Source: Methanobacteriota archaeon
Lineage (GTDB): Archaea > Thermoplasmatota > Thermoplasmata > Thermoplasmatales > GCA-001856825
Direction: 5' to 3'
DNA length: 56,828 nucleotides
NCBI GenBank assembly: GCA_017857235.1
Contig: JAFMDN010000006.1
Span: 1-56,828, forward strand
Part shown: piece after piece, positions 1 to 56,828 of the stretch
Layout of the letters: every line of letters begins with the position of its first letter
Position numbering within the stretch: position 1 is the first letter of the stretch
Translations under genes and position numbers: made by a program
The notes under the pieces: generated by a model
The model's input: the letters and a program-made list of their open reading frames with translations, nothing else
What the model was told of the DNA's origin: nothing
The model's database searches: none

Positions 1-2
1 TG

Positions 3-179
3 AAGACAGAGTCAGAGGAAATCCCCCTTGGAAGGAGCAGTAAGCCTTGGAGGATCAGCTACTTCTCGATGAACAGGGAAAGGATTCTGGAATATGCATC
101 CGCATCCATGGAAAAAGAACCTGTGAGTGAGGCATCATCAGTTTATGAGAATCTTCCGGAGGAGGTGTGGGCGAGATGA
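3..179 (+). CDS. C-terminal end of an unidentified protein (5' truncated by window edge)
   Basis: An open frame enters from the left edge and ends at TGA 177-179, giving 58 residues rich in Ser, Glu and Arg, ending in VWAR. No family is recognised. Its stop overlaps the start of a tiny downstream frame through ATGA, and base composition matches the integrase that follows, so it probably belongs to the same integrated element. It could be a chance open frame, since no start is visible. Confidence 0.35.
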   Translation, partial: KTESEEIPLGRSSKPWRISYFSMNRERILEYASASMEKEPVSEASSVYENLPEEVWAR

Positions 180-226
180 GTGAGTTTGATTTCAATTCTT
201 TTGAAAAGAAGCTCAAATGGAGGTGA
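176..226 (+). CDS. Tiny 16-aa open frame between the truncated gene and the integrase
   Basis: ATG at 176 overlaps the preceding stop (ATGA), and its own TGA at 224-226 directly abuts the integrase ATG at 227. The 16-residue product (MSEFDFNSFEKKLKWR) matches nothing known. The end of the frame carries the sequence GGAGGTG just before the integrase start, so its main role may be to couple translation or supply the integrase ribosome-binding site. It may not yield a stable peptide. Confidence 0.25.
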   Translation: MSEFDFNSFEKKLKWR

Positions 227-1189
227 ATGGCAGTGAATGAAGATCTTGAAATGAAATTGCAGGAATTTGTATCATACAGGATAGGGCACGGAGATTCCAT
301 AAGCACAGCTGAAAGGAGGGCGAGGAGGATAAAGACCCTGGCAAAATACCTGGATGTAAACAGGGTGGATACTGGTTCGATTTTCAAGTATGTTGAGGAA
401 AGGCTCAGGAAGGGGATAAAGAAGAAATCCCTGAGGATTGAGCTCATGGACCTGCAGCGCTGGTTTGAATTCCTTGGCTACAACGTGGTCCTCCCGAAGC
501 TGAAGAAGGAACCTGACCCGGATCCCTTCATCCCAACGTCCAATGACCTGATCAGGATCAGGGAGTTCTGCCTGTCCAGGAAGGACAGATATACATGGAT
601 GAGAAACCTTGCGATAGTGGACCTCCTCACAACAACGGGCATGAGGGCAGGGGAGCTCATAAAGGTCAACATCGAGGACTGGAAGGGTGATTCCCTCTAT
701 ATAAGATCGGAGAAGGGGGAGAGGGACAGGACAGTACCACTACCAAAATGGATGCAGGAGGAGCTCAGGGAATACATCGAAAATTACCGGTATAAAACGG
801 ACCCGAAGGCCCTGTTCACATCCAGGACGGGGAGGTTCAACTACAACAAGCTGCGTGCCCTCATTAAATATGTCGGGACGAAAGTCGGGATACCGCAGCT
901 CCATCCGCACAGCCTCAGGCACTATTATGCCACAATGTTATGGAAGGCTGGCGTGGACATAAGGGAGGTTCAAATCCTCGTGGGGCATGCCCGCATCGAC
1001 ACTACAACGAGGTATACACACATATCACAGAAAGAGCTCGGAGAGAAAGTCAGGGACAGGGTGGAGGAAGTATTTTCCTTTCGTCAAAAATTAGAACCTA
1101 AGGGTCAAATCCACGTAAAAAATGATGGGAGCGAACCGAACGGTATGGGAGCACTGGGATTTGAACCCAGATCTGCGGGTCTCTCTTAG
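227..1189 (+). CDS. Tyrosine recombinase / integrase of an integrated element
   Basis: A 320-residue phage-integrase-family protein that would cut and rejoin DNA at an attachment site. Residues ~5-85 look like the SAM-like core-binding domain. The catalytic domain shows the first Arg in TGMRAGELI, the H-x-x-R box in HPHSLRHYYATML, a later His in LVGHARID, and the nucleophile in TTRYTHIS, so it appears intact. GGAGGTG lies just before ATG 227. The last ~14 residues (GALGFEPRSAGLS) are the antisense translation of the tRNA-Trp T-arm and 3' exon, and the stop lies inside the tRNA intron. Being next to a tRNA 3' end and richer in G+C than the rest of the window indicates an integrative element, most of which lies left of the window. 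A chromosomal XerA-like role is possible but less likely. Confidence 0.9.
   Translation: MAVNEDLEMKLQEFVSYRIGHGDSISTAERRARRIKTLAKYLDVNRVDTGSIFKYVEERLRKGIKKKSLRIELMDLQRWFEFLGYNVVLPKLKKEPDPDPFIPTSNDLIRIREFCLSRKDRYTWMRNLAIVDLLTTTGMRAGELIKVNIEDWKGDSLYIRSEKGERDRTVPLPKWMQEELREYIENYRYKTDPKALFTSRTGRFNYNKLRALIKYVGTKVGIPQLHPHSLRHYYATMLWKAGVDIREVQILVGHARIDTTTRYTHISQKELGEKVRDRVEEVFSFRQKLEPKGQIHVKNDGSEPNGMGALGFEPRSAGLS
1117..1122 (-). terminator. Possible T-tract terminator of tRNA-Trp
   Basis: Six A residues on the plus strand give a U6 run about 25 nt beyond the tRNA 3' end on the minus strand. A small hairpin (ACCG-TT-CGGT) lies between. The site is inside the integrase coding region. Archaeal terminators are often simple U tracts; this call is tentative. 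Confidence 0.35.
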
Positions 1190-1286
1190 GGTCATCGCTC
1201 CAGTTAATCATCACTGAATCAGACGACCCACATTTAATCAAACCCTAACTGGAGCCCGCTAGGATGCCTGACTACCCCATGCTCCC
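1146..1286 (-). tRNA. tRNA-Trp (CCA) with a 68-nt intron
   Basis: On the minus strand the acceptor stem GGGAGCA pairs with TGCTCCC, followed by discriminator A at 1146. The D-arm is at ~1262-1277, the anticodon stem GCGGG/CCCGC at 1255-1259 and 1175-1179, and the T-arm CTGGG-TTCAAAT-CCCAG at 1154-1170. The loop reads CU-CCA-G, so the anticodon is CCA (1250-1252). An intron follows position 37. The CCA tail is not encoded. The 3' exon is overlapped antisense by the integrase gene, which marks this gene as the likely attachment site. Confidence 0.93.
1181..1248 (-). ncRNA. tRNA-Trp intron: box C/D guide RNA for C34 and C39 of the same tRNA
   Basis: The intron ends pair (UUAGGG with CCCUAA). 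Inside, in RNA order, are a degenerate box C (UGAUUA, 1235-1240), guide 1, box D' (CUGA, 1219-1222), box C' (GUGAUGA, 1208-1214), guide 2 and a degenerate box D (AUGA, 1192-1195). Guide 1 pairs with GACCCGCA across the 3' splice site, placing the fifth base before D' on C39. Guide 2 pairs with GCUCCAGUUA across the 5' splice site, placing the fifth base before D on C34. Guidance of positions 34 and 39 from the tRNA-Trp intron is established in other Euryarchaeota. Both duplexes span an exon-intron junction, so they can only act on the unspliced precursor or in trans on it. Confidence 0.85.
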
Positions 1287-1588
1287 TTTAAGACCTAGAT
1301 GCTCTCCTGATTCTTTTGAGTCTCCTGATTCTCTTTTTTCTCCATTTCCATCGCATTTTGTGTCTTTTCTTCCAATCTCTTGAACTTCTCTTCATTGGAG
1401 CACCTTTCTCTCCCTTATTACAAAATGGATTTAATCTTTTGTATAAAATACCCGTTACCATCTCCTCTAATAAGAAAATTAAAAAAAAAGAGTCTACTCC
1501 AAGAATCTAATACGATAATTATTCTAATTAAGATTAAAAATTTTTAATGGGAACTGGATTGGATAATAGATAAAAATATTGTAGTGGC
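1287..1588. other. Gene-free stretch upstream of tRNA-Trp and downstream of the PRC-barrel gene
   Basis: About 300 bp with no convincing gene. It holds a 12-bp direct repeat TCTCCTGATTCT at 1303-1314 and 1321-1332, 18 bp apart, immediately upstream of the tRNA-Trp 5' end, where its promoter should be. The rest is AT-rich, with a run of A at ~1482-1490. A short 64-residue frame here is low-complexity and hydrophobic and is not believed. Confidence 0.5.
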
Positions 1589-1825
1589 CTAGATTGCCAC
1601 TACTACAACATCGCTGACTGACTTAAGGGTTTTAAATGGTATCGCAAGTCTTCCCTGAGCATCTTTCTGGTATTGTGATGTATCCAGAGAATCATCTGGC
1701 GTGATTAATATATGGTTAACCTGTCCGGTGTCTGTTTCAACGACAAAGTTAGAAACGACCCCAAGTAACATCCCCTTATCAGTCATTACCGGTTTTCCTT
1801 TCAATTCACTTACGAATTTCCTCAT
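1589..1825 (-). CDS. Small PRC-barrel domain protein
   Basis: A 78-residue protein that is a single PRC-barrel: an N-terminal strand pair (FVSELKGKPVMTDKG), a GVVSNF turn and the repeat ending in VSDVVVVAI. The fold is a small beta-barrel used as an adaptor; no enzyme residues are seen. PRC-barrel proteins of this size are common in Euryarchaeota, and in haloarchaea some (CdpB) link SepF to the FtsZ division ring. Here it lies 5 bp downstream of the VAT gene on the same strand, and VAT is divergent from ftsZ, which makes a division or membrane-adaptor role possible but unproven. Confidence 0.85.
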   Translation of the reverse strand: MRKFVSELKGKPVMTDKGMLLGVVSNFVVETDTGQVNHILITPDDSLDTSQYQKDAQGRLAIPFKTLKSVSDVVVVAI

Positions 1826-1830
1826 TTATA

Positions 1831-4053
1831 TCACCTGTAATATTGCAGATCTTCCTTCTTGCTAGGTTTTATCTCCCTAGCTATATTTTTGGATACTTCT
1901 TCGTAGTATTTTATTGTTTCCTCATCGAGAGAGGGTCTAATTTTCTGGAGGGCCTTTTCAAAGTGTTTCATATAGACTTTATCTGCATTTAGGTTTTCCC
2001 TTATAGCCTCTAGTCCTGCCTCTCTAACCAGATTTTCAAGGTCAGCTCCTGTATAGTAATTTGTCCTTTCTGCTATCTGTTCCAGATTAACATCTGGAGC
2101 TAGGGGCATTTTTCTAGTATGCACTTTTAATATGGCTAATCTTGCCTCTTTGTTAGGTGGTGGGATATATATTATTCTGTCGAATCTTCCGGGTCTCAGC
2201 AAAGCTGGGTCGATTATATCTATTCTGTTTGTAGCCGCCAGAATTATGACATTTTTCATTGATTCCATACCATCCATGCTTGTTAATAACTGATTAACTA
2301 TCCTATCAGTTACCCCGGATGATGCGTACATTCCTCTTCTCGGAGCTATTGAATCTATTTCATCAAAGAACACAACAGTTGGTGCGCTCTGTCTCGCTTT
2401 CTTGAATATTTCCCTAATTGCCTTTTCTGATTCTCCAACCCATTTACTCATTACTTCAGGCCCTTTCACAGTGATGAAATTAGCCTGGCTTTCATTGGCT
2501 ACAGCTTTTGCTAACAATGTTTTACCTGTTCCCGGTGGACCAAAGAACAGTATACCCTTAGATGGTCTTAATCCCATCCTTTCAAATACTTCTGGATTCT
2601 TTATTGGTAACTCTACCGCTTCTTTTAGATCTCTTTTTGCTTCTTCGAGATCTCCAATATCATTCCATGTAACATTAGGGATTTCAATCATTACTTCTCT
2701 CAGTGAGCTTGGTTCAATCTCTTTCAGTGCTTCAAGGAAATCGTTTCTTTCAACATGCATCTTTTCAAGCACTTCAGTTGGTATGGGATTATCTAGATCT
2801 ATCTCTGGGAGATATCTCCTAAGAGCCTTCATTGCGGCCTCTCTCGCAAGTGCCGCTAGGTCAGCACCTACAAAACCGTGAGTTAAAGAGGCAAGCTCTT
2901 CCAATAACTTCTCTTTATCCTCTGGTGTACCTGATATGGGCATACCTCTCGTATGGATCTGTAATATCTCCTTCCTTCCCTTTTTATCTGGGACTCCGAT
3001 TTCTATCTCTCTATCGAATCTTCCTGGCCTCCTTAACGCCGGATCTACTGCATCGAGCCTGTTGGTTGCAGCGATTACAATAACCTGTCCTCTGCTCTTC
3101 AATCCATCCATTAGGGTTAATAATTGTGCAACAACCCTCCTTTCCAACTCACCCTGAGTTTCCTCTCTCTTCGGTGCAATGGAATCTATCTCATCTATGA
3201 AAATAATGGAAGGTGCCTCTTTAGATGCTTTCTCAAATGTTTCCCTCAAGGCCTTTTCGCTCTCTCCATAGAATTTATTTATGATTTCGGGGCCATTTAT
3301 ACTGAAAAAACGTGCACCTGATTCATTTGCCACTGCTTTAGCGATCAAGGTTTTACCTGTTCCAGGGGGGCCGTACAATATTACTCCCTTTGGCGGATCT
3401 ATACCAAGCCTTTCAAACAGCTCAGGATGCTTCAAAGGCAGTTCTATCATTTCCCTGACCTTTTTGAGTTCCTCACCTAATCCTCCAATATCCTCATATG
3501 TAATCTTTTCTCCCATCTCTTCCGATGAGATTGGCTCTTCTCTCATCTCAATGGCGGTGTCATCGGATATGTAGAATATCCCTTTTCCAGGTCCCACTTT
3601 GGCTACCTTAAAGGATACATTGCCCTTTCCGGTTAAAGCTAAACCTTGGACAGATATTACATCACCTTCAACTATGGGCCTCCTCAATAGAGACCTCCTA
3701 ACGTAGTCCTCGATTCCAGCACCGAACCTAAGACGCTGATTTTCGCCAATGACTGGGGCTAGGACTACATAGTCAGCTCGTTTGACATCAGCCTTGGAAA
3801 CTTTAACTTTGTCTCCTACCTTGACTCCTGCATTTTGTCTTACCAATGGATCTATCCTGATTATGCCTCTATTTTCCTCCTCTTCGCTTAGTCTGAATAC
3901 TCGTGCAGCTGTGACTCGCTTTCCTTCGATCTTAATGATGTCACCTATTGATACACCTAATGCTTCCCTTGTAGCCATGTCTATTCTTGCTCTAATAAGC
4001 CCAACATCTTCCTGAAGGGCTTCCCAAACAATTAAAGTCACGTACTCAACCAT
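1831..4053 (-). CDS. vat: VAT, Cdc48/p97-type AAA+ ATPase
   Basis: A 740-residue double-ring AAA+ unfoldase. Residues 1-~185 form the N domain (double-psi barrel plus four-stranded barrel) that binds substrates. D1 has Walker A GPPGTGKT at 228-235 and Walker B IIFIDEID at 283-290; D2 has Walker A at 505-512 and Walker B VVFFDEID. Arg-finger regions [10 protein letters not shown] and [10 protein letters not shown] are present. Length and sequence resemble Thermoplasma VAT. In this lineage VAT unfolds proteins and can feed the 20S proteasome. The chain ends in QYYR, which fits the HbYX-type tail that docks into the proteasome alpha ring. A TATA-like TTTATATATTT at 4079-4089 lies ~25 bp before the start. 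Confidence 0.97.
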
Positions 4054-4110
4054 GATTTCACTAGTGAATAATTACATCAAATATATAAACTTTCCCATAG
4101 TTAAATTTTT

Positions 4111-4130
4111 TGTCAGACATATTTATGACA
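4111..4130. promoter_or_regulatory. Inverted repeat TGTCA-N10-TGACA upstream of the VAT promoter
   Basis: Five-base arms TGTCA (4111-4115) and TGACA (4126-4130) face each other about 20 bp upstream of the VAT TATA-like box. The same half-site recurs in the ftsZ promoter at 4232-4249. The size fits a dimeric regulator site. No regulator is identified. Confidence 0.4.
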
Positions 4131-4217
4131 TTTTCTACCGACCTGCACCTGTTATACAACATATTTTTGAAATACTGATTGTCATTATTATACAAATAGA
4201 GTAAAATCCAGGCAAAA

Positions 4218-4249
4218 AGTATATATATGGCGTCATACATACTGATGAC
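4218..4249 (+). promoter_or_regulatory. ftsZ promoter: TATA-like box with downstream inverted repeat
   Basis: AGTATATATATGG (4218-4230) is a strong TATA-like box. GTCAT (4232-4236) and ATGAC (4245-4249) form an inverted repeat between the box and the expected transcription start near 4250. An operator here would block polymerase loading, so repression is the simplest reading. The GGGTG at 4253-4257 then precedes ATG 4263. Confidence 0.5.
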
Positions 4250-4262
4250 ATAGGGTGTAAAC

Positions 4263-5432
4263 ATGACGGTAAAATCACTTATTAAAAATGCGCTTGGGGA
4301 TGAGGCGTTAGCCCAGACTTCAGCAAGTGCAGCACCAACATCGGTAAGTATTCCAACACCAAGGGAGCCAATTGTATCAAAAGACGATGAAGAGCTTGCG
4401 AAGATAGTTGAACAGCTAAAAGTAAATATAAAAATCATAGGGTGCGGTGGAGGAGGTAGTAATACCGTAAACAGATGCATGGAAGAGGGTATATTTGGTG
4501 CTGAAATGATCGCTGCTAACACGGACGCAAAGCACCTCTTGACTGTAAAAGCTCACAGGAAAGTCCTCCTTGGGAAGAGGCTTACTAGAGGATTGGGAGC
4601 CGGTGCGTTGCCTCAGGTGGGCGAGGAGGCAGCCAGGGAGGCTGAAGAAGACCTAATTAATGCCATGGGAAAGGTAGATATTGCTTTTGTAACAGCCGGT
4701 ATGGGAGGCGGTACTGGTACCGGGTCAGCGCCAGTCGTTGCTGAATTGGCAAAGAGGCAAAAAGCCTTAGTTATAAGTATAGTAACATTACCATTCTCAG
4801 CTGAAGGAAGAGTTAGAATGGAAAATGCACTCTACGGATTGGAGAAACTAAAGAGGAATTCCGATACCACAATAGTTATTCCAAATGATAAATTGCTGCA
4901 GTTAGTTCCTAGGTTACCATTGGATCAGGCATTCAAGGTAGCTGATGAAATATTGATGGAAGCTCTAAGAGGGCTGACTGAAATAATAACAAAGCCAGGA
5001 CTTGTAAACCTTGACTATGCTGATATAAAGACAATAATGTCGGGCGGTGGTGTAGCTATGATAGGCATCGGCGAATCAGATGCATCTGGTTCAAACAAAG
5101 TTGAGCAGGCAGTCCAGGAAGCTATAACATCTCCTCTGATAGAAGCAGACATATCTGAAGCTAAGGGAGCCCTGGTTAGGGTTGTTGGTGATGATCAGAT
5201 GACCGTAGCTGAAGCAGAGGCTGCCGTTAGACTGGTCCAGCAGAGAATAAGCCCCAATGCTAGAATTATATGGGGTGCATCCATAGATCCATCAATGAAA
5301 GGAACAATAAAGGTGCTAGTGGTACTTACAGGAGTGAGGTCACCATACATACTTGATCAGAAAACAGGTTCCAATCAACTTGCAAAGGTTGCCGGTATAA
5401 AAGGCTTAGAAACTATAGATGAAATAAGATAA
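4263..5432 (+). CDS. ftsZ: Cell division protein FtsZ
   Basis: A 389-residue tubulin-family GTPase that forms the division ring. After a ~52-residue N-terminal extension come [12 protein letters not shown] (60-71), the signature GGGTGTG (148-154) and the synergy loop [11 protein letters not shown] that completes GTP hydrolysis in the neighbouring subunit. The C-terminal tail is short and ends GLETIDEIR, a candidate SepF-type contact. The gene is divergent from vat. The next gene, a sugar nucleotidyltransferase, starts 4 bp after the stop and is probably co-transcribed. ATG 4263 is preceded by GGGTG. Confidence 0.97.
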
Positions 5433-5436
5433 GCCA

Positions 5437-6456
5437 GTGGTGGCTTTGAAATCTGTAATAATGGCAGGTGGGTTAGGTACCCGCCTGCGCCCTTTAACTT
5501 ATGATTATCCCAAATCCTTAATGCCGGTGGATGGCAGACCTTCTATTTTTTATCTTTTGAACAGCCTGTCTAAGGTGAGCGATCAGTTCATTATAACTAC
5601 CAGTTATATGTATGAGAAACTTCTGTATAGATTAACACACGAACACATATTTGATGGATTTAATTTCCTTTTTTCCATTGAAAAGAAACCTTTAGGTACT
5701 TTTGGAGGAATAAAAAAAATCCAGGAGTTCCTTGATTCAACCTTTATAGTTGGAAATGCTGACACCGTTTTTGATTTCTCAGTGGAAGAAATAGTTGATT
5801 TCCATAATAAGAATAAAAATACCATAACCATAGCATTGACTGAGGTGGAAAACCCTTCAGAGTATGGCGTAGTTAAATTGGAGAATGGGTTAATAACTGA
5901 ATTCCAGGAGAAACCTAAACACAATCCGATTTCTAACATTGCTAATACTGGTCTCTACATAATGGAACCAGATGTTTTAGATTATTTTGAACCAGGAGAA
6001 GTTGTGGATATAGCGAAGGACCTTATTCCAAAAATAAAGGCTGACAAGAAAAGGATAGGAGGAATTCTGACGAAAGGGACTTGGATTGATATCGGAAGGC
6101 CTCTCGATCTCATTAAAGCAAACCTACACATCGCTAAAACTTGGAAATCAAAGGAATTAAATAATTCTAGAGACGCATTTTACCACGGCGAAGTAAAAAT
6201 AGATCCGAGTGCCAATATTAAGAATTCTTATCTATACGACAATGTAGAGGTCGGAAAAAACTGCAGTATTGAAAATTCGCTAATATTAAATGATACTAAG
6301 TTGGATGATGATTGTAAAATATACAATTCCATCGTCGGATTTGAATCGGAAGTAATGAGTGGAAGCGAAATATACGACTCAGTAATAGGAAGCAAGGTAA
6401 TTTTCAAAGGTAATTTAAGAAATTCTATAAATTCAAGAAGAGTAGAAGATATATAA
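5437..6456 (+). CDS. Sugar-1-phosphate nucleotidyltransferase with left-handed beta-helix
   Basis: A 339-residue protein. The N-terminal nucleotidyltransferase domain carries MAGGLGTRLRPLT (near residue 9), YPKSLMPVDGRP and the catalytic VGNADTVF; EYGVV and W-x-D-I-G-RP follow. Residues ~245-339 are hexapeptide-like repeats (IKNSYLYDNVEVGKNCSIE). It would make an NDP-sugar (GDP-mannose or dNDP-glucose type) for glycoproteins or glycolipids; the sugar cannot be told from sequence. GTG at 5437 is used because the first beta strand (ALKSVIMAG) is needed; GTG 5440 is equally possible. Its last 32 bp overlap the end of the convergent DUF131 gene. Confidence 0.9.
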   Translation: MVALKSVIMAGGLGTRLRPLTYDYPKSLMPVDGRPSIFYLLNSLSKVSDQFIITTSYMYEKLLYRLTHEHIFDGFNFLFSIEKKPLGTFGGIKKIQEFLDSTFIVGNADTVFDFSVEEIVDFHNKNKNTITIALTEVENPSEYGVVKLENGLITEFQEKPKHNPISNIANTGLYIMEPDVLDYFEPGEVVDIAKDLIPKIKADKKRIGGILTKGTWIDIGRPLDLIKANLHIAKTWKSKELNNSRDAFYHGEVKIDPSANIKNSYLYDNVEVGKNCSIENSLILNDTKLDDDCKIYNSIVGFESEVMSGSEIYDSVIGSKVIFKGNLRNSINSRRVEDI

Positions 6457-6856
6457 CCATGAAAATGATTGTAATACCAATTAATAGATAAAGAATCCTC
6501 CTATCCATATTTTTACCAAAAATAATTGGTACGGGCCCTATTAATAGGAAACCGCCAAATGATGATTCTGAACTCCCTTTAATTTCCTGTTTAGTTTCTG
6601 CTAGCACTTCGTTTCCATAATCTGGTATATCATAGTTATAATTCTCTTGACCCCTATAGAACATTAAGAATGGCAATATGAACATCATAAATATGAATAT
6701 AAGTGGAATTAAAGCTATTGGGCTAGTAGAGTAGAATATAGGAAAGAATAGGAAGAATGCGGCTTTTCCATAACCAGTTAATGTTATTATGATTTCTGAA
6801 ATGAAGAACAGGATTAAAAGTATGAAAAAGACCGTGACAAAATTATTAATTTTCAT
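6425..6856 (-). CDS. DUF131 family membrane protein
   Basis: A 143-residue protein with four hydrophobic segments: ~8-28, ~40-66, the FGGFLLIGPVPIIFG block at ~99-114, and ~122-142. The GGFLLIGPVPIIFG motif is the hallmark of the archaeal DUF131 (TIGR00304) family, whose function is unknown. Its start overlaps the preceding gene by 4 bp (ATGA), and its 3' end overlaps the convergent nucleotidyltransferase by 32 bp. Grouping with a zinc-ribbon membrane protein and a coiled-coil protein suggests a membrane-associated complex. Confidence 0.85.
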   Translation of the reverse strand: MKINNFVTVFFILLILFFISEIIITLTGYGKAAFFLFFPIFYSTSPIALIPLIFIFMMFILPFLMFYRGQENYNYDIPDYGNEVLAETKQEIKGSSESSFGGFLLIGPVPIIFGKNMDRRILYLLIGITIIFMVIYLLLFLNL

Positions 6857-7248
6857 AGCACTTCACCGCAATTTGGGCAAAATATGTTATTTCCATATAT
6901 TTTTGCTCCACAATTTTTACATATTCTATAGTTCATTTTTTCTTCTTTAAAACTAATGCTAAACTGGGCATTTTTCATATCCATTATTAACTTTTCAGAA
7001 CAATCCTTGGCACCGATGAAATCTTTACGTTGATACATGGCTTTACAATTTCCCAATTCAAATTCATATTTACCTGTTTCAATCCCGTTTTTACCGAGAA
7101 ACCCTATGATTCCCTCTGCTATATTTATTTTATTGAATGCTTCATTTTCTACGTCAATTTTGAATTTTCTTTCCTTGATAAGGAATGAATAAAGAAGGAG
7201 AATAACTAGAAAAATTAATATGAAAATTAAATAATAATATATGTACAT
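6853..7248 (-). CDS. Membrane-anchored zinc-ribbon protein
   Basis: A 131-residue protein with one N-terminal transmembrane segment (~3-22), a ~75-residue soluble stretch containing two Cys (GNCKAMY, AKDCSEK), and a C-terminal zinc ribbon CKNCGAK...CPNCGEVL. The middle part resembles a short helical repeat (AMYQRKDFIGAKDCSEKL). No known function. It starts immediately after the stop of the coiled-coil gene and overlaps the DUF131 gene by 4 bp, so the three are translated as one unit. Confidence 0.7.
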   Translation of the reverse strand: MYIYYYLIFILIFLVILLLYSFLIKERKFKIDVENEAFNKINIAEGIIGFLGKNGIETGKYEFELGNCKAMYQRKDFIGAKDCSEKLIMDMKNAQFSISFKEEKMNYRICKNCGAKIYGNNIFCPNCGEVL

Positions 7249-8145
7249 TTACAAAAATCCTGCCTTCTGCAGGATCAATATGTCCTCTGTTGTGAGGACT
7301 TCACCTTTCTTAAACCTCTCAAAAATTTCTTCAGCTTTTTGCTTTGTCTCAGATTCTTTCTCCCTCTTCTTCTCTTTAGATTGTTTCTGCTTCATTGATA
7401 TGATTCTCTTCTCCAATTCCTTCAGGAAATTCTGAAGTTCATGGAAATTCTTATTGACTTCAGAGAATTCCCTTTCTATTTGGCCATACTTCTCACCTAA
7501 CTGGTCTAATTTCTCTCGTGTAACTATTATTTTATCAAATAACTCAGTTTGCTGGCCAATAATAACCTTCAATTCTTCACCTTTTTTCTTTATCTCTTCC
7601 ATTATCTGTGTTCTTTGGGCTTCTATGTCCTTTATTTCCTTTTCTAATCTCTGATAATTTTCATCTGACTGTGCTACTTGCTGCAGCTCTGCTTCATATT
7701 TCTGTATGAGATTATGCAACCTCTTTATTTCTTCTACAAGCTTTTTCTCATCCTTTTTATCCAATATGGTGGTTTGTTGCTTTCTTTCCTTCTCTTCAAG
7801 CTCCCTTTTAAGTTTTTTAATATCAACTCTTGCTTCGTGACTTGATTGTATACTTCTCTTCAATTGCTTCAATTCCTCTCTCTTAGCCTTAAGGTTCTTG
7901 AAAAGCTCTTCTTTTTTTGATTTTAATTCTTCAAATTCCTTTTCAAGCTTTTCTCTGGATTCAGCCAGGGATGATTTCTTATCCTTATAACTTCTCAATT
8001 CCTGTATGTACTTTTCCCTTTCATCCAGAATCTTATCAATTTCTTCCTTTAACTGCTCTTTTTTAATTTTCAATTCATTGAAAGTTTTCATTAATTCTTC
8101 CTTTTGCTTTTCAAGCTTTCCAAGATCAGCTAACCCCTCAGTCAT
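7249..8145 (-). CDS. Archaeal coiled-coil protein (COG1340-like)
   Basis: About 298 residues, almost entirely charged heptad-type coiled coil (Lys/Glu/Gln-rich) from ~5 to ~270, then a short conserved tail ending EVLTTEDILILQKAGFL. That tail is typical of uncharacterised archaeal coiled-coil proteins of the COG1340 type. ATG 8145 is chosen; GTG 8154 adds three residues. A TATA-like TAAATTTTAAAA lies at ~8170-8185, close to the expected distance. Its role is unknown; structural or SMC-like scaffolding is a guess. Confidence 0.8.
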   Translation of the reverse strand: MTEGLADLGKLEKQKEELMKTFNELKIKKEQLKEEIDKILDEREKYIQELRSYKDKKSSLAESREKLEKEFEELKSKKEELFKNLKAKREELKQLKRSIQSSHEARVDIKKLKRELEEKERKQQTTILDKKDEKKLVEEIKRLHNLIQKYEAELQQVAQSDENYQRLEKEIKDIEAQRTQIMEEIKKKGEELKVIIGQQTELFDKIIVTREKLDQLGEKYGQIEREFSEVNKNFHELQNFLKELEKRIISMKQKQSKEKKREKESETKQKAEEIFERFKKGEVLTTEDILILQKAGFL

Positions 8146-8222
8146 CAGAACCACGATTCCTTACTGTATGACTTTTAAAATTTAATACTTTTCAAAAGAA
8201 AGAAAAATCAATGTGAATCAAT

Positions 8223-9491
8223 TTAAAAGAGTTTAATATATTCGTAAGCCTTATGATCTCCGTAGCAGTACTTAATTTTGCTAAACTGGCTTTTAAGTTC
8301 CTTAACTTCTTCCCTCACATCCTTTCCCTTTAATGCATTATTAATAAGTTCAGCTATGTAACTCATTTCGCTTTTTCCCATGCCTAACCTTGTAACCTCT
8401 TGTGTTCCAATTCTAATTCCAGATGGGTCTTGTGACCTTTTATTGGAATCCCCTGGAATCATATTCTTATTTAGAATTATGTTATTGGCCTCAAGTTTCT
8501 CAGCCACATATTTACCTCCGCCCTTATCAACAACGTTGACAAGAATTGTATGGCTCCTGGTAAATCCATTTTTTTCTGCAAGTACTTTAAAACCTAACTC
8601 GTGCAATGATTGTGCCAATTTCTGTGCATTCTGTATGATATTTTCAGCATACGCTTCTCCAAATTCAAGCATTTCAGCAGCCGTAACCCCCAACGCTGCA
8701 ACATTTCCTAAGTGATGATTAGATAGTACTCCTGGAAATACACCCCTCCTAACCAATTTCCAATCTTCTTCTGAAGTATTTCCTATTATTACTCCATGTT
8801 GCGGGCCTGGAAATGTTTTATGAGTTGATCCCGTTATAACATGGGCTCCTTCTCTCAAAGGATCCTGGAATCTTTTACCTGCTATGAGTCCCAATACGTG
8901 AGCGCCGTCATACCATACCCTGCAACTCACTTCATCCATAGCGTCTTTTAATTCCTTAATGGGAGCGGGGAATAGGAATACCGAAAACCCAAATAGGCAG
9001 ACTTTAGGTTTTTCCTCCAATATTTTCTTTTTCGTCTTATCTACATCTATCTCCATAAGTTCTGTATTGAATTCCATATTTACTGGCTTCAAGCCTCTAA
9101 ATCCAACGGCTCCAAATTCAGCAGATGATATGTGTGCGCCAGAGTCTAGTGATGGTGCCATTATTTTATCGCCTGGTGAAGTGAAAGCAAAAATGACGGC
9201 CTGATTGGCATTAGTTCCAGAGATTGGCCTTACATCGGCCTGTGGGGAATTAAATAATTCTTTAATCAGTTCTTCGGTTTTTATTTCAATTTCGTCATAG
9301 ATCTTGTTTCCCTGATAGTACCTGTGATGTGGCAACCCCTCCGCATATCTATTGTTTAAATCTGTTATAATCATTTCTTTTGCCAATGGACTCATGACAT
9401 TTTCGCTTGCTATTAATGGTATTGATTCTTCAAACCATTTTTGATGTTCCATCGCCTTTTGTCTAATCCATAATGCATCCTCAATGGCCAT
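8223..9491 (-). CDS. glyA: Serine hydroxymethyltransferase
   Basis: A 422-residue PLP enzyme that interconverts serine and glycine with a pterin one-carbon carrier. Visible landmarks are the N-terminal SIPLIASENV (substrate region), the PLP-Lys in GSTHKTFPGPQHG, YDGAHVLGLI, and the C-terminal RIGTQEVTRLGM. Length is normal for the archaeal form. The gene stands alone on the minus strand. A TATA-like CATTAAATT is ~25 bp upstream of the ATG, so the mRNA is probably leaderless. Confidence 0.96.
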   Translation of the reverse strand: MAIEDALWIRQKAMEHQKWFEESIPLIASENVMSPLAKEMIITDLNNRYAEGLPHHRYYQGNKIYDEIEIKTEELIKELFNSPQADVRPISGTNANQAVIFAFTSPGDKIMAPSLDSGAHISSAEFGAVGFRGLKPVNMEFNTELMEIDVDKTKKKILEEKPKVCLFGFSVFLFPAPIKELKDAMDEVSCRVWYDGAHVLGLIAGKRFQDPLREGAHVITGSTHKTFPGPQHGVIIGNTSEEDWKLVRRGVFPGVLSNHHLGNVAALGVTAAEMLEFGEAYAENIIQNAQKLAQSLHELGFKVLAEKNGFTRSHTILVNVVDKGGGKYVAEKLEANNIILNKNMIPGDSNKRSQDPSGIRIGTQEVTRLGMGKSEMSYIAELINNALKGKDVREEVKELKSQFSKIKYCYGDHKAYEYIKLF

Positions 9492-9542
9492 ATTTGAAAG
9501 TAATTTTGGGAATTTAATGATTTTCTAATAATATGGGGATAG

Positions 9543-10787
9543 CTATTTCAAAGCGTCGCTGTTCAAATATTGCCTGTAAGGTATTGTTAAGGCGAAATAA
9601 CCAAATCCCACCAATGCCATTAGTATGGCCATTGAAAACCAAAAAATGTCAGGAACATTAATGAAAAGACCTAATATCCATAATCCGAACACTGATCCCA
9701 AGAAGTTTCCCATACTGGTTGCCATGTTATAAAATCCTATAAAAGAACCCCTTGTTTCTTCCTTTGCTACGGAAGTTATAATAGTTTCAGTAGTTGGAGA
9801 GACAAAATCTTCACCTATAGTTAGCATTCCCATTATGAACATATAACCAATAAACCCCTCGAGGTATGCAATCATAAAATATGAGGCTGCATAAATAAGT
9901 GAACCAACTGCCCTCCAATGCAAATATGTGAACCTACTTGCTATAAGCCTGAAAATAGGATACTGGAATAACACAACTAACAGACCATTTAGAGAATATA
10001 TTATACCAAGTTCAAAGATGGATATGCCCTTAAATCCATATATGTAAATCGTAAATGTGGTTCCCCTTTGCCTTAATAGAAAATTAAACAGGATACCTAC
10101 TATTGTAAATAACAGCAGAAATCTTTCTTTGATAATGATTTTATTTATCCCCCTAACGGTCAATTTTGACTTTTTTTGATGTGTCTCTTTTACAAATAAT
10201 AATACAAGCAATTCAACTACACTCAGGATAGAGGTTATAATAAAAATATAACCGAGATTAATAGAACCTACGAATGCCCCTATTATTGGTCCTACGGCAG
10301 CTCCTGTGTTAACAAGCAATCTAACAATAGTGTATGCTGTCAACCTTTCAGACATTTTGGTTATATCTGCGATCGTAGCTTGTATTGCCGGGAATTGCAG
10401 TGCATTGAAAAATATTGTTGAATACCAAATGGTAATAATATAGATTACATGCACCTTGTAAATTACACCCATTCCAAGCAGTAGGTACAATACTGCAACT
10501 GGTATGGGAATATATATTAGGAATTTCCTTCTCCCTATTCTATCCGTCAAGATGCCTGAATAATATTGGACAAGGGCCATTATGAGTGTGGCAAATCCTG
10601 AATATAAACCTATTTCAAAAAGATTCAGCTTATAGATCTGGAATAGTACAATAGGTAGAAACAGAAATGAGGATGTTCTACCTAGTGCCCTTATAAATCT
10701 TGATGTTCCCAAAAGATAAATACGCCTATCAAGACTCTTTTCATCTTCTTCTGGATTATTAGTCATTTTGTTTATTTGTTGAGTCAT
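9543..10787 (-). CDS. MFS transporter
   Basis: A 414-residue protein with about twelve hydrophobic helices. The loop 2-3 signature appears as YYSGILTDRIGRRKFLIY, with a cytoplasmic centre near HQKKSKLTVRG. The major facilitator superfamily moves small solutes by proton-coupled exchange; the substrate cannot be inferred, but this form resembles drug or metabolite exporters. It overlaps the end of the LOG-like gene by 29 bp, or by 8 bp if ATG 10766 (MTNNPEEDEK) is the start, so the two are coupled. Confidence 0.85.
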   Translation of the reverse strand: MTQQINKMTNNPEEDEKSLDRRIYLLGTSRFIRALGRTSSFLFLPIVLFQIYKLNLFEIGLYSGFATLIMALVQYYSGILTDRIGRRKFLIYIPIPVAVLYLLLGMGVIYKVHVIYIITIWYSTIFFNALQFPAIQATIADITKMSERLTAYTIVRLLVNTGAAVGPIIGAFVGSINLGYIFIITSILSVVELLVLLFVKETHQKKSKLTVRGINKIIIKERFLLLFTIVGILFNFLLRQRGTTFTIYIYGFKGISIFELGIIYSLNGLLVVLFQYPIFRLIASRFTYLHWRAVGSLIYAASYFMIAYLEGFIGYMFIMGMLTIGEDFVSPTTETIITSVAKEETRGSFIGFYNMATSMGNFLGSVFGLWILGLFINVPDIFWFSMAILMALVGFGYFALTIPYRQYLNSDALK

Positions 10788-11256
10788 GGTTTTTAAAATA
10801 TTCTTCTACTGCTAAAACAGCTTCCTCAGGTGAATTAACTCGGATCATTTTCCCCTCATTGGGTTTCTTAGGTTCAGCGCAAATTTCGCCAATTGCAATA
10901 ACCGTTTTACCCTCTGCCAATGCAAATGATGCTTCAGATAAGGTTCCCGTGGATCCATCTATTGCAACAACAACCTCTCCTGCCCTTACAACAAGGAAAT
11001 TTCTTGCAAATCCCATTCCAGTTGGAATTTTGGCTGTTAAATATCGGTTCCCATCCATATGTGTATTGCTAGGGATAATTCCTATTACAATGCCTCCAGC
11101 TTCTTGGACCCCTTGAGAAACGCACTCCATAACACCGCCTAATCCCCCATTGAAAATTATGTATCCCTTTGAGGCTAAAAGGTTTCCAAGTCTTCTTGCA
11201 ATAGAACAAATAGATTCATCAACTACGCTACCGCCGATTACCGATACCTGATGCAT
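10759..11256 (-). CDS. LOG/TIGR00725-like Rossmann protein
   Basis: A 165-residue single-domain protein with N-terminal VSVIGGSVVDE, the loop FNGGLGGVMECVSQG and the family motif in variant form, DGSTGTLSEASFAL, where the usual PGGxGTxxE has lost Pro-Gly. Relatives bind nucleotide-like ligands or release ribose 5-phosphate from nucleoside monophosphates (LOG, cytokinin-type enzymes). The Arg and Glu of the LOG active site are partly present (ARNFLVV, SEASFA). Coupling to an MFS transporter suggests a shared small-molecule substrate; this is inference. Confidence 0.8.
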   Translation of the reverse strand: MHQVSVIGGSVVDESICSIARRLGNLLASKGYIIFNGGLGGVMECVSQGVQEAGGIVIGIIPSNTHMDGNRYLTAKIPTGMGFARNFLVVRAGEVVVAIDGSTGTLSEASFALAEGKTVIAIGEICAEPKKPNEGKMIRVNSPEEAVLAVEEYFKNHDSTNKQND

Positions 11257-11284
11257 CTGCGGTAATTAACAACTGGATTAAAAA

Positions 11285-12025
11285 TTATCCGTAAATGGGA
11301 GGTTCGTTATCTTTACTGGATTTTGGAAGCTGCATCTTGGTATATTGATCCATAATCTTCTTTATTTCTTCATTGAGCCTATTTACAGATTCTTCAAGAA
11401 TTTCAACGTTTACCTTCAGGTCATATATATCATTTAGGACATTTATTATGGAAAGAACCGCTGCTGGATCTTGCAATGTTACGGACGCTGGAGCCATGAT
11501 TGATACTGGGTTTAACCTTTTTCCTATAGAAACGTTAATTACTGCCCCTCCTAATCCGCCTATTATGGCCGATTCTGCACTCTTTAATCCCTTCTTCAAA
11601 AATTTATCGATATTGTTTTCTTCAGCTGCTACAAAAACAGTCCTGTCCTCAGGATACCCCTTAACAGGTATTCCTTCTACTACCACTACTTCCTTTGCAT
11701 TTTTTGATTCAAGCCAGTCCACTAATACAGATGAAACTTCATGAAGGCCCATCGGATCCACAGGAACGTCACATGTAACCAAAAGAAGATTCCCTTCCTT
11801 ATTTGAATATAATCTAAAAGGAGACCTCATTTTCTTACCAACGAAAACTGTAACAGGTGGTATGTATCTTGATCTTATTTGCGCAATTTGATGCATGTTC
11901 AATGATTCTATAATGTATGAAGATGTTAGTAAACCCAGGGAAGTTTCTTCCACAAATCCTAATATAACTAATGGGTTATTGAGTTCTTTCCTAACAAGTT
12001 CAATCATTTCCGTTCGATAATCCAT
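11285..12025 (-). CDS. PAC2 family (proteasome-assembly-chaperone-like) protein
   Basis: A 246-residue protein with the PAC2 fold pattern: GFVEETSLGLLTSSYIIESL near the N terminus, PVTVF, LLVTCDVPVDP, a VVVVEGIPVKG strand, and GAVINVSIGKRL. A C-terminal helix (~205-235) is coiled-coil-like. Eukaryotic relatives chaperone 20S proteasome assembly; archaeal members are uncharacterised, and some bind IMP-like or other ligands. No operon partner is evident. Confidence 0.8.
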   Translation of the reverse strand: MDYRTEMIELVRKELNNPLVILGFVEETSLGLLTSSYIIESLNMHQIAQIRSRYIPPVTVFVGKKMRSPFRLYSNKEGNLLLVTCDVPVDPMGLHEVSSVLVDWLESKNAKEVVVVEGIPVKGYPEDRTVFVAAEENNIDKFLKKGLKSAESAIIGGLGGAVINVSIGKRLNPVSIMAPASVTLQDPAAVLSIINVLNDIYDLKVNVEILEESVNRLNEEIKKIMDQYTKMQLPKSSKDNEPPIYG

Positions 12026-12196
12026 AATTATGTAGGGAATCTAAGAATAATAAACTTCCGATTTTATCTTTCTTAAATAATTTTGTGTTTTATTATCAAT
12101 GTCTAAATTCTGGTAAATCTTTTAAATCAAGTTTACAACTTAGATATGATGTTTAAAATAAACTTTAATAAATAAATACTTTTAAATAATATACAT

Positions 12197-13525
12197 ATGG
12201 GTGGACCTATGAGATTTGATAGCCCTAAGGATAACTTGGTGGCTAATTTATTGTTCCTTATAATAATGATAGTTATCACCCCTATAATTCCTGGAGTATT
12301 TTGGTTCAGGCTAGGGGACTTTACCTTGGATACTGTTAATTTTTATCATGTTATAATGCTTCCACTGGCATATTCTTTGATTCTAGGTACATTTTATATA
12401 TTAAATCCGAACGGAAGATTAACTAGATATGCATCCATACTCAACATCCCATTCCTCTTAATTGATTTACTTGGATTAGTGACCTTTTATAGCTATTCAT
12501 TGCTAACGCTCAATGCTTTGCTCCAGACAATTAGGGATCTTCTAGCGCTAATATTTGCAGTACTGCTCGGGTTATATCTCCTGTATTATCCTATAAAAAA
12601 GAGGGATGAATTTCGTAAAAGTTATGGGGCTATCATACTATTGCTCCTGGCTGTTTGGTCAAGCATTGTTGCCAGTATCCTAGGTATGATGTATGAATAT
12701 GGGACTCTTTATGGATTCTCATCTATATCATTCCTTAACAATTATATAAACTCAATTGGTGGGCCTACTGTGGTTTTGCCAAATTTACTGACATCTCACA
12801 GTCATGAAATGCTACCTGCAGTCATGGGAGGAATTGTGGGGCTTTCTGCCTTGGCCTTAAATTATTACAAACTCGATGGTAAAATTAGATCTGTGGCAAA
12901 TATTGGAATGCTCGTATCCTCATTTGGAATAATTTCCATGACAGTAATATATGTAATCTCTAGCTTATGGACTTATTCCATACCAACACTTTTCTCTTTC
13001 GGACCTGGAGATGTTAACGGTCTAGCATTTGACGACTCCCAAACAGGAATTGTAGGTTGGGGTGCGATCATCCTTGGGATTGCAATGTTCTACTTAAAAG
13101 GTGACAAAGATTATTTAAGATTAAGGAATCTTGAAATTTTTACATGGATAGGAGCCATGATTTCAATGATAGGTATTGGTTATGTTATTGAATTCAATGA
13201 ATCGTTCTATGGTTTCGGAAGCCCAGGAACCCCACCTAGCGGAGGCCCTGGCTACATGTATGACCTAGCATTCACAGATGGACATCTGATTCTTACCTTC
13301 TTTATTCTTGTGATTATTGCTTCAATCTTTGCCATAGTGGCCCTTATAAGAAAAGAAAATATTAAATTAGGAAAAACCCTATATTATTTTATCTTTGCTG
13401 GAATCATATTGGGAATAGAGGGATTGCTTGTTTACACAATGACTACCTATTGGCAAATTGAAGCAATAGGAGTCATAATAACCCTACTGGGGGTAGGATG
13501 GTTGGTAATTAAGAATTCTAGATAA
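12197..13525 (+). CDS. Polytopic membrane protein with conserved-looking intramembrane His
   Basis: A 442-residue protein with about twelve transmembrane segments. Four His sit in or near helices: H51 (NFYHVIML), H201 and H203 (TSHSHEMLPAVMGG) and H363 (FTDGHLILTFF). The HxH-plus-small-residue helix recalls haem-binding helices of haem-copper oxidase subunit I, but the full ligand set and the HPEVY-type motif are not seen, so no oxidase assignment is made. A TATA-like stretch at ~12162-12172 supports leaderless ATG 12197; ATG 12209, preceded by GGTGG, is an alternative start. The gene stands alone. Confidence 0.75.
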   Translation: MGGPMRFDSPKDNLVANLLFLIIMIVITPIIPGVFWFRLGDFTLDTVNFYHVIMLPLAYSLILGTFYILNPNGRLTRYASILNIPFLLIDLLGLVTFYSYSLLTLNALLQTIRDLLALIFAVLLGLYLLYYPIKKRDEFRKSYGAIILLLLAVWSSIVASILGMMYEYGTLYGFSSISFLNNYINSIGGPTVVLPNLLTSHSHEMLPAVMGGIVGLSALALNYYKLDGKIRSVANIGMLVSSFGIISMTVIYVISSLWTYSIPTLFSFGPGDVNGLAFDDSQTGIVGWGAIILGIAMFYLKGDKDYLRLRNLEIFTWIGAMISMIGIGYVIEFNESFYGFGSPGTPPSGGPGYMYDLAFTDGHLILTFFILVIIASIFAIVALIRKENIKLGKTLYYFIFAGIILGIEGLLVYTMTTYWQIEAIGVIITLLGVGWLVIKNSR

Positions 13526-13545
13526 TTTTATTAAATTTATTAATA

Positions 13546-13839
13546 TTAATTTTTTTGCGAGGCTATCTTGCGGTATTCTTCATCAAGGGATTCGAATACT
13601 TTGCCCATTCTCCTTAATGTTCTTTTAAGGGCTGCCTGTGGCTTACCCTGCTTTACCTCAATATAAATTCTGGGATTTGAGAGATATGGATGCTCCATAT
13701 AGTACCGTGCGTTTTTAACCATATCATCGTTTAAAAGTTCTTCCATTAATGGTCTTAGGATTGTGTTGTCAGAATTCAATACTTCATAAATTATGAAGTC
13801 CTTGCCTTTATCCACAACCTTGAATTCTATTTCCTTCAT
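13546..13839 (-). CDS. rpoL: RNA polymerase subunit L (Rpb11-like)
   Basis: 97 residues. It forms the assembly platform of RNA polymerase with RpoD. Markers are the N-terminal MKEIEFKVVDKG, the TILRPLMEELL helix, the HPYLSNPRIYIEV strand and a C-terminal helix. ATG 13839 is preferred over an upstream start at 13875: it gives the family length and is preceded by GGGAAAGGA, whereas the longer form would overlap the upstream gene. It lies 19 bp after the NMN adenylyltransferase gene on the same strand. Confidence 0.93.
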   Translation of the reverse strand: MKEIEFKVVDKGKDFIIYEVLNSDNTILRPLMEELLNDDMVKNARYYMEHPYLSNPRIYIEVKQGKPQAALKRTLRRMGKVFESLDEEYRKIASQKN

Positions 13840-13858
13840 TCCTTTCCCATAACCATTA

Positions 13859-14377
13859 TTACTTAATAACTTCATCGGTTTTTGAAAGGTCCCTTATCCT
13901 GTTTTCTCCATCTATTTCCATTATGACTTTGTAAGTTCCGTTTGGAACTAAATCTTTCCAGGGTTCATTGGCTATTATTCTTCTCCTAATTTCCCTTCCT
14001 GAATATAATTCTCTGCCGTGCATCTCTGGTTCTATAACCTTTTTACCAGCTTCCATGAACAGTCTTTTCACAAGAGGGTTACCCGAGATGGCTACATCAA
14101 ATGGTGGTGCCAGAGACGTTATGTGGGAAACCCAGAGACTGTTCCTGTATATATCCTCAATTGGTACGAGATAGTAGTCATGAATTCCTGATTCCTCTAA
14201 AGATTTTTGAATCATATAATGTCTTTCTCCAGCAGTGAAAGGATTAACCAATGTATGGGACTCTTGAGCACTCCCTATCCCGATTATTATTGATCCGTAT
14301 TCTTTAACTATTCTATTCACCAACCATAGATGGCCATTATGAAATGGTTGGAATCTGCCTATTAACAAAGGCCTCAT
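13859..14377 (-). CDS. Nicotinamide-nucleotide adenylyltransferase
   Basis: 172 residues. It joins NMN and ATP to make NAD. The nucleotidyltransferase motif GRFQPFHNGHLWL is next to the N terminus, IGIGSAQESHT follows, and the second motif is SGREIRRRI. ATG 14377 is chosen: a more distal ATG at 14413 would sit inside the TATA-like box CTTATATTTAAA (14396-14407), which lies ~25 bp before 14377 and predicts a leaderless message. Downstream rpoL is probably co-transcribed. Confidence 0.93.
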   Translation of the reverse strand: MRPLLIGRFQPFHNGHLWLVNRIVKEYGSIIIGIGSAQESHTLVNPFTAGERHYMIQKSLEESGIHDYYLVPIEDIYRNSLWVSHITSLAPPFDVAISGNPLVKRLFMEAGKKVIEPEMHGRELYSGREIRRRIIANEPWKDLVPNGTYKVIMEIDGENRIRDLSKTDEVIK

Positions 14378-14428
14378 AGTTAATGGTAATCTATTTTTAA
14401 ATATAAGTTTCATTGTGAATAATATTCA

Positions 14429-14448
14429 ATTCTATTTAATAATAGAAT
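14429..14448. promoter_or_regulatory. Inverted repeat over the gatD TATA region
   Basis: ATTCTATT and AATAGAAT form 8-bp arms around TAAT. The repeat covers the TATA-like element ~25 bp upstream of the gatD GTG start and lies ~50-70 bp upstream of the divergent NMN adenylyltransferase start. It could be a repressor operator or simply a symmetrical TATA element. Confidence 0.4.
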
Positions 14449-14461
14449 GCAATAAGGAATT

Positions 14462-15703
14462 GTGTCTGAAACAATCAAATTCATGTCAAAGGTAACTTTA
14501 AAATGGAAAGGGATAACAGTTTCCGGGAGATATATAAATGAAATTGGCGATTTTATCATAATTAAGCTAGATAATGGCTACAATATGTCATTCAAAAAGG
14601 ACGGTATTGAAATTATTGAAGCTTTAGAACCTGACGCTCAATTTGAAAATAATAATCATAAGAAAGTGAATGGAAATAAAGTTGGGGGGGTTGTGATCAT
14701 AGGGACTGGTGGAACCATTGCTTCGTATGTTGATTATAAAACAGGCGCCGTTAAGCCCCTTAAAAATTTCCAAGAGGCATTATTCAATAGCGAAGAACTT
14801 GAAACCCTCGGTAATATAGAGGATGAAATTCTTTTCAATATTTTCTCTGAAGATATGGAGCCAGACCATTGGATTGAAATGGCTCGGAAAGCTTATGAAA
14901 GAATGAAAGAAGGTAAGGCTTTGGTTTTTGCACATGGAACCGATACCATGTCATTTTCAGCTTCGGCCCTTTCATTTATGATTGAGAATAACCATTACCC
15001 AATTATTTTTACAGGTTCCCAGAGGTCATCTGACAGACCAAGCAGCGATGCTTATTTCAATTTAAAGGGAGCCATAAAATTGGCAGCTACAAGCGACTTG
15101 GGGGATGTTTCTGTTGTAATGCATTCAGATATGAGTGATGATTTCCTCTCTATTCATAAGGGGGTTAGAGTGAGGAAGATGCATACGTCAAGAAGAGATG
15201 CATTCAAAAGTATAAATGATATTGAATTAGGAAGGATCGACAGTATGCTGAACATTAAACTTAATGATAATTACAGAAAAATCAAAAGAGAAAATGATAT
15301 GATTCTTTATGATAAATTCGAAAAAATGGTTTCATTAATTTATTACTATCCTGGAATGGATAAAGAAATATTTTATAAACAGATTGATAAATCTAAAGGA
15401 TCCATTATTGCAGGCACTGGCCTTGGACATATAAAAAATGAGTTTGTCCATTATTTATCACAATATCGTGATGAAAAAATAATAGGGGTAACCTCCCAAT
15501 GCCTGTATGGTTCTGTTAATTTGAATGTTTACAGTACCGGAAGGAACATGCTATCTGCAGGCCTAATACCACTTAAAGACATGCTGCCTGAAACTGCATA
15601 TGTTAAACTGGGTTTTCTTCTGGGCAATTTCGAATTCCAGAGAGCAAAGGAGTTATTAAACACGGATATGAGAGGTGAGATCTCTGACAGACGCACAAAC
15701 TGA
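14462..15703 (+). CDS. gatD: Glutamyl-tRNA(Gln) amidotransferase subunit D
   Basis: A 413-residue asparaginase-like subunit that releases ammonia from an amide donor, for conversion of Glu-tRNA(Gln) to Gln-tRNA(Gln) with GatE. Residues 1-~55 form the small beta-barrel (VTLKWKGITVSGRY). The catalytic domain has GTGGTIASYVDYKTGAV, AHGTDTMSFSA and the Lys-containing YFNLKGAIKLA. GTG 14462 sits at the expected leaderless distance from the TATA-like box; ATG 14483 is an alternative. The 3' end overlaps gatE by 29 bp. Confidence 0.95.
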   Translation: MSETIKFMSKVTLKWKGITVSGRYINEIGDFIIIKLDNGYNMSFKKDGIEIIEALEPDAQFENNNHKKVNGNKVGGVVIIGTGGTIASYVDYKTGAVKPLKNFQEALFNSEELETLGNIEDEILFNIFSEDMEPDHWIEMARKAYERMKEGKALVFAHGTDTMSFSASALSFMIENNHYPIIFTGSQRSSDRPSSDAYFNLKGAIKLAATSDLGDVSVVMHSDMSDDFLSIHKGVRVRKMHTSRRDAFKSINDIELGRIDSMLNIKLNDNYRKIKRENDMILYDKFEKMVSLIYYYPGMDKEIFYKQIDKSKGSIIAGTGLGHIKNEFVHYLSQYRDEKIIGVTSQCLYGSVNLNVYSTGRNMLSAGLIPLKDMLPETAYVKLGFLLGNFEFQRAKELLNTDMRGEISDRRTN

Positions 15704-17501
15704 TGTTAGAATTGGATTGGAGATACACTTCCAGTTAAAGGGTGAAAAATTGTTTTGCAGGTGCCCTACAGAGGGAAAGGGAAATAAATTAGGGTCATTC
15801 TGGAGGAAATTAAGAGCAGTATCTGGGGAAGTTTCCTCGGTTGACAAAGCTGCTGTAATGGAAATGGAAAAAGAACGTGAATTCCACTATGAAATAACTG
15901 ACAATTCTTGTCTAGTTGAATTCGATGAAGAACCGCCGCATACTCCTAATGGGGAAAACATTGATGCAGCAATTAAGGCCTCTTTATTGTTGAATTGCAA
16001 AATAGTGGATGCACTTAATTTTATGAGGAAAATTGTAATTGATGGATCCAATACATCTGGCTTCCAAAGAACTGCGATTGTTGGAATAAACGGTTATTTT
16101 GAACATGGAAACAAAAAAATCGGCATATCCACAGTATGCTTGGAAGAGGAAGCTTCTAGAAAAATTGATGAAAAAGATAATAAAATCTATTACTCTCTGG
16201 AAAGACTTGGGATTCCACTTATAGAAGTAAGCACTTCACCCGATATTTCCTCTCCAAAAGAGGCAAGAGAGGTTGCCAAGAATCTGGGAATGTTAATAAG
16301 AAGAATTGGAAAAATACAGAGAGATGTTGATTCCATAAGGCAGGATTTGAATATCTCAATAAATGGAGGAAACAGAGTAGAAATTAAGGGGGTTCAATCG
16401 CTATCAGCTATTGAAACAGTATTAGAAAATGAAATTAAGAGACAGAAATCACTCATTGATATATCGCAAATCTTAAAGCAGAGAGGTTTAAATCAAGATG
16501 ATATTAGAATTGAGTTTATTGATATTGCCCATGAAGCAATAAAATGGAATTCCAATATTATAAGAAAAGGTATCGAACAAGGTAATAAAATATTCATTTT
16601 CAAACTCCCTAAATTAAAAGGTCTTCTGAAAAACGGAAATTATAGATTGGGTAAAGAATTAGCAGATAGATTGAGGGTTATAGGGATAGGAGGAATGATA
16701 CACTCTGATGAGCTGCCTGCATATGGAATAAACGAATCCATGATCTCTTGGATAAGGCAAATTTTAAATTTGGAAGAAAATGATGCATTCGGTATAATAG
16801 CTATTCCTGAAAGTAAGTCAGCTTTAGTCAAAAATATTCTTGAAGAGAGAGTGGCACAATCTTTAGACGGTGTTCCAGCAGAGACAAGGGCAGCCATAGG
16901 TGATGAAACTAGATTCATGAGGCCTCTACCTGGAAGCTCTAGGATGTATCCAGAAACGGACATACCCCTAATAATTATAACAAAGGAAATGTTGGAAAAA
17001 AATATTAAGGATTTACCTAAAGGGGTTGATGAAAGAATTAAGATGCTGGAATCTTTGGGAATACCTAAACAGGAGGCCATGGTTTCATTGGATTTGGGTC
17101 TGGATGAGATAATTGAAGAAATAGTAAAAAAATATGGGAACCCCACAGTAGCAAGCTCCTTTATTAACAGAGTTAGACCTAAAGAAAAGGACAAAGAGAA
17201 ATTGAACATTATATTCAATCTTCTTAATCAGGGAAAAATACCAAAAGAAGCTCTTGATACACTTTACCAATACCCAGAAAAGTTGGAAGAACTGATTACT
17301 TCCAGTAAACAGACACCTCAATTGGAAAATAGAATTAGAGAGATTGTCCAAGCTAGGAGGGAACTTATTCTCGAAAGAGGAGAAAATGCATTTAAACCAA
17401 TAATGGGGGAAGTTATGAAGGAAATGAGAGGCAAACTGGAAGGTCAAATTATTTCAAAAATTGTAAGGGATGAAATAGATAAGATTATTCACGAAAAATA
17501 A
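15675..17501 (+). CDS. gatE: Glutamyl-tRNA(Gln) amidotransferase subunit E
   Basis: A 608-residue subunit that binds tRNA(Gln), activates the glutamate with ATP and receives ammonia from GatD. It has VRIGLEIHFQL at the N terminus, the Cys-rich LFCRCPTEG, SRMYPETDIPLI, a probable GAD-type insert around residues 280-400 and a helical YqeY-like tail. The start GTG 15675 lies inside gatD, giving translational coupling. An AsnRS gene elsewhere in the window fits GatDE serving only glutamine. Confidence 0.95.
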   Translation: MRSLTDAQTDVRIGLEIHFQLKGEKLFCRCPTEGKGNKLGSFWRKLRAVSGEVSSVDKAAVMEMEKEREFHYEITDNSCLVEFDEEPPHTPNGENIDAAIKASLLLNCKIVDALNFMRKIVIDGSNTSGFQRTAIVGINGYFEHGNKKIGISTVCLEEEASRKIDEKDNKIYYSLERLGIPLIEVSTSPDISSPKEAREVAKNLGMLIRRIGKIQRDVDSIRQDLNISINGGNRVEIKGVQSLSAIETVLENEIKRQKSLIDISQILKQRGLNQDDIRIEFIDIAHEAIKWNSNIIRKGIEQGNKIFIFKLPKLKGLLKNGNYRLGKELADRLRVIGIGGMIHSDELPAYGINESMISWIRQILNLEENDAFGIIAIPESKSALVKNILEERVAQSLDGVPAETRAAIGDETRFMRPLPGSSRMYPETDIPLIIITKEMLEKNIKDLPKGVDERIKMLESLGIPKQEAMVSLDLGLDEIIEEIVKKYGNPTVASSFINRVRPKEKDKEKLNIIFNLLNQGKIPKEALDTLYQYPEKLEELITSSKQTPQLENRIREIVQARRELILERGENAFKPIMGEVMKEMRGKLEGQIISKIVRDEIDKIIHEK

Positions 17502-17530
17502 TTCCATTTAATAGACAAAGGTTGAGAAGA

Positions 17531-18850
17531 ATGATAGACATTAACATATTAAGAAAAAATCCTGAAATCCTATACGAAAGCCAAAGGAGGAGGTTCCAAG
17601 GTACTGAAATTATTGACAATGCTAAAAAACTTGATGAAGAATGGAGATTTACATTGAAAGAAAGCAATGACCTCAAGTCGCAGAAAAACAAGATAGTCAG
17701 GCAGATTGCTGAAAATACAAGGAAGGGGCTTCCCATTGATGATCTGAGGGCTGAGGCATTGAAAATAGATGAAAGAATCTCAAAATTGGAGGAAAATTTA
17801 CGAAAGATCGAAAATGAGAGGGATCAAATTTTAATGAAGATTCCCAATATAGTAGATTTCGAAGCACCGGTCGCGCCAGACGATGCTGGGAATAAACCTA
17901 TTTTATTTTGGGGCAAGGCAAGGGTTTATAAGGGTTACCTAGAAAATTTCAAAAGAAGTTCATTGGATTCCATGGATTTTGAGTTGATCGATTTTAAACC
18001 TTTAAGTCATGTAGATCTCCTGCAGCAAAAGGATTTTGTTGACTTGGAAAGGGCTGCGAAGGTTGCTGGTTCCAGATTCTATTATTTGAAAAGAGATCTT
18101 GTACTTTTAGAACTATCTTTGCAACTATACGCCTTGAAATTCCTTGCTCAGAGAGGGTTCAAAATTATAGAACCACCCTACATGTTAAATAGATATTCCA
18201 TGGAGGGAGCAACTGATTTTTCTGCCTTTGAAGATACCATATACAAGATTGAAGGTGATGAACTTTATTTAATTGCGACATCCGAACACCCGTTGGCTGC
18301 TATGCATTCAGATGAAATACTGGAAGAAAACAGTCTGCCTTTATTATACGGAGGGATTTCACCGTGTTTTAGGCGAGAAGCTGGTGCCCATGGTAAAGAT
18401 ACAAAGGGAATTTTTAGGGTTCACCAGTTCAATAAAATTGAACAATTTGCGTACACTAAACCAGAAGATTCAAAAAATTTTCATAAAATGCTTTTAGAAA
18501 ACGCCATGGAATTCTTCAAATCCCTGGAAATTCCTTTTAGAGTTGTAGACATAGCTACCGGGGACCTAGGAAATGTGGCATCTAGAAAATTCGATATAGA
18601 GGCATGGTACCCTGCACAGGGACAATTTAGGGAAGTTGTAAGTGCCAGTAACGTGTTAGACTATCAGGCTAGGAGGCTCAAGATAAGATACAGAACTAAA
18701 GAGGGAAATAAGTTTGTCCATACTTTGAATTCCACGTTAGTTGCCACAACAAGAGCCCTGGTTGCCATTGTTGAGAATTTTCAGGAAAGTGATGGAAGAA
18801 TAATTGTACCAAAGGTTCTAAGGGACTTCGTTGGAAAGGACGAAATTTAA
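17531..18850 (+). CDS. serS: Seryl-tRNA synthetase
   Basis: A 439-residue class II synthetase of the common (non-methanogen) type. Residues ~25-110 form the long antiparallel coiled coil that contacts the tRNA long arm. Motif 2 is ISPCFRREAGAHGKDTKG; the FRVHQFNKIEQF block and a motif 3 variant STLVATTRALVAIVENFQ follow. ATG 17531 gives the family start MIDINILRKNPE; TTG 17522 is less likely. The gene lies 29 bp after gatE, and hel308 begins one base after its stop. Confidence 0.96.
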   Translation: MIDINILRKNPEILYESQRRRFQGTEIIDNAKKLDEEWRFTLKESNDLKSQKNKIVRQIAENTRKGLPIDDLRAEALKIDERISKLEENLRKIENERDQILMKIPNIVDFEAPVAPDDAGNKPILFWGKARVYKGYLENFKRSSLDSMDFELIDFKPLSHVDLLQQKDFVDLERAAKVAGSRFYYLKRDLVLLELSLQLYALKFLAQRGFKIIEPPYMLNRYSMEGATDFSAFEDTIYKIEGDELYLIATSEHPLAAMHSDEILEENSLPLLYGGISPCFRREAGAHGKDTKGIFRVHQFNKIEQFAYTKPEDSKNFHKMLLENAMEFFKSLEIPFRVVDIATGDLGNVASRKFDIEAWYPAQGQFREVVSASNVLDYQARRLKIRYRTKEGNKFVHTLNSTLVATTRALVAIVENFQESDGRIIVPKVLRDFVGKDEI

Positions 18851-18851
18851 A

Positions 18852-20839
18852 ATGGATTATAAGGAAATTTTTAATGAATTTCTAAAGGAAAATGGCATTA
18901 GCAAACTTTATGCACATCAGGATGAGGCAATAAAAGAGATAGAGTCAGGAAAATCAGTACTGCTATCCACGCCAACCACTTCAGGTAAATCTATCGTAGC
19001 ATATTATGGAATCCTAAGAGCGTGGAGTTTAGGTCTAAAATCAATATATGTAGTACCCCTTAAAGCTCTGGCAGAAGAAAAGGCAAGAGAAATTAGATTC
19101 TTTGAAAAATTCGGAATTAAAGTTAAAGTTAGTACGGGAGATTATGATGAAACAGGAAATTTTATAAAAAATTATGATATTATTATAACCACATCAGAGA
19201 AAGCAGATTCATTATTAAGAAATTCCCCAAATTCCTTCTACGACGTTGGATTTGTTGCTCTTGATGAAATTCATAATATTGGAGCTCAAGGAAGGGGAGA
19301 TACACTAGAAATTTTGGCTACGAAATTTCTCCATATTTTAAATGATGTACAAATACTCGCCATGAGTGCCACAGTAAACAATTATGAAGAAATTGCAATA
19401 TGGCTCCATGCTAAAGTAGTCAAAACAGACTTTAGGCCTGTGCCGCTCAAGAGATTTATAATAGCCGGCAAGGAAATATATGATGAAGAAGGGGAGGTTG
19501 TAGATACCATTTTTGACATAGATACCTTTATAAATGAGACTTTGAGGGAAAATGGTCAAACCATCATATTCGAAAGTACAAGAAGATCTGCTGAGAAGGA
19601 TTCAAAAATTTACGCTAAGAAATATAAGTACCCGCTGGATGATGCTTCAATTTCTAAAATAGATGAACTCAAGGATTTACCAGGATCAGAGGATTTATTG
19701 GAGTTAATGAAAAATGGCATTGCCTATCACCATGCCGGAATAATATCTGAAATAAGAAATTTAATAGAGAAGTTTTTCTTGGAAAGAAAAATAAAAGTGT
19801 TATTTGCAACAACCACCTTGGCTGCTGGCATCAACCTACCTGCAAGAACTGTGATAATTAAAAGTGTTTACAGATATGACGGTTTTTCTAACGACCCTAT
19901 TCCCAATATGGAAATCCAGCAAATGTTAGGGAGAGCTGGGAGATCTAAGTATGATAAGATAGGTTATGGATACATAGTTGTAGGCAGGAGTAATCTTATG
20001 ATGGCTTATGATAAATACATAGCGGGTCCCCTTGAAGATGTAGAGAGTCAAATTACATCTGAAAACCTTAAGAAGCATGTATTGGGAGTAATTGCATCCG
20101 GAACTACTAAGGACAGAAAGCAATTAAATGATTTCTTTAAGAAAACTTTCCTTTACCTTCATGACTCAAATATAGGTATCATGATCGATCCGGCTGTGGA
20201 CTACTTAATTGAGCATGAATTTATAAGAGAAAATCAGGTTTTTAAAACACTTCCATTTGGGAGAAGAACCTCAGAGCTTTACATTGAGCCGGAAACGGCA
20301 GTAATTCTAAGGGGTTTGCTTGATTATGAGGATATGGAGGAAATATTGTTAGGAATTTCATCTTCTCCCGATATACTGCCATTCAGTATAGGATCCAACG
20401 ATTATGAAGAATATTATCACCCAAGATACGACGAAAATGTTGTAAAGCTTTCCCGAGTCCTGAATGATTGGATAAATGAAGTGCCTGAAGAAAAAATCAT
20501 ACAGAAATACAACATATATCCGGCTGATTTAAGAAACAGAGTGGAATCTGCGGAATGGCTTGTATATTCTCTTAATGAGCTCGGAAAGATACTTCATAAA
20601 TCAAAAAATATTCACAAAACATTGTACTACAGGATCAAATTTGGAGTAAAGGAAGAGCTTATTCCTCTGGTCCAATTGCCTTTCATTGGAAGGGTAAGAG
20701 CACGCAGGCTTTACATGGAAGGTTACGATTTAAATAAAATTGCATCAGCCAATCCTTCAGACTTAACAAAAATTCCTGGTATAGGTGAAGGTATCGCAAA
20801 GAAAATAGTGGAACATGCTAAAAAGATAACAGAAAATTA

Positions 20840-20843
<4 letters not shown>
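18852..20843 (+). CDS. hel308: Hel308-type Ski2-family DNA helicase
   Basis: A 663-residue 3'-5' helicase that acts at stalled forks. Motif I is TPTTSGKS, motif II DEIHN, motif III MSATVNN, and motif VI QQMLGRAGRSKY. A winged helix and ratchet follow, and the C-terminal helix-hairpin-helix is LTKIPGIGEGIAKKIVEH. ATG 18852 is used because the longer reading would begin in serS. Its last 4 bp overlap the convergent nfo gene. Confidence 0.93.
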
Positions 20844-24496
<3,653 letters not shown>

Positions 24497-24560
24497 ATAC
24501 AGGGGAATTATTATAAGTTAAAATATTTTGTTTAACTGACAATATATACTAATTAAAAAA

Positions 24561-24588
24561 TAGCAATGAAACCATAGCAATGAAACCC
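24561..24588. repeat. Two-copy 14-bp tandem repeat upstream of the AsnC-domain gene
   Basis: TAGCAATGAAACCA is followed at once by TAGCAATGAAACCC. It lies between the divergent 2-oxoacid oxidoreductase operon and the AsnC-domain gene, upstream of both promoters. It may be a tandem operator or a slippage product. Confidence 0.5.
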
Positions 24589-24655
24589 TTCGTAATAAAA
24601 GAAACTAGGAAAATTAATTAATATGGGAATGTTATTTAATATGTGGTGAATAAAA

Positions 24656-24889
24656 ATGGCAGTAGGATTCGTTTTGATCAGCACAGTACCAGGAAAAGAG
24701 CATCAAGTTTACAATGAACTCCTGAAGATCAAAGAAATAGTGGAATTGCACCCATTATTTGGTGAATTTGATCTTATAGCAAAATTGGAAACAAAGGATT
24801 TTACTGAGCTGGGACAGATTGTAATCGATAAAATAAGAACAATTGACGGCATAATTGATACTAAGACCTTAACTGGAATAAAACTCTGA
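24656..24889 (+). CDS. Stand-alone Lrp/AsnC ligand-binding domain
   Basis: 77 residues that form only the RAM (AsnC_trans_reg) domain: an alpha-beta sandwich with VGFVLISTVPGKEHQV at the start, a central HPLFGEFDLIAKLE and a C-terminal IDTKTLTGIKL. No helix-turn-helix is present. Such domains oligomerise and bind amino acids; as single domains they may tune full-length Lrp proteins. A small membrane protein follows after 1-10 bp. Confidence 0.88.
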   Translation: MAVGFVLISTVPGKEHQVYNELLKIKEIVELHPLFGEFDLIAKLETKDFTELGQIVIDKIRTIDGIIDTKTLTGIKL

Positions 24890-24890
24890 G

Positions 24891-25187
24891 GTGGTTCATT
24901 TGGCAACATGGGGCATATTTATAGCTATGATGCTATTAATCATGGGTTTAGCTCTTTTAGTTTTAGGAATATTTGCTGCATACTTTGGATCGGGGAAGGT
25001 AAGGATTTTTGGTTCTATTCTTGCAGTTATAGGAATTGTGATAGGTTTAATTACATATATAATTAGGAAAGATCTGGGAGTAAGTCTCAGTTATGTAATC
25101 TACAACGGCTTACTCTACTTGGTATCAGCCGTCATAGGAGCTGTGATTGCCTTATTGATATTTCTGGCAGCACTTTTGAAAACCTAA
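24891..25187 (+). CDS. Small membrane protein, three helices
   Basis: About 95-98 residues with three hydrophobic segments (~6-30, ~35-60, ~68-96), Gly- and Ile-rich. No family is recognised. GTG 24891 is the longest start; TTG 24900, preceded by GAGGTG at good spacing, may be the real one (MATWGIF). It is tightly linked to the AsnC-domain gene upstream and the GMP synthase subunit downstream. Confidence 0.6.
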   Translation: MVHLATWGIFIAMMLLIMGLALLVLGIFAAYFGSGKVRIFGSILAVIGIVIGLITYIIRKDLGVSLSYVIYNGLLYLVSAVIGAVIALLIFLAALLKT

Positions 25188-25200
25188 TTTATTGATTTTC

Positions 25201-26127
25201 ATGAATATTGTTTTTTTCTTAGATGAAAAAAAGAGAGAAATTGAGAAATTGTTAAACGGGAAAAAGGCTATTGCAGCAGTATCCGGAGGGGTTGATAGCA
25301 CAGTTGCAGCAAAAATTGTAGGGGATGTTCTTGGAGAGAGATTGCTGGTGATATACATAGATACAGGACTGATGCGCCTAGACGAAACAAAAAATGTCGA
25401 AGGTATATTGAAAAAGTTGAATTTAAACTTTAAAATATTAGATGCTTCAGAAGAATTTATATCTTCACTTAATAATGTAATTGACCCAGAACAGAAAAGA
25501 AAGATAATAGGTCATAAATTCATAGAAATACTTGAGAGGGAGGCTTTCTCTTTTGGAGCCGAATACCTTATACAGGGTACAATTGCACCTGACTGGATTG
25601 AGTCAGGAGGGGGATTAAGGGATAAAATAAAAAGTCATCATAATGTGGGTGGTCTGCCGGAGAATATGAAGATTAAAATATATGAACCCCTGCGTGACCT
25701 GTATAAGGATGAAGTTAGAGAATTGGCACAGCATTTTGGTATACCCCATGACAGGCAGCCCTTTCCCGGACCAGGATTAGCAGTTAGGATAATTGGAGAG
25801 GTAAACAAAGAAAAACTTACAATTTTGAAAAAAGCTACAAAGATACTTGAGGATAAAGTTTTAAATTATAAAATGAAGCCCTGGCAGTACTTTGTAGTTC
25901 TACTAAATGATAGATCTACTGGTGTTCATGGGGATCAAAGGGTTTATGGGTATACTGTTGCCATTAGAATAGTTGAATCAATTGATGGCATGACTGCAAA
26001 TTTCATGAAAGTAGATTGGGAATTTCTAGATGAAGTTTCGCGGGAAATCACAAATAAGATACCTGAGATAAATAGGGTAGTTTATGATATCACTGACAAA
26101 CCGCCAGCTACCATTGAATGGGAATAA
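25201..26127 (+). CDS. guaAB: GMP synthase ATP-pyrophosphatase subunit (GuaAB)
   Basis: A 308-residue subunit that adenylates XMP for amination to GMP, using ammonia from a separate glutaminase subunit not seen in this window. It shows the PP-loop SGGVDSTVAAK, YIDTGLMR, the DWIESGGGLRDKIKSHHNVGG block, and the C-terminal dimerisation domain with PFPGPGLAVRI and DITDKPPATIEWE. ATG 25201 gives the family start; an upstream TTG is less likely. Confidence 0.95.
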   Translation: MNIVFFLDEKKREIEKLLNGKKAIAAVSGGVDSTVAAKIVGDVLGERLLVIYIDTGLMRLDETKNVEGILKKLNLNFKILDASEEFISSLNNVIDPEQKRKIIGHKFIEILEREAFSFGAEYLIQGTIAPDWIESGGGLRDKIKSHHNVGGLPENMKIKIYEPLRDLYKDEVRELAQHFGIPHDRQPFPGPGLAVRIIGEVNKEKLTILKKATKILEDKVLNYKMKPWQYFVVLLNDRSTGVHGDQRVYGYTVAIRIVESIDGMTANFMKVDWEFLDEVSREITNKIPEINRVVYDITDKPPATIEWE

Positions 26128-26154
26128 ATATAAGATTGCATTGATGTGATAAAT

Positions 26155-27945
26155 ATGGATGAAATATTTGTGCCAGATACCTCAGTGATTGTTGATGGTA
26201 GGTTTTCTAATTTCCTTATGGACCACTTTCCGTGCCATGTAATCATATCAGAGGCACTATTAGCTGAGATAGAACATCAAGCTAACGAGGGGAGATCTAT
26301 AGGATTTGCAGGACTCGAAGAACTATATAAGTTAAGAAAATTTATGGATGAGGGAAAAATAGTATTGTCATTCTATGGAAAAAGACCATCTGAATGGCAA
26401 ATTAAAAGGGCTAAAAGCGGTGAAATAGATGACTTAATTCGGCAAGTTGCCTTGGAAAACAATGCCACCCTCGTAACTGGAGATTATGTACAAAAATCAA
26501 TAGGGGAAATAAAAGGTATTAGGGTGCTATATCTCGAGACCAATAAAACTGTTAGTAAAAAAATAGAGGAATACTTCGGAGAAGATACCATGTCCGTACA
26601 TTTAAAAGAGGGCACATTCCCTAGATTCAAGGTGGGTAAGCCAGGTGACTGGAGGGTTGTATACGGTGAAAATAAATTGACCAGGGAAGACCTTATTAAT
26701 CTTATAAACGATATTGTAGAGAGGGCTAAAAATGATGATAAAAGTATAATTGAAATGGATATTAGGGGTGCCACTGTAGTACAGCTAGGCCCAATTAGAA
26801 TTGTAATTACAAGGCCACCAGTAAGCGAAGCCATAGAAGTAACTGCGGTTAGGCCCACAAGAAAATTGAACCTAAATGATTATGAGCTATCTCCAGAGAT
26901 GCTGGAAAGACTTAAAAATAAGGCAGAAGGTATAATTGTTTCAGGAAGGCCTGGGGCAGGTAAAAGTACATTCGTACAGGCGTTAGCTGAATTCTATAAT
27001 TCTATGGGTAAAATAGTAAAAACTCTTGAAAAACCTAGGGATTTGCAGGTTTCGGAGGAAATAACACAACTTACACAAATTGAAGGTTCCATGGAGAAAA
27101 CTGGTGATTTGCTTTTACTTGTTAGACCTGATTATACGGTATACGATGAAATACGTACGCCTAATGATTTTGTTGTATTCACCGATTTAAGACTAGCCGG
27201 TGTTGGAATGGTAGGTGTAATTCATGCCTCCAGGGCTATTGATTCCATCCAAAGATTTATTGGGAAGGTAGATCTGGGTGTAATTCCACAAGTTCTGGAT
27301 ACAGTAATATTCATGGAAAATGGTAAAATAAATCAAATACTCGAAATAAATTATGTAGTTAAAATACCATCAGGCATGATGGAAGAGGACTTGGCAAGGC
27401 CTGTTATTGAAATAAGTGATTTCATTGAAAAAAAATTACTTTATGAAATGTACACTTTTGGAGAACAAATTGTTGTTGTACCTGTAAAAGAGAACATAGA
27501 ATCAAAAATTATTGATTTAAATTCCATAATTAAAAAGATTGATAAGGAGTTGGATGATATTCCACACTCCGTAAACATTGGGAAAAATGGACATCTAATA
27601 CTTAGAATTCCTGAAGATTTTATTGGTAAAATAATTGGAAAAAGTGGAAAAAATGTGAAAAAACTAGAGGAAAACATAGGAATGCCCATTGATATCGAAA
27701 GACTTGAAAACAATGAGGGAAGAGAGGTTCAGGTCGAGATTAAAGGAAACAAAATCAATCTGTATATAGGCCCTGAATACAGGAATAAGATGATTGAAAT
27801 ATATATTGAAGATACACCTAGCATTGTTGCCAGAGCATCTAAAAGTGGGGTTATACAGATCAAGGCAGATTCATTACAAGGCAAGATGATTAAAAAAGCA
27901 TTAACTCAAGGTTCAAAGATTGAGTTTAGGGTATTAGAAGGATAG
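26155..27945 (+). CDS. PIN domain, PilT-type ATPase and KH domain protein (COG1855-like)
   Basis: A 596-residue protein. The N-terminal PIN nuclease-like domain (~1-130) has acidic residues in VPDTSVIVDGRF, EIEHQ, GEIDDLI and VTGDY. A linker is followed by an ATPase of the PilT/VirB11 type with Walker A SGRPGAGKST (~265) and VRPDYTVYDEI. Residues ~480-530 form a KH domain with IGKIIGKSGKNVKKLEE. The architecture is widespread in archaea; an RNA-related role is likely but unproven. ATG 26155 is preferred over GTG 26146. Confidence 0.92.
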   Translation: MDEIFVPDTSVIVDGRFSNFLMDHFPCHVIISEALLAEIEHQANEGRSIGFAGLEELYKLRKFMDEGKIVLSFYGKRPSEWQIKRAKSGEIDDLIRQVALENNATLVTGDYVQKSIGEIKGIRVLYLETNKTVSKKIEEYFGEDTMSVHLKEGTFPRFKVGKPGDWRVVYGENKLTREDLINLINDIVERAKNDDKSIIEMDIRGATVVQLGPIRIVITRPPVSEAIEVTAVRPTRKLNLNDYELSPEMLERLKNKAEGIIVSGRPGAGKSTFVQALAEFYNSMGKIVKTLEKPRDLQVSEEITQLTQIEGSMEKTGDLLLLVRPDYTVYDEIRTPNDFVVFTDLRLAGVGMVGVIHASRAIDSIQRFIGKVDLGVIPQVLDTVIFMENGKINQILEINYVVKIPSGMMEEDLARPVIEISDFIEKKLLYEMYTFGEQIVVVPVKENIESKIIDLNSIIKKIDKELDDIPHSVNIGKNGHLILRIPEDFIGKIIGKSGKNVKKLEENIGMPIDIERLENNEGREVQVEIKGNKINLYIGPEYRNKMIEIYIEDTPSIVARASKSGVIQIKADSLQGKMIKKALTQGSKIEFRVLEG

Positions 27946-27997
27946 ATTCAACTTTGTACCAAATAATATTTAAATGCATATTTCATATAAAATTGAG

Positions 27998-28783
27998 ATG
28001 CTAAAATTATTAGGGGCGATTCTATCCTTGATAATTATTACCAATATGGCTTTAGCTGGAGCTGTAGGTCAGATAAATCAGTCCCCTAATCTGAAAATTA
28101 ATGAAATTTTACTAACAAATGGAATAGGGGTAGGAGGAATTCAAATATCCCCTCCAGGCCATTTTAAACCCAGTAGTAATAATGTAATACTAAACACTTC
28201 CGAAAATCTGAAATCTATTTATAATATTGACGCAAACATTTCTCAAACAATCTATTCGCCGGCAAAAATTGATAACATCAACAATATTACTTATACGGGG
28301 CTTCCTTCCAAAAACACCGATCTTAATAATTCTATTCTTTATCAAATATCTTACAAAGGAAAACATGCATTTAGATACTTGGAGGTCGTGGAGACAGTTA
28401 CTGGATTTACTAATTATATGATTAATGGCTTTGAAAACTTCTCTTCTATTAATTTAACTGGTGAGGTAGTTTACCAATTGAATTTCAGCAATGGACAGAG
28501 AAATCTAGAAATATATATTCAGGGCATGATATATAGAGACATATTCACATATCTCATAATTAAGAACATTAGAAATATGATGAAGATTCATATTATAATT
28601 CCCATTGATAATTCCAGCCAGTTTAATTTCCAGGAACTTGAAACTGGAAATTTTAATATTTTGGCACCTGTCTCTCTAAATCAATCAAATTCATTTGGAA
28701 CAATGTTGGAATTCATAATTGGTATCATTATAGGATTAACGGTGCTATTAATAATTTTCACAATTTATAGGAAAAAGGATTAA
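27998..28783 (+). CDS. Predicted surface protein: signal peptide plus C-terminal membrane anchor
   Basis: About 261 residues. The start at ATG 27998 is supported by a TATA-like AATATTTAAAT ~25 bp upstream (leaderless) and gives a normal signal peptide ending near MALAGA. The middle ~200 residues are Asn/Ser/Ile-rich with several N-x-S/T sequons, and a single helix (~228-252) followed by YRKKD anchors the C terminus. It should face outside. No family is recognised. Confidence 0.7.
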   Translation: MLKLLGAILSLIIITNMALAGAVGQINQSPNLKINEILLTNGIGVGGIQISPPGHFKPSSNNVILNTSENLKSIYNIDANISQTIYSPAKIDNINNITYTGLPSKNTDLNNSILYQISYKGKHAFRYLEVVETVTGFTNYMINGFENFSSINLTGEVVYQLNFSNGQRNLEIYIQGMIYRDIFTYLIIKNIRNMMKIHIIIPIDNSSQFNFQELETGNFNILAPVSLNQSNSFGTMLEFIIGIIIGLTVLLIIFTIYRKKD

Positions 28784-28796
28784 TTTCTCTCCTCAA

Positions 28797-29303
28797 TTAT
28801 TTTTCCCAGAGCGAAATTAAATCCCTTAATATCTTATCTATAAATGAATATTTATAATCGATTAATGTCGATTTAACTAAATCTAAATTAGATAACTTAT
28901 ATCTAATTTCATTCTTGACCTCCTCTCTTAATACAATAGAATCTTTTACCAGCAGGGCTAAATGATAAAATAAGGTTGAGTTAGATAATTTCAAAACATC
29001 TCTTAACTCATTTAATGTCATTGACGGTTTATTTGCTAGCGTGGCTATTATTTTCTTCCTTGTCTTATTCCTGAGATGCCCAAAAAGAGTTAAAATTTGT
29101 TTATTGTACATACTCTTCGGAAAATAACAATTGAAGCCATTTATTGGGAATTCAACTATTTCCCCCTGCTTCTTTAATACTGAAATGTGGTATTGGAGAA
29201 CACCTAGAGATAGATTGAGGTCTCTCTGTATAGCCCTAAAATGATTCCCCGGATACTTGTTAATGTATTGTAGTATTTTTTCTCTGGTGTTCTCTTCCTG
29301 CAC
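28797..29303 (-). CDS. Transcription regulator with two winged-helix domains
   Basis: 168 residues with two tandem winged helix-turn-helix units: REKILQYINKYPGNHFRAI...LGVLQYHISVLKKQG (residues ~7-47) and KKIIATLANKPSMTLNEL...SNSTLFYHLALLVKD (~84-125). Both resemble the ArsR/MarR-like archaeal repeats often found with membrane sensors. It is coded just downstream of, and on the same strand as, a small membrane protein, and is convergent with the surface-protein gene. Confidence 0.8.
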   Translation of the reverse strand: MQEENTREKILQYINKYPGNHFRAIQRDLNLSLGVLQYHISVLKKQGEIVEFPINGFNCYFPKSMYNKQILTLFGHLRNKTRKKIIATLANKPSMTLNELRDVLKLSNSTLFYHLALLVKDSIVLREEVKNEIRYKLSNLDLVKSTLIDYKYSFIDKILRDLISLWEK

Positions 29304-29307
29304 TTAT

Positions 29308-29562
29308 TCACCTGCTAGCCAACAGAGCAATGAGAATTATTAGTATTAACAGATCTGGGACGTATTGAAGGAAATCCGGTATTTCAAGTCCATTATAAAG
29401 ATAATAAATAATGAAAACGTATTTCATGGTAAAAACCAGAAAAAATATAGAAAGTATAACTGCCCTTGAACTGTATCTTTCTATGGATCCGTAGAGTGAA
29501 ATTAGTAGGAACGCCAATGAAATTATTAGAATTACCGCAGCAAATGCTAAATAAAGTTCCAT
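29308..29562 (-). CDS. Small membrane protein, three helices
   Basis: 84 residues with hydrophobic segments at ~4-24, ~35-55 and ~65-82. The regulator gene starts 5 bp after its stop, so they form an operon and may work as a membrane sensor and DNA-binding pair. No family is recognised. Confidence 0.6.
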   Translation of the reverse strand: MELYLAFAAVILIISLAFLLISLYGSIERYSSRAVILSIFFLVFTMKYVFIIYYLYNGLEIPDFLQYVPDLLILIILIALLASR

Positions 29563-29615
29563 GAGAGTGTATTGGCTGCAGAGAATAAATATTATTCTAA
29601 TAATAAATTCCTATT

Positions 29616-31160
29616 TTAACCGAGCAATTTTGACATATAGGGGCCAAACCTCTCATACCCCCATTTTCTGAAATATTCCCTTACACCAATTCCTGAGATG
29701 ACATTTATCCTCTTATACCCCTCTTCTGATGTTATTCTTTCTGCTTCCTCAAGGAGTTTTCTGCCGAATCCTCTATGTTGAACATCTCCTCTTTCTCCAA
29801 TTTTAGCTTCAACCCCAAAAGTCTTAATTTCCCTTATTATAGAAGAGTCTAGCATCTCATGTCTGTGAGATTTATCGCTTGGGAACCTAAGCCTTATGAA
29901 GGAAAGTATTCTGTATTTTTCATCAACGGCTTCTATGAAAAATTCCTGGCCTCCCGATGCATTATATCTTGTTATCTCTATACTGACCTTGCCAGCAATA
30001 TCCTTATACCTTCCGATTTCCCTATACCTTATTTCCTTTATTTCTATGCCCTTCTCCAGTGCTCTTTTAATTGCCAGGTCATGAATATCTGACCTTTTAA
30101 CTCCTTGTACTATTTTATAAACTGGTATGTCCCTCTGTATCCTATGGATTCTTACATAGTTTGGTATCCATCTGAAATATTCTGATATAAGTTCAACAGC
30201 TTCTTCAGTTTCATAGCTCCTGTATTTACCCGAAATATAATTTTCATAATATTTGGTACCTTGAACTACCAAAGTAGGATAAATTTTTAACATATCCGGC
30301 CTGAAATTTTCATTATCAAAAATTCTCCTGAATGTTGCCAGATCAGAATCCATATCAGGTCCGGATAGACCTGGCATTATGTGGTAAAGAACCTTAAACC
30401 CTGCATCTTTGGAAAGTTGTGTGCTTCTAATCACATCTTGGACACGATGACCTCTCAGTGTTTGATCATATACATCATCATATGTGGATTGAACCCCTAA
30501 CTCCACTTTTGTCGTTCCGTAACTTAAAGCGAGATCTATTTCTTTCTCGTAGAACCAATCCGGTCTGGTTTCTACAGTTAACCCGATGCACCTGGACCTT
30601 GCTTTTTCATTTTCTAGTATTGAAACTTCAAGTGAATCCGAAATGAATCCATTCATGGCGTCAAGAGCACCTTTTATGAAACTCTTCTGATAATTCTCAT
30701 CCCTTGCAGTAAATGTGCCACCCATTATTATTAAATCAATTTTATCCGTCGGATGCCCGATTCTGGATAGTTGCTCCAGCCTATTCTTAGTCTGGAGGTA
30801 TGGATCATAATTGTTCTGTTTACCCCTTAGTGCAGCTGGTTCATATCCTGTATAGCTCTGTGGAGACGGAACTTCAACTCCTCCAGGGCAATAAGTGCAT
30901 CTGCCATGTGGACAGGAATATGGAGAAGTCATTATAGCTACTACAGTCACACCCGAAATAGTCCTTGTGGGCTTTTTTATGAGGAGGTCTTTGAGCCTTT
31001 CCCTTATCTCATTATCTATCATGTTATTTATATCGACGTTGCTAGGGACTTTAACTAATTTGAATCTCTTTGCGATGTCCATTCTAAGCTCTTCTAATTC
31101 CTCCTTGGTTTTTATGTTCCTAGCTTTCTCAATGACATATTTCTTTAGTTCATCGGGCAT
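29616..31160 (-). CDS. elp3: Elp3-type tRNA uridine-34 acetyltransferase/radical SAM enzyme
   Basis: A 514-residue protein that modifies U34 of tRNAs (cm5U-type). The radical SAM centre is CPHGRCTYCPGG (C-x4-C-x2-C), followed by GYEPAALRGKQNNYDPY, GGTFTARDENYQ and VELGVQSTYDDVYD. The C-terminal GNAT domain (~365-510) includes the acetyl-CoA region VQHRGFGRKLLEEAE. Length is close to other archaeal Elp3. It stands alone on the minus strand. Confidence 0.96.
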   Translation of the reverse strand: MPDELKKYVIEKARNIKTKEELEELRMDIAKRFKLVKVPSNVDINNMIDNEIRERLKDLLIKKPTRTISGVTVVAIMTSPYSCPHGRCTYCPGGVEVPSPQSYTGYEPAALRGKQNNYDPYLQTKNRLEQLSRIGHPTDKIDLIIMGGTFTARDENYQKSFIKGALDAMNGFISDSLEVSILENEKARSRCIGLTVETRPDWFYEKEIDLALSYGTTKVELGVQSTYDDVYDQTLRGHRVQDVIRSTQLSKDAGFKVLYHIMPGLSGPDMDSDLATFRRIFDNENFRPDMLKIYPTLVVQGTKYYENYISGKYRSYETEEAVELISEYFRWIPNYVRIHRIQRDIPVYKIVQGVKRSDIHDLAIKRALEKGIEIKEIRYREIGRYKDIAGKVSIEITRYNASGGQEFFIEAVDEKYRILSFIRLRFPSDKSHRHEMLDSSIIREIKTFGVEAKIGERGDVQHRGFGRKLLEEAERITSEEGYKRINVISGIGVREYFRKWGYERFGPYMSKLLG

Positions 31161-31254
31161 TTCACTTTAAATATCCGGAATTATTTAAACTAAACTGTTT
31201 ATTGCTAACTAAAATAATACACTAAATTTATTAGTAATAAAAAAATCTACTTAC

Positions 31255-31686
31255 ATGACCAGGCCAGTAGATTATAATCCGAAGCCTATTGATGATGCCT
31301 TTTTCGAAAAACCCAATGAATACCCTGTGACCGGAACTCATAACGGTCACGAAGTGAGAGCTGAGGGAATCCAGAGATACGATAAAGATGGAAAACCATA
31401 TCCAACGAAGAACGGAATCCATGGTACAAATGTAGCAGTAGATTGGGAAACATGCACTGCAGATGGAGCTTGCATGGATGTCTGTCCAGTTAATGTTTAC
31501 GAGTGGGCACTTAACCCTGGACAAAAGGGCTCAGGAAATGATAAGGTTCTTGAACCAGGATCCGAACTCTGGAAAAAATACAGGACTGATAAAGCTGATC
31601 CCGTTAGGGAATCAGATTGCATTTTCTGCAATGCTTGTGTAACTGCTTGCCCTGTTGGGGCTATATCAGTTGCAATGAGAAAATAA
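31255..31686 (+). CDS. zfx: Zinc-containing ferredoxin
   Basis: A 143-residue ferredoxin with a ~70-residue N-terminal extension carrying His (THNGHEV, NGIHGT) that bind zinc in the Thermoplasma and Sulfolobus proteins. Cluster I is C-x5-C-x3-CP (CTADGACMDVCP), which fits a [3Fe-4S] cluster; cluster II is CIFCNACVTACP, a [4Fe-4S] site. It is the likely electron acceptor for the 2-oxoacid oxidoreductase. Confidence 0.96.
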   Translation: MTRPVDYNPKPIDDAFFEKPNEYPVTGTHNGHEVRAEGIQRYDKDGKPYPTKNGIHGTNVAVDWETCTADGACMDVCPVNVYEWALNPGQKGSGNDKVLEPGSELWKKYRTDKADPVRESDCIFCNACVTACPVGAISVAMRK

Positions 31687-31726
31687 TTTCAATATCTTTT
31701 TATAAATACTTTTTATATACCCTGAA

Positions 31727-32053
31727 ATGACTGATGAAGAGAAGGATTTTAACGAAGACCTATCAAGAGTAATATTACCTAATCCAAATAAAGGTGAAAT
31801 GTTTGGGATAGTAGAGAAAATGCTGGGGAGCTCCAGACTCACTGTAATGTGCGCAGATGGAAAGTCAAGAGTAGGAAGAATCCCTGGGAAGATAAGGAAA
31901 AAAATGTGGATCAAAGAAGGGGATCTTGTGATAGTTAAACCATGGAGCTTCCAGGATGATAGAGCTGATGTTACTTACAGATATACTAAAACCCAGGCTT
32001 CCTATCTTTCTAGAAATAAGATTCTGCCGGAGATTTTGGATGTTTTCAAGTGA
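31727..32053 (+). CDS. Translation initiation factor aIF1A
   Basis: 108 residues, an S1/OB-fold factor that binds the A site of the 30S subunit. Core motifs are GEMFGIVEKMLGSSRLTVMC, RVGRIPGKIRKKMWI and DLVIVKPWSFQDDRADV. Its stop lies 14 bp inside the RIO kinase gene, giving translational coupling in the conserved aIF1A-RIO1-Dim2 set. Confidence 0.96.
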   Translation: MTDEEKDFNEDLSRVILPNPNKGEMFGIVEKMLGSSRLTVMCADGKSRVGRIPGKIRKKMWIKEGDLVIVKPWSFQDDRADVTYRYTKTQASYLSRNKILPEILDVFK

Positions 32054-32786
32054 CGATAAGATAAAGAAAGAAGAAGAAAAATTAAAAGAATCGCAGAAGG
32101 TATTTGGCTACGTATTTGACAACACAACCCTTCTTAACATCTATAAGTTCTTCCACAACGGATACCTTGAAAGATTTGAATTCCCCATTGCATCTGGGAA
32201 AGAAAGTATAGTATTTGCAGCATCCAAGGGTAATAAATTCTTCGCTGTTAAAATATACAAAGTTACTGCATCCAATTTTAAAAACATAAGGGAATATGCT
32301 GCCTCAAGGTGGGGCATAGGGAAAATATCAAGTAAAAGGAAATTAATGAATGAATGGGCATTCAGAGAATTTGAAAATCTAAAGAATGCATATGAGGCAG
32401 GAGTGACAGTACCTAGGCCCATAAAGGTATATGGAAATGTAGTTCAGATGCAATATATTGGAACCAAGACTAGACCAGCCATACAGCTTAAGGATATAGA
32501 ACCTAGCCAACAGATAGTTGAACAGATCATCGGAGATATTAGGAAACTTTATTTGAAGGGTAAGCTCGTTCATGGAGACATCAGCGAATACAATTTTCTC
32601 TATTATAGGGGGAAGGCTTACATGATAGATATTGCCCAGGCAATTTCAAATGATGACCCTTATAGTTTAATTCTACTTAAAAGGGATCTAAATAATATCA
32701 TAAGGTTTTTAAACAAATTTGGTTATTCCCTCAACATCGATTCAGTCATAAAATATGTTAAGGGTGAAATAGATGCTTTCCGTTAG
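32040..32786 (+). CDS. rio1: RIO1-family protein kinase
   Basis: A 248-residue atypical kinase acting in late 40S/30S maturation. The flexible N lobe has ASGKESIVF and AVKIYK; the catalytic loop is HGDISEYNFL and the metal site MIDIAQAI. ATG 32040 (MFSSDDKIKKEE) fits the family; a longer reading from 31956 would be coded inside aIF1A in another frame. It overlaps both neighbours by 14 bp. Confidence 0.94.
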   Translation: MFSSDDKIKKEEEKLKESQKVFGYVFDNTTLLNIYKFFHNGYLERFEFPIASGKESIVFAASKGNKFFAVKIYKVTASNFKNIREYAASRWGIGKISSKRKLMNEWAFREFENLKNAYEAGVTVPRPIKVYGNVVQMQYIGTKTRPAIQLKDIEPSQQIVEQIIGDIRKLYLKGKLVHGDISEYNFLYYRGKAYMIDIAQAISNDDPYSLILLKRDLNNIIRFLNKFGYSLNIDSVIKYVKGEIDAFR

Positions 32787-33315
32787 AATACCGCAAGATA
32801 GGGTTGGTGTGCTAATCGGTACCCACGGAAGCACCAAGGCTGAAATAGAAAAAATATCCGGCCTTAAAATAGAAGTGGATTCAGAAACGGGGGAAGTTAT
32901 TATTGATGGAACGAGTGCGTCTGATCCGGAGATGCCTCTAAAGGTAAGGGAGGTAGTAAGGGCCATAGGCAGAGGGTTTTCCCCAAAGAAAGCCTACAGG
33001 TTGTTTGATTCGGGAGTATACCTTGAGATAATAGACCTAAAGGACTTCGTCGGGAAGAATTCCAAGAGAATGAAAACTGTGAGAGCAAGATTGATTGGTA
33101 CCAATGGAAAAACAAGAAGGATTATTGAAGAACTTTCTGAAGCGGAAGTATCCATATACGGAAATACTGTCGCTATAATCGGGGATTATCTTCAACTGGA
33201 CATCTCGAGGAACAGCATAATGATGATACTAAATGGAAATCAGCACGGCACTGTTTATAAATACCTTGAGAGAAGAAGGAAGGACGTGCATCTTTCAAGA
33301 TTAGATTCAATCTAA
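32773..33315 (+). CDS. Dim2/Pno1-like KH-domain ribosome-maturation protein
   Basis: 180 residues with two KH domains: SVRIPQDRVGVLIGTHGSTKAEIE at the N terminus (GTHG loop) and a second with RLIGTNGKTRRIIEE (GTNG loop). Archaeal Dim2 binds the 3' end of 16S rRNA. Its start overlaps the RIO gene by 14 bp, completing a ribosome-assembly operon that lies ~4.6 kb from the 16S gene itself. Confidence 0.94.
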   Translation: MLSVRIPQDRVGVLIGTHGSTKAEIEKISGLKIEVDSETGEVIIDGTSASDPEMPLKVREVVRAIGRGFSPKKAYRLFDSGVYLEIIDLKDFVGKNSKRMKTVRARLIGTNGKTRRIIEELSEAEVSIYGNTVAIIGDYLQLDISRNSIMMILNGNQHGTVYKYLERRRKDVHLSRLDSI

Positions 33316-33316
33316 T

Positions 33317-33871
33317 TCACAGTATAGAGGCAATTAAATTAGCAACTCTTAATGGCTCTGGATAGTTACCGTTCCTTATAAATCTCTTTATAAATTTCAT
33401 ACCTAAATTTGGATCTATTCCCTCGAACTGATAGTATACCTTCCCATCTGAATATATTTTATTTCTCATTTTTTCTATCCTAGATTGCCAATCTTTAAAA
33501 TGCTTTTTCAAGGCCTCCTCTATGCTCTTCATATCAGGCATTCTATCTATTACAACTGCTACAGGTACCCTAGTATTTTTAAATAGGGCTGCTATGTCCA
33601 CCACGTTGAAACCACCGAATGTTATACCTTGAAGCATTATCATCCTTATCCCATCCCCCATAATCGATACAAGTTCACCTACTGCATTAGTAGCGTCTTC
33701 CCCATCGACTTTTATAGATACCTTAGCAAGATTCTCTATTGTCCCATCAACCCTCATGATTAAACCTAAAAGCCAAGTGAAATTATTTCCCCTTGAAAAG
33801 GGCGCATCGTCGACGGCCAACACTCTTGCGTCTTTGTTCAATAAATAGTTCTGATCTATCTTCCACTCCAT
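33317..33871 (-). CDS. DUF99 family protein (endonuclease V-like)
   Basis: About 184 residues. ARVLAVDDAPFSRG at the N terminus and LVSIMGDGIRMIMLQGITFGGFNVVD match DUF99, which shares a fold with endonuclease V; AVVIDRMPDM follows. Biochemical role is unsettled. ATG 33871 (MEWKIDQNY) is preferred over GTG 33877. It is convergent with the Dim2 gene, separated by one base. Confidence 0.85.
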   Translation of the reverse strand: MEWKIDQNYLLNKDARVLAVDDAPFSRGNNFTWLLGLIMRVDGTIENLAKVSIKVDGEDATNAVGELVSIMGDGIRMIMLQGITFGGFNVVDIAALFKNTRVPVAVVIDRMPDMKSIEEALKKHFKDWQSRIEKMRNKIYSDGKVYYQFEGIDPNLGMKFIKRFIRNGNYPEPLRVANLIASIL

Positions 33872-33923
33872 TTCCACATTTGATAAAGTAAAAATTTATT
33901 TAAGATATTCTAAACCAATAACA

Positions 33924-35252
33924 ATGAAGAAAGAAATAGAGGAGTATTTCCTTAAAAGAAATTGTATAGCCGAAGACAGGGTAATTGAAGAAATAATAAG
34001 AAGGGGAGGTTTAAGTTATCTCATTAAAAATGAAAAGAAAATTAATTTTAATAAGGGGATTATATCATTTGAAGATCTTCCGCTGGAAAAAGAATTCTCC
34101 ATACTCAAAGAATTCAATATAAGAGGGTACCCCGGTGTTTCCAATACCTTTGAAACTCTATTTTCCTCAAGACTTAATACGCTTAGAAGGGCACTAAGAG
34201 ATTCTGGAATTCCTGGATTCCAATCATCCATAGAGAATGCCAGAAAAATAAATGGTGAAGTTGGCATTATTGGACTGGTCAGGGAAGTTAATAAGATTGA
34301 GGGTAAAATAACTAGCGTAATAATTGAAGACGAAACTGATAATCTCAGGGTTTACCTGGGCAAGAACATAGATGATATAATTTTAGAGGATGAAGTGCTT
34401 GGAATAACCGGAAAATTCAATAACAAAAAGGACGTTTTCTATGCAAACTCTATTAAGAGGCCTGAAGCTAGAAAAGAAAGGGTTCTATTGGAACGGAATT
34501 CCCGAGTTCTTGTACTTTCAGATATTCACGTAGGCTCAAAGAAATTTTTAGAAAATGAATTTGCTGATATGATAGATTATGTAAATTCTATGGGGATATC
34601 TCATGTGATAATGAACGGTGACTTGGTAGATGGGATAGGAATATATCCTGACCAGGAAAAGGATCTTGCCATCAATGATATAATTAGTCAATACAAAAGA
34701 TTGAGCCAACTTATATCAAAAATAAATAAAAATGTTAGAGTTATTTTGATTCCTGGAAACCATGACATAGTTTATTCCACAGAACCTCAGAACCCTTTAC
34801 CCAAGGAAATTAATGATCTGTTTCCCCAAAATGTCCAATCGTTATCAAACCCGGTATGGATTGAAATTACTGGAAGAGTTTTCTTACTTTACCATGGCAC
34901 AAGCATAATGGATTTTGTTGAGATGTTTCCAGGTTTTAGCTTAAATGATTCTAAGAAAGTCATGAGGGAAATGATAAAGAGAAGGCATTTGGGGCCCACA
35001 TTCGGGAGAAATCTTTCATTTTTACCTTTAAGAGAGGACTTTTACATAATGGATCCTATTCCCGATGTTTTCATTACGGGACATATACATGATCATTCCA
35101 CGGATAACTACAATGGAATTTTAACAATTAATGCATCAACCTTTCAGGATCAGACTGATTATCAAAGAATGATGAATTTTAACCCCAGGCCAGGTCTAGG
35201 AACTGTTGTTAATACATCAGATCTTTCGGTGGAAGTGATAAAATTTTCATGA
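33924..35252 (+). CDS. polB: DNA polymerase D small subunit (DP1)
   Basis: A 442-residue subunit with proofreading exonuclease function. An OB-fold region (~115-185) precedes the phosphodiesterase domain with LSDIHVGSKKF, MNGDLVDGIG, IPGNHDIVY, LLYHGTSIMD and FITGHIHDHSTD, so the metal-binding residues look intact. The N-terminal linker is shorter than in Thermococcales. The last 4 bp overlap pcm (ATGA). Confidence 0.95.
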   Translation: MKKEIEEYFLKRNCIAEDRVIEEIIRRGGLSYLIKNEKKINFNKGIISFEDLPLEKEFSILKEFNIRGYPGVSNTFETLFSSRLNTLRRALRDSGIPGFQSSIENARKINGEVGIIGLVREVNKIEGKITSVIIEDETDNLRVYLGKNIDDIILEDEVLGITGKFNNKKDVFYANSIKRPEARKERVLLERNSRVLVLSDIHVGSKKFLENEFADMIDYVNSMGISHVIMNGDLVDGIGIYPDQEKDLAINDIISQYKRLSQLISKINKNVRVILIPGNHDIVYSTEPQNPLPKEINDLFPQNVQSLSNPVWIEITGRVFLLYHGTSIMDFVEMFPGFSLNDSKKVMREMIKRRHLGPTFGRNLSFLPLREDFYIMDPIPDVFITGHIHDHSTDNYNGILTINASTFQDQTDYQRMMNFNPRPGLGTVVNTSDLSVEVIKFS

Positions 35253-35836
35253 ATTGGGGAGACAGACTTTTTGAAGATGGGATTATAAAAAGGAATATTT
35301 ATAAAGAGGCCTTCAATAAAATCAAAAGGGAGGATTTTCTGCCTCATGAAATGAAAAAATATTCCAACGCTGATGAGCCAATACCCCTATTTTTAGACCA
35401 AACACAAACTGCACCGCACATGGATGCCATATTTATGGAAGAGGCTTTAATAAATGAAGATGATAAGGTACTGGAGGTAGGTACTGGCTCTGGATACCTA
35501 ACTGCTCTTCTTGCTGAAGTATCAAAAAAAGTAATTTCCATAGAATTTTTTAAAGAACTTTCACACTTTGCCAGAAGAAATTTAGAAAAATATCACTTTA
35601 GAAACTTAGAACTGATTGTTGCAGATTTTTATAAATTATGTATGAAATTGAAATTTGATAAGATAATAATCACAGCGGCCGTTCCTGAAATCCCCTGGTT
35701 TATACAAGATATGATTAGCCCAGATGGTATTACAATATTTCCCCTCGGGAGGAGTATACCTCAAAAATTAATAAGATTAAAAAATGGAAAAATAGAAAAT
35801 CTGGGGCCGGTATATTTCGTCAATATCATCCATTAA
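35249..35836 (+). CDS. pcm: Protein-L-isoaspartate O-methyltransferase
   Basis: 195 residues that repair isoaspartyl damage with SAM. The SAM motif is [18 protein letters not shown], with the upstream substrate motif [15 protein letters not shown] (relaxed from the usual QTxSxP). The start overlaps polB by 4 bp, and the stop overlaps the convergent radA by 4 bp. Confidence 0.92.
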
Positions 35837-36792
35837 GCATCAGTTATGCCGTTTTCGGTTACGTTTATTATTACTTCCCCTTCGGGAAGATGGGGGGAAT
35901 CAATTAATCTTGCAATTCTCTTACCTCCCTTGGACTTCCTTAGATAAACCCTGTATGTGCTTGCGTGTCCCACGATGTTTCCACCCACAGATGTCGTTGG
36001 GTCTCCAAAAAATACATCTGGCCTAGCTGCAACCTGATTTGTAACAGCTATGGCAGCGTTATAAATATCCCCAAATCTCAGTAAGTCATGCATATGCTTG
36101 TTCAGAAGTTGCTGCCTCTCAGCCAATGTTCCTCTGCCAGTATATTCCGCCCTAAAATGGGCAGTTAGTGAATCAACTATAAGGAGCCTTACCGGATATT
36201 TTTCTGTAAGTTCGTAGGCTTTCTCCACTAAGAGTATTTGATGAGAGGAGTTGTATGCTCTTGCTACGTGTATCTTTTTCAACGTCTCCATTGGATCTAA
36301 CCCTAGTGCTTTTGCCATCTGTACGATTCTTTCAGGTCTGAACGTATTTTCGGTATCTATGAACAAAGTATGTCCTTCAAGACCTCCCTTATCATATGGT
36401 AATGTAGCATTAACAGACAACTGATGCATAATCTGTGTTTTTCCTGATGCAAATTCACCAAAAAATTCAGTAATGGCAGCAGTTTCTACTCCACCACCAA
36501 GAAGTTCATCCAGTGCCTTGGAGCCCGTGGTTAGTCTCTTTATTACTTTCCTTTTTTCTAAGATTTCATCTCCAGATTCAAAATTCCCTATATCTGCTGC
36601 TTTCCTCGCGTTAATGATAATCTTTGCAGCAACATTTTCCCCAATTTCGGCTGCATCTGCCACATCTTTTGGAGATGCGACGGCAAGACTCATTATATCA
36701 ATGTAACCTGCCTCTCTTAATTTTTCTGCTATTGCCTCCCCTACACCCGGCAAATCTTCAATTTCTTTAGGTTTCTTGTTTTTATCTGGCAT
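35833..36792 (-). CDS. radA: DNA repair and recombination protein RadA
   Basis: A 319-residue RecA-family strand-exchange protein. The N-terminal helix-hairpin-helix is [17 protein letters not shown]. Walker A is GEFASGKTQ, Walker [13 protein letters not shown], and the L2 region is [15 protein letters not shown]. Its start overlaps the GAPDH gene end by 11 bp. Confidence 0.97.
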
Positions 36793-37801
36793 AAGCTAAC
36801 TCTCCTATTCTCAATTTTCTATCAGTTTTTTCAATGCTTGAATCCCTATCCATGAGCTGGAACATGCTTCTCAATGCATCAATATTCTCTGGAACTACGT
36901 CACTCTCCTGATGCACTGCTTGATAATAGAATAGTTCATTTCCCTTTATAGCAACCGCATCCTTCCAAAGAACAATCTCATATAGGTCTCCCCTAGGTCT
37001 ACCAGTTTCTCTTGCGACCTCCATAATCTGACCAGTGCTCTTAATTTCATCCTTTCCATTCACAAACATTACCCTCTTGTATTTCTTCCAATTTTCAATC
37101 AAATCATCTTTTTTAACTTCTTTATCGAATTTAACATTTACTGAGTGTACATGCATCAATGTTGTGGGAGCTTTAACTGCCATAGTTAGTATATCTAGGC
37201 CATGAATAACTGTAGCGACATCAGGTCCATGATGGGACGGAATTTTGAGATCCGGTTCAATTGAATTTATGGGGCCTTTTTTATGGTCATTCGGATCAGT
37301 AGCCCGCCTAACTAGTGTTGCCCTTACTGAAATTTTTCCATAAGATGTTAATGGGAATAAAGTTCTTATTAAGGCGGTAGTGTTACACGACACAACTCTT
37401 ACGTAATCTTTCCCCCACGCTTCATCATAATTTGCATATGCATTGAATGAAAGGTTCGTAAGTTCATGATCTTCTCCTCCTTGGAATATTGCTCTTTTTT
37501 TGAATTTTTCATAAACAGGTTTGTTAAGTTTTCCTACATCATCAGGGGTAGCATCCACAACTGCCTCAACTTCATCCAAGAGATTAACAAGCGTCCCCTC
37601 AACCTTTATATCTGAACCTTCAAAATTCTTGAGAGATTTTTCATCTGGAGCATATATTTTATATTTCTTTGAAGCAATTTTGGCCATGTAATCAGGATGT
37701 GCTTTAACTATACCCACAACTTGCATATCATCCTGCAAAGATATAGCATCTGCAACTCTCTTTCCTATGGTTCCATAACCATTAATTGCTACTTTAAGCA
37801 T
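36782..37801 (-). CDS. gap: Glyceraldehyde-3-phosphate dehydrogenase, archaeal type II
   Basis: A 339-residue enzyme. The Rossmann start is [17 protein letters not shown], and the catalytic Cys lies in [14 protein letters not shown] (~140). [13 protein letters not shown] and the [12 protein letters not shown] block are archaeal-type. It lies ~115 bp downstream of the 16S gene on the same strand. A TATA-like ATATTAAAT at ~37832-37841 could serve as its own promoter. radA follows by overlap. Confidence 0.96.
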
Positions 37802-37875
37802 TTCTTATCAAAACTATATAGAACCGAGGATATTTAATATTATTTCAACAATTCTAAATCTTTATATTAAAACCA

Positions 37876-37884
37876 CAAAAAAGG
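37876..37884 (-). terminator. U-tract after the 16S processing stem
   Basis: On the minus strand the sequence reads CCTTTTTTG, about 10 nt beyond the 3' arm of the pre-16S stem. It is a reasonable archaeal termination tract for the 16S transcript; some read-through into the GAPDH gene is possible. Confidence 0.45.
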
Positions 37885-37892
37885 AAAGATTT

Positions 37893-37913
37893 GATGGGGA
37901 GAGAAACCATTCC
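37893..37913 (-). promoter_or_regulatory. Pre-16S processing stem, 3' arm
   Basis: Its complement lies at 39429-39453: a 14-bp helix (GATGGGGAGAGAAA with TTTCTCTCCCCATC) and a 7-bp helix (CCATTCC with GGAATGG), interrupted by four extra bases on the 5' side. In archaea such stems carry a bulge-helix-bulge cut by the tRNA splicing endonuclease, which releases and circularises pre-16S. Confidence 0.8.
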
Positions 37914-37917
37914 AAGC

Positions 37918-39393
<1,476 letters not shown>

Positions 39394-39428
39394 TCAGTTG
39401 ATACTACCGTCTTAAATAATGGAATTGC

Positions 39429-39453
39429 GGAATGGACCATTTCTCTCCCCATC
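39429..39453 (-). promoter_or_regulatory. Pre-16S processing stem, 5' arm
   Basis: Partner of 37893-37913, placed 36 nt before the mature 16S 5' end. GGAATGG (39429-39435) and TTTCTCTCCCCATC (39440-39453) are separated by ACCA, which forms the asymmetric bulge. A second bulge can only be drawn with alternative pairing. Confidence 0.8.
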
Positions 39454-39456
39454 TCA

Positions 39457-39482
39457 GATTCGAGCTATTTATTTCTCGAATC
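39457..39482 (-). ncRNA. Leader hairpin preceding the 16S processing stem
   Basis: GATTCGAG (39457-39464) and CTCGAATC (39475-39482) form a perfect 8-bp stem with a 10-nt AU-rich loop. It lies in the 5' leader of the pre-16S RNA between the kink-turn hairpin and the processing stem. Confidence 0.7.
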
Positions 39483-39490
39483 CTCATACC

Positions 39491-39562
39491 TTTTGCCGTT
39501 TAGGAACCTGGTCATCATGCTGTCCTAATGGACTATCAGACCAGTCGTATTTGACGGCAAAA
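39491..39562 (-). ncRNA. Nested hairpin with a kink-turn (box C/D-like) core in the 16S leader
   Basis: Three nested helices: UUUUGCCGU/ACGGCAAAA (39554-39562 with 39491-39499), CUGGUC/GACCAG (39539-39544 with 39508-39513) and GUCC/GGAC (39530-39533 with 39522-39525, loop AUUA). Between the last two, one strand has CUGA and the other AUGAUGA, arranged so that A-U, G-C, U-U and two sheared G-A pairs form, which is the box C/D kink-turn bound by L7Ae. The transcript, from a TATA-like CTTAATATATT at 39579-39589, should begin about at the outer arm. Confidence 0.7.
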
Positions 39563-39578
39563 CTATGAAGTAATATCG

Positions 39579-39589
39579 AATATATTAAG
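39579..39589 (-). promoter_or_regulatory. Probable 16S rRNA promoter TATA box
   Basis: CTTAATATATT on the minus strand, ~25 bp upstream of the outer arm of the leader hairpin. No other strong TATA-like element lies between it and the 16S 5' end. Confidence 0.55.
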
Positions 39590-39763
39590 ATATTGGTAAA
39601 AAGGATTTTATGCCAATTAATATTGGGTATTCAGATAATTTTACAAATATAATTTCAATCTTAAAATTCATTAATTTTATAGGTTCACGAGAATTTATTT
39701 CACGAAAAATTCTAAGGCTAAAAAAGTTTTTAAGCAACGATTAACTTATTATAATGAAAGGAA

Positions 39764-39940
39764 ATGCTAGGAAGCCCAACTGACTGGATAATATTCATAC
39801 TTGTGGTGCTGTTGGTATTAGGTGGATCCAAAAAAATTCCTGAGCTAGCTCATTCTTTAGGCAGGGCATTGGGTGAATTCAAGAAAGGGCAAATGGAAGT
39901 GGAAAAAGAGATAAAAGAGGCAGTCAATGAGAAAAAATAA
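39764..39940 (+). CDS. tatA: Twin-arginine translocase subunit TatA
   Basis: A 58-residue gene. MLGSPTDWIIFILVVLLVLG supplies the single N-terminal helix, then GGSKKIPELAHSLGRALGEF is the typical hinge and amphipathic helix (FGxKKLPELAxxLGxAxxEFK type), followed by a charged tail. ATG 39764 is preceded by AAAGGA; ATG 39754 is in another frame and stops after nine codons. TatA oligomers form the path for folded proteins. It opens a cluster that includes a Tat-dependent Rieske protein and ends with tatC. Confidence 0.93.
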   Translation: MLGSPTDWIIFILVVLLVLGGSKKIPELAHSLGRALGEFKKGQMEVEKEIKEAVNEKK

Positions 39941-39967
39941 TTAGAATTATACTCATAGGTGTTTTCA

Positions 39968-40636
39968 ATGGATCACTTCTACAATAGAGTACCGAAGGTT
40001 GACGGTTTTTCAAAAATAAGCTTTTGGAGGGAAGAAGAAATTGGCATAATAGCATTATTATATCCGGGGAAGCTTGGAAAAGATACTGTAGAAGAATTAA
40101 TTAAAGCTATATCTCTTGCTAGTGTCGATGATAAGATTTCCGGACTAGTAATAACTGGAACAAATGGATACTTTTCTGAAGGTCTTTTAGTTCCCCAAAG
40201 AATAGCATATGCAGACTTCAGGGATTATTATCAGACCCTCATGAATCTTATATTTGTAATTTTATCATTTGATAAACCCTTGATTTCACTTGTTGCAGGT
40301 AAGGCAAAAAATAATGGCATTTCATTGGCTCTGCTTTCAGATCAGATCATTGTTTCCGAAAATTCTAAATTTATATGGGATAATAATGAACCTTTTGTCC
40401 TTCTCTCTACTATCAGTTTTAAAGATAGGGTAAAGATTGAGGGAAATGGATTGCATGTCCAATCATTAACTGTAAAGGATGAGAATGCACTTGGCGACGG
40501 ATTCAACCTTTCAAAGTCAATTGTAAAAATGATCAATCCTAATTCAAGAAAGTATAGATATTCGGGTTATGATAAAGTTATACTTGAAGAAGAAGTTAAT
40601 TTTTTAGATTTCTACCTATGGTGTGAAAAATGTTAA
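39968..40636 (+). CDS. Crotonase-fold (enoyl-CoA hydratase-like) protein, degenerate
   Basis: 222 residues with the crotonase core order: EIGIIALLYPGKL, SGLVITGTNGYFSEG (oxyanion region), KPLISLVAGKAKNNGISLAL and a shortened C-terminal part. The usual GGG and catalytic Glu positions are replaced (AGKAKNNGISLALLSD), so activity as a hydratase is doubtful. ATG 39968 is preceded by AGGTG. It follows tatA by 27 bp; the reason for that link is unknown. Confidence 0.7.
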   Translation: MDHFYNRVPKVDGFSKISFWREEEIGIIALLYPGKLGKDTVEELIKAISLASVDDKISGLVITGTNGYFSEGLLVPQRIAYADFRDYYQTLMNLIFVILSFDKPLISLVAGKAKNNGISLALLSDQIIVSENSKFIWDNNEPFVLLSTISFKDRVKIEGNGLHVQSLTVKDENALGDGFNLSKSIVKMINPNSRKYRYSGYDKVILEEEVNFLDFYLWCEKC

Positions 40637-40658
40637 ATAAGCTTAATTAACCAAAGTT

Positions 40659-40707
40659 AACAATATTTGAATTGAATTATTGTTTGTTTGCCATTAATTT
40701 TTTTTAA
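40659..40707 (+). terminator. Inverted repeat and T-run after the tatA-crotonase pair
   Basis: AACAATA (40659-40665) and TATTGTT (40678-40684) form a 7-bp stem, followed ~15 bp later by an eight-T run at ~40700-40707. It separates this pair from the cupredoxin-Rieske-cytochrome b genes. Confidence 0.45.
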
Positions 40708-40757
40708 TCACAATTAAATTTTAGTTAGCATAAAATACCCAATTTAAATAACATACT

Positions 40758-41507
40758 ATGCTTTCGGAAAAAACTTTCTATGCGATAATAACTGTTGTTA
40801 TTATACTTGGTGGAATTGGACTTGGAGTTGCGTATGAAAAATCGTTGAGTACCGCGCCAGTGACAAGCACAACATCTTCTACAGGACCTTATTCATTAAC
40901 CCTGGTAATCTCACCAAATAACTGGTTCAATAATGCGACAATTCACCACAGGCAACCAGCATATTTTGTAGTTGGACCTAATGGTCAATTAGAATCCTCC
41001 GCAAAAATAATGCTACCTGCACATAGACTCATCCAATTGACAATCATTGATTATGATTCAGGTGTTACACCTAACATAGGTCCAAATGGAACTTCCAATA
41101 ATTCTACTTATGCCCATGTTATAGGAACTGTTGGAGGAGTTGAATATCTTTACAACGGAACATCTCAGTTCATAAATGCAACATTATCAGGAAATGCTAG
41201 TGATAATATAACTATCATTAAGGGCGAAGGCTGGGCAATATCCCAATTGCCTTGGAACAATACATTAGGTGGCTGGGAGGTAACCCACACATTCACAATA
41301 TTGTACAATGGCCAAATAGTTGTAAATATCCCCACATTTGCTGGCAACAATCCAAGTGGGGGCGCTGTAACATTTGCACAGTTCTATTTGAACAATACTG
41401 GAAATTATGTATGGCAATGTTACGTACCTTGTGGAGATGAACTAAACGGCTGGGGCGGTGCAATGGCAACAGCTGGATGGATGACAGGTGTAGTGGTAGT
41501 TTACTAA
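40758..41507 (+). CDS. Secreted cupredoxin-like protein with a CuA-like Cys pair
   Basis: 249 residues. A signal-anchor helix (~6-26) is followed by a Thr/Ser linker, many N-x-S/T sequons and a cupredoxin fold. H177 in VTHTF is a likely copper ligand. Near the C terminus C221-x3-C225-G (QCYVPCGDE) matches the CuA/COX2 pattern, but the His expected four residues after C225 is Leu229; M236 and M242 follow. It is coded directly before a Rieske protein and cytochrome b, so it probably takes electrons from that complex outside the membrane. A TATA-like CATAAAATAC ~25 bp upstream predicts a leaderless mRNA. Confidence 0.75.
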   Translation: MLSEKTFYAIITVVIILGGIGLGVAYEKSLSTAPVTSTTSSTGPYSLTLVISPNNWFNNATIHHRQPAYFVVGPNGQLESSAKIMLPAHRLIQLTIIDYDSGVTPNIGPNGTSNNSTYAHVIGTVGGVEYLYNGTSQFINATLSGNASDNITIIKGEGWAISQLPWNNTLGGWEVTHTFTILYNGQIVVNIPTFAGNNPSGGAVTFAQFYLNNTGNYVWQCYVPCGDELNGWGGAMATAGWMTGVVVVY

Positions 41508-41516
41508 GGTGTTGAA

Positions 41517-42218
41517 ATGCCACAGGAGAATAAAAATCCTGATCTCAGCAGAAGAAATTTCCTTAAGGCAATGGGTGTGCTAGCTGTCGGTGTTGGAGTA
41601 GCTGGCATCCTGAGGGGGGTAGTGATAGACATCATTCCCCCCAATCAAAATGTTGAATCCGGCTACCCCACACTCCAGTTAGCCTTACCTAATGGTAATC
41701 CAGTCCACACAAGTGATCTAATAGTTAATAACCCACAAATAGTCATTTTCAATTATCCTTTGCAAAATGAACCCAACTTTCTTCTTAGGCTAGGTGATAG
41801 CAACAACAATGATGTTGCAGTACAACCCACTGAAGTTACAATTCCAGCAACAGGTGCTAAATTTACTTCCCCGGGAGGAGCAGGTCCTTACAAATCAGTT
41901 GTAGCTTCTTCGGCCATATGCCAGCATCTTGGATGCGTTCCTCCCGAGATTAGATTTCATCCACCAAATGATACCTCCTACCCCGGAAAAATTCATTGCG
42001 ATTGCCATGGAAGTACTTACGATCCCTACCAGGGGTTCAGTGTTGTGACCGGGCCTACTCAGTCTCCCTTGCCCAATGTGAAATTGGTATATGATGCAAC
42101 AAATGATACATATAGTGCAAGCCTGATGATAGGGCCAGTAATTTACGGGAGAACTTCTGACTTGAGTGGAGGAAATCCAATTTCAGGAAATTCAACGGAG
42201 GTCACAACAATATCCTGA
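41517..42218 (+). CDS. Rieske [2Fe-2S] protein, Tat-exported
   Basis: 233 residues. The N terminus SRRNFLK at 11-17 followed by a hydrophobic stretch is a twin-arginine signal-anchor. Cluster box 1 is C135-QH137-LG-C140 and box 2 C161-D-C163-H164-GS, giving two Cys and two His ligands plus the stabilising disulfide pair. It transfers electrons from quinol at cytochrome b to an extracytoplasmic acceptor, here possibly the adjacent cupredoxin. It lies 9 bp after that gene. Confidence 0.95.
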   Translation: MPQENKNPDLSRRNFLKAMGVLAVGVGVAGILRGVVIDIIPPNQNVESGYPTLQLALPNGNPVHTSDLIVNNPQIVIFNYPLQNEPNFLLRLGDSNNNDVAVQPTEVTIPATGAKFTSPGGAGPYKSVVASSAICQHLGCVPPEIRFHPPNDTSYPGKIHCDCHGSTYDPYQGFSVVTGPTQSPLPNVKLVYDATNDTYSASLMIGPVIYGRTSDLSGGNPISGNSTEVTTIS

Positions 42219-42229
42219 GAGGTATAAAT

Positions 42230-43831
42230 ATGAATGAAGAAAAATCACTAATTGAAAAAATAATGAATGAACCACAGCCAATACCTAGAAAAGTCCCCGA
42301 CTACATGAGAAAAAAAGGGGGGATATGGTATTGGACTGGCGCGATGATAATGATAACGTTCTTCTATGAAGTAATAACAGGAGTGATATTGCTATTTTAT
42401 TATCAGCCTTCTAATGCTTATAATAGCACAATTTCATTTCTGACCCAACCATTTGGAACCATAATTTTGACCACCCATCTCTATGGTGCTTATCTGATGA
42501 TAGCCTTTGTCTATATCCACTTGTTGAGAAACTTGTTTGTTGGGTCCTATAAGAAACCAAGAGGATCCCAGTGGCTGACTGGAGTATTGTTATTAATTTT
42601 AACAGTAGCCGCAGGATATTTCGGATATTCATTGACCGGAGACGTCCTTTCAGCAGATGCAACAGATGTTGGAAGAGGAATTGCGGCTGCTACCCCGTTT
42701 ATAGGTAGCTATTTGGAATTTATATTCTTTGGTGCTGGAACATCTATAGAGTTGTTCCAGAGGTTGGAAGCCTGGCATATTATTATAGCCGGTACCATAT
42801 TTTTACTATTTGCCATACATTTCTACATGGCTGAATACAATACCATAATGCCAGATCCAAAAGAAGCAAATTACAAGGCACCTTTAATAGATAAAGATGA
42901 TAAAAACTACAAACCCTGGTATCCGTACAACTTTATGTACATGATGCAGATTGCATTTTCTACCCTTGCTTTAATTTTGATAATACCTTCAGCTTTTGCC
43001 CTTATACCTAATATTCCGCCTTTGCTATCTCCATTTCCGCAAGTTTCACCCACAAGTCCTTTGGCTTCACAAGTCCCGCCTTACCCCCCATGGTTCCTTT
43101 TGTTTGTTTATAAAGAATTGGATTTTCAATTTGCCTCAGTTATAGGGCCCTTCTGGGCAGTTGCAATATTTACTGGAATGCCATTAATATACCTATTTCT
43201 TATTCCACTAATAGACAGAAACAATGACTTGAAACCATCAAGGAGGCCACTCATTATAGCAACTGGAATTGTAGGAATTTTTTATTACGTTGCCTTATCT
43301 ATTTGGGGAGCATTCAGGCCAGGAGTTCCTGTTCCTAATTCCTTAGCGCTGATATTCTTCGTTATACCTTTAGTGATTATGGTGCCTCTTATCTATTATC
43401 TTGCTGGAAACTTTGAGAAAGAGAAGTATAAGAATCCCAATGCTTGGAAGATCATGGCCCTGGTTTCTATTGCAGGATTCTTTGGATTCCTTAGCGGCAT
43501 GTCGATTTATTCATTAATATCGACAGGTTCTGCTCTTTCCTTAGGTGAAACTGTTGCTTCTTTGGTTTTCCTGGCATTAACAATACTGGCAATATATGCA
43601 GTATACGGAGGAGTAAAAATAAACAAAAATCCAATCAGGATGACAGGAACTGGCTATACTGTATTTGGAGCTGTTTATGGACTTCTAGCTGTTTGGATTT
43701 TCACAATGATTAGCTTCATACCTATGACAAGCACAAGGGATCAGGCTATGATAGGCATAGGTCTTGGAATAATTTTCTTCATTTCAGCAGTATTGACAAA
43801 GATTTACAGAGCTTATGCATATGGAGAGTAG
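42230..43831 (+). CDS. Cytochrome b of a bc1/b6f-like complex
   Basis: A 533-residue polytopic subunit. Four haem ligands occur as H83/H97 (TTHLYGAYLMIAFVYIHLLR) and H183/H197 (AWHIIIAGTIFLLFAIHFYM), each 14 apart. The ef-loop motif normally PEWY reads P286-P-W-F289, so the Glu and Tyr of the quinol-oxidation site are both changed. The C-terminal ~180 residues carry extra helices beyond the core. It follows the Rieske gene by 11 bp. Confidence 0.95.
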   Translation: MNEEKSLIEKIMNEPQPIPRKVPDYMRKKGGIWYWTGAMIMITFFYEVITGVILLFYYQPSNAYNSTISFLTQPFGTIILTTHLYGAYLMIAFVYIHLLRNLFVGSYKKPRGSQWLTGVLLLILTVAAGYFGYSLTGDVLSADATDVGRGIAAATPFIGSYLEFIFFGAGTSIELFQRLEAWHIIIAGTIFLLFAIHFYMAEYNTIMPDPKEANYKAPLIDKDDKNYKPWYPYNFMYMMQIAFSTLALILIIPSAFALIPNIPPLLSPFPQVSPTSPLASQVPPYPPWFLLFVYKELDFQFASVIGPFWAVAIFTGMPLIYLFLIPLIDRNNDLKPSRRPLIIATGIVGIFYYVALSIWGAFRPGVPVPNSLALIFFVIPLVIMVPLIYYLAGNFEKEKYKNPNAWKIMALVSIAGFFGFLSGMSIYSLISTGSALSLGETVASLVFLALTILAIYAVYGGVKINKNPIRMTGTGYTVFGAVYGLLAVWIFTMISFIPMTSTRDQAMIGIGLGIIFFISAVLTKIYRAYAYGE

Positions 43832-45272
43832 TATCAAAAAATCCAATTTTATTCAATTCATTTCTTATTTTTTATTTAATTTATATGTTATTTATGGTTT
43901 AATAAGTGGATATATTTTAGTAACTTCAGATGCTCTAATTCCATTTGTTTTGGCTTTATTAACTGTTGACTCATTGTTTGCATTGGCCATAATATTCAAC
44001 AGGAAAGTAATTTCTCTGTATGTAAGGGGCTTATTCATATTTCTATTGGCTGTTATAGCATTGATGGTACAGGATTTGATTTCAGTAACAGCTGCATTCG
44101 TTTTCATTCCCTTAATTTCATATAGTATAAAATTGGATAATTTTGAGCATTATAAAAGCAAGCTAATTTCTGAAATTTTGGTTATTTTATTTATGGGAAC
44201 TATAGGTAAAATGTACCTTTTAATAACACAGCCATCTCCCGCGGCAATAACCATTGAGTATCTTCCCGACAAGATGTCTGCAATTGGACTACCTACGCCT
44301 ATTACTGAATATTATGGACTTTTTATAACTACTGCCCATGGGGATATTTTAATAGGGCCTTTAGTGTTTTTTGTAATATTTGCTGCCACTGTCTTATTAG
44401 TTGAAAATTACCATCTCATAATTCCACTTTACGTTAAATCTCTTAGAGGGAGTAATAAGATTATGGGAGGGATAGTATCAAGCGGATATGGCGTAGTTGC
44501 TGCGATGAGTTGCCAGTGTGAGAGTGCTATCGCTCTGCTTCCCGCTGTCGCAATTCTTTTACTGAATATTCTCTTGATACCATTTTTTATATTAAGTGTC
44601 ACATTGCTCGCATTTACATATCTCTTCATAATAAAATATTATAATTCTGGAAGACCTAGCTTAATTGTAAAGCCCATAAAAATGAAAACGGAGTTCATAG
44701 TGGCCATCGTTTTATTGCTTATAGTACAGGGACTTTTACCTTTAATACTTTTTTTAAAAGAATATGATAATATTATATATTTCTTCATATACGGAATGGC
44801 TATGATTTTATCAGGATTCCTATTCGGTGATCCTCTAGCAAAGTCCTTTAAGGCAAAATTAAACAAGGTCATAATTTTCATCCTGTTTATTTTATCACTT
44901 ATTAATTCATTGATCTGGTTCTTTCCCTACTTTACCCTCTACGCTTATGAAAACCCCCTCAATTATTCCATAATGTCATATTCCATGTTCCTTTCTGGTT
45001 TTTTGATCGGTATGGTATATGAAGTGGCAGGTGAACATTTAGGAGTATTCTTCCTTGAAGTCTTTTCAGTAGCATTGGGAATAATTCCCATAATTCTCTA
45101 TTACTATGCTTTCACTGTTGGGGTAAGAATATGGAAATTCTGGTCTCTGAATGATCAGATTATCATAAGTTTAATTCTCTGGATAATAATGCTTCCTATA
45201 ATGTGGATTATAACTCAAAAAAGCTTATATGAGGCTTCTAAAAGACTCTTTATTACTTCTTATAAACTTTGA
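43815..45272 (+). CDS. Polytopic membrane protein of the cytochrome b cluster
   Basis: 485 residues with about thirteen hydrophobic segments. A Cys pair C233-x-C235 (SGYGVVAAMSCQCESAIALL) lies at the edge of a helix, and His occurs in TAHGDILIG. Its start overlaps cytochrome b by 17 bp, indicating co-translation. No family is recognised; an assembly or electron-transfer accessory role is suggested only by position. It overlaps tatC (convergent) by 20 bp. Confidence 0.75.
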   Translation: MHMESSIKKSNFIQFISYFLFNLYVIYGLISGYILVTSDALIPFVLALLTVDSLFALAIIFNRKVISLYVRGLFIFLLAVIALMVQDLISVTAAFVFIPLISYSIKLDNFEHYKSKLISEILVILFMGTIGKMYLLITQPSPAAITIEYLPDKMSAIGLPTPITEYYGLFITTAHGDILIGPLVFFVIFAATVLLVENYHLIIPLYVKSLRGSNKIMGGIVSSGYGVVAAMSCQCESAIALLPAVAILLLNILLIPFFILSVTLLAFTYLFIIKYYNSGRPSLIVKPIKMKTEFIVAIVLLLIVQGLLPLILFLKEYDNIIYFFIYGMAMILSGFLFGDPLAKSFKAKLNKVIIFILFILSLINSLIWFFPYFTLYAYENPLNYSIMSYSMFLSGFLIGMVYEVAGEHLGVFFLEVFSVALGIIPIILYYYAFTVGVRIWKFWSLNDQIIISLILWIIMLPIMWIITQKSLYEASKRLFITSYKL

Positions 45273-46050
45273 AAGCTATAAGAGCTCCAATAAAATAGAG
45301 AGTCAATATTACCGTTGCTATAGTAACTTCCATTACTCCTCCTGTTGCTCCGGGAGAAATCAATAAAGCGATGAAAAAAGCACCTATCACTGCATACCTC
45401 CAATTTCTGAACCATACCTCTGGCTTTACTATTTTAAAATAAGAAAGTAGAATTATCACAACTGGTGTCTCAAATGATAATCCTATTCCAATTGAAAGCA
45501 TTAAGATGATACTAATAAAGTTCTTTATTCCCATAGTTGGTTCAACGTTCAAGCTCCTTGATAGAACAAGTATAACTTTAAAAAGTAGCGGAAGTACTAC
45601 CATTATTGAAAAAGCAACACCAATAATAAATAGGGCAATTATCGCAATAGGTGCTAAAATTATGGCCTTCCTCTCCTTTGGGTATAATGCAGGAAGTGAG
45701 AATTTTATTATTTGATAAATCATTAAAGGAATAGTTATAGCCGCTGATATAGAAATGGAGGTGTATGCAATTGTAACAACTGTATCAAATGGACTAATAT
45801 TTATCAAAATAAATCCGGGAGGTACAAGCCTTTTTTCAATGAGGTCGATAACTTTTATGGATATGGAACTATAAAAATCTGGGAATGGATAATACAGTTT
45901 AATCCCATATATTACAGTTTGTTTGAAACCGAATAGAAATGTTAAGAAGAAAATGGCTATGAATAATATTATGCTTGATCTTAATCTACCGATTAATTCA
46001 TCCAAGTATTCTAGAAACTTCCTCGGATTTTCTGGGTTATCTTGTGTCAT
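45253..46050 (-). CDS. tatC: Sec-independent protein translocase TatC
   Basis: A 265-residue receptor for twin-arginine signals with six helices. The N-terminal region FLEYLDELIGRLRSSI matches the family (HLxELRxR type), and the periplasmic loop has PFDTVVTIAYTSI. YPKERKAI precedes helix 3, and FETPVVIILLSYFKIV is typical. With tatA at 39764 it brackets the Rieske/cytochrome b genes. A TATA-like box near 46087-46097 would give a short leader. Confidence 0.94.
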   Translation of the reverse strand: MTQDNPENPRKFLEYLDELIGRLRSSIILFIAIFFLTFLFGFKQTVIYGIKLYYPFPDFYSSISIKVIDLIEKRLVPPGFILINISPFDTVVTIAYTSISISAAITIPLMIYQIIKFSLPALYPKERKAIILAPIAIIALFIIGVAFSIMVVLPLLFKVILVLSRSLNVEPTMGIKNFISIILMLSIGIGLSFETPVVIILLSYFKIVKPEVWFRNWRYAVIGAFFIALLISPGATGGVMEVTIATVILTLYFIGALIAFKVYKK

Positions 46051-46165
46051 TATTCTGTCCCTTTTAATGCCATAATTACATTAACATCATATATGTTTAC
46101 ATAGCGCTTTTCATAATTACTGTATCTGTATATACATTTATTTACTAATGGGAAATTAAGTTTCA

Positions 46166-46786
46166 ATGGGAAATCTAATAATAGCCCTTGATGTAGAAGA
46201 CCCAGAAAATGCTTTGAATATAACCAAGAGTGCCATAGGTCTGGCAGATTATGTGAAAGTAGGATACCCATTAATTCTCAATAGTGGGTTGTCAATAGTA
46301 AGCAAAATTTCTAAAATGGTACCGGTAATAGTTGATTTGAAAATTGCAGATATACCTGATGTTTCTTTCAATATAGCAAATAAAATCATGAGTTATGGTG
46401 CTGCCGGGTTTATAGCTCATGGCTTTGTTGGGAAGGATGTGTTAGAAAGGTTAAGGGTTATAAAGGGAGAGATGTATGTAGTGGCAGAAATGAGCCATCC
46501 AGGAAGCCTTGATTTCATTACTCCTGTCTCAGAGAAAATAGCGCTAATGGCAAGGGAGATCGGGGCAGATGGTCTTGTCGCCCCAGCAACAAGGCCAGAA
46601 AGGATTAAAAGATTAAAGGATATCAGCAAATTGAAGATTATTTCCCCAGGGGTTGGAGCACAGGGAGGTTCGCCCTCGGAAGCCATAAAATGGGGGGCTG
46701 ATTATATTATTGTAGGACGCTCCATTACGAGTAGTAGTAATCCGAAAGAAGCTATATTAAAGTTATTGAATGAGATGAAGCATTAA
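46166..46786 (+). CDS. pyrF: Orotidine 5'-phosphate decarboxylase
   Basis: 206 residues. LIIALDVEDPENAL at the N terminus, the catalytic DLKIADIPD, and the phosphate-binding SPGVGAQGG and YIIVGRSIT. It makes UMP. The gene ends at the first base of the aconitase-X gene, so the three genes 46166-48736 form a tight unit although the pathways differ. The start region repeats AATGGGAAAT at 46147-46156 and 46165-46174; the first copy reads M-G-N-stop. Confidence 0.96.
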   Translation: MGNLIIALDVEDPENALNITKSAIGLADYVKVGYPLILNSGLSIVSKISKMVPVIVDLKIADIPDVSFNIANKIMSYGAAGFIAHGFVGKDVLERLRVIKGEMYVVAEMSHPGSLDFITPVSEKIALMAREIGADGLVAPATRPERIKRLKDISKLKIISPGVGAQGGSPSEAIKWGADYIIVGRSITSSSNPKEAILKLLNEMKH

Positions 46787-47970
46787 TGTTTCTCACCAAA
46801 GATGAGGAAAAGATATTCGATGGAGAGATGGGGGAAGCACAAGCAATTGCCATTAGATTACTGGTATCGATAGGCGAGATAAATGGAGCCGACAGTTTAA
46901 TACCAATAAAATCTGCTCATATTTCCGGTGTTTCTTACAAAAACATAGGTGACGGAGGTTTGAAGTTTCTTAAAAAGATAGCTGACAAAGTAAAAGTTCC
47001 AACAACGTTAAACCCCTTGGGTTTCGATATGGAAAGAAACGGTCCAGTAGAGGTTGACAGGGATTTTAAAGAAAAACAAATGGAAATTATCAAGACTTTC
47101 ATGTCCATGGGCATAAAGGAAAGCTTCACTTGCACCCCATATTATTTTTACCAAAAAACCAGTTATGGGGATCATGTGGCATGGGCCGAGAGTTCCGCCC
47201 TGATCTATGCAAACTCCATTATTGGGGCAAGAACAAACAGGGAAGGCGGGCCATCTGCATTGGCGGCAGCCATAATAGGCAAAACTCCAAATTTTGGATT
47301 ACACTTAGATAAAAACAGGGTTGCAGATTACGAAGTTGAAGTTAATGGAAAATTGGATTATTCCGGTGCAGCAGCCCTTGGTTTGTATTTAGGTACAAAT
47401 TACCCTGGAAAGATTCCCAGGCTAGTTGGTTTTAATTATTTGAGGGATTTCGAGTTGAAAGCTTTTGGAGCAGCCCTGGCAGCATCTTCTGCCACCAGCA
47501 TGTTCCATGTTGAAAATAGAACCCCTGATGATACGCTTAATAGAGGTAAGAAATTTGAGAGAATAGAAATTGATTACAATCAGCTCAAAAATTTGATGGA
47601 AGAAAAATCAAGCAGTGAAAAACCAGAACTCATAGCCATAGGTTGCCCACACCTCAGCAAGGATGAAATTGACTACATAGCTTCTCTTGTCAAAGGCAAA
47701 AAGAAGGATAAAGATGTTGAGGTATTTTTGTTTGCGTCAAGAGAAACAATTAAAAACTCATTTGAGTCGGTAAAAATTATTGAGGAATTCGGAGCTAAAG
47801 TCTTTGCTGACACATGCATGGTTGTAGCACCTCTTAGCAAGAAATATCATAAAACAGCTATAAACTCAGGAAAAGCCTCCTTCTATTTGCCCATGAAGGA
47901 ATATGGTGGTCAGGAAATAATATTTAGAAACTTCAATGACTTATTGAGGTGGGCCGTAGTTGATTATTAA
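46786..47970 (+). CDS. Aconitase X large subunit (phosphomevalonate dehydratase-type)
   Basis: 394 residues of the AcnX (COG1679-like) family. Three Cys that can hold the iron-sulfur cluster are C116 (ESFTCTPYY), C287 (IGCPHLS) and C344 (ADTCMVVAP). Archaeal two-subunit members dehydrate mevalonate 5-phosphate to trans-anhydromevalonate phosphate in the archaeal mevalonate route; bacterial relatives act on cis-3-hydroxy-proline. Which applies here cannot be settled by eye. It overlaps the small-subunit/Nudix gene by 11 bp. Confidence 0.88.
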   Translation: MFLTKDEEKIFDGEMGEAQAIAIRLLVSIGEINGADSLIPIKSAHISGVSYKNIGDGGLKFLKKIADKVKVPTTLNPLGFDMERNGPVEVDRDFKEKQMEIIKTFMSMGIKESFTCTPYYFYQKTSYGDHVAWAESSALIYANSIIGARTNREGGPSALAAAIIGKTPNFGLHLDKNRVADYEVEVNGKLDYSGAAALGLYLGTNYPGKIPRLVGFNYLRDFELKAFGAALAASSATSMFHVENRTPDDTLNRGKKFERIEIDYNQLKNLMEEKSSSEKPELIAIGCPHLSKDEIDYIASLVKGKKKDKDVEVFLFASRETIKNSFESVKIIEEFGAKVFADTCMVVAPLSKKYHKTAINSGKASFYLPMKEYGGQEIIFRNFNDLLRWAVVDY

Positions 47971-48736
47971 TGGTAGAGGTATTTCACCCGGAGTAGCCAA
48001 AGGGAAAATTGCCCTTTGTGATGACTATGTATCCCCCCTAGGAGAGATGGGTAAAGATGGAAGAATAAAATCAGGTAAATGTGAAGACTTAGAGTTCAAA
48101 GGAAAAATTTTCTCCTTTAGAGGGGGAAGAGGATCAACCGTTGGGTCTTATGTACTTTTAGAACTGAAAGAAAATTTAACTTCGCCCATAGGAATAATAA
48201 ATGAAAAAGCTGAACTTGTAGTTTTAACAGGTGCCATTATCTCAGGAATCCCTATGATTGATGGCATTCCCTTGAACATTCTGAAGAACGACGATGATGC
48301 AATAATTGATGGTAAATCTGGAAGATTGGAGCTCTTGAATGTTACTCAAAAAGATGTATCCACAGTTTATCTCTTTCACGGTGATAGACTTCTGGTATTG
48401 CACAGGTCCGATAAAGTATCTTCCTATCAAAATCAATTCAGCGCAATATCAGGGCACATAGAAGAAGGTGAAACTCCTGAGGAAGCTGGCAGGAGGGAAG
48501 TACTCGAAGAAACGGGAATACAGGATATAGAAATCGAGAAGACAGGAAAGCCATTCCCTGTTAGATGGGAAAATATCGTATACATGGTACATCCTATACT
48601 CGCTCGGACTAAATCTGATAAAGTTAACCTTAACTGGGAAAACCAGGAATTCAGATGGATACATATAGATGAGCTAGGTAAATTAAATACTGTTCCTAGA
48701 TTAAAAGAAGCCTTGGAAGAATTAATGAAATTATAA
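47960..48736 (+). CDS. Aconitase X small (swivel) subunit fused to a Nudix hydrolase
   Basis: 258 residues. Residues 1-~127 are the AcnX swivel domain (NGRGISPGVAKGKIAL; FRGGRGSTVGSYVLLEL with the conserved Ser; LTGAIISGIPMIDG). Residues ~132-258 are a complete Nudix domain: the box G165-x5-E171-x7-R179-E-V-L-E-E-T-G-I187 matches GX5EX7REUXEEXGU exactly. Small subunits are normally ~130-140 residues, so the Nudix part is an addition. It is not the type I isopentenyl diphosphate isomerase, which has a diverged box. Substrate is unknown; hydrolysis of an isoprenoid diphosphate or nucleotide is a guess. GTG or TTG-type start: the frame begins at TTG 47960, inside the large-subunit gene. Confidence 0.85.
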   Translation: MIINGRGISPGVAKGKIALCDDYVSPLGEMGKDGRIKSGKCEDLEFKGKIFSFRGGRGSTVGSYVLLELKENLTSPIGIINEKAELVVLTGAIISGIPMIDGIPLNILKNDDDAIIDGKSGRLELLNVTQKDVSTVYLFHGDRLLVLHRSDKVSSYQNQFSAISGHIEEGETPEEAGRREVLEETGIQDIEIEKTGKPFPVRWENIVYMVHPILARTKSDKVNLNWENQEFRWIHIDELGKLNTVPRLKEALEELMKL

Positions 48737-50791
48737 ATAAGATTTAATTGAATCCATGTTTAAACCGCATTTTGTACATATCTCTCCTTCCATATTGGAA
48801 TTACACAGTGGACATGAACTGTATTTAATATTCTTAACATACTTCTTTAGATTTTCTAATATAATGTCTTGACTTATATTAGATTTAGCTTCACCGTTTA
48901 TTAGTTGAGTTATGTCATGAACTCCTTCTAGAATTAACCTATCCAGCTCTTCCCTTGTTTCTGTTCCAATTAATTTCTTAATAGCAGACCTCAGCTCATT
49001 TATGTGAACCTTTCTAATTTTGAATTCTTTGTCATTGGTTACTTTCAAAGCCTTTGTCGTTTCTTTTATGAAATCAATGTAATTAAATGAGGTTTCATCA
49101 CATTTCGAAAAATCTGCCCATATGTCAATATAGTCGTTGTATTTCAATCCCATTTTCTTTCTTGTGAAATTAACCTTTCTTACGATTTTTTGTATTTCCC
49201 TTGAGCATTCATCGACTACGGTATTCAAATAAAATTCTCCCCCCATGAAGTTCCTCTTAATATAACCATCAGGTAATGTGGGTATTACATCGATCATTTC
49301 TCTAGTAATTTTAATCTCTTGACCATCAATGCCTATGGAATATCCGCCTGAGTTTATTTTCTTCAGTACATCTTGTCCATCTTTTTTACTTAATATAATT
49401 TTGATAGATGAATAATAGGACTTGTAGTATTTACCAAGCTTTTCAGGATTTGGCTGAACTTTGAATTTTAGTCCGTGCCAAACACCTTTTATTACAATAA
49501 GTTCATCTACATTTAACAATGATTTTAATTTACTTGTTTGTGGCATTTTGAAATCGGTGCTTATGATTAAATTTTTGTACCTAACTCCCCTACCATGTGT
49601 TTTGCTTTTTGCTCTTTCCACCTCATTGAAAAGGCTCAAAAATGCTCGCAAATCAAAATCATAATTGATTGAATAATTAGGTAATTTTAATTTAGACCCG
49701 TCAACAAATAATCCATAAAAAAGATCTCTGAAATCATTTGCGGCACTTAGGTGGAAATTTCCTGTCCTCTTACTGCCATTTAGGAATATGCGGTTAAAAA
49801 TTCTGTAGTTATTAATTAGAGTCCTCAATGCTTTAGAGATGTCCCCTTTCAAAATGTATTCAATAACTTCATTTTGAGTCTCACTAAAAAAGCTTTTTGA
49901 TTCAATGTAAAATATCTCGTCACTGCTGTATTTTTTAGGCCTATTTAAAAAAGAAAAGGATCTATAAACTCTTGTGGACAACCTTATCAATTCTGGGTCA
50001 GGAGGCCTTATTTTTATTATTTCAGCCCCAATTTTGTCAAGCTTTTTCAAATTAATATTTTTAGAAAATATGTAAATTTTTTCTGCTTTTGTGATTTCTT
50101 TTGACAATATTATTTTTCCATAGTCATTCAAAAGAAGGAGAGTGTCCTTCATCTTCCCAATTTCAACATTATCATAGTACACCTTGTTTGCTATAACTTT
50201 GTTTACCTCACCTGCACAGTACGGGCATTTAAATTGAGGTGACTGATAATTTATTACTTCCTCACTGAAATCTGAAAAGAAAAGAATTTCCCTAATCTGT
50301 TTGCCTGTTACAATTTCAATAGATTTTGGGTTTACTGTAACTCCTTTTTTCAAAAAATCCTTTATCTTGTCAAAAGATGCCTGATCCATATAAATGGAAA
50401 TATTGGGGAGATCCCATTTTACCCATCTATCTGGAATCCTGACAGTTGATTCAAATGGCAAGATTATCAAAATATTCTGGATCTTCACTATTCTTAAAAT
50501 TATTGATGTCTTGATAAATAATTTAGAGAGTTCATTGCTATTAAAATACATGTTACATTTCGTGCATTTAAATATGTAATCTGTGCGTAGGGTTATCTTG
50601 TTACCAATTAATTCTTGGATCTTCTCCAATATGGTATCTTGATCTATCAAATTATTATCTAGAATTAAAGGGAAATTATAACCCCCATGTGACACTGCTA
50701 TTGAAACATCTCCAAGAATAGCCTTAATTGGTGTTTCTAGGAATCTATTTTTTCCTTCCTGATAGCTCTCTATGTAAATGAGGGTCTTCAC
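48731..50791 (-). CDS. IleRS-like protein lacking the catalytic domain, with zinc sites
   Basis: 686 residues. Residues ~265-600 follow the order of the IleRS anticodon-binding and C-terminal region: compare SREIQKIVRKVNFTRKKMGL here with AREIIRRIQSMRKDLNL in the true IleRS of this window. No HIGH or KMSKS motif exists. The first ~260 residues are not assigned but hold CTKC (76-79) and CPYC (189-192), a likely zinc site; the tail has CPLC...CTKCG. A role in tRNA binding or regulation is plausible. GTG 50791 is the start. It overlaps the Nudix-fusion gene end by 6 bp (convergent). Confidence 0.7.
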   Translation of the reverse strand: MKTLIYIESYQEGKNRFLETPIKAILGDVSIAVSHGGYNFPLILDNNLIDQDTILEKIQELIGNKITLRTDYIFKCTKCNMYFNSNELSKLFIKTSIILRIVKIQNILIILPFESTVRIPDRWVKWDLPNISIYMDQASFDKIKDFLKKGVTVNPKSIEIVTGKQIREILFFSDFSEEVINYQSPQFKCPYCAGEVNKVIANKVYYDNVEIGKMKDTLLLLNDYGKIILSKEITKAEKIYIFSKNINLKKLDKIGAEIIKIRPPDPELIRLSTRVYRSFSFLNRPKKYSSDEIFYIESKSFFSETQNEVIEYILKGDISKALRTLINNYRIFNRIFLNGSKRTGNFHLSAANDFRDLFYGLFVDGSKLKLPNYSINYDFDLRAFLSLFNEVERAKSKTHGRGVRYKNLIISTDFKMPQTSKLKSLLNVDELIVIKGVWHGLKFKVQPNPEKLGKYYKSYYSSIKIILSKKDGQDVLKKINSGGYSIGIDGQEIKITREMIDVIPTLPDGYIKRNFMGGEFYLNTVVDECSREIQKIVRKVNFTRKKMGLKYNDYIDIWADFSKCDETSFNYIDFIKETTKALKVTNDKEFKIRKVHINELRSAIKKLIGTETREELDRLILEGVHDITQLINGEAKSNISQDIILENLKKYVKNIKYSSCPLCNSNMEGEICTKCGLNMDSIKSYL

Positions 50792-50820
50792 ACCATCATA
50801 TTAATTCTTCATAATATACA

Positions 50821-50850
50821 TTTTCCATTTGGAAAATAAAATATATATTC
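50821..50850 (+). promoter_or_regulatory. asnS promoter with a 16-bp palindrome upstream of the TATA box
   Basis: TTTTCCA-TT-TGGAAAA (50821-50836) has perfect 7-bp arms and abuts the TATA-like AAAATATATATTC (50838-50850), ~25 bp before ATG 50866. The message should be leaderless. The palindrome also lies ~30 bp upstream of the divergent IleRS-like gene, so one factor could act on both. Confidence 0.5.
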
Positions 50851-50865
50851 ACTCATTTAGGGCTT

Positions 50866-52161
50866 ATGGATCGGCTTTATATCTCAGATATTTTAAACGA
50901 TAGCTTTATAGACAAGGATGTAACTATAAAAGGATGGGTTTACAGATGGAGAGAATCTGGTCAGTTAGTTTTTGTTATTATCAGAGATTCAACCAATATT
51001 ATTCAGGTTATTTTCGAAAAATCCTCTGTAGACGATAAAACATTTGAAATAGCCAAGAAGCTTACCATTGAAAGTTCAGTAGAAATTTCTGGAAAATTAG
51101 TTAAGCAGGGCAAAGCGCCAACTGGATATGAAATTCAAGCGAGAACGATAAAACTATACCATCTGGCAGAGCCTTTTCCCATTACAAAAGATAAGAGTGA
51201 TGAGTTCCTCTTGGATATTAGGCACCTGTGGCTTAGAAGTAGAGAAATGACTGCCACATTGAAAATTAGGGAAACATTGATGGAGGCCGCGAGAGAATAC
51301 TTCAAGGAAAACTTCTATCATGAAGTCACCCCACCAATGTTCGTTGGTGCGGCTGTTGAGGGTGGATCAACCTTGTTCGAAGTTCCATACTTTGGAGAGA
51401 AGGCTTATTTAACACAAAGTTCACAGTTTTATCTTGAGGCATTCATTTTCTCCTTGGAGAATGTCTATACAATACAGCCTTCTTTCAGGGCAGAGAAATC
51501 TAGGACAAGAAGGCATTTAACAGAATTTACGCATCTTGAAGCCGAAGCTGCATGGGTAGGAAATCAGAAAATGATGGATTTTGAAGAAGAGTTAATAATT
51601 GCAATGACTCAAGCACTTATTGAAAGGAGAAAAGAAGAATTGAATATTCTAAAGAGAGACATAAAGATTTTAAAAAATATAGAAAAACCATTCTATAGAT
51701 ATCCTTATGAAAAGATAATAGAAATTGGAAGAAGCAAAGGAATGCCACTGGAAGACATAGTGGATCTCGGAGAAAAGGAAGAGAGGGAGATAACAGCAGA
51801 TTTTGATAAACCTATCTTCGTTTACAATTATCCCAAGGTATTGAAGCCCTTCTACCATAGACCAGATCCAGAAGACCCTAACCATGTGCTCTGTCATGAT
51901 ATGCTAGCACCTGAAGGATACGGAGAAGTAATCGGAGGCGGAGAGAGAATCTGGAGCAAAGATGAATTAATCAACAGAATCTTAGAAGAAGGTCTTAATC
52001 CTGAAGATTACGAATGGTATATTGATTTGAGGAAGTACGGAAGCGTCCCCCATTCTGGTTTCGGATTAGGTGTTGATAGAACAGTAACATGGCTTGCCGG
52101 TTTGGATCATATTAAAAATGCAGTACCATTCCCAAGGACTATAAGAAGACTCAAACCCTAG
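50866..52161 (+). CDS. asnS: Asparaginyl-tRNA synthetase
   Basis: 431 residues, class IIb. The OB-fold begins DVTIKGWVYRWRESG. The AsnRS signature is SFRAEKSRTRRHLTEF (motif 2), with EGGSTLFEVPYFG, YLTQSSQFYLEA and the C-terminal YIDLRKYGSVPHSGFGLGVD (motif 3). These features separate it from AspRS. Its presence means Asn-tRNA is made directly, leaving GatDE for Gln-tRNA. Confidence 0.94.
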   Translation: MDRLYISDILNDSFIDKDVTIKGWVYRWRESGQLVFVIIRDSTNIIQVIFEKSSVDDKTFEIAKKLTIESSVEISGKLVKQGKAPTGYEIQARTIKLYHLAEPFPITKDKSDEFLLDIRHLWLRSREMTATLKIRETLMEAAREYFKENFYHEVTPPMFVGAAVEGGSTLFEVPYFGEKAYLTQSSQFYLEAFIFSLENVYTIQPSFRAEKSRTRRHLTEFTHLEAEAAWVGNQKMMDFEEELIIAMTQALIERRKEELNILKRDIKILKNIEKPFYRYPYEKIIEIGRSKGMPLEDIVDLGEKEEREITADFDKPIFVYNYPKVLKPFYHRPDPEDPNHVLCHDMLAPEGYGEVIGGGERIWSKDELINRILEEGLNPEDYEWYIDLRKYGSVPHSGFGLGVDRTVTWLAGLDHIKNAVPFPRTIRRLKP

Positions 52162-52170
52162 GGGATTACG

Positions 52171-52428
52171 ATGGATAACAAAAGATGCGCTTTCGCTGAT
52201 TTTAAAAATATTTGCCATTACAAATATAAAGGGTATAGATGTATCTACGAAGATTGTGACGTATATGGAAAATACATGGTAAGACAAAATGAGTGTGTTT
52301 ACCTTAGGGATGAGAGATGTATAAAATTGAATATACTTGGTTGCATTGGAAAAGACAAGTGCATATACTTTACTGAATTCTTGAATGACCCCAGCAATTT
52401 TAATGCGGAAAGGAAAGAACAGAAATAA
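52171..52428 (+). CDS. Cys-rich small protein
   Basis: 85 residues with eight Cys (6, 15, 24, 29, 42, 50, 58, 64), many Tyr and basic residues, and no hydrophobic helix. The spacing is not a standard zinc ribbon or ferredoxin pattern; it could bind zinc or an iron-sulfur cluster. It starts 9 bp after asnS and precedes NMD3, so it may have a translation-related role. Unrecognised. Confidence 0.6.
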   Translation: MDNKRCAFADFKNICHYKYKGYRCIYEDCDVYGKYMVRQNECVYLRDERCIKLNILGCIGKDKCIYFTEFLNDPSNFNAERKEQK

Positions 52429-52467
52429 AATGCTTAGAATTTTATTCTAGTTTTTAATTAAGTTTTT

Positions 52468-53442
52468 ACGAAATGCATAATTTGTGGAAAGGAGACTAAA
52501 AATAAGGAGGTAATCTGTGAGGAATGCCGTTCAAAGTCCCCGAATACAAATGAGTTAAGGGTAGAGGATTTTAAAATTAAAAGGTGTAAGTACTGCGGAA
52601 GAGTATTTACCGACAGATGGTCAGATAGAGATATACAGGAAGAAGAATTGATTGACATTTATCTAAAAAGACATTTTGGAAACGGTGATATAGACTATGA
52701 ATCATCAGGAGACTATTTTAACAGAAAAGTCAAATATGAATTCAGGCACTCTAACGGGCAAATAAGTAAAGGTGAGTTTTTCATAAAAACCTCTTATCAC
52801 AGCTGCCCTAGTTGTTCCAAAAAGAGGGGAAATTATTTCGAAGCCATAATTCAATTGAGGGGAACACATGAAAAATTTATTGAAATTATTGACTTTGTTA
52901 AGGATACTATTGATTCCCAAAAGAATCCTGAAATATTCATAACCAAAGTAGAAAAGAAAAAAGAAGGTTATGACTTATACATTTCCAATAAAGAATATGC
53001 TAAAAATATGAGCAAAAGGATAATTGATAAATATGGAGGCACCATTATCGAAAGCAATAGTCTTGTTGGCAGGAAAGAGGGGAGAGATCTTTATAGATTT
53101 ACCTACGCGGTGCGGATTCCTGAATTTTCATATCTAGACTTGATAAAATTTAATGGTAGGAATTGGGTAGTTTCAGGGATTCATGGCAACGACATTTCAT
53201 TGATAGAATTGGGTACTAACAATTTAAGGCATTTTAAATTAAACGATGTTGAAGATTCAAAAATACTACTAAGGAAGGAAGATTATAAAAAGGCAGAAGT
53301 TTTATATACGCAAGGAGAAACAACTTACATTATAAATCCTTTCAATTATAAAGAAGTGGCAATAAAAAAGATTGATAATGTAGAATCAATTTTGGTTGGA
53401 AACTTGAATGGTGAGATCGTTATCATTCCATTTTTGCAATAG
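52468..53442 (+). CDS. NMD3-like ribosome export/maturation protein, apparent ACG start
   Basis: The frame reads T/M-K-CIICGKETKNKEVICEECRS at its beginning: the N-terminal zinc fingers of NMD3, with a second pair CKYCGR (~residue 35) and CPSC later. A stop lies at 52459-52461, and no ATG, GTG or TTG occurs between it and the first Cys codon; ACG at 52468 sits exactly where the family has its Met. The first standard start, TTG 52648, would lose the first four-Cys zinc finger and CKYC. The product is ~324 residues. Archaeal NMD3 is thought to act in 50S maturation. It overlaps ileS (convergent) by 20 bp. Confidence 0.8.
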   Translation, partial: TKCIICGKETKNKEVICEECRSKSPNTNELRVEDFKIKRCKYCGRVFTDRWSDRDIQEEELIDIYLKRHFGNGDIDYESSGDYFNRKVKYEFRHSNGQISKGEFFIKTSYHSCPSCSKKRGNYFEAIIQLRGTHEKFIEIIDFVKDTIDSQKNPEIFITKVEKKKEGYDLYISNKEYAKNMSKRIIDKYGGTIIESNSLVGRKEGRDLYRFTYAVRIPEFSYLDLIKFNGRNWVVSGIHGNDISLIELGTNNLRHFKLNDVEDSKILLRKEDYKKAEVLYTQGETTYIINPFNYKEVAIKKIDNVESILVGNLNGEIVIIPFLQ

Positions 53443-56400
53443 TTATTTTAAGCTTTAATTCATCTATTTCCCATTCCTTCGTATAACCTTTCAAGTTATC
53501 CTTAAATTTGGATAGGGTTGATTCTTCTATGGAATTCTTATAGTTTTTATATGCTTCAAGCAAGTCTTTGTCACCTTGTATATCTAGAAATATTTTATCT
53601 GTGTAATCAAGGTTCAAATCTTTTCTCATGCTTTGAATTCTTCTTATGATTTCTCTTGCTAATCCCTCAAGATATAGGTCCCTATCAAATTCAGAAGATA
53701 TGAAAATCGGTATGTTGAGCGATAAATCGGAAATATATCCTTCCTTAACATTCTCTTCCACAATTGCATCAGACTTTGTCACTGTCTTATCTAGTATGAC
53801 TGCTTCACCTTTCCGATCAAGTTCTGCCTGCATTTCAGGATCTAATATTTCTCTTTCAGCTTCCTGGAGATCCTTACCGAATATCTTTCCTACTTTCTTC
53901 CTATCAAGTTTGTAAGTTCTTTCCTTATATTTGGCAGGATCTTCGACTTTCACTTCCTTGGCATTTAATTCCTTTAGAAGTAAATCCTTGTACTTATTAA
54001 CTAAAGGTTCTAGGGATTTGTCTCCCACTACAACCTCTCTAACTGGCCTTCTTAAAGATATTCCATTTAATTGCCTTATGCGCCTTGATATTTCTACTAT
54101 GTTTCTTACATCTTGCATTTCTTTTACCAAAATTTCATCATATTTTTCTTCTCCTGGCTCTGGCAACAGATCCATGTGAACACTGTACTTACCGGTTAAT
54201 TTCTTATATAGGTATTCTGAGAAATATGGGGCAAAAGGTGCAAGCATTTTTGAAATTACTTCCAGTGTTCTATAAGCAACAAAATATGCGGACCTCTTGT
54301 CTTCATCCACTGTCTCCTTCCAGAATCTATCCCTGCTGAGTCTCAAATACCATTGAGAAAATTCATCAACCAATTTCTCGATTTCCTCCAATCCTCTGTG
54401 TGGTTCGTAATTATCCATGTACTTTATGTAATTGATTAAAGCTTGATTAGTCCTCGATTCCATCCACCTATCGAGATAATTAATTATCTTTTCCTCCTTA
54501 GGTACCCACTTATCCAAATTTGCATTTGTGGATATTAAGACGTACGAGTTGTATAAAGTCCCCAAAAGTTTTCTCGAATATTCCTGTGCTATTTCATTAG
54601 AGAACCTTTTCGGTTTCCACGGAGGTCCCTGGAAAAAGAATAACCTTAAGGAATCAGCACCTATTTGATCCATAATTACCTTTGGGTCTACAACGTCACC
54701 TTTTGACTTACTCATTTTTTCTCCTTTAGAATTTAAAATGAATTCCATGACTACAACGTTTTTAAATGATATATTTTCGAATAGCAGTGATGAAATAACA
54801 TGAAGGCTGTAAAACCATCCTCTGGTTTGGTCTATGGCCTCGCTTATGAAATCAATTGGGTAGTTTTCCTTGAATAAATCCTGACCCTCAAATGGATAGT
54901 GGTATTGAGCATAAAATGCTGATCCTGAGTCAAACCATGTATCTATGGGGTAAGGTTCACGTTTCATAAATTCACCACATTTATCACATTTTACTTTTAT
55001 ATTGTCAACATAAGGCTTGTGAAGTTCAAAATTGGGCGGAATCTCAATTGCCCTATCCAGCAGTTCCTTCTTGCTCCCTGGAATAAAAATATGGCCATTT
55101 TGGCAGGTCCATACGGGTAGGGGGGTGCCCCAGAACCTGTTCCTAGATAATGCCCAATCTTTTCCCTCCTCTAGAAAATTTCCAAATCTCCCGTCTCTTA
55201 TGTACTCCGGCTTCCAGTTGATTTTTTTATTTAGATTAACTATTAGATCCTTCTTCTTCGAAACACCTATATACCATGACTCCACTGGATAATATATTAA
55301 TTTGGTTCCGCACCTCCAGCAGTGTGGATAAGAGTGGACAATCTTTTCCCTTTTGAATAGCTTACCCTCTTTCTTTAAAAATTCTATTATTTTCTCATTG
55401 GCTTCATTTACATCCATACCCTTCCACGGAGATTCTAAATTTATTTTTCCATCCTCTGCTACAGTTACATATAGCTCACCGTTTTCCTTCTTCAATATAT
55501 TATAGTCGTCAGAACCGAAGGCCGGAGCAATGTGCACTATACCTGATCCATCTTCCTTTGAAACAAAATCCGCTGTAACTACATATAAGCCCTTTTTAAT
55601 TTTAAGATAAGGAAGGAGCTGCTCATATTCCCAATTCCTAAATTCTGAACCCTTCTTCTTATCTAGAACTTCGTATTCTTTACCCTTTAATATGGCAGGG
55701 GCCCTTTCTTCCAGTAACCAAAACTTCTTCCCTTCCAAATTAATCAAAACGTAATCAAATTGTGGATTTACAGCTAGGAAAGTATTTGCAGGCAAGGTCC
55801 ATGGGGTTGTTGTCCATACTAGAAAATACTCTTCCTTATCCTTCAATTTGAATAACACATAAATTGAATAATCTTCAATATCCTTGTAACCCTGGGCTAC
55901 TTCATGTGCGCTTAAAGTTGTCCCACATCTTGGACAATAAGGAGAAATCCTAAAATCCTTAAAAAGAAGACCATTTTCATACAATTTCTTCAACGCCCAC
56001 CATTCCGACTCAATATATTCATCATTCATGGTAACATAAGCATGTTCATAATCGACCCAAAAACCCAATCTCTTGGATACACTTTCCCATTCCTTTACAT
56101 ACTTGAATACACTTTCCTTGCAAAGTTTATTAAATTTTTCCACTCCAAATTCTTCAATTTCTTTTTTGGATTTTATTCCAAGTGTTTTTTCCACTTCAAT
56201 TTCTACGGGGAGGCCATGGCAATCCCAGCCTGCCCTCCTTGGGAATATATAATAACCTCTCATACTTTTGTATCTTAAAACCAGATCCTTGATGGCCCTG
56301 GTTTCAGCATGACCTATATGGGGTGGCCCGTTGGCTGTAGGAGGGCCTTCAAGAAAGGAAAATTTTTGATTTCCTTTATTTTTGTCCAAAACCTTATGCA

Positions 56401-56503
56401 ACATGTCTTCGCTATTCCAGAATTTCTCTATCTCCCTCTCAATACTAAGTTGGTCATATTTCTGTGGAACCTGTTCAAGCATCATTTGTGATAATGTGCT
56501 CAT
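53423..56503 (-). CDS. ileS: Isoleucyl-tRNA synthetase
   Basis: 1026 residues, class I. The HIGH motif is in GPPHIGHAETRA and KMSKS in GEKMSKSKGDVV. The editing domain has VWTTTPWTLPANT, GSGIVHIAPAFGSDD follows, zinc-type Cys occur in HCWRCG and CDKCGE, and an anticodon-binding and long C-terminal region complete it. TATA-like AATATATGAT ~25 bp upstream suggests a leaderless mRNA. It is the last gene in the window. Confidence 0.97.
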   Translation of the reverse strand: MSTLSQMMLEQVPQKYDQLSIEREIEKFWNSEDMLHKVLDKNKGNQKFSFLEGPPTANGPPHIGHAETRAIKDLVLRYKSMRGYYIFPRRAGWDCHGLPVEIEVEKTLGIKSKKEIEEFGVEKFNKLCKESVFKYVKEWESVSKRLGFWVDYEHAYVTMNDEYIESEWWALKKLYENGLLFKDFRISPYCPRCGTTLSAHEVAQGYKDIEDYSIYVLFKLKDKEEYFLVWTTTPWTLPANTFLAVNPQFDYVLINLEGKKFWLLEERAPAILKGKEYEVLDKKKGSEFRNWEYEQLLPYLKIKKGLYVVTADFVSKEDGSGIVHIAPAFGSDDYNILKKENGELYVTVAEDGKINLESPWKGMDVNEANEKIIEFLKKEGKLFKREKIVHSYPHCWRCGTKLIYYPVESWYIGVSKKKDLIVNLNKKINWKPEYIRDGRFGNFLEEGKDWALSRNRFWGTPLPVWTCQNGHIFIPGSKKELLDRAIEIPPNFELHKPYVDNIKVKCDKCGEFMKREPYPIDTWFDSGSAFYAQYHYPFEGQDLFKENYPIDFISEAIDQTRGWFYSLHVISSLLFENISFKNVVVMEFILNSKGEKMSKSKGDVVDPKVIMDQIGADSLRLFFFQGPPWKPKRFSNEIAQEYSRKLLGTLYNSYVLISTNANLDKWVPKEEKIINYLDRWMESRTNQALINYIKYMDNYEPHRGLEEIEKLVDEFSQWYLRLSRDRFWKETVDEDKRSAYFVAYRTLEVISKMLAPFAPYFSEYLYKKLTGKYSVHMDLLPEPGEEKYDEILVKEMQDVRNIVEISRRIRQLNGISLRRPVREVVVGDKSLEPLVNKYKDLLLKELNAKEVKVEDPAKYKERTYKLDRKKVGKIFGKDLQEAEREILDPEMQAELDRKGEAVILDKTVTKSDAIVEENVKEGYISDLSLNIPIFISSEFDRDLYLEGLAREIIRRIQSMRKDLNLDYTDKIFLDIQGDKDLLEAYKNYKNSIEESTLSKFKDNLKGYTKEWEIDELKLKITIAKME

Positions 56504-56828
56504 TAAAATTTTTTATCATATATTAACAGATTAATTAGTGCGATTCTAGAGTCTTTGCCCTTAATCTTCGATTTTTCTATATATTACTCTTATAATTTTG
56601 TTTGAATACCCTTCGCTTTTCTGCCATTAAAATCAATAGTGCCCACATATTTGTGGAAAAGTTAAGGATGCCTCTTATCAAAGTTCCTCATTTTATCATC
56701 TTTGCATACAATAAATCAAGGGATTGTACTTAAGCTGAATTTAAAATTTTCTTAAATGATTTATAAGCATGTAATTTTCTTGCTGATTCTTAAACCGGGA
56801 ATAAATCTATAATCTTTATTCTTCTCAT
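56504..56828. other. Gene-free stretch upstream of ileS
   Basis: About 325 AT-rich bp. It holds the ileS promoter at its left end. No frame longer than about 12 codons with a plausible start was noted at the right edge, and no tRNA or clear hairpin was found. Confidence 0.5.

Follow-up and report, generated by a model that had tools for sequence, protein, structure and literature searches.

H/ACA guide RNAs direct the isomerization of uridine to pseudouridine. In archaea, the rules quoted in PMC4652768 give them a kink-turn or kink-loop in the upper stem, a GA stem spanning 8-11 bp and, at a distance of 14-16 nt, an ANA box. For P. abyssi the same source lists 14 of 15 productive guides with a 10-bp GA stem and 7 of 8 non-productive ones with 8, 9 or 11 bp, and it gives the two pocket strands of productive guides as 5-8 and 5-6 nt. 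The described RNA most like the element reported here is Pab19/Tko-19 of the Thermococcales (RF02794), an H/ACA hairpin in the 16S leader. In the T. kodakarensis transcriptome, Tko-19 was remarked to lie directly upstream of 16S and likely inside the leader (PMC4247193).

Three other systems share features with it. Yeast snR35 is likewise of the H/ACA class, and the helix-31 nucleotide that it modifies, Ψ1191 of 18S, corresponds to the site that we predict below, but it is a separate gene, and the target in Thermoplasmata is a prediction only (PMC7694415, PMC7005279). The H/ACA RNA snR30/U17 is tied to small-subunit maturation; it acts in trans, pairing with expansion segment 6 of 18S (PMC7601244). 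Finally, L7Ae-binding kink-turns occur at the 5' end of archaeal mRNA leaders, where they have no pocket and no ANA box and serve translational control (PMC5539422).

Here we describe a hairpin of H/ACA type at the 5' end of the pre-16S leader in the window, that is, the whole 56,828-nt stretch of DNA that was analyzed, and at the same place in most sampled families of the archaeal class. We put at roughly 0.6 the probability that it forms an H/ACA-type guide unit within the leader and functions as a guide in the class. H/ACA units carried by a leader are in themselves already known, since Pab19 sits in Thermococcus leaders. As far as our literature search shows, what is new is the spread of such a hairpin through a class, together with the hypothesis that it addresses helix 31. 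That full-text search, with most subscription papers outside its scope, listed no publication in which a 16S leader of Thermoplasmata is described as bearing an H/ACA element.

On the minus strand, the hairpin precedes the 16S rRNA gene (37920-39393, minus strand; RF01959, 1510.8 bits) and is read from 39562 to 39491, the first 72 nt of the presumed leader; all features of the leader given below are on this strand. The fold and the alignment place a 9-bp lower stem, P1, formed by UUUUGCCGU (39554-39562) and ACGGCAAAA (39491-39499), and a 6-bp upper stem, P2, formed by CUGGUC (39539-39544) and GACCAG (39508-39513). Between the two stems, layout and conservation define a pocket of two single strands: 9 nt on the 5' side (CAAAUACGA, 39545-39553) and 8 nt on the 3' side (GUUCCUAA, 39500-39507), the latter bearing a UUCC that is conserved in the class. 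The kink-turn and apical part (39514-39538) include a 4-bp C-stem, GUCC with GGAC, and the loop AUUA. CUGA (39539-39536) and AUGAUGA (39518-39512) are positioned for tandem G·A pairs (39537-39536 with 39516-39515), a U·U pair and a 3-nt CAU bulge (39519-39517). An AAA (39491-39493) at 14 nt from the upper stem is the ANA box of this layout.

The folding energy of this hairpin, -27.7 kcal/mol, was lower than that of all 200 dinucleotide shuffles (-16.3 ± 3.0 kcal/mol; z -3.85). The three nested helices around CUGA and AUGAUGA that the original prediction had drawn were thus verified in fold and position, and 39562-39491 is a real hairpin that contains a real kink-turn. A TATA-like element, TTAATATA (39581-39588), is the presumed promoter, judged from its sequence. 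With the TATA-to-start spacing of about 23 bp taken from PMC4247193, it would set the start of transcription near 39558-39562, approximately where the lower stem begins. In leaders of family f6 (for example L022, L025 and L040), UUACGCAC is conserved near the predicted pre-16S start, upstream of the hairpin.

The kink-turn had been read as box C/D-like, specifically as an internal C'/D' motif through which the leader could recruit fibrillarin. In this interpretation the motif would attract Nop5 and fibrillarin, and the window itself does contain CUGA and AUGAUGA. Among the leaders of five members of the window's own family (f1), however, the D-type box reads CUGA, CAGA, CAGA, UAGA and UAGA and the C-type box AUGAUGA, AUGAUGG, AUGAUGA, AUGAAAG and AUGAAAG. 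The only parts of the motif that never vary are the two GA dinucleotides, present in 5/5, and the AU that precedes the second of them. The boxes vary likewise in other families, and in 12 aligned leaders of the DHVE2/Aciduliprofundum type (f3) a kink-loop is found and the C-stem is absent. The window has a single motif, inside a closed hairpin, with no terminal C and D boxes, and an Rfam search of its leader gave no family, C/D or other, above threshold (best IMES-4, 18.2 bits, E 0.88).

The element is not a box C/D RNA: what has been retained in related leaders is the two G·A pairs and not CUGA/UGAUGA. We therefore rejected a box C/D sRNA, its RUGAUGA/CUGA boxes being unconserved within the family and a terminal C/D motif missing, and we regard the recruitment of Nop5 and fibrillarin as scarcely credible. 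The paired boxes were indeed lacking from orthologous leaders, which tells against box C/D, but the kink-turn itself was retained: one family after another preserves its G·A pairs together with the U in front of them, and with these a probable L7Ae site. The kink-turn of archaeal H/ACA RNAs has the same orientation as that of an internal C'/D' motif, and the resemblance arises from this shared orientation. The H/ACA layout described in PMC4652768 is consistent with it.

The window hairpin very probably has H/ACA-type architecture. Its lower stem of 9 bp lies within the roughly 5-9 bp of archaeal H/ACA RNAs and varies in relatives with compensation; its GA stem of 9 bp lies within the range of 8-11 bp; and its AAA at 14 nt agrees with an ANA box at 14-16 nt from the upper stem, many members of the class having ACA at 13-16 nt. 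The GA stem is 10 bp in L017 (family f2) and in f3, the family with the kink-loop, and a GA stem of exactly 10 bp is absent from the window's family, where it is 9 bp. The window's pocket of 9 and 8 nt exceeds the 5-8 and 5-6 nt quoted for productive guides, which counts against a working guide here. Both the pocket and the GA stem of 9 rather than 10 bp look degenerate in this family.

To survey the class we used a descriptor of the H/ACA layout and 103 leaders, 48 of them from the 52 genomes of the order with a 16S match and 55 from the 121 such genomes elsewhere in the class. Scores of at least 35 were reached by 41 of the 103 leaders compared to 0.39% of 6180 dinucleotide shuffles, and scores of at least 29 by 67 of the 103 compared to 5.5%. 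The descriptor was composed after the leaders had been inspected, so these shuffle controls weigh more than the score thresholds. At the threshold of 29 it found none of 12 leaders in f10, none of three in f11 and one of five in f21. The hairpin is dispensable because it is absent in f10, f11 and most of f21. Several f6 leaders were missed by the descriptor, including L020 and L018, which is probably T. acidophilum and which has GU replacing one GA. A covariance model recovered hairpins that the descriptor had missed in f14 (L074, 22 bits, E 0.017; L067, 17.4 bits, E 0.79) and in f15 (L062, 16.5 bits, E 0.35).

Covariation of the stems, which the original prediction had named as a check in related leaders, was found within the family and, strongly, across the class. 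The alignment of five family members has 97.9% of its cells paired, and three of the six upper-stem pairs are changed on both sides. The covariation score of this alignment was reached by 9 of 500 shuffles; the bare count of both-side changes was unexceptional, being reached by 160 of 500. In the class alignment of 16 leaders from seven families, 94.7% of cells pair and 11 of 13 pairs are changed on both sides. These changes amount to 55 cells as compared to 18.3 ± 3.6 in the shuffles, none of 500 of which reached that number.

The class alignment (A8; families f3, f16, f19, f22, f24, f26 and f27) holds no member of the window's family. It retains 16 of the 23 rows of alignment A7; the other seven had been set aside or had an upper stem that was out of register. 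Three of the 12 rows of alignment A3 are out of register in the lower stem, and pair counts were therefore not taken from A3 or A6. Another covariation table, of 75 hairpins, was preselected by the descriptor and is hence biased towards pairing.

We built a covariance model, R1, from these 16 leaders of the class alignment and searched 55 other sources totaling 220 kb. Many of these sources gave no match at E≤1; of the 14 matches obtained, 13 were the leader hairpin. The window hairpin was among those recovered (39489-39561, 16.3 bits), with E 0.35 in 220 kb and E 7.9e-4 over 501 nt. The match outside the leader hairpins, at window positions 15524-15600, is taken as chance. A second model that included the window hairpin, R2, gave 15 matches in 53 sources, all of them leader hairpins.

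While the stems vary in sequence, the pocket does not do so freely. Across 38 representatives the information per position rises to 1.34 bits in the 5' pocket strand and 1.03 in the 3' strand, compared to 0.02-0.48 in the stems. The class consensus is approximately GGCGA before the upper stem and approximately UUCCA after it, and in the window's family UUCCU and CGA are invariant in 5/5. Covarying stems together with conserved pockets are the pattern of a guide RNA. One different possibility, which keeps part of the original prediction, is that the kink-turn serves solely as a sensor or chaperone site for L7Ae on the leader, with no role for box C/D proteins. The G·A pairs kept across families would fit such a site, as would the precedent of L7Ae bound to kink-turns in mRNA leaders of other archaea (PMC5539422), but it would account neither for the pocket and its conservation nor for the lower stem and an ANA box at constant spacing, and we consider it very unlikely. 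The results give no reason to invoke a feedback of L7Ae on rRNA output.

For the guide unit, the following mechanism may be proposed. Transcription would start at or just before the lower stem, L7Ae would bind the upper-stem kink-turn, and Cbf5, Nop10 and Gar1 would assemble on the lower stem and the ANA box. A uridine of 16S rRNA would then be flanked on both sides by pairing with the pocket strands, and Cbf5 would isomerize it. The guide would be supplied once per 16S transcript and could act in cis or after cleavage of the leader. In most sampled families such a guide would, if real, couple the synthesis of rRNA to its modification, and no gene of its own would be needed for it.

The genes for two of the proteins are present: Cbf5 (323 bits) and Nop10 (85.8 bits) were both found in this genome. 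Counting this genome, they occur in 14 of 15 genomes of the window's family, the single miss being a genome that is 52% complete.

The pocket of Pab19 (5' GACGGCGGC, 3' CUCCA) resembles that of the Thermoplasmata hairpins (5' approximately ACGGCGA, 3' approximately UUCCA). RF02794 matched the three Thermococcus 16S loci given to it (81-94 bits) and none of seven Thermoplasmata leaders (E≤0.1); conversely, the Thermoplasmata covariance models matched none of eight Thermococcus leaders (E≤1). As neither matches across, the window hairpin is not filed as Pab19. Homology is nonetheless plausible. Pab19 differs also in its target, having been assigned to S1017 rather than to helix 31 in PMC4652768.

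For the class, the most likely target of the putative guide is the uridine of helix 31 that corresponds to E. coli 966; the hairpin would then take the role of yeast snR35. With a loose pairing geometry, picked after earlier and stricter scans, this uridine ranked first of 216 16S columns over 42 leaders (mean Z 2.34) and above all 547 columns of 23S (best 2.12; 18 genomes for 23S). The helix-31 statistic over 37 representatives, 2.49, exceeded each of 400 permutations with scrambled guide positions (mean of the permutation maxima 1.29, highest 2.35). With near-canonical geometry, sites other than helix 31 ranked first; one of these stricter scans used the same 42 of the 103 leaders as the loose one. 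A possible fit of helix 31 to Pab19 as well was assessed on the 16S of another Thermococci genome as a proxy: among 224 columns, the site had ranks 10, 2 and 10 with three guides from Thermococcus when pairing was loose, and ranks 82, 68 and 82 when it was strict.

We also considered other candidate sites, namely 16S U1284/1285, U863/864 (E. coli 920/921) and U834 and several 23S sites. They depend mostly on the short UUCC arm and were rejected; none of the sites from the stricter scans had both arms as conserved as those of helix 31 in the loose scan. Pairing to the leader or trailer gave no common site in a scan that extended beyond 16S by up to 300 nt on its 5' side and by about 120 nt on its 3' side.

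The helix-31 site carries m1Ψ or m1acp3Ψ in other archaea and in eukaryotes, examples being P. abyssi (m1Ψ938, modelled), M. jannaschii, S. solfataricus and, via snR35, yeast 1191 (PMC7005279, PMC11698992, PMC7694415 and PMC9508554). We rate the helix-31 uridine as the target in the class at slightly less than an even chance. If it is the target, the hairpin becomes a candidate guide for the helix-31 pseudouridine on which archaeal Nep1 acts. A fuller version may be stated as follows: the class leader encodes its own helix-31 (P-site) guide, the counterpart of snR35; Pab19 descends from the same element and has moved to another target; and in the window's family the guide is drifting. We place this on the unlikely side. 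In eukaryotes the H/ACA form, snR35 included, is not known to have a kink-turn.

In the window the candidate target is 16S position 910 (38484, minus strand; UUGGAU-U-CAACGCCGG), a class-level prediction that is weak for this genome's own guide. The window's arms fit little beyond GGA and CG at helix 31, and because they match so little, 14% of this genome's 16S uridines outscore it. Helix 31 is thus an unlikely target in the window's own species, as far as pairing predictions go, and in this family the guide may be degenerate or retargeted.

Nep1 methylates the pseudouridine at the helix-31 site and is not needed for the pseudouridine itself. Nep1 matches were obtained in 138 of 300 class genomes and were strong in f2, f3 and f6 (E of about 1e-46 or better). 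In the window's family the Nep1/EMG1 homologue has diverged to an unusual degree (E 2e-6 to 2e-13), and a search of this genome, which is 89.5% complete, gave no match. Families f13, f16, f18 and f30 also gave no Nep1 match and all bear the hairpin; Nep1 therefore does not track it.

It could be speculated that in the window's family the hairpin is a decaying remnant, an ancestral leader guide whose stems persist after guide function was lost. The weak arms to helix 31, the GA stem of 9 bp and the state of Nep1 in the family and in this genome would all agree with that, but the stems still covary within the family and UUCCU and CGA of the pocket have not changed, so we find a remnant quite improbable. 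Another possibility is a unit of H/ACA type that does not modify, similar to snR30/U17, which would hold Cbf5 and L7Ae on the nascent pre-16S for folding or processing, its pocket pairing without isomerization. Its place at the 5' end of the precursor and the 9-bp GA stem of the window's family are in keeping with such a role. On the other hand, L017 and f3 have the 10-bp GA stem of productive guides, a helix-31 pairing is predicted, and a review states that no archaeal snR30 homologue has been identified and that such a role is thought unlikely (PMC7991803). We consider the snR30-like role improbable, and the guide unit remains our preferred reading for the class. With it, a remark on Tko-19 in one Thermococcus transcriptome paper becomes a pattern that is testable in cultured species.

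Further elements were recognized in the rest of the leader. A second hairpin, GAUUCGAG/CUCGAAUC (39457-39482), follows the H/ACA unit on its 3' side; by eye, a similar one occurs in other leaders, running class-wide approximately as AUGGAG..GAGAAA..GUGACCUCU..CUGACG, and its inner loop is asymmetric and conserved. The leader and trailer strands of the 16S processing stem, recognized by eye from their complementarity, lie at 39429-39453 and 37893-37913, respectively.

A bulge-helix-bulge with a 4-bp center and 3-nt bulges was predicted between leader and trailer in 6/6 cases of f3 (L009-L013 and L016), 2/2 of f2 (L017 and L037) and 3/3 of f11 (L059, L069 and L078). In the window's leader and trailer the search for it gave only a chance-level match. 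The predictions in f3, f2 and f11 contrast with a review figure legend, which marks Thermoplasmata as without a bulge-helix-bulge (PMC8339473). In lineages that have one, the guide could be released together with the joined leader and trailer. The 16S-D RNA of Archaeoglobus fulgidus, reportedly from the work of Tang et al. in 2002, is said to be such a joined 16S leader and trailer and to bear an L7Ae-type motif.

Divergent from the 16S promoter, on the plus strand, the translations show a TatA-like ORF (39764-39942), downstream of which lie Rieske and cytochrome b-like ORFs (41517-43831, plus strand). At 1146-1286 of the window, on the minus strand, Rfam gave a tRNA match of 141 nt (46 bits), whereas ARAGORN, run with its bacterial settings, called none there; this is probably an intron-containing tRNA.

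Follow-up and report, generated by a model that had tools for sequence, protein, structure and literature searches.

A Nudix domain fused to the small subunit of a probable phosphomevalonate dehydratase in Thermoplasmata appears to be a passenger with a job of its own

The closest described counterparts of the locus studied in this work are the archaeal phosphomevalonate dehydratases (PMDh) of AcnX type IIb from Thermococcus kodakarensis (TK1248/TK1249, PDB 7cnr; TkAcnX) and Aeropyrum pernix. They have the same large-subunit active site, the small-subunit fold and its catalytic serine loop are likewise conserved, and the genes for the two subunits are adjacent and overlapping. The known archaeal PMDh small subunit, however, comprises about 130 amino acids and ends there, whereas the one encoded in the window, i.e. 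the whole 56,828-nucleotide stretch of DNA that was analysed (Methanobacteriota archaeon, GenBank assembly GCA_017857235.1, contig JAFMDN010000006.1), carries a C-terminal Nudix domain. The features concerned are:

46786-47970 (+): AcnX large subunit (AcnX-L; PMDh type IIb), partner of the fusion protein (Pfam AcnX 4.6e-132; PDB 7cnr_A 1.2e-89)
47960-48736 (+): swivel-Nudix fusion gene, 258 codons encoding 258 amino acids, TTG start
47960-48340 (+): swivel domain, AcnX small subunit, residues 1-127 (PDB 7cnr_B 5.3e-18)
48131-48151 (+): catalytic loop GSTVGSY, swivel residues 58-64; Ser59 aligns with TkAcnX Ser62(S)
48341-48733 (+): Nudix hydrolase domain, residues 128-258 (Pfam NUDIX 3.4e-16, residues 133-253)
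48452-48520 (+): Nudix box GX5EX7REUXEEXGU, residues 165-187, identified in the sequence

The initial annotation had described a complete swivel domain joined to a Nudix domain with a perfect box, and this observation is confirmed: both halves are intact and the joint is real. The gene overlaps the end of the AcnX-L gene, whose stop lies at 47970, by 11 nt. In the encoded protein, Pfam AcnX_swivel_put matches residues 32-100 (1.5e-18), the swivel half aligns with TK1248, the Thermococcus AcnX small subunit, across residues 3-127, and the box (G165-HIEEG-E-TPEEAGR-RE-V-L-EE-T-G-I187) fits the consensus exactly. An AlphaFold2 model of the fusion protein contains two well-formed domains (mean pLDDT 96.9, pTM 0.87), and Foldseek superimposes the modelled swivel on the small subunit in 7cnr with a TM score of 0.92 (normalised by target). 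The junction is almost free of a linker, a strand at residues 122-125 being followed by another at 129-140 in the model. Comparison with a relative from the same genus yielded pN/pS values of 0.08 for the swivel and 0.135 for the Nudix half, that is, purifying selection acts on both. Furthermore, GSTVGSY is invariant among 34 fused proteins and absent from degenerate copies, while in the Nudix box E183 and E184 are invariant and E180 nearly so across the fused proteins. The suggestion of an internal translation start near residue 130 was not borne out: in that region of the window TTG codons occur and no in-frame ATG or GTG was found, and Shine-Dalgarno-like sites ahead of a possible start at the swivel/Nudix junction are present in 12 of 74 relatives and unconserved.

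With residue roles in TkAcnX (cluster, substrate and catalytic) taken from PMC8184944, alignment to 7cnr_A reveals that the cluster cysteines Cys110, Cys283 and Cys342 of the large subunit are all kept (TCTPYY, IGCPH, DTCMVV), as are the substrate residues Gly48-Val49-Ser50, Asn53, Asn79, Glu129, Ser131, Lys361 and Tyr365 (GVSYKN, TTLNP, AESSA, NSGKASFYL). For the small subunit, the alignment with TK1248 shows that Ser62(S), Val64(S) and Leu27(S) are retained within the motifs GSTVGSY and SPLG; the leucine is nearly invariant across the fused proteins. The same genome encodes IPK, a type-II isopentenyl diphosphate (IPP) isomerase (IDI2) and more than one UbiD-family protein, the latter being candidates for anhydromevalonate phosphate decarboxylase. 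The conservation of every TkAcnX active-site residue tested, together with this equipment, leads us to conclude that the AcnX pair is very probably the PMDh of the archaeal mevalonate pathway, a possibility from which the initial annotation had started. A function as cis-3-hydroxyproline dehydratase is ruled out by the residues and by score (1.2e-89 for 7cnr versus about 1e-46). By analogy with its characterized relatives, the N-terminal half of the fusion protein would act as the PMDh swivel that closes the [4Fe-4S] active site in the upstream-encoded large subunit, and Ser59 would be the catalytic residue in the conversion of mevalonate 5-phosphate into trans-anhydromevalonate 5-phosphate.

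The fusion is ancient and widespread across Thermoplasmata. Thirteen other genomes from the family of the window (f1) yielded a match and twelve of them contain a full-length open fusion. The exception is G005, where the reading frame of the Nudix half is broken and indels seem to flank the box (locus L014, 1501-2273); since other genomes of the same genus are intact, this break is either a recent lesion or an assembly error. Families f2 and f3 carry full-length fusions as well, and named relatives with the fusion include Methanomassiliicoccus sp. UBA6, Candidatus Saliniplasma and many Thermoplasmata MAGs. A search for the same fusion in other genomes, as put forward in the initial annotation, retrieved full-length versions from 59 genomes of a phylum-wide sample of 295 (counted by hand from the table), all belonging to the class of the window. 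The class sample (140 genomes of Thermoplasmata including Methanomassiliicoccales) contained AcnX in 98, this Nudix in 96 and both in 83 genomes, counts that depend on genomes most of which are incomplete MAGs. In 71 of these 83, AcnX-L, a gap the size of a swivel (384-503 nt, median 399) and the Nudix sequence are adjacent. Genomes beyond the class encode this Nudix by itself, as a protein of about 133 amino acids at a locus other than that of the swivel. The neighbours of these stand-alone genes, named partly by eye, are a gene for a PIN/KH ATPase, one of Trm5-like type or purQ, and not mevalonate genes. When the Nudix was sought in other archaeal phyla, the sole match in 27 genomes was to a Thermoplasmata MAG; plasmids did not yield any match.

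In a tree of AcnX-L, all fused partners fall within one group and the unfused family f4 is nested inside, so f4 most likely lost the Nudix domain; a marked set of 23 rows spans f1, f3 and f4, and the branch separating the group from other archaea is weak. Family f4 and many fused families share one gene order, namely AcnX-L, swivel(-Nudix) and a convergent IleRS-like gene. In the window, the position of that last gene in relatives is occupied by a 686-amino-acid open reading frame (48731-50791, - strand) with DUF5915, the C-terminal domain of archaeal IleRS, as the sole Pfam match, plus CxxC knuckles. It could represent a divergent paralogue related to IleRS in which no catalytic core is recognisable; an intact IleRS of 1026 amino acids is encoded at 53423-56503. 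On the other side, pyrF for orotidine 5'-phosphate decarboxylase (46166-46786, +) abuts AcnX-L, a linkage confined to family f1 among the loci compared. A 485-amino-acid membrane-like protein without a Pfam match is encoded at 43815-45272 (+), next to genes for a Rieske protein (41517-42218), cytochrome b (42230-43831) and TatC (45253-46050, - strand).

The two halves of the fusion have come apart repeatedly. No AcnX was detected in six f50 genomes, most f7/g33 genomes and g40, all of which retain a Nudix domain whose box is sound, preceded by what is left of a swivel without GSTVGSY. In all of them except G417, a decarboxylase of the mevalonate-phosphate type accompanies a full IPK, the pathway type of each genome being assigned from single family matches. 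This is what a replacement of PMDh by the haloarchaea-type mevalonate route (PMC11052028) would lead one to expect. In G425 (f7/g33) the swivel is decayed, yet an AcnX match resides on another contig; G404 is cut by a contig end and hence is no real exception. At loci L164-L174, L077 and L078, from genomes without AcnX, the swivel has lost the catalytic loop and most of its sequence and is still in frame with an intact Nudix domain.

A second form of uncoupling involves an exchange of the dehydratase itself. Two AcnX clades exist in the class, one of which is used by f13, f16 and f51 and groups with other archaea (L163 and L182 versus the fused loci), which points to an exchange of the dehydratase pair. 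Both f13 and f51 have kept the Nudix of the swivel-Nudix gene, whereas its swivel is decayed or missing: the AcnX of f13 adjoins an unfused swivel of its own while the swivel-Nudix gene retains the Nudix only, and the swivel half is wholly gone in G361 (f51). The paralogues L079/L179 of genome G179 look like a case of duplication-degeneration-complementation, as the copy beside AcnX has preserved its swivel while its Nudix box is ruined (EVVEAALG), and in the second copy, located on a different contig, the swivel has decayed and the Nudix domain is intact. In the Nudix tree, which is based on 136 columns and therefore of limited resolution, rows with decayed swivels nest among fused rows in several places, and well-supported branches force at least three changes. 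The comparison of genomes shows that replacement of the dehydratase goes along with decay of the swivel half and retention of the Nudix half. Conversely, 15 genomes of the class sample possess AcnX without this Nudix. Retention of either partner without the other implies that the two activities are selected independently, which makes it unlikely that the Nudix domain serves solely the chemistry of PMDh, the handling of its by-products or its control.

What the Nudix half acts upon may be approached through its relatives. Profile searches place 3grn, NudI, BdRppH, MutT and Ap4A hydrolases at the top, and Foldseek agrees (NudI, BdRppH, 3grn and Ap4A hydrolases). NCBIfam models for MutT, NudI and dihydroneopterin-triphosphate diphosphatase are matched with scores of about 30 bits at most; every curated cut-off lies far above that, and no specificity motif was recognised in the domain. 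The ranking by profile and fold, the NCBIfam matches and the neighbours of the stand-alone genes speak for a diphosphatase of the nucleotide type that serves a purpose of its own and was fused to allow co-expression.

The reading that accounts best for these data, with a probability of roughly 60%, is that two enzymes, each needed in its own right, became fused long ago, the Nudix domain being a passenger rather than a built-in lipid valve; it is the persistence of an intact Nudix domain even where the partner enzyme has been lost that makes this probable. On the simplest view, a single event close to the root of the class would have joined a stand-alone Nudix gene to that of the swivel. With a divalent metal, the Nudix domain would cleave a nucleoside di- or triphosphate-type metabolite in the manner of MutT and NudI, and it would ride on the swivel for the sake of co-expression, taking no part in the dehydratase reaction or its regulation. 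Several points speak against this reading. The fusion is maintained in many families, although a joint that is purely neutral might be expected to disappear sooner; the presumed substrate derives from distant similarity alone; the patterns of presence and absence come from incomplete MAGs; and lineages devoid of PMDh retain IPK, such that an isoprenoid diphosphate substrate would survive there, too.

The last point leads to the idea, put forward in the initial annotation, of a built-in flux control, according to which the Nudix domain hydrolyses IPP (or dimethylallyl or geranyl diphosphate) to the monophosphate and thereby opposes IPK in a manner tied to PMDh. Fusion and operon linkage with PMDh, the presence of IPK and type-II IDI in the same genome, the persistence of IPK in lineages that replaced PMDh and the existence of plant NUDX1, a MutT-like geranyl-diphosphate hydrolase of the same fold (TM 0.68-0.71 to the Nudix half, lower than for nucleotide diphosphatases), are all in its favour. 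Nevertheless, the idea fares badly with the distribution: the Nudix was kept without AcnX in two lineages and behind a decayed or missing swivel in two more with an AcnX of the other clade, and it is absent from several that keep the dehydratase, among them f4, which has IPK too. Moreover, stand-alone orthologues are not linked with isoprenoid genes, and NudI, MutT and Ap4A hydrolases are closer by profile and fold. IPP may still be the substrate in view of IPK in every genome tested, although precisely this ubiquity means that co-occurrence with IPK does not discriminate. We therefore consider flux control unlikely. A related proposal of a bifunctional isoprenoid enzyme, whose Nudix domain cleaves isopentenyl-type diphosphates in an IPK/Nudix cycle that, as it still runs via isopentenyl phosphate, outlived the exchange of PMDh for a decarboxylase route, appears hardly more convincing and, if anything, slightly less so.

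The nearly rigid junction in the model would be compatible with a sensor, i.e. a Nudix domain that exerts allosteric control over the dehydratase upon binding of a nucleotide-type ligand, comparable to Nudix domains in some transcription regulators. This is improbable, as the catalytic glutamates are almost always conserved, the Nudix domain is retained without AcnX and f4 dropped it yet kept AcnX. Clearance or recycling of a metabolite of the PMDh step, be it a damaged substrate or the inhibitory by-product considered in the initial annotation, would fit with fusion to a PMDh subunit at constant spacing but is very unlikely given intact Nudix domains in f50 and f7/g33, where AcnX was not detected. 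A type I IPP isomerase, suggested by the membership of IDI-1 in the Nudix clan and by a weak TIGR02150 match of one of 14 members, is effectively ruled out by the sequence: the box has the hydrolase form REV..EETG and not the IDI form (PMC5389931), residues 128-258 do not contain any cysteine, and the genome already encodes IDI2. An assembly chimera or frameshift artefact is firmly ruled out by purifying selection on both halves and by the recurrence of the full-length fusion in 59 genomes of the phylum sample and in independent MAGs, G005 alone showing a broken frame.

The initial annotation knew of no enzyme with this arrangement, and our literature search, which covered few subscription journals, likewise found no mention of Nudix together with phosphomevalonate dehydratase, with aconitase X, or with archaea and Methanomassiliicoccales. 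A class-wide domain architecture in a central enzyme of the archaeal mevalonate pathway has apparently gone undescribed, and the way in which the small subunit is annotated in Thermoplasmata and Methanomassiliicoccales consequently needs correcting. The lineages in which the dehydratase was replaced represent natural experiments, one half having decayed and the other having been kept; they illustrate how fused domains can become uncoupled while the gene stays unsplit. The orthologue group of the Nudix domain constitutes a defined target for substrate screening.

Among described Nudix proteins, pyrophosphohydrolases of the MutT/NudI type (MutT-related 3grn from M. mazei, NudI 6dt3, BdRppH 3ees, Ap4A hydrolase 3i7u) have the fold, the box and the metal-binding glutamates in common with the domain studied here, which differs from them in sharing 18-28% identity, in scoring below all curated family cut-offs and in its fusion to an aconitase-type domain. 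The NUDIX/eIF-2B protein HVO_1934 from Haloferax (PMC8576121) likewise unites an archaeal Nudix domain with an unrelated one, the partner being different from the swivel. The plant NUDX1 geranyl diphosphate hydrolases (PDB 6ypf, 5gp0), finally, exemplify the Nudix fold in isoprenoid metabolism and provide the analogy behind the flux idea, but their structural match to the Nudix domain from the window is weaker than those of NudI, 3grn and BdRppH.
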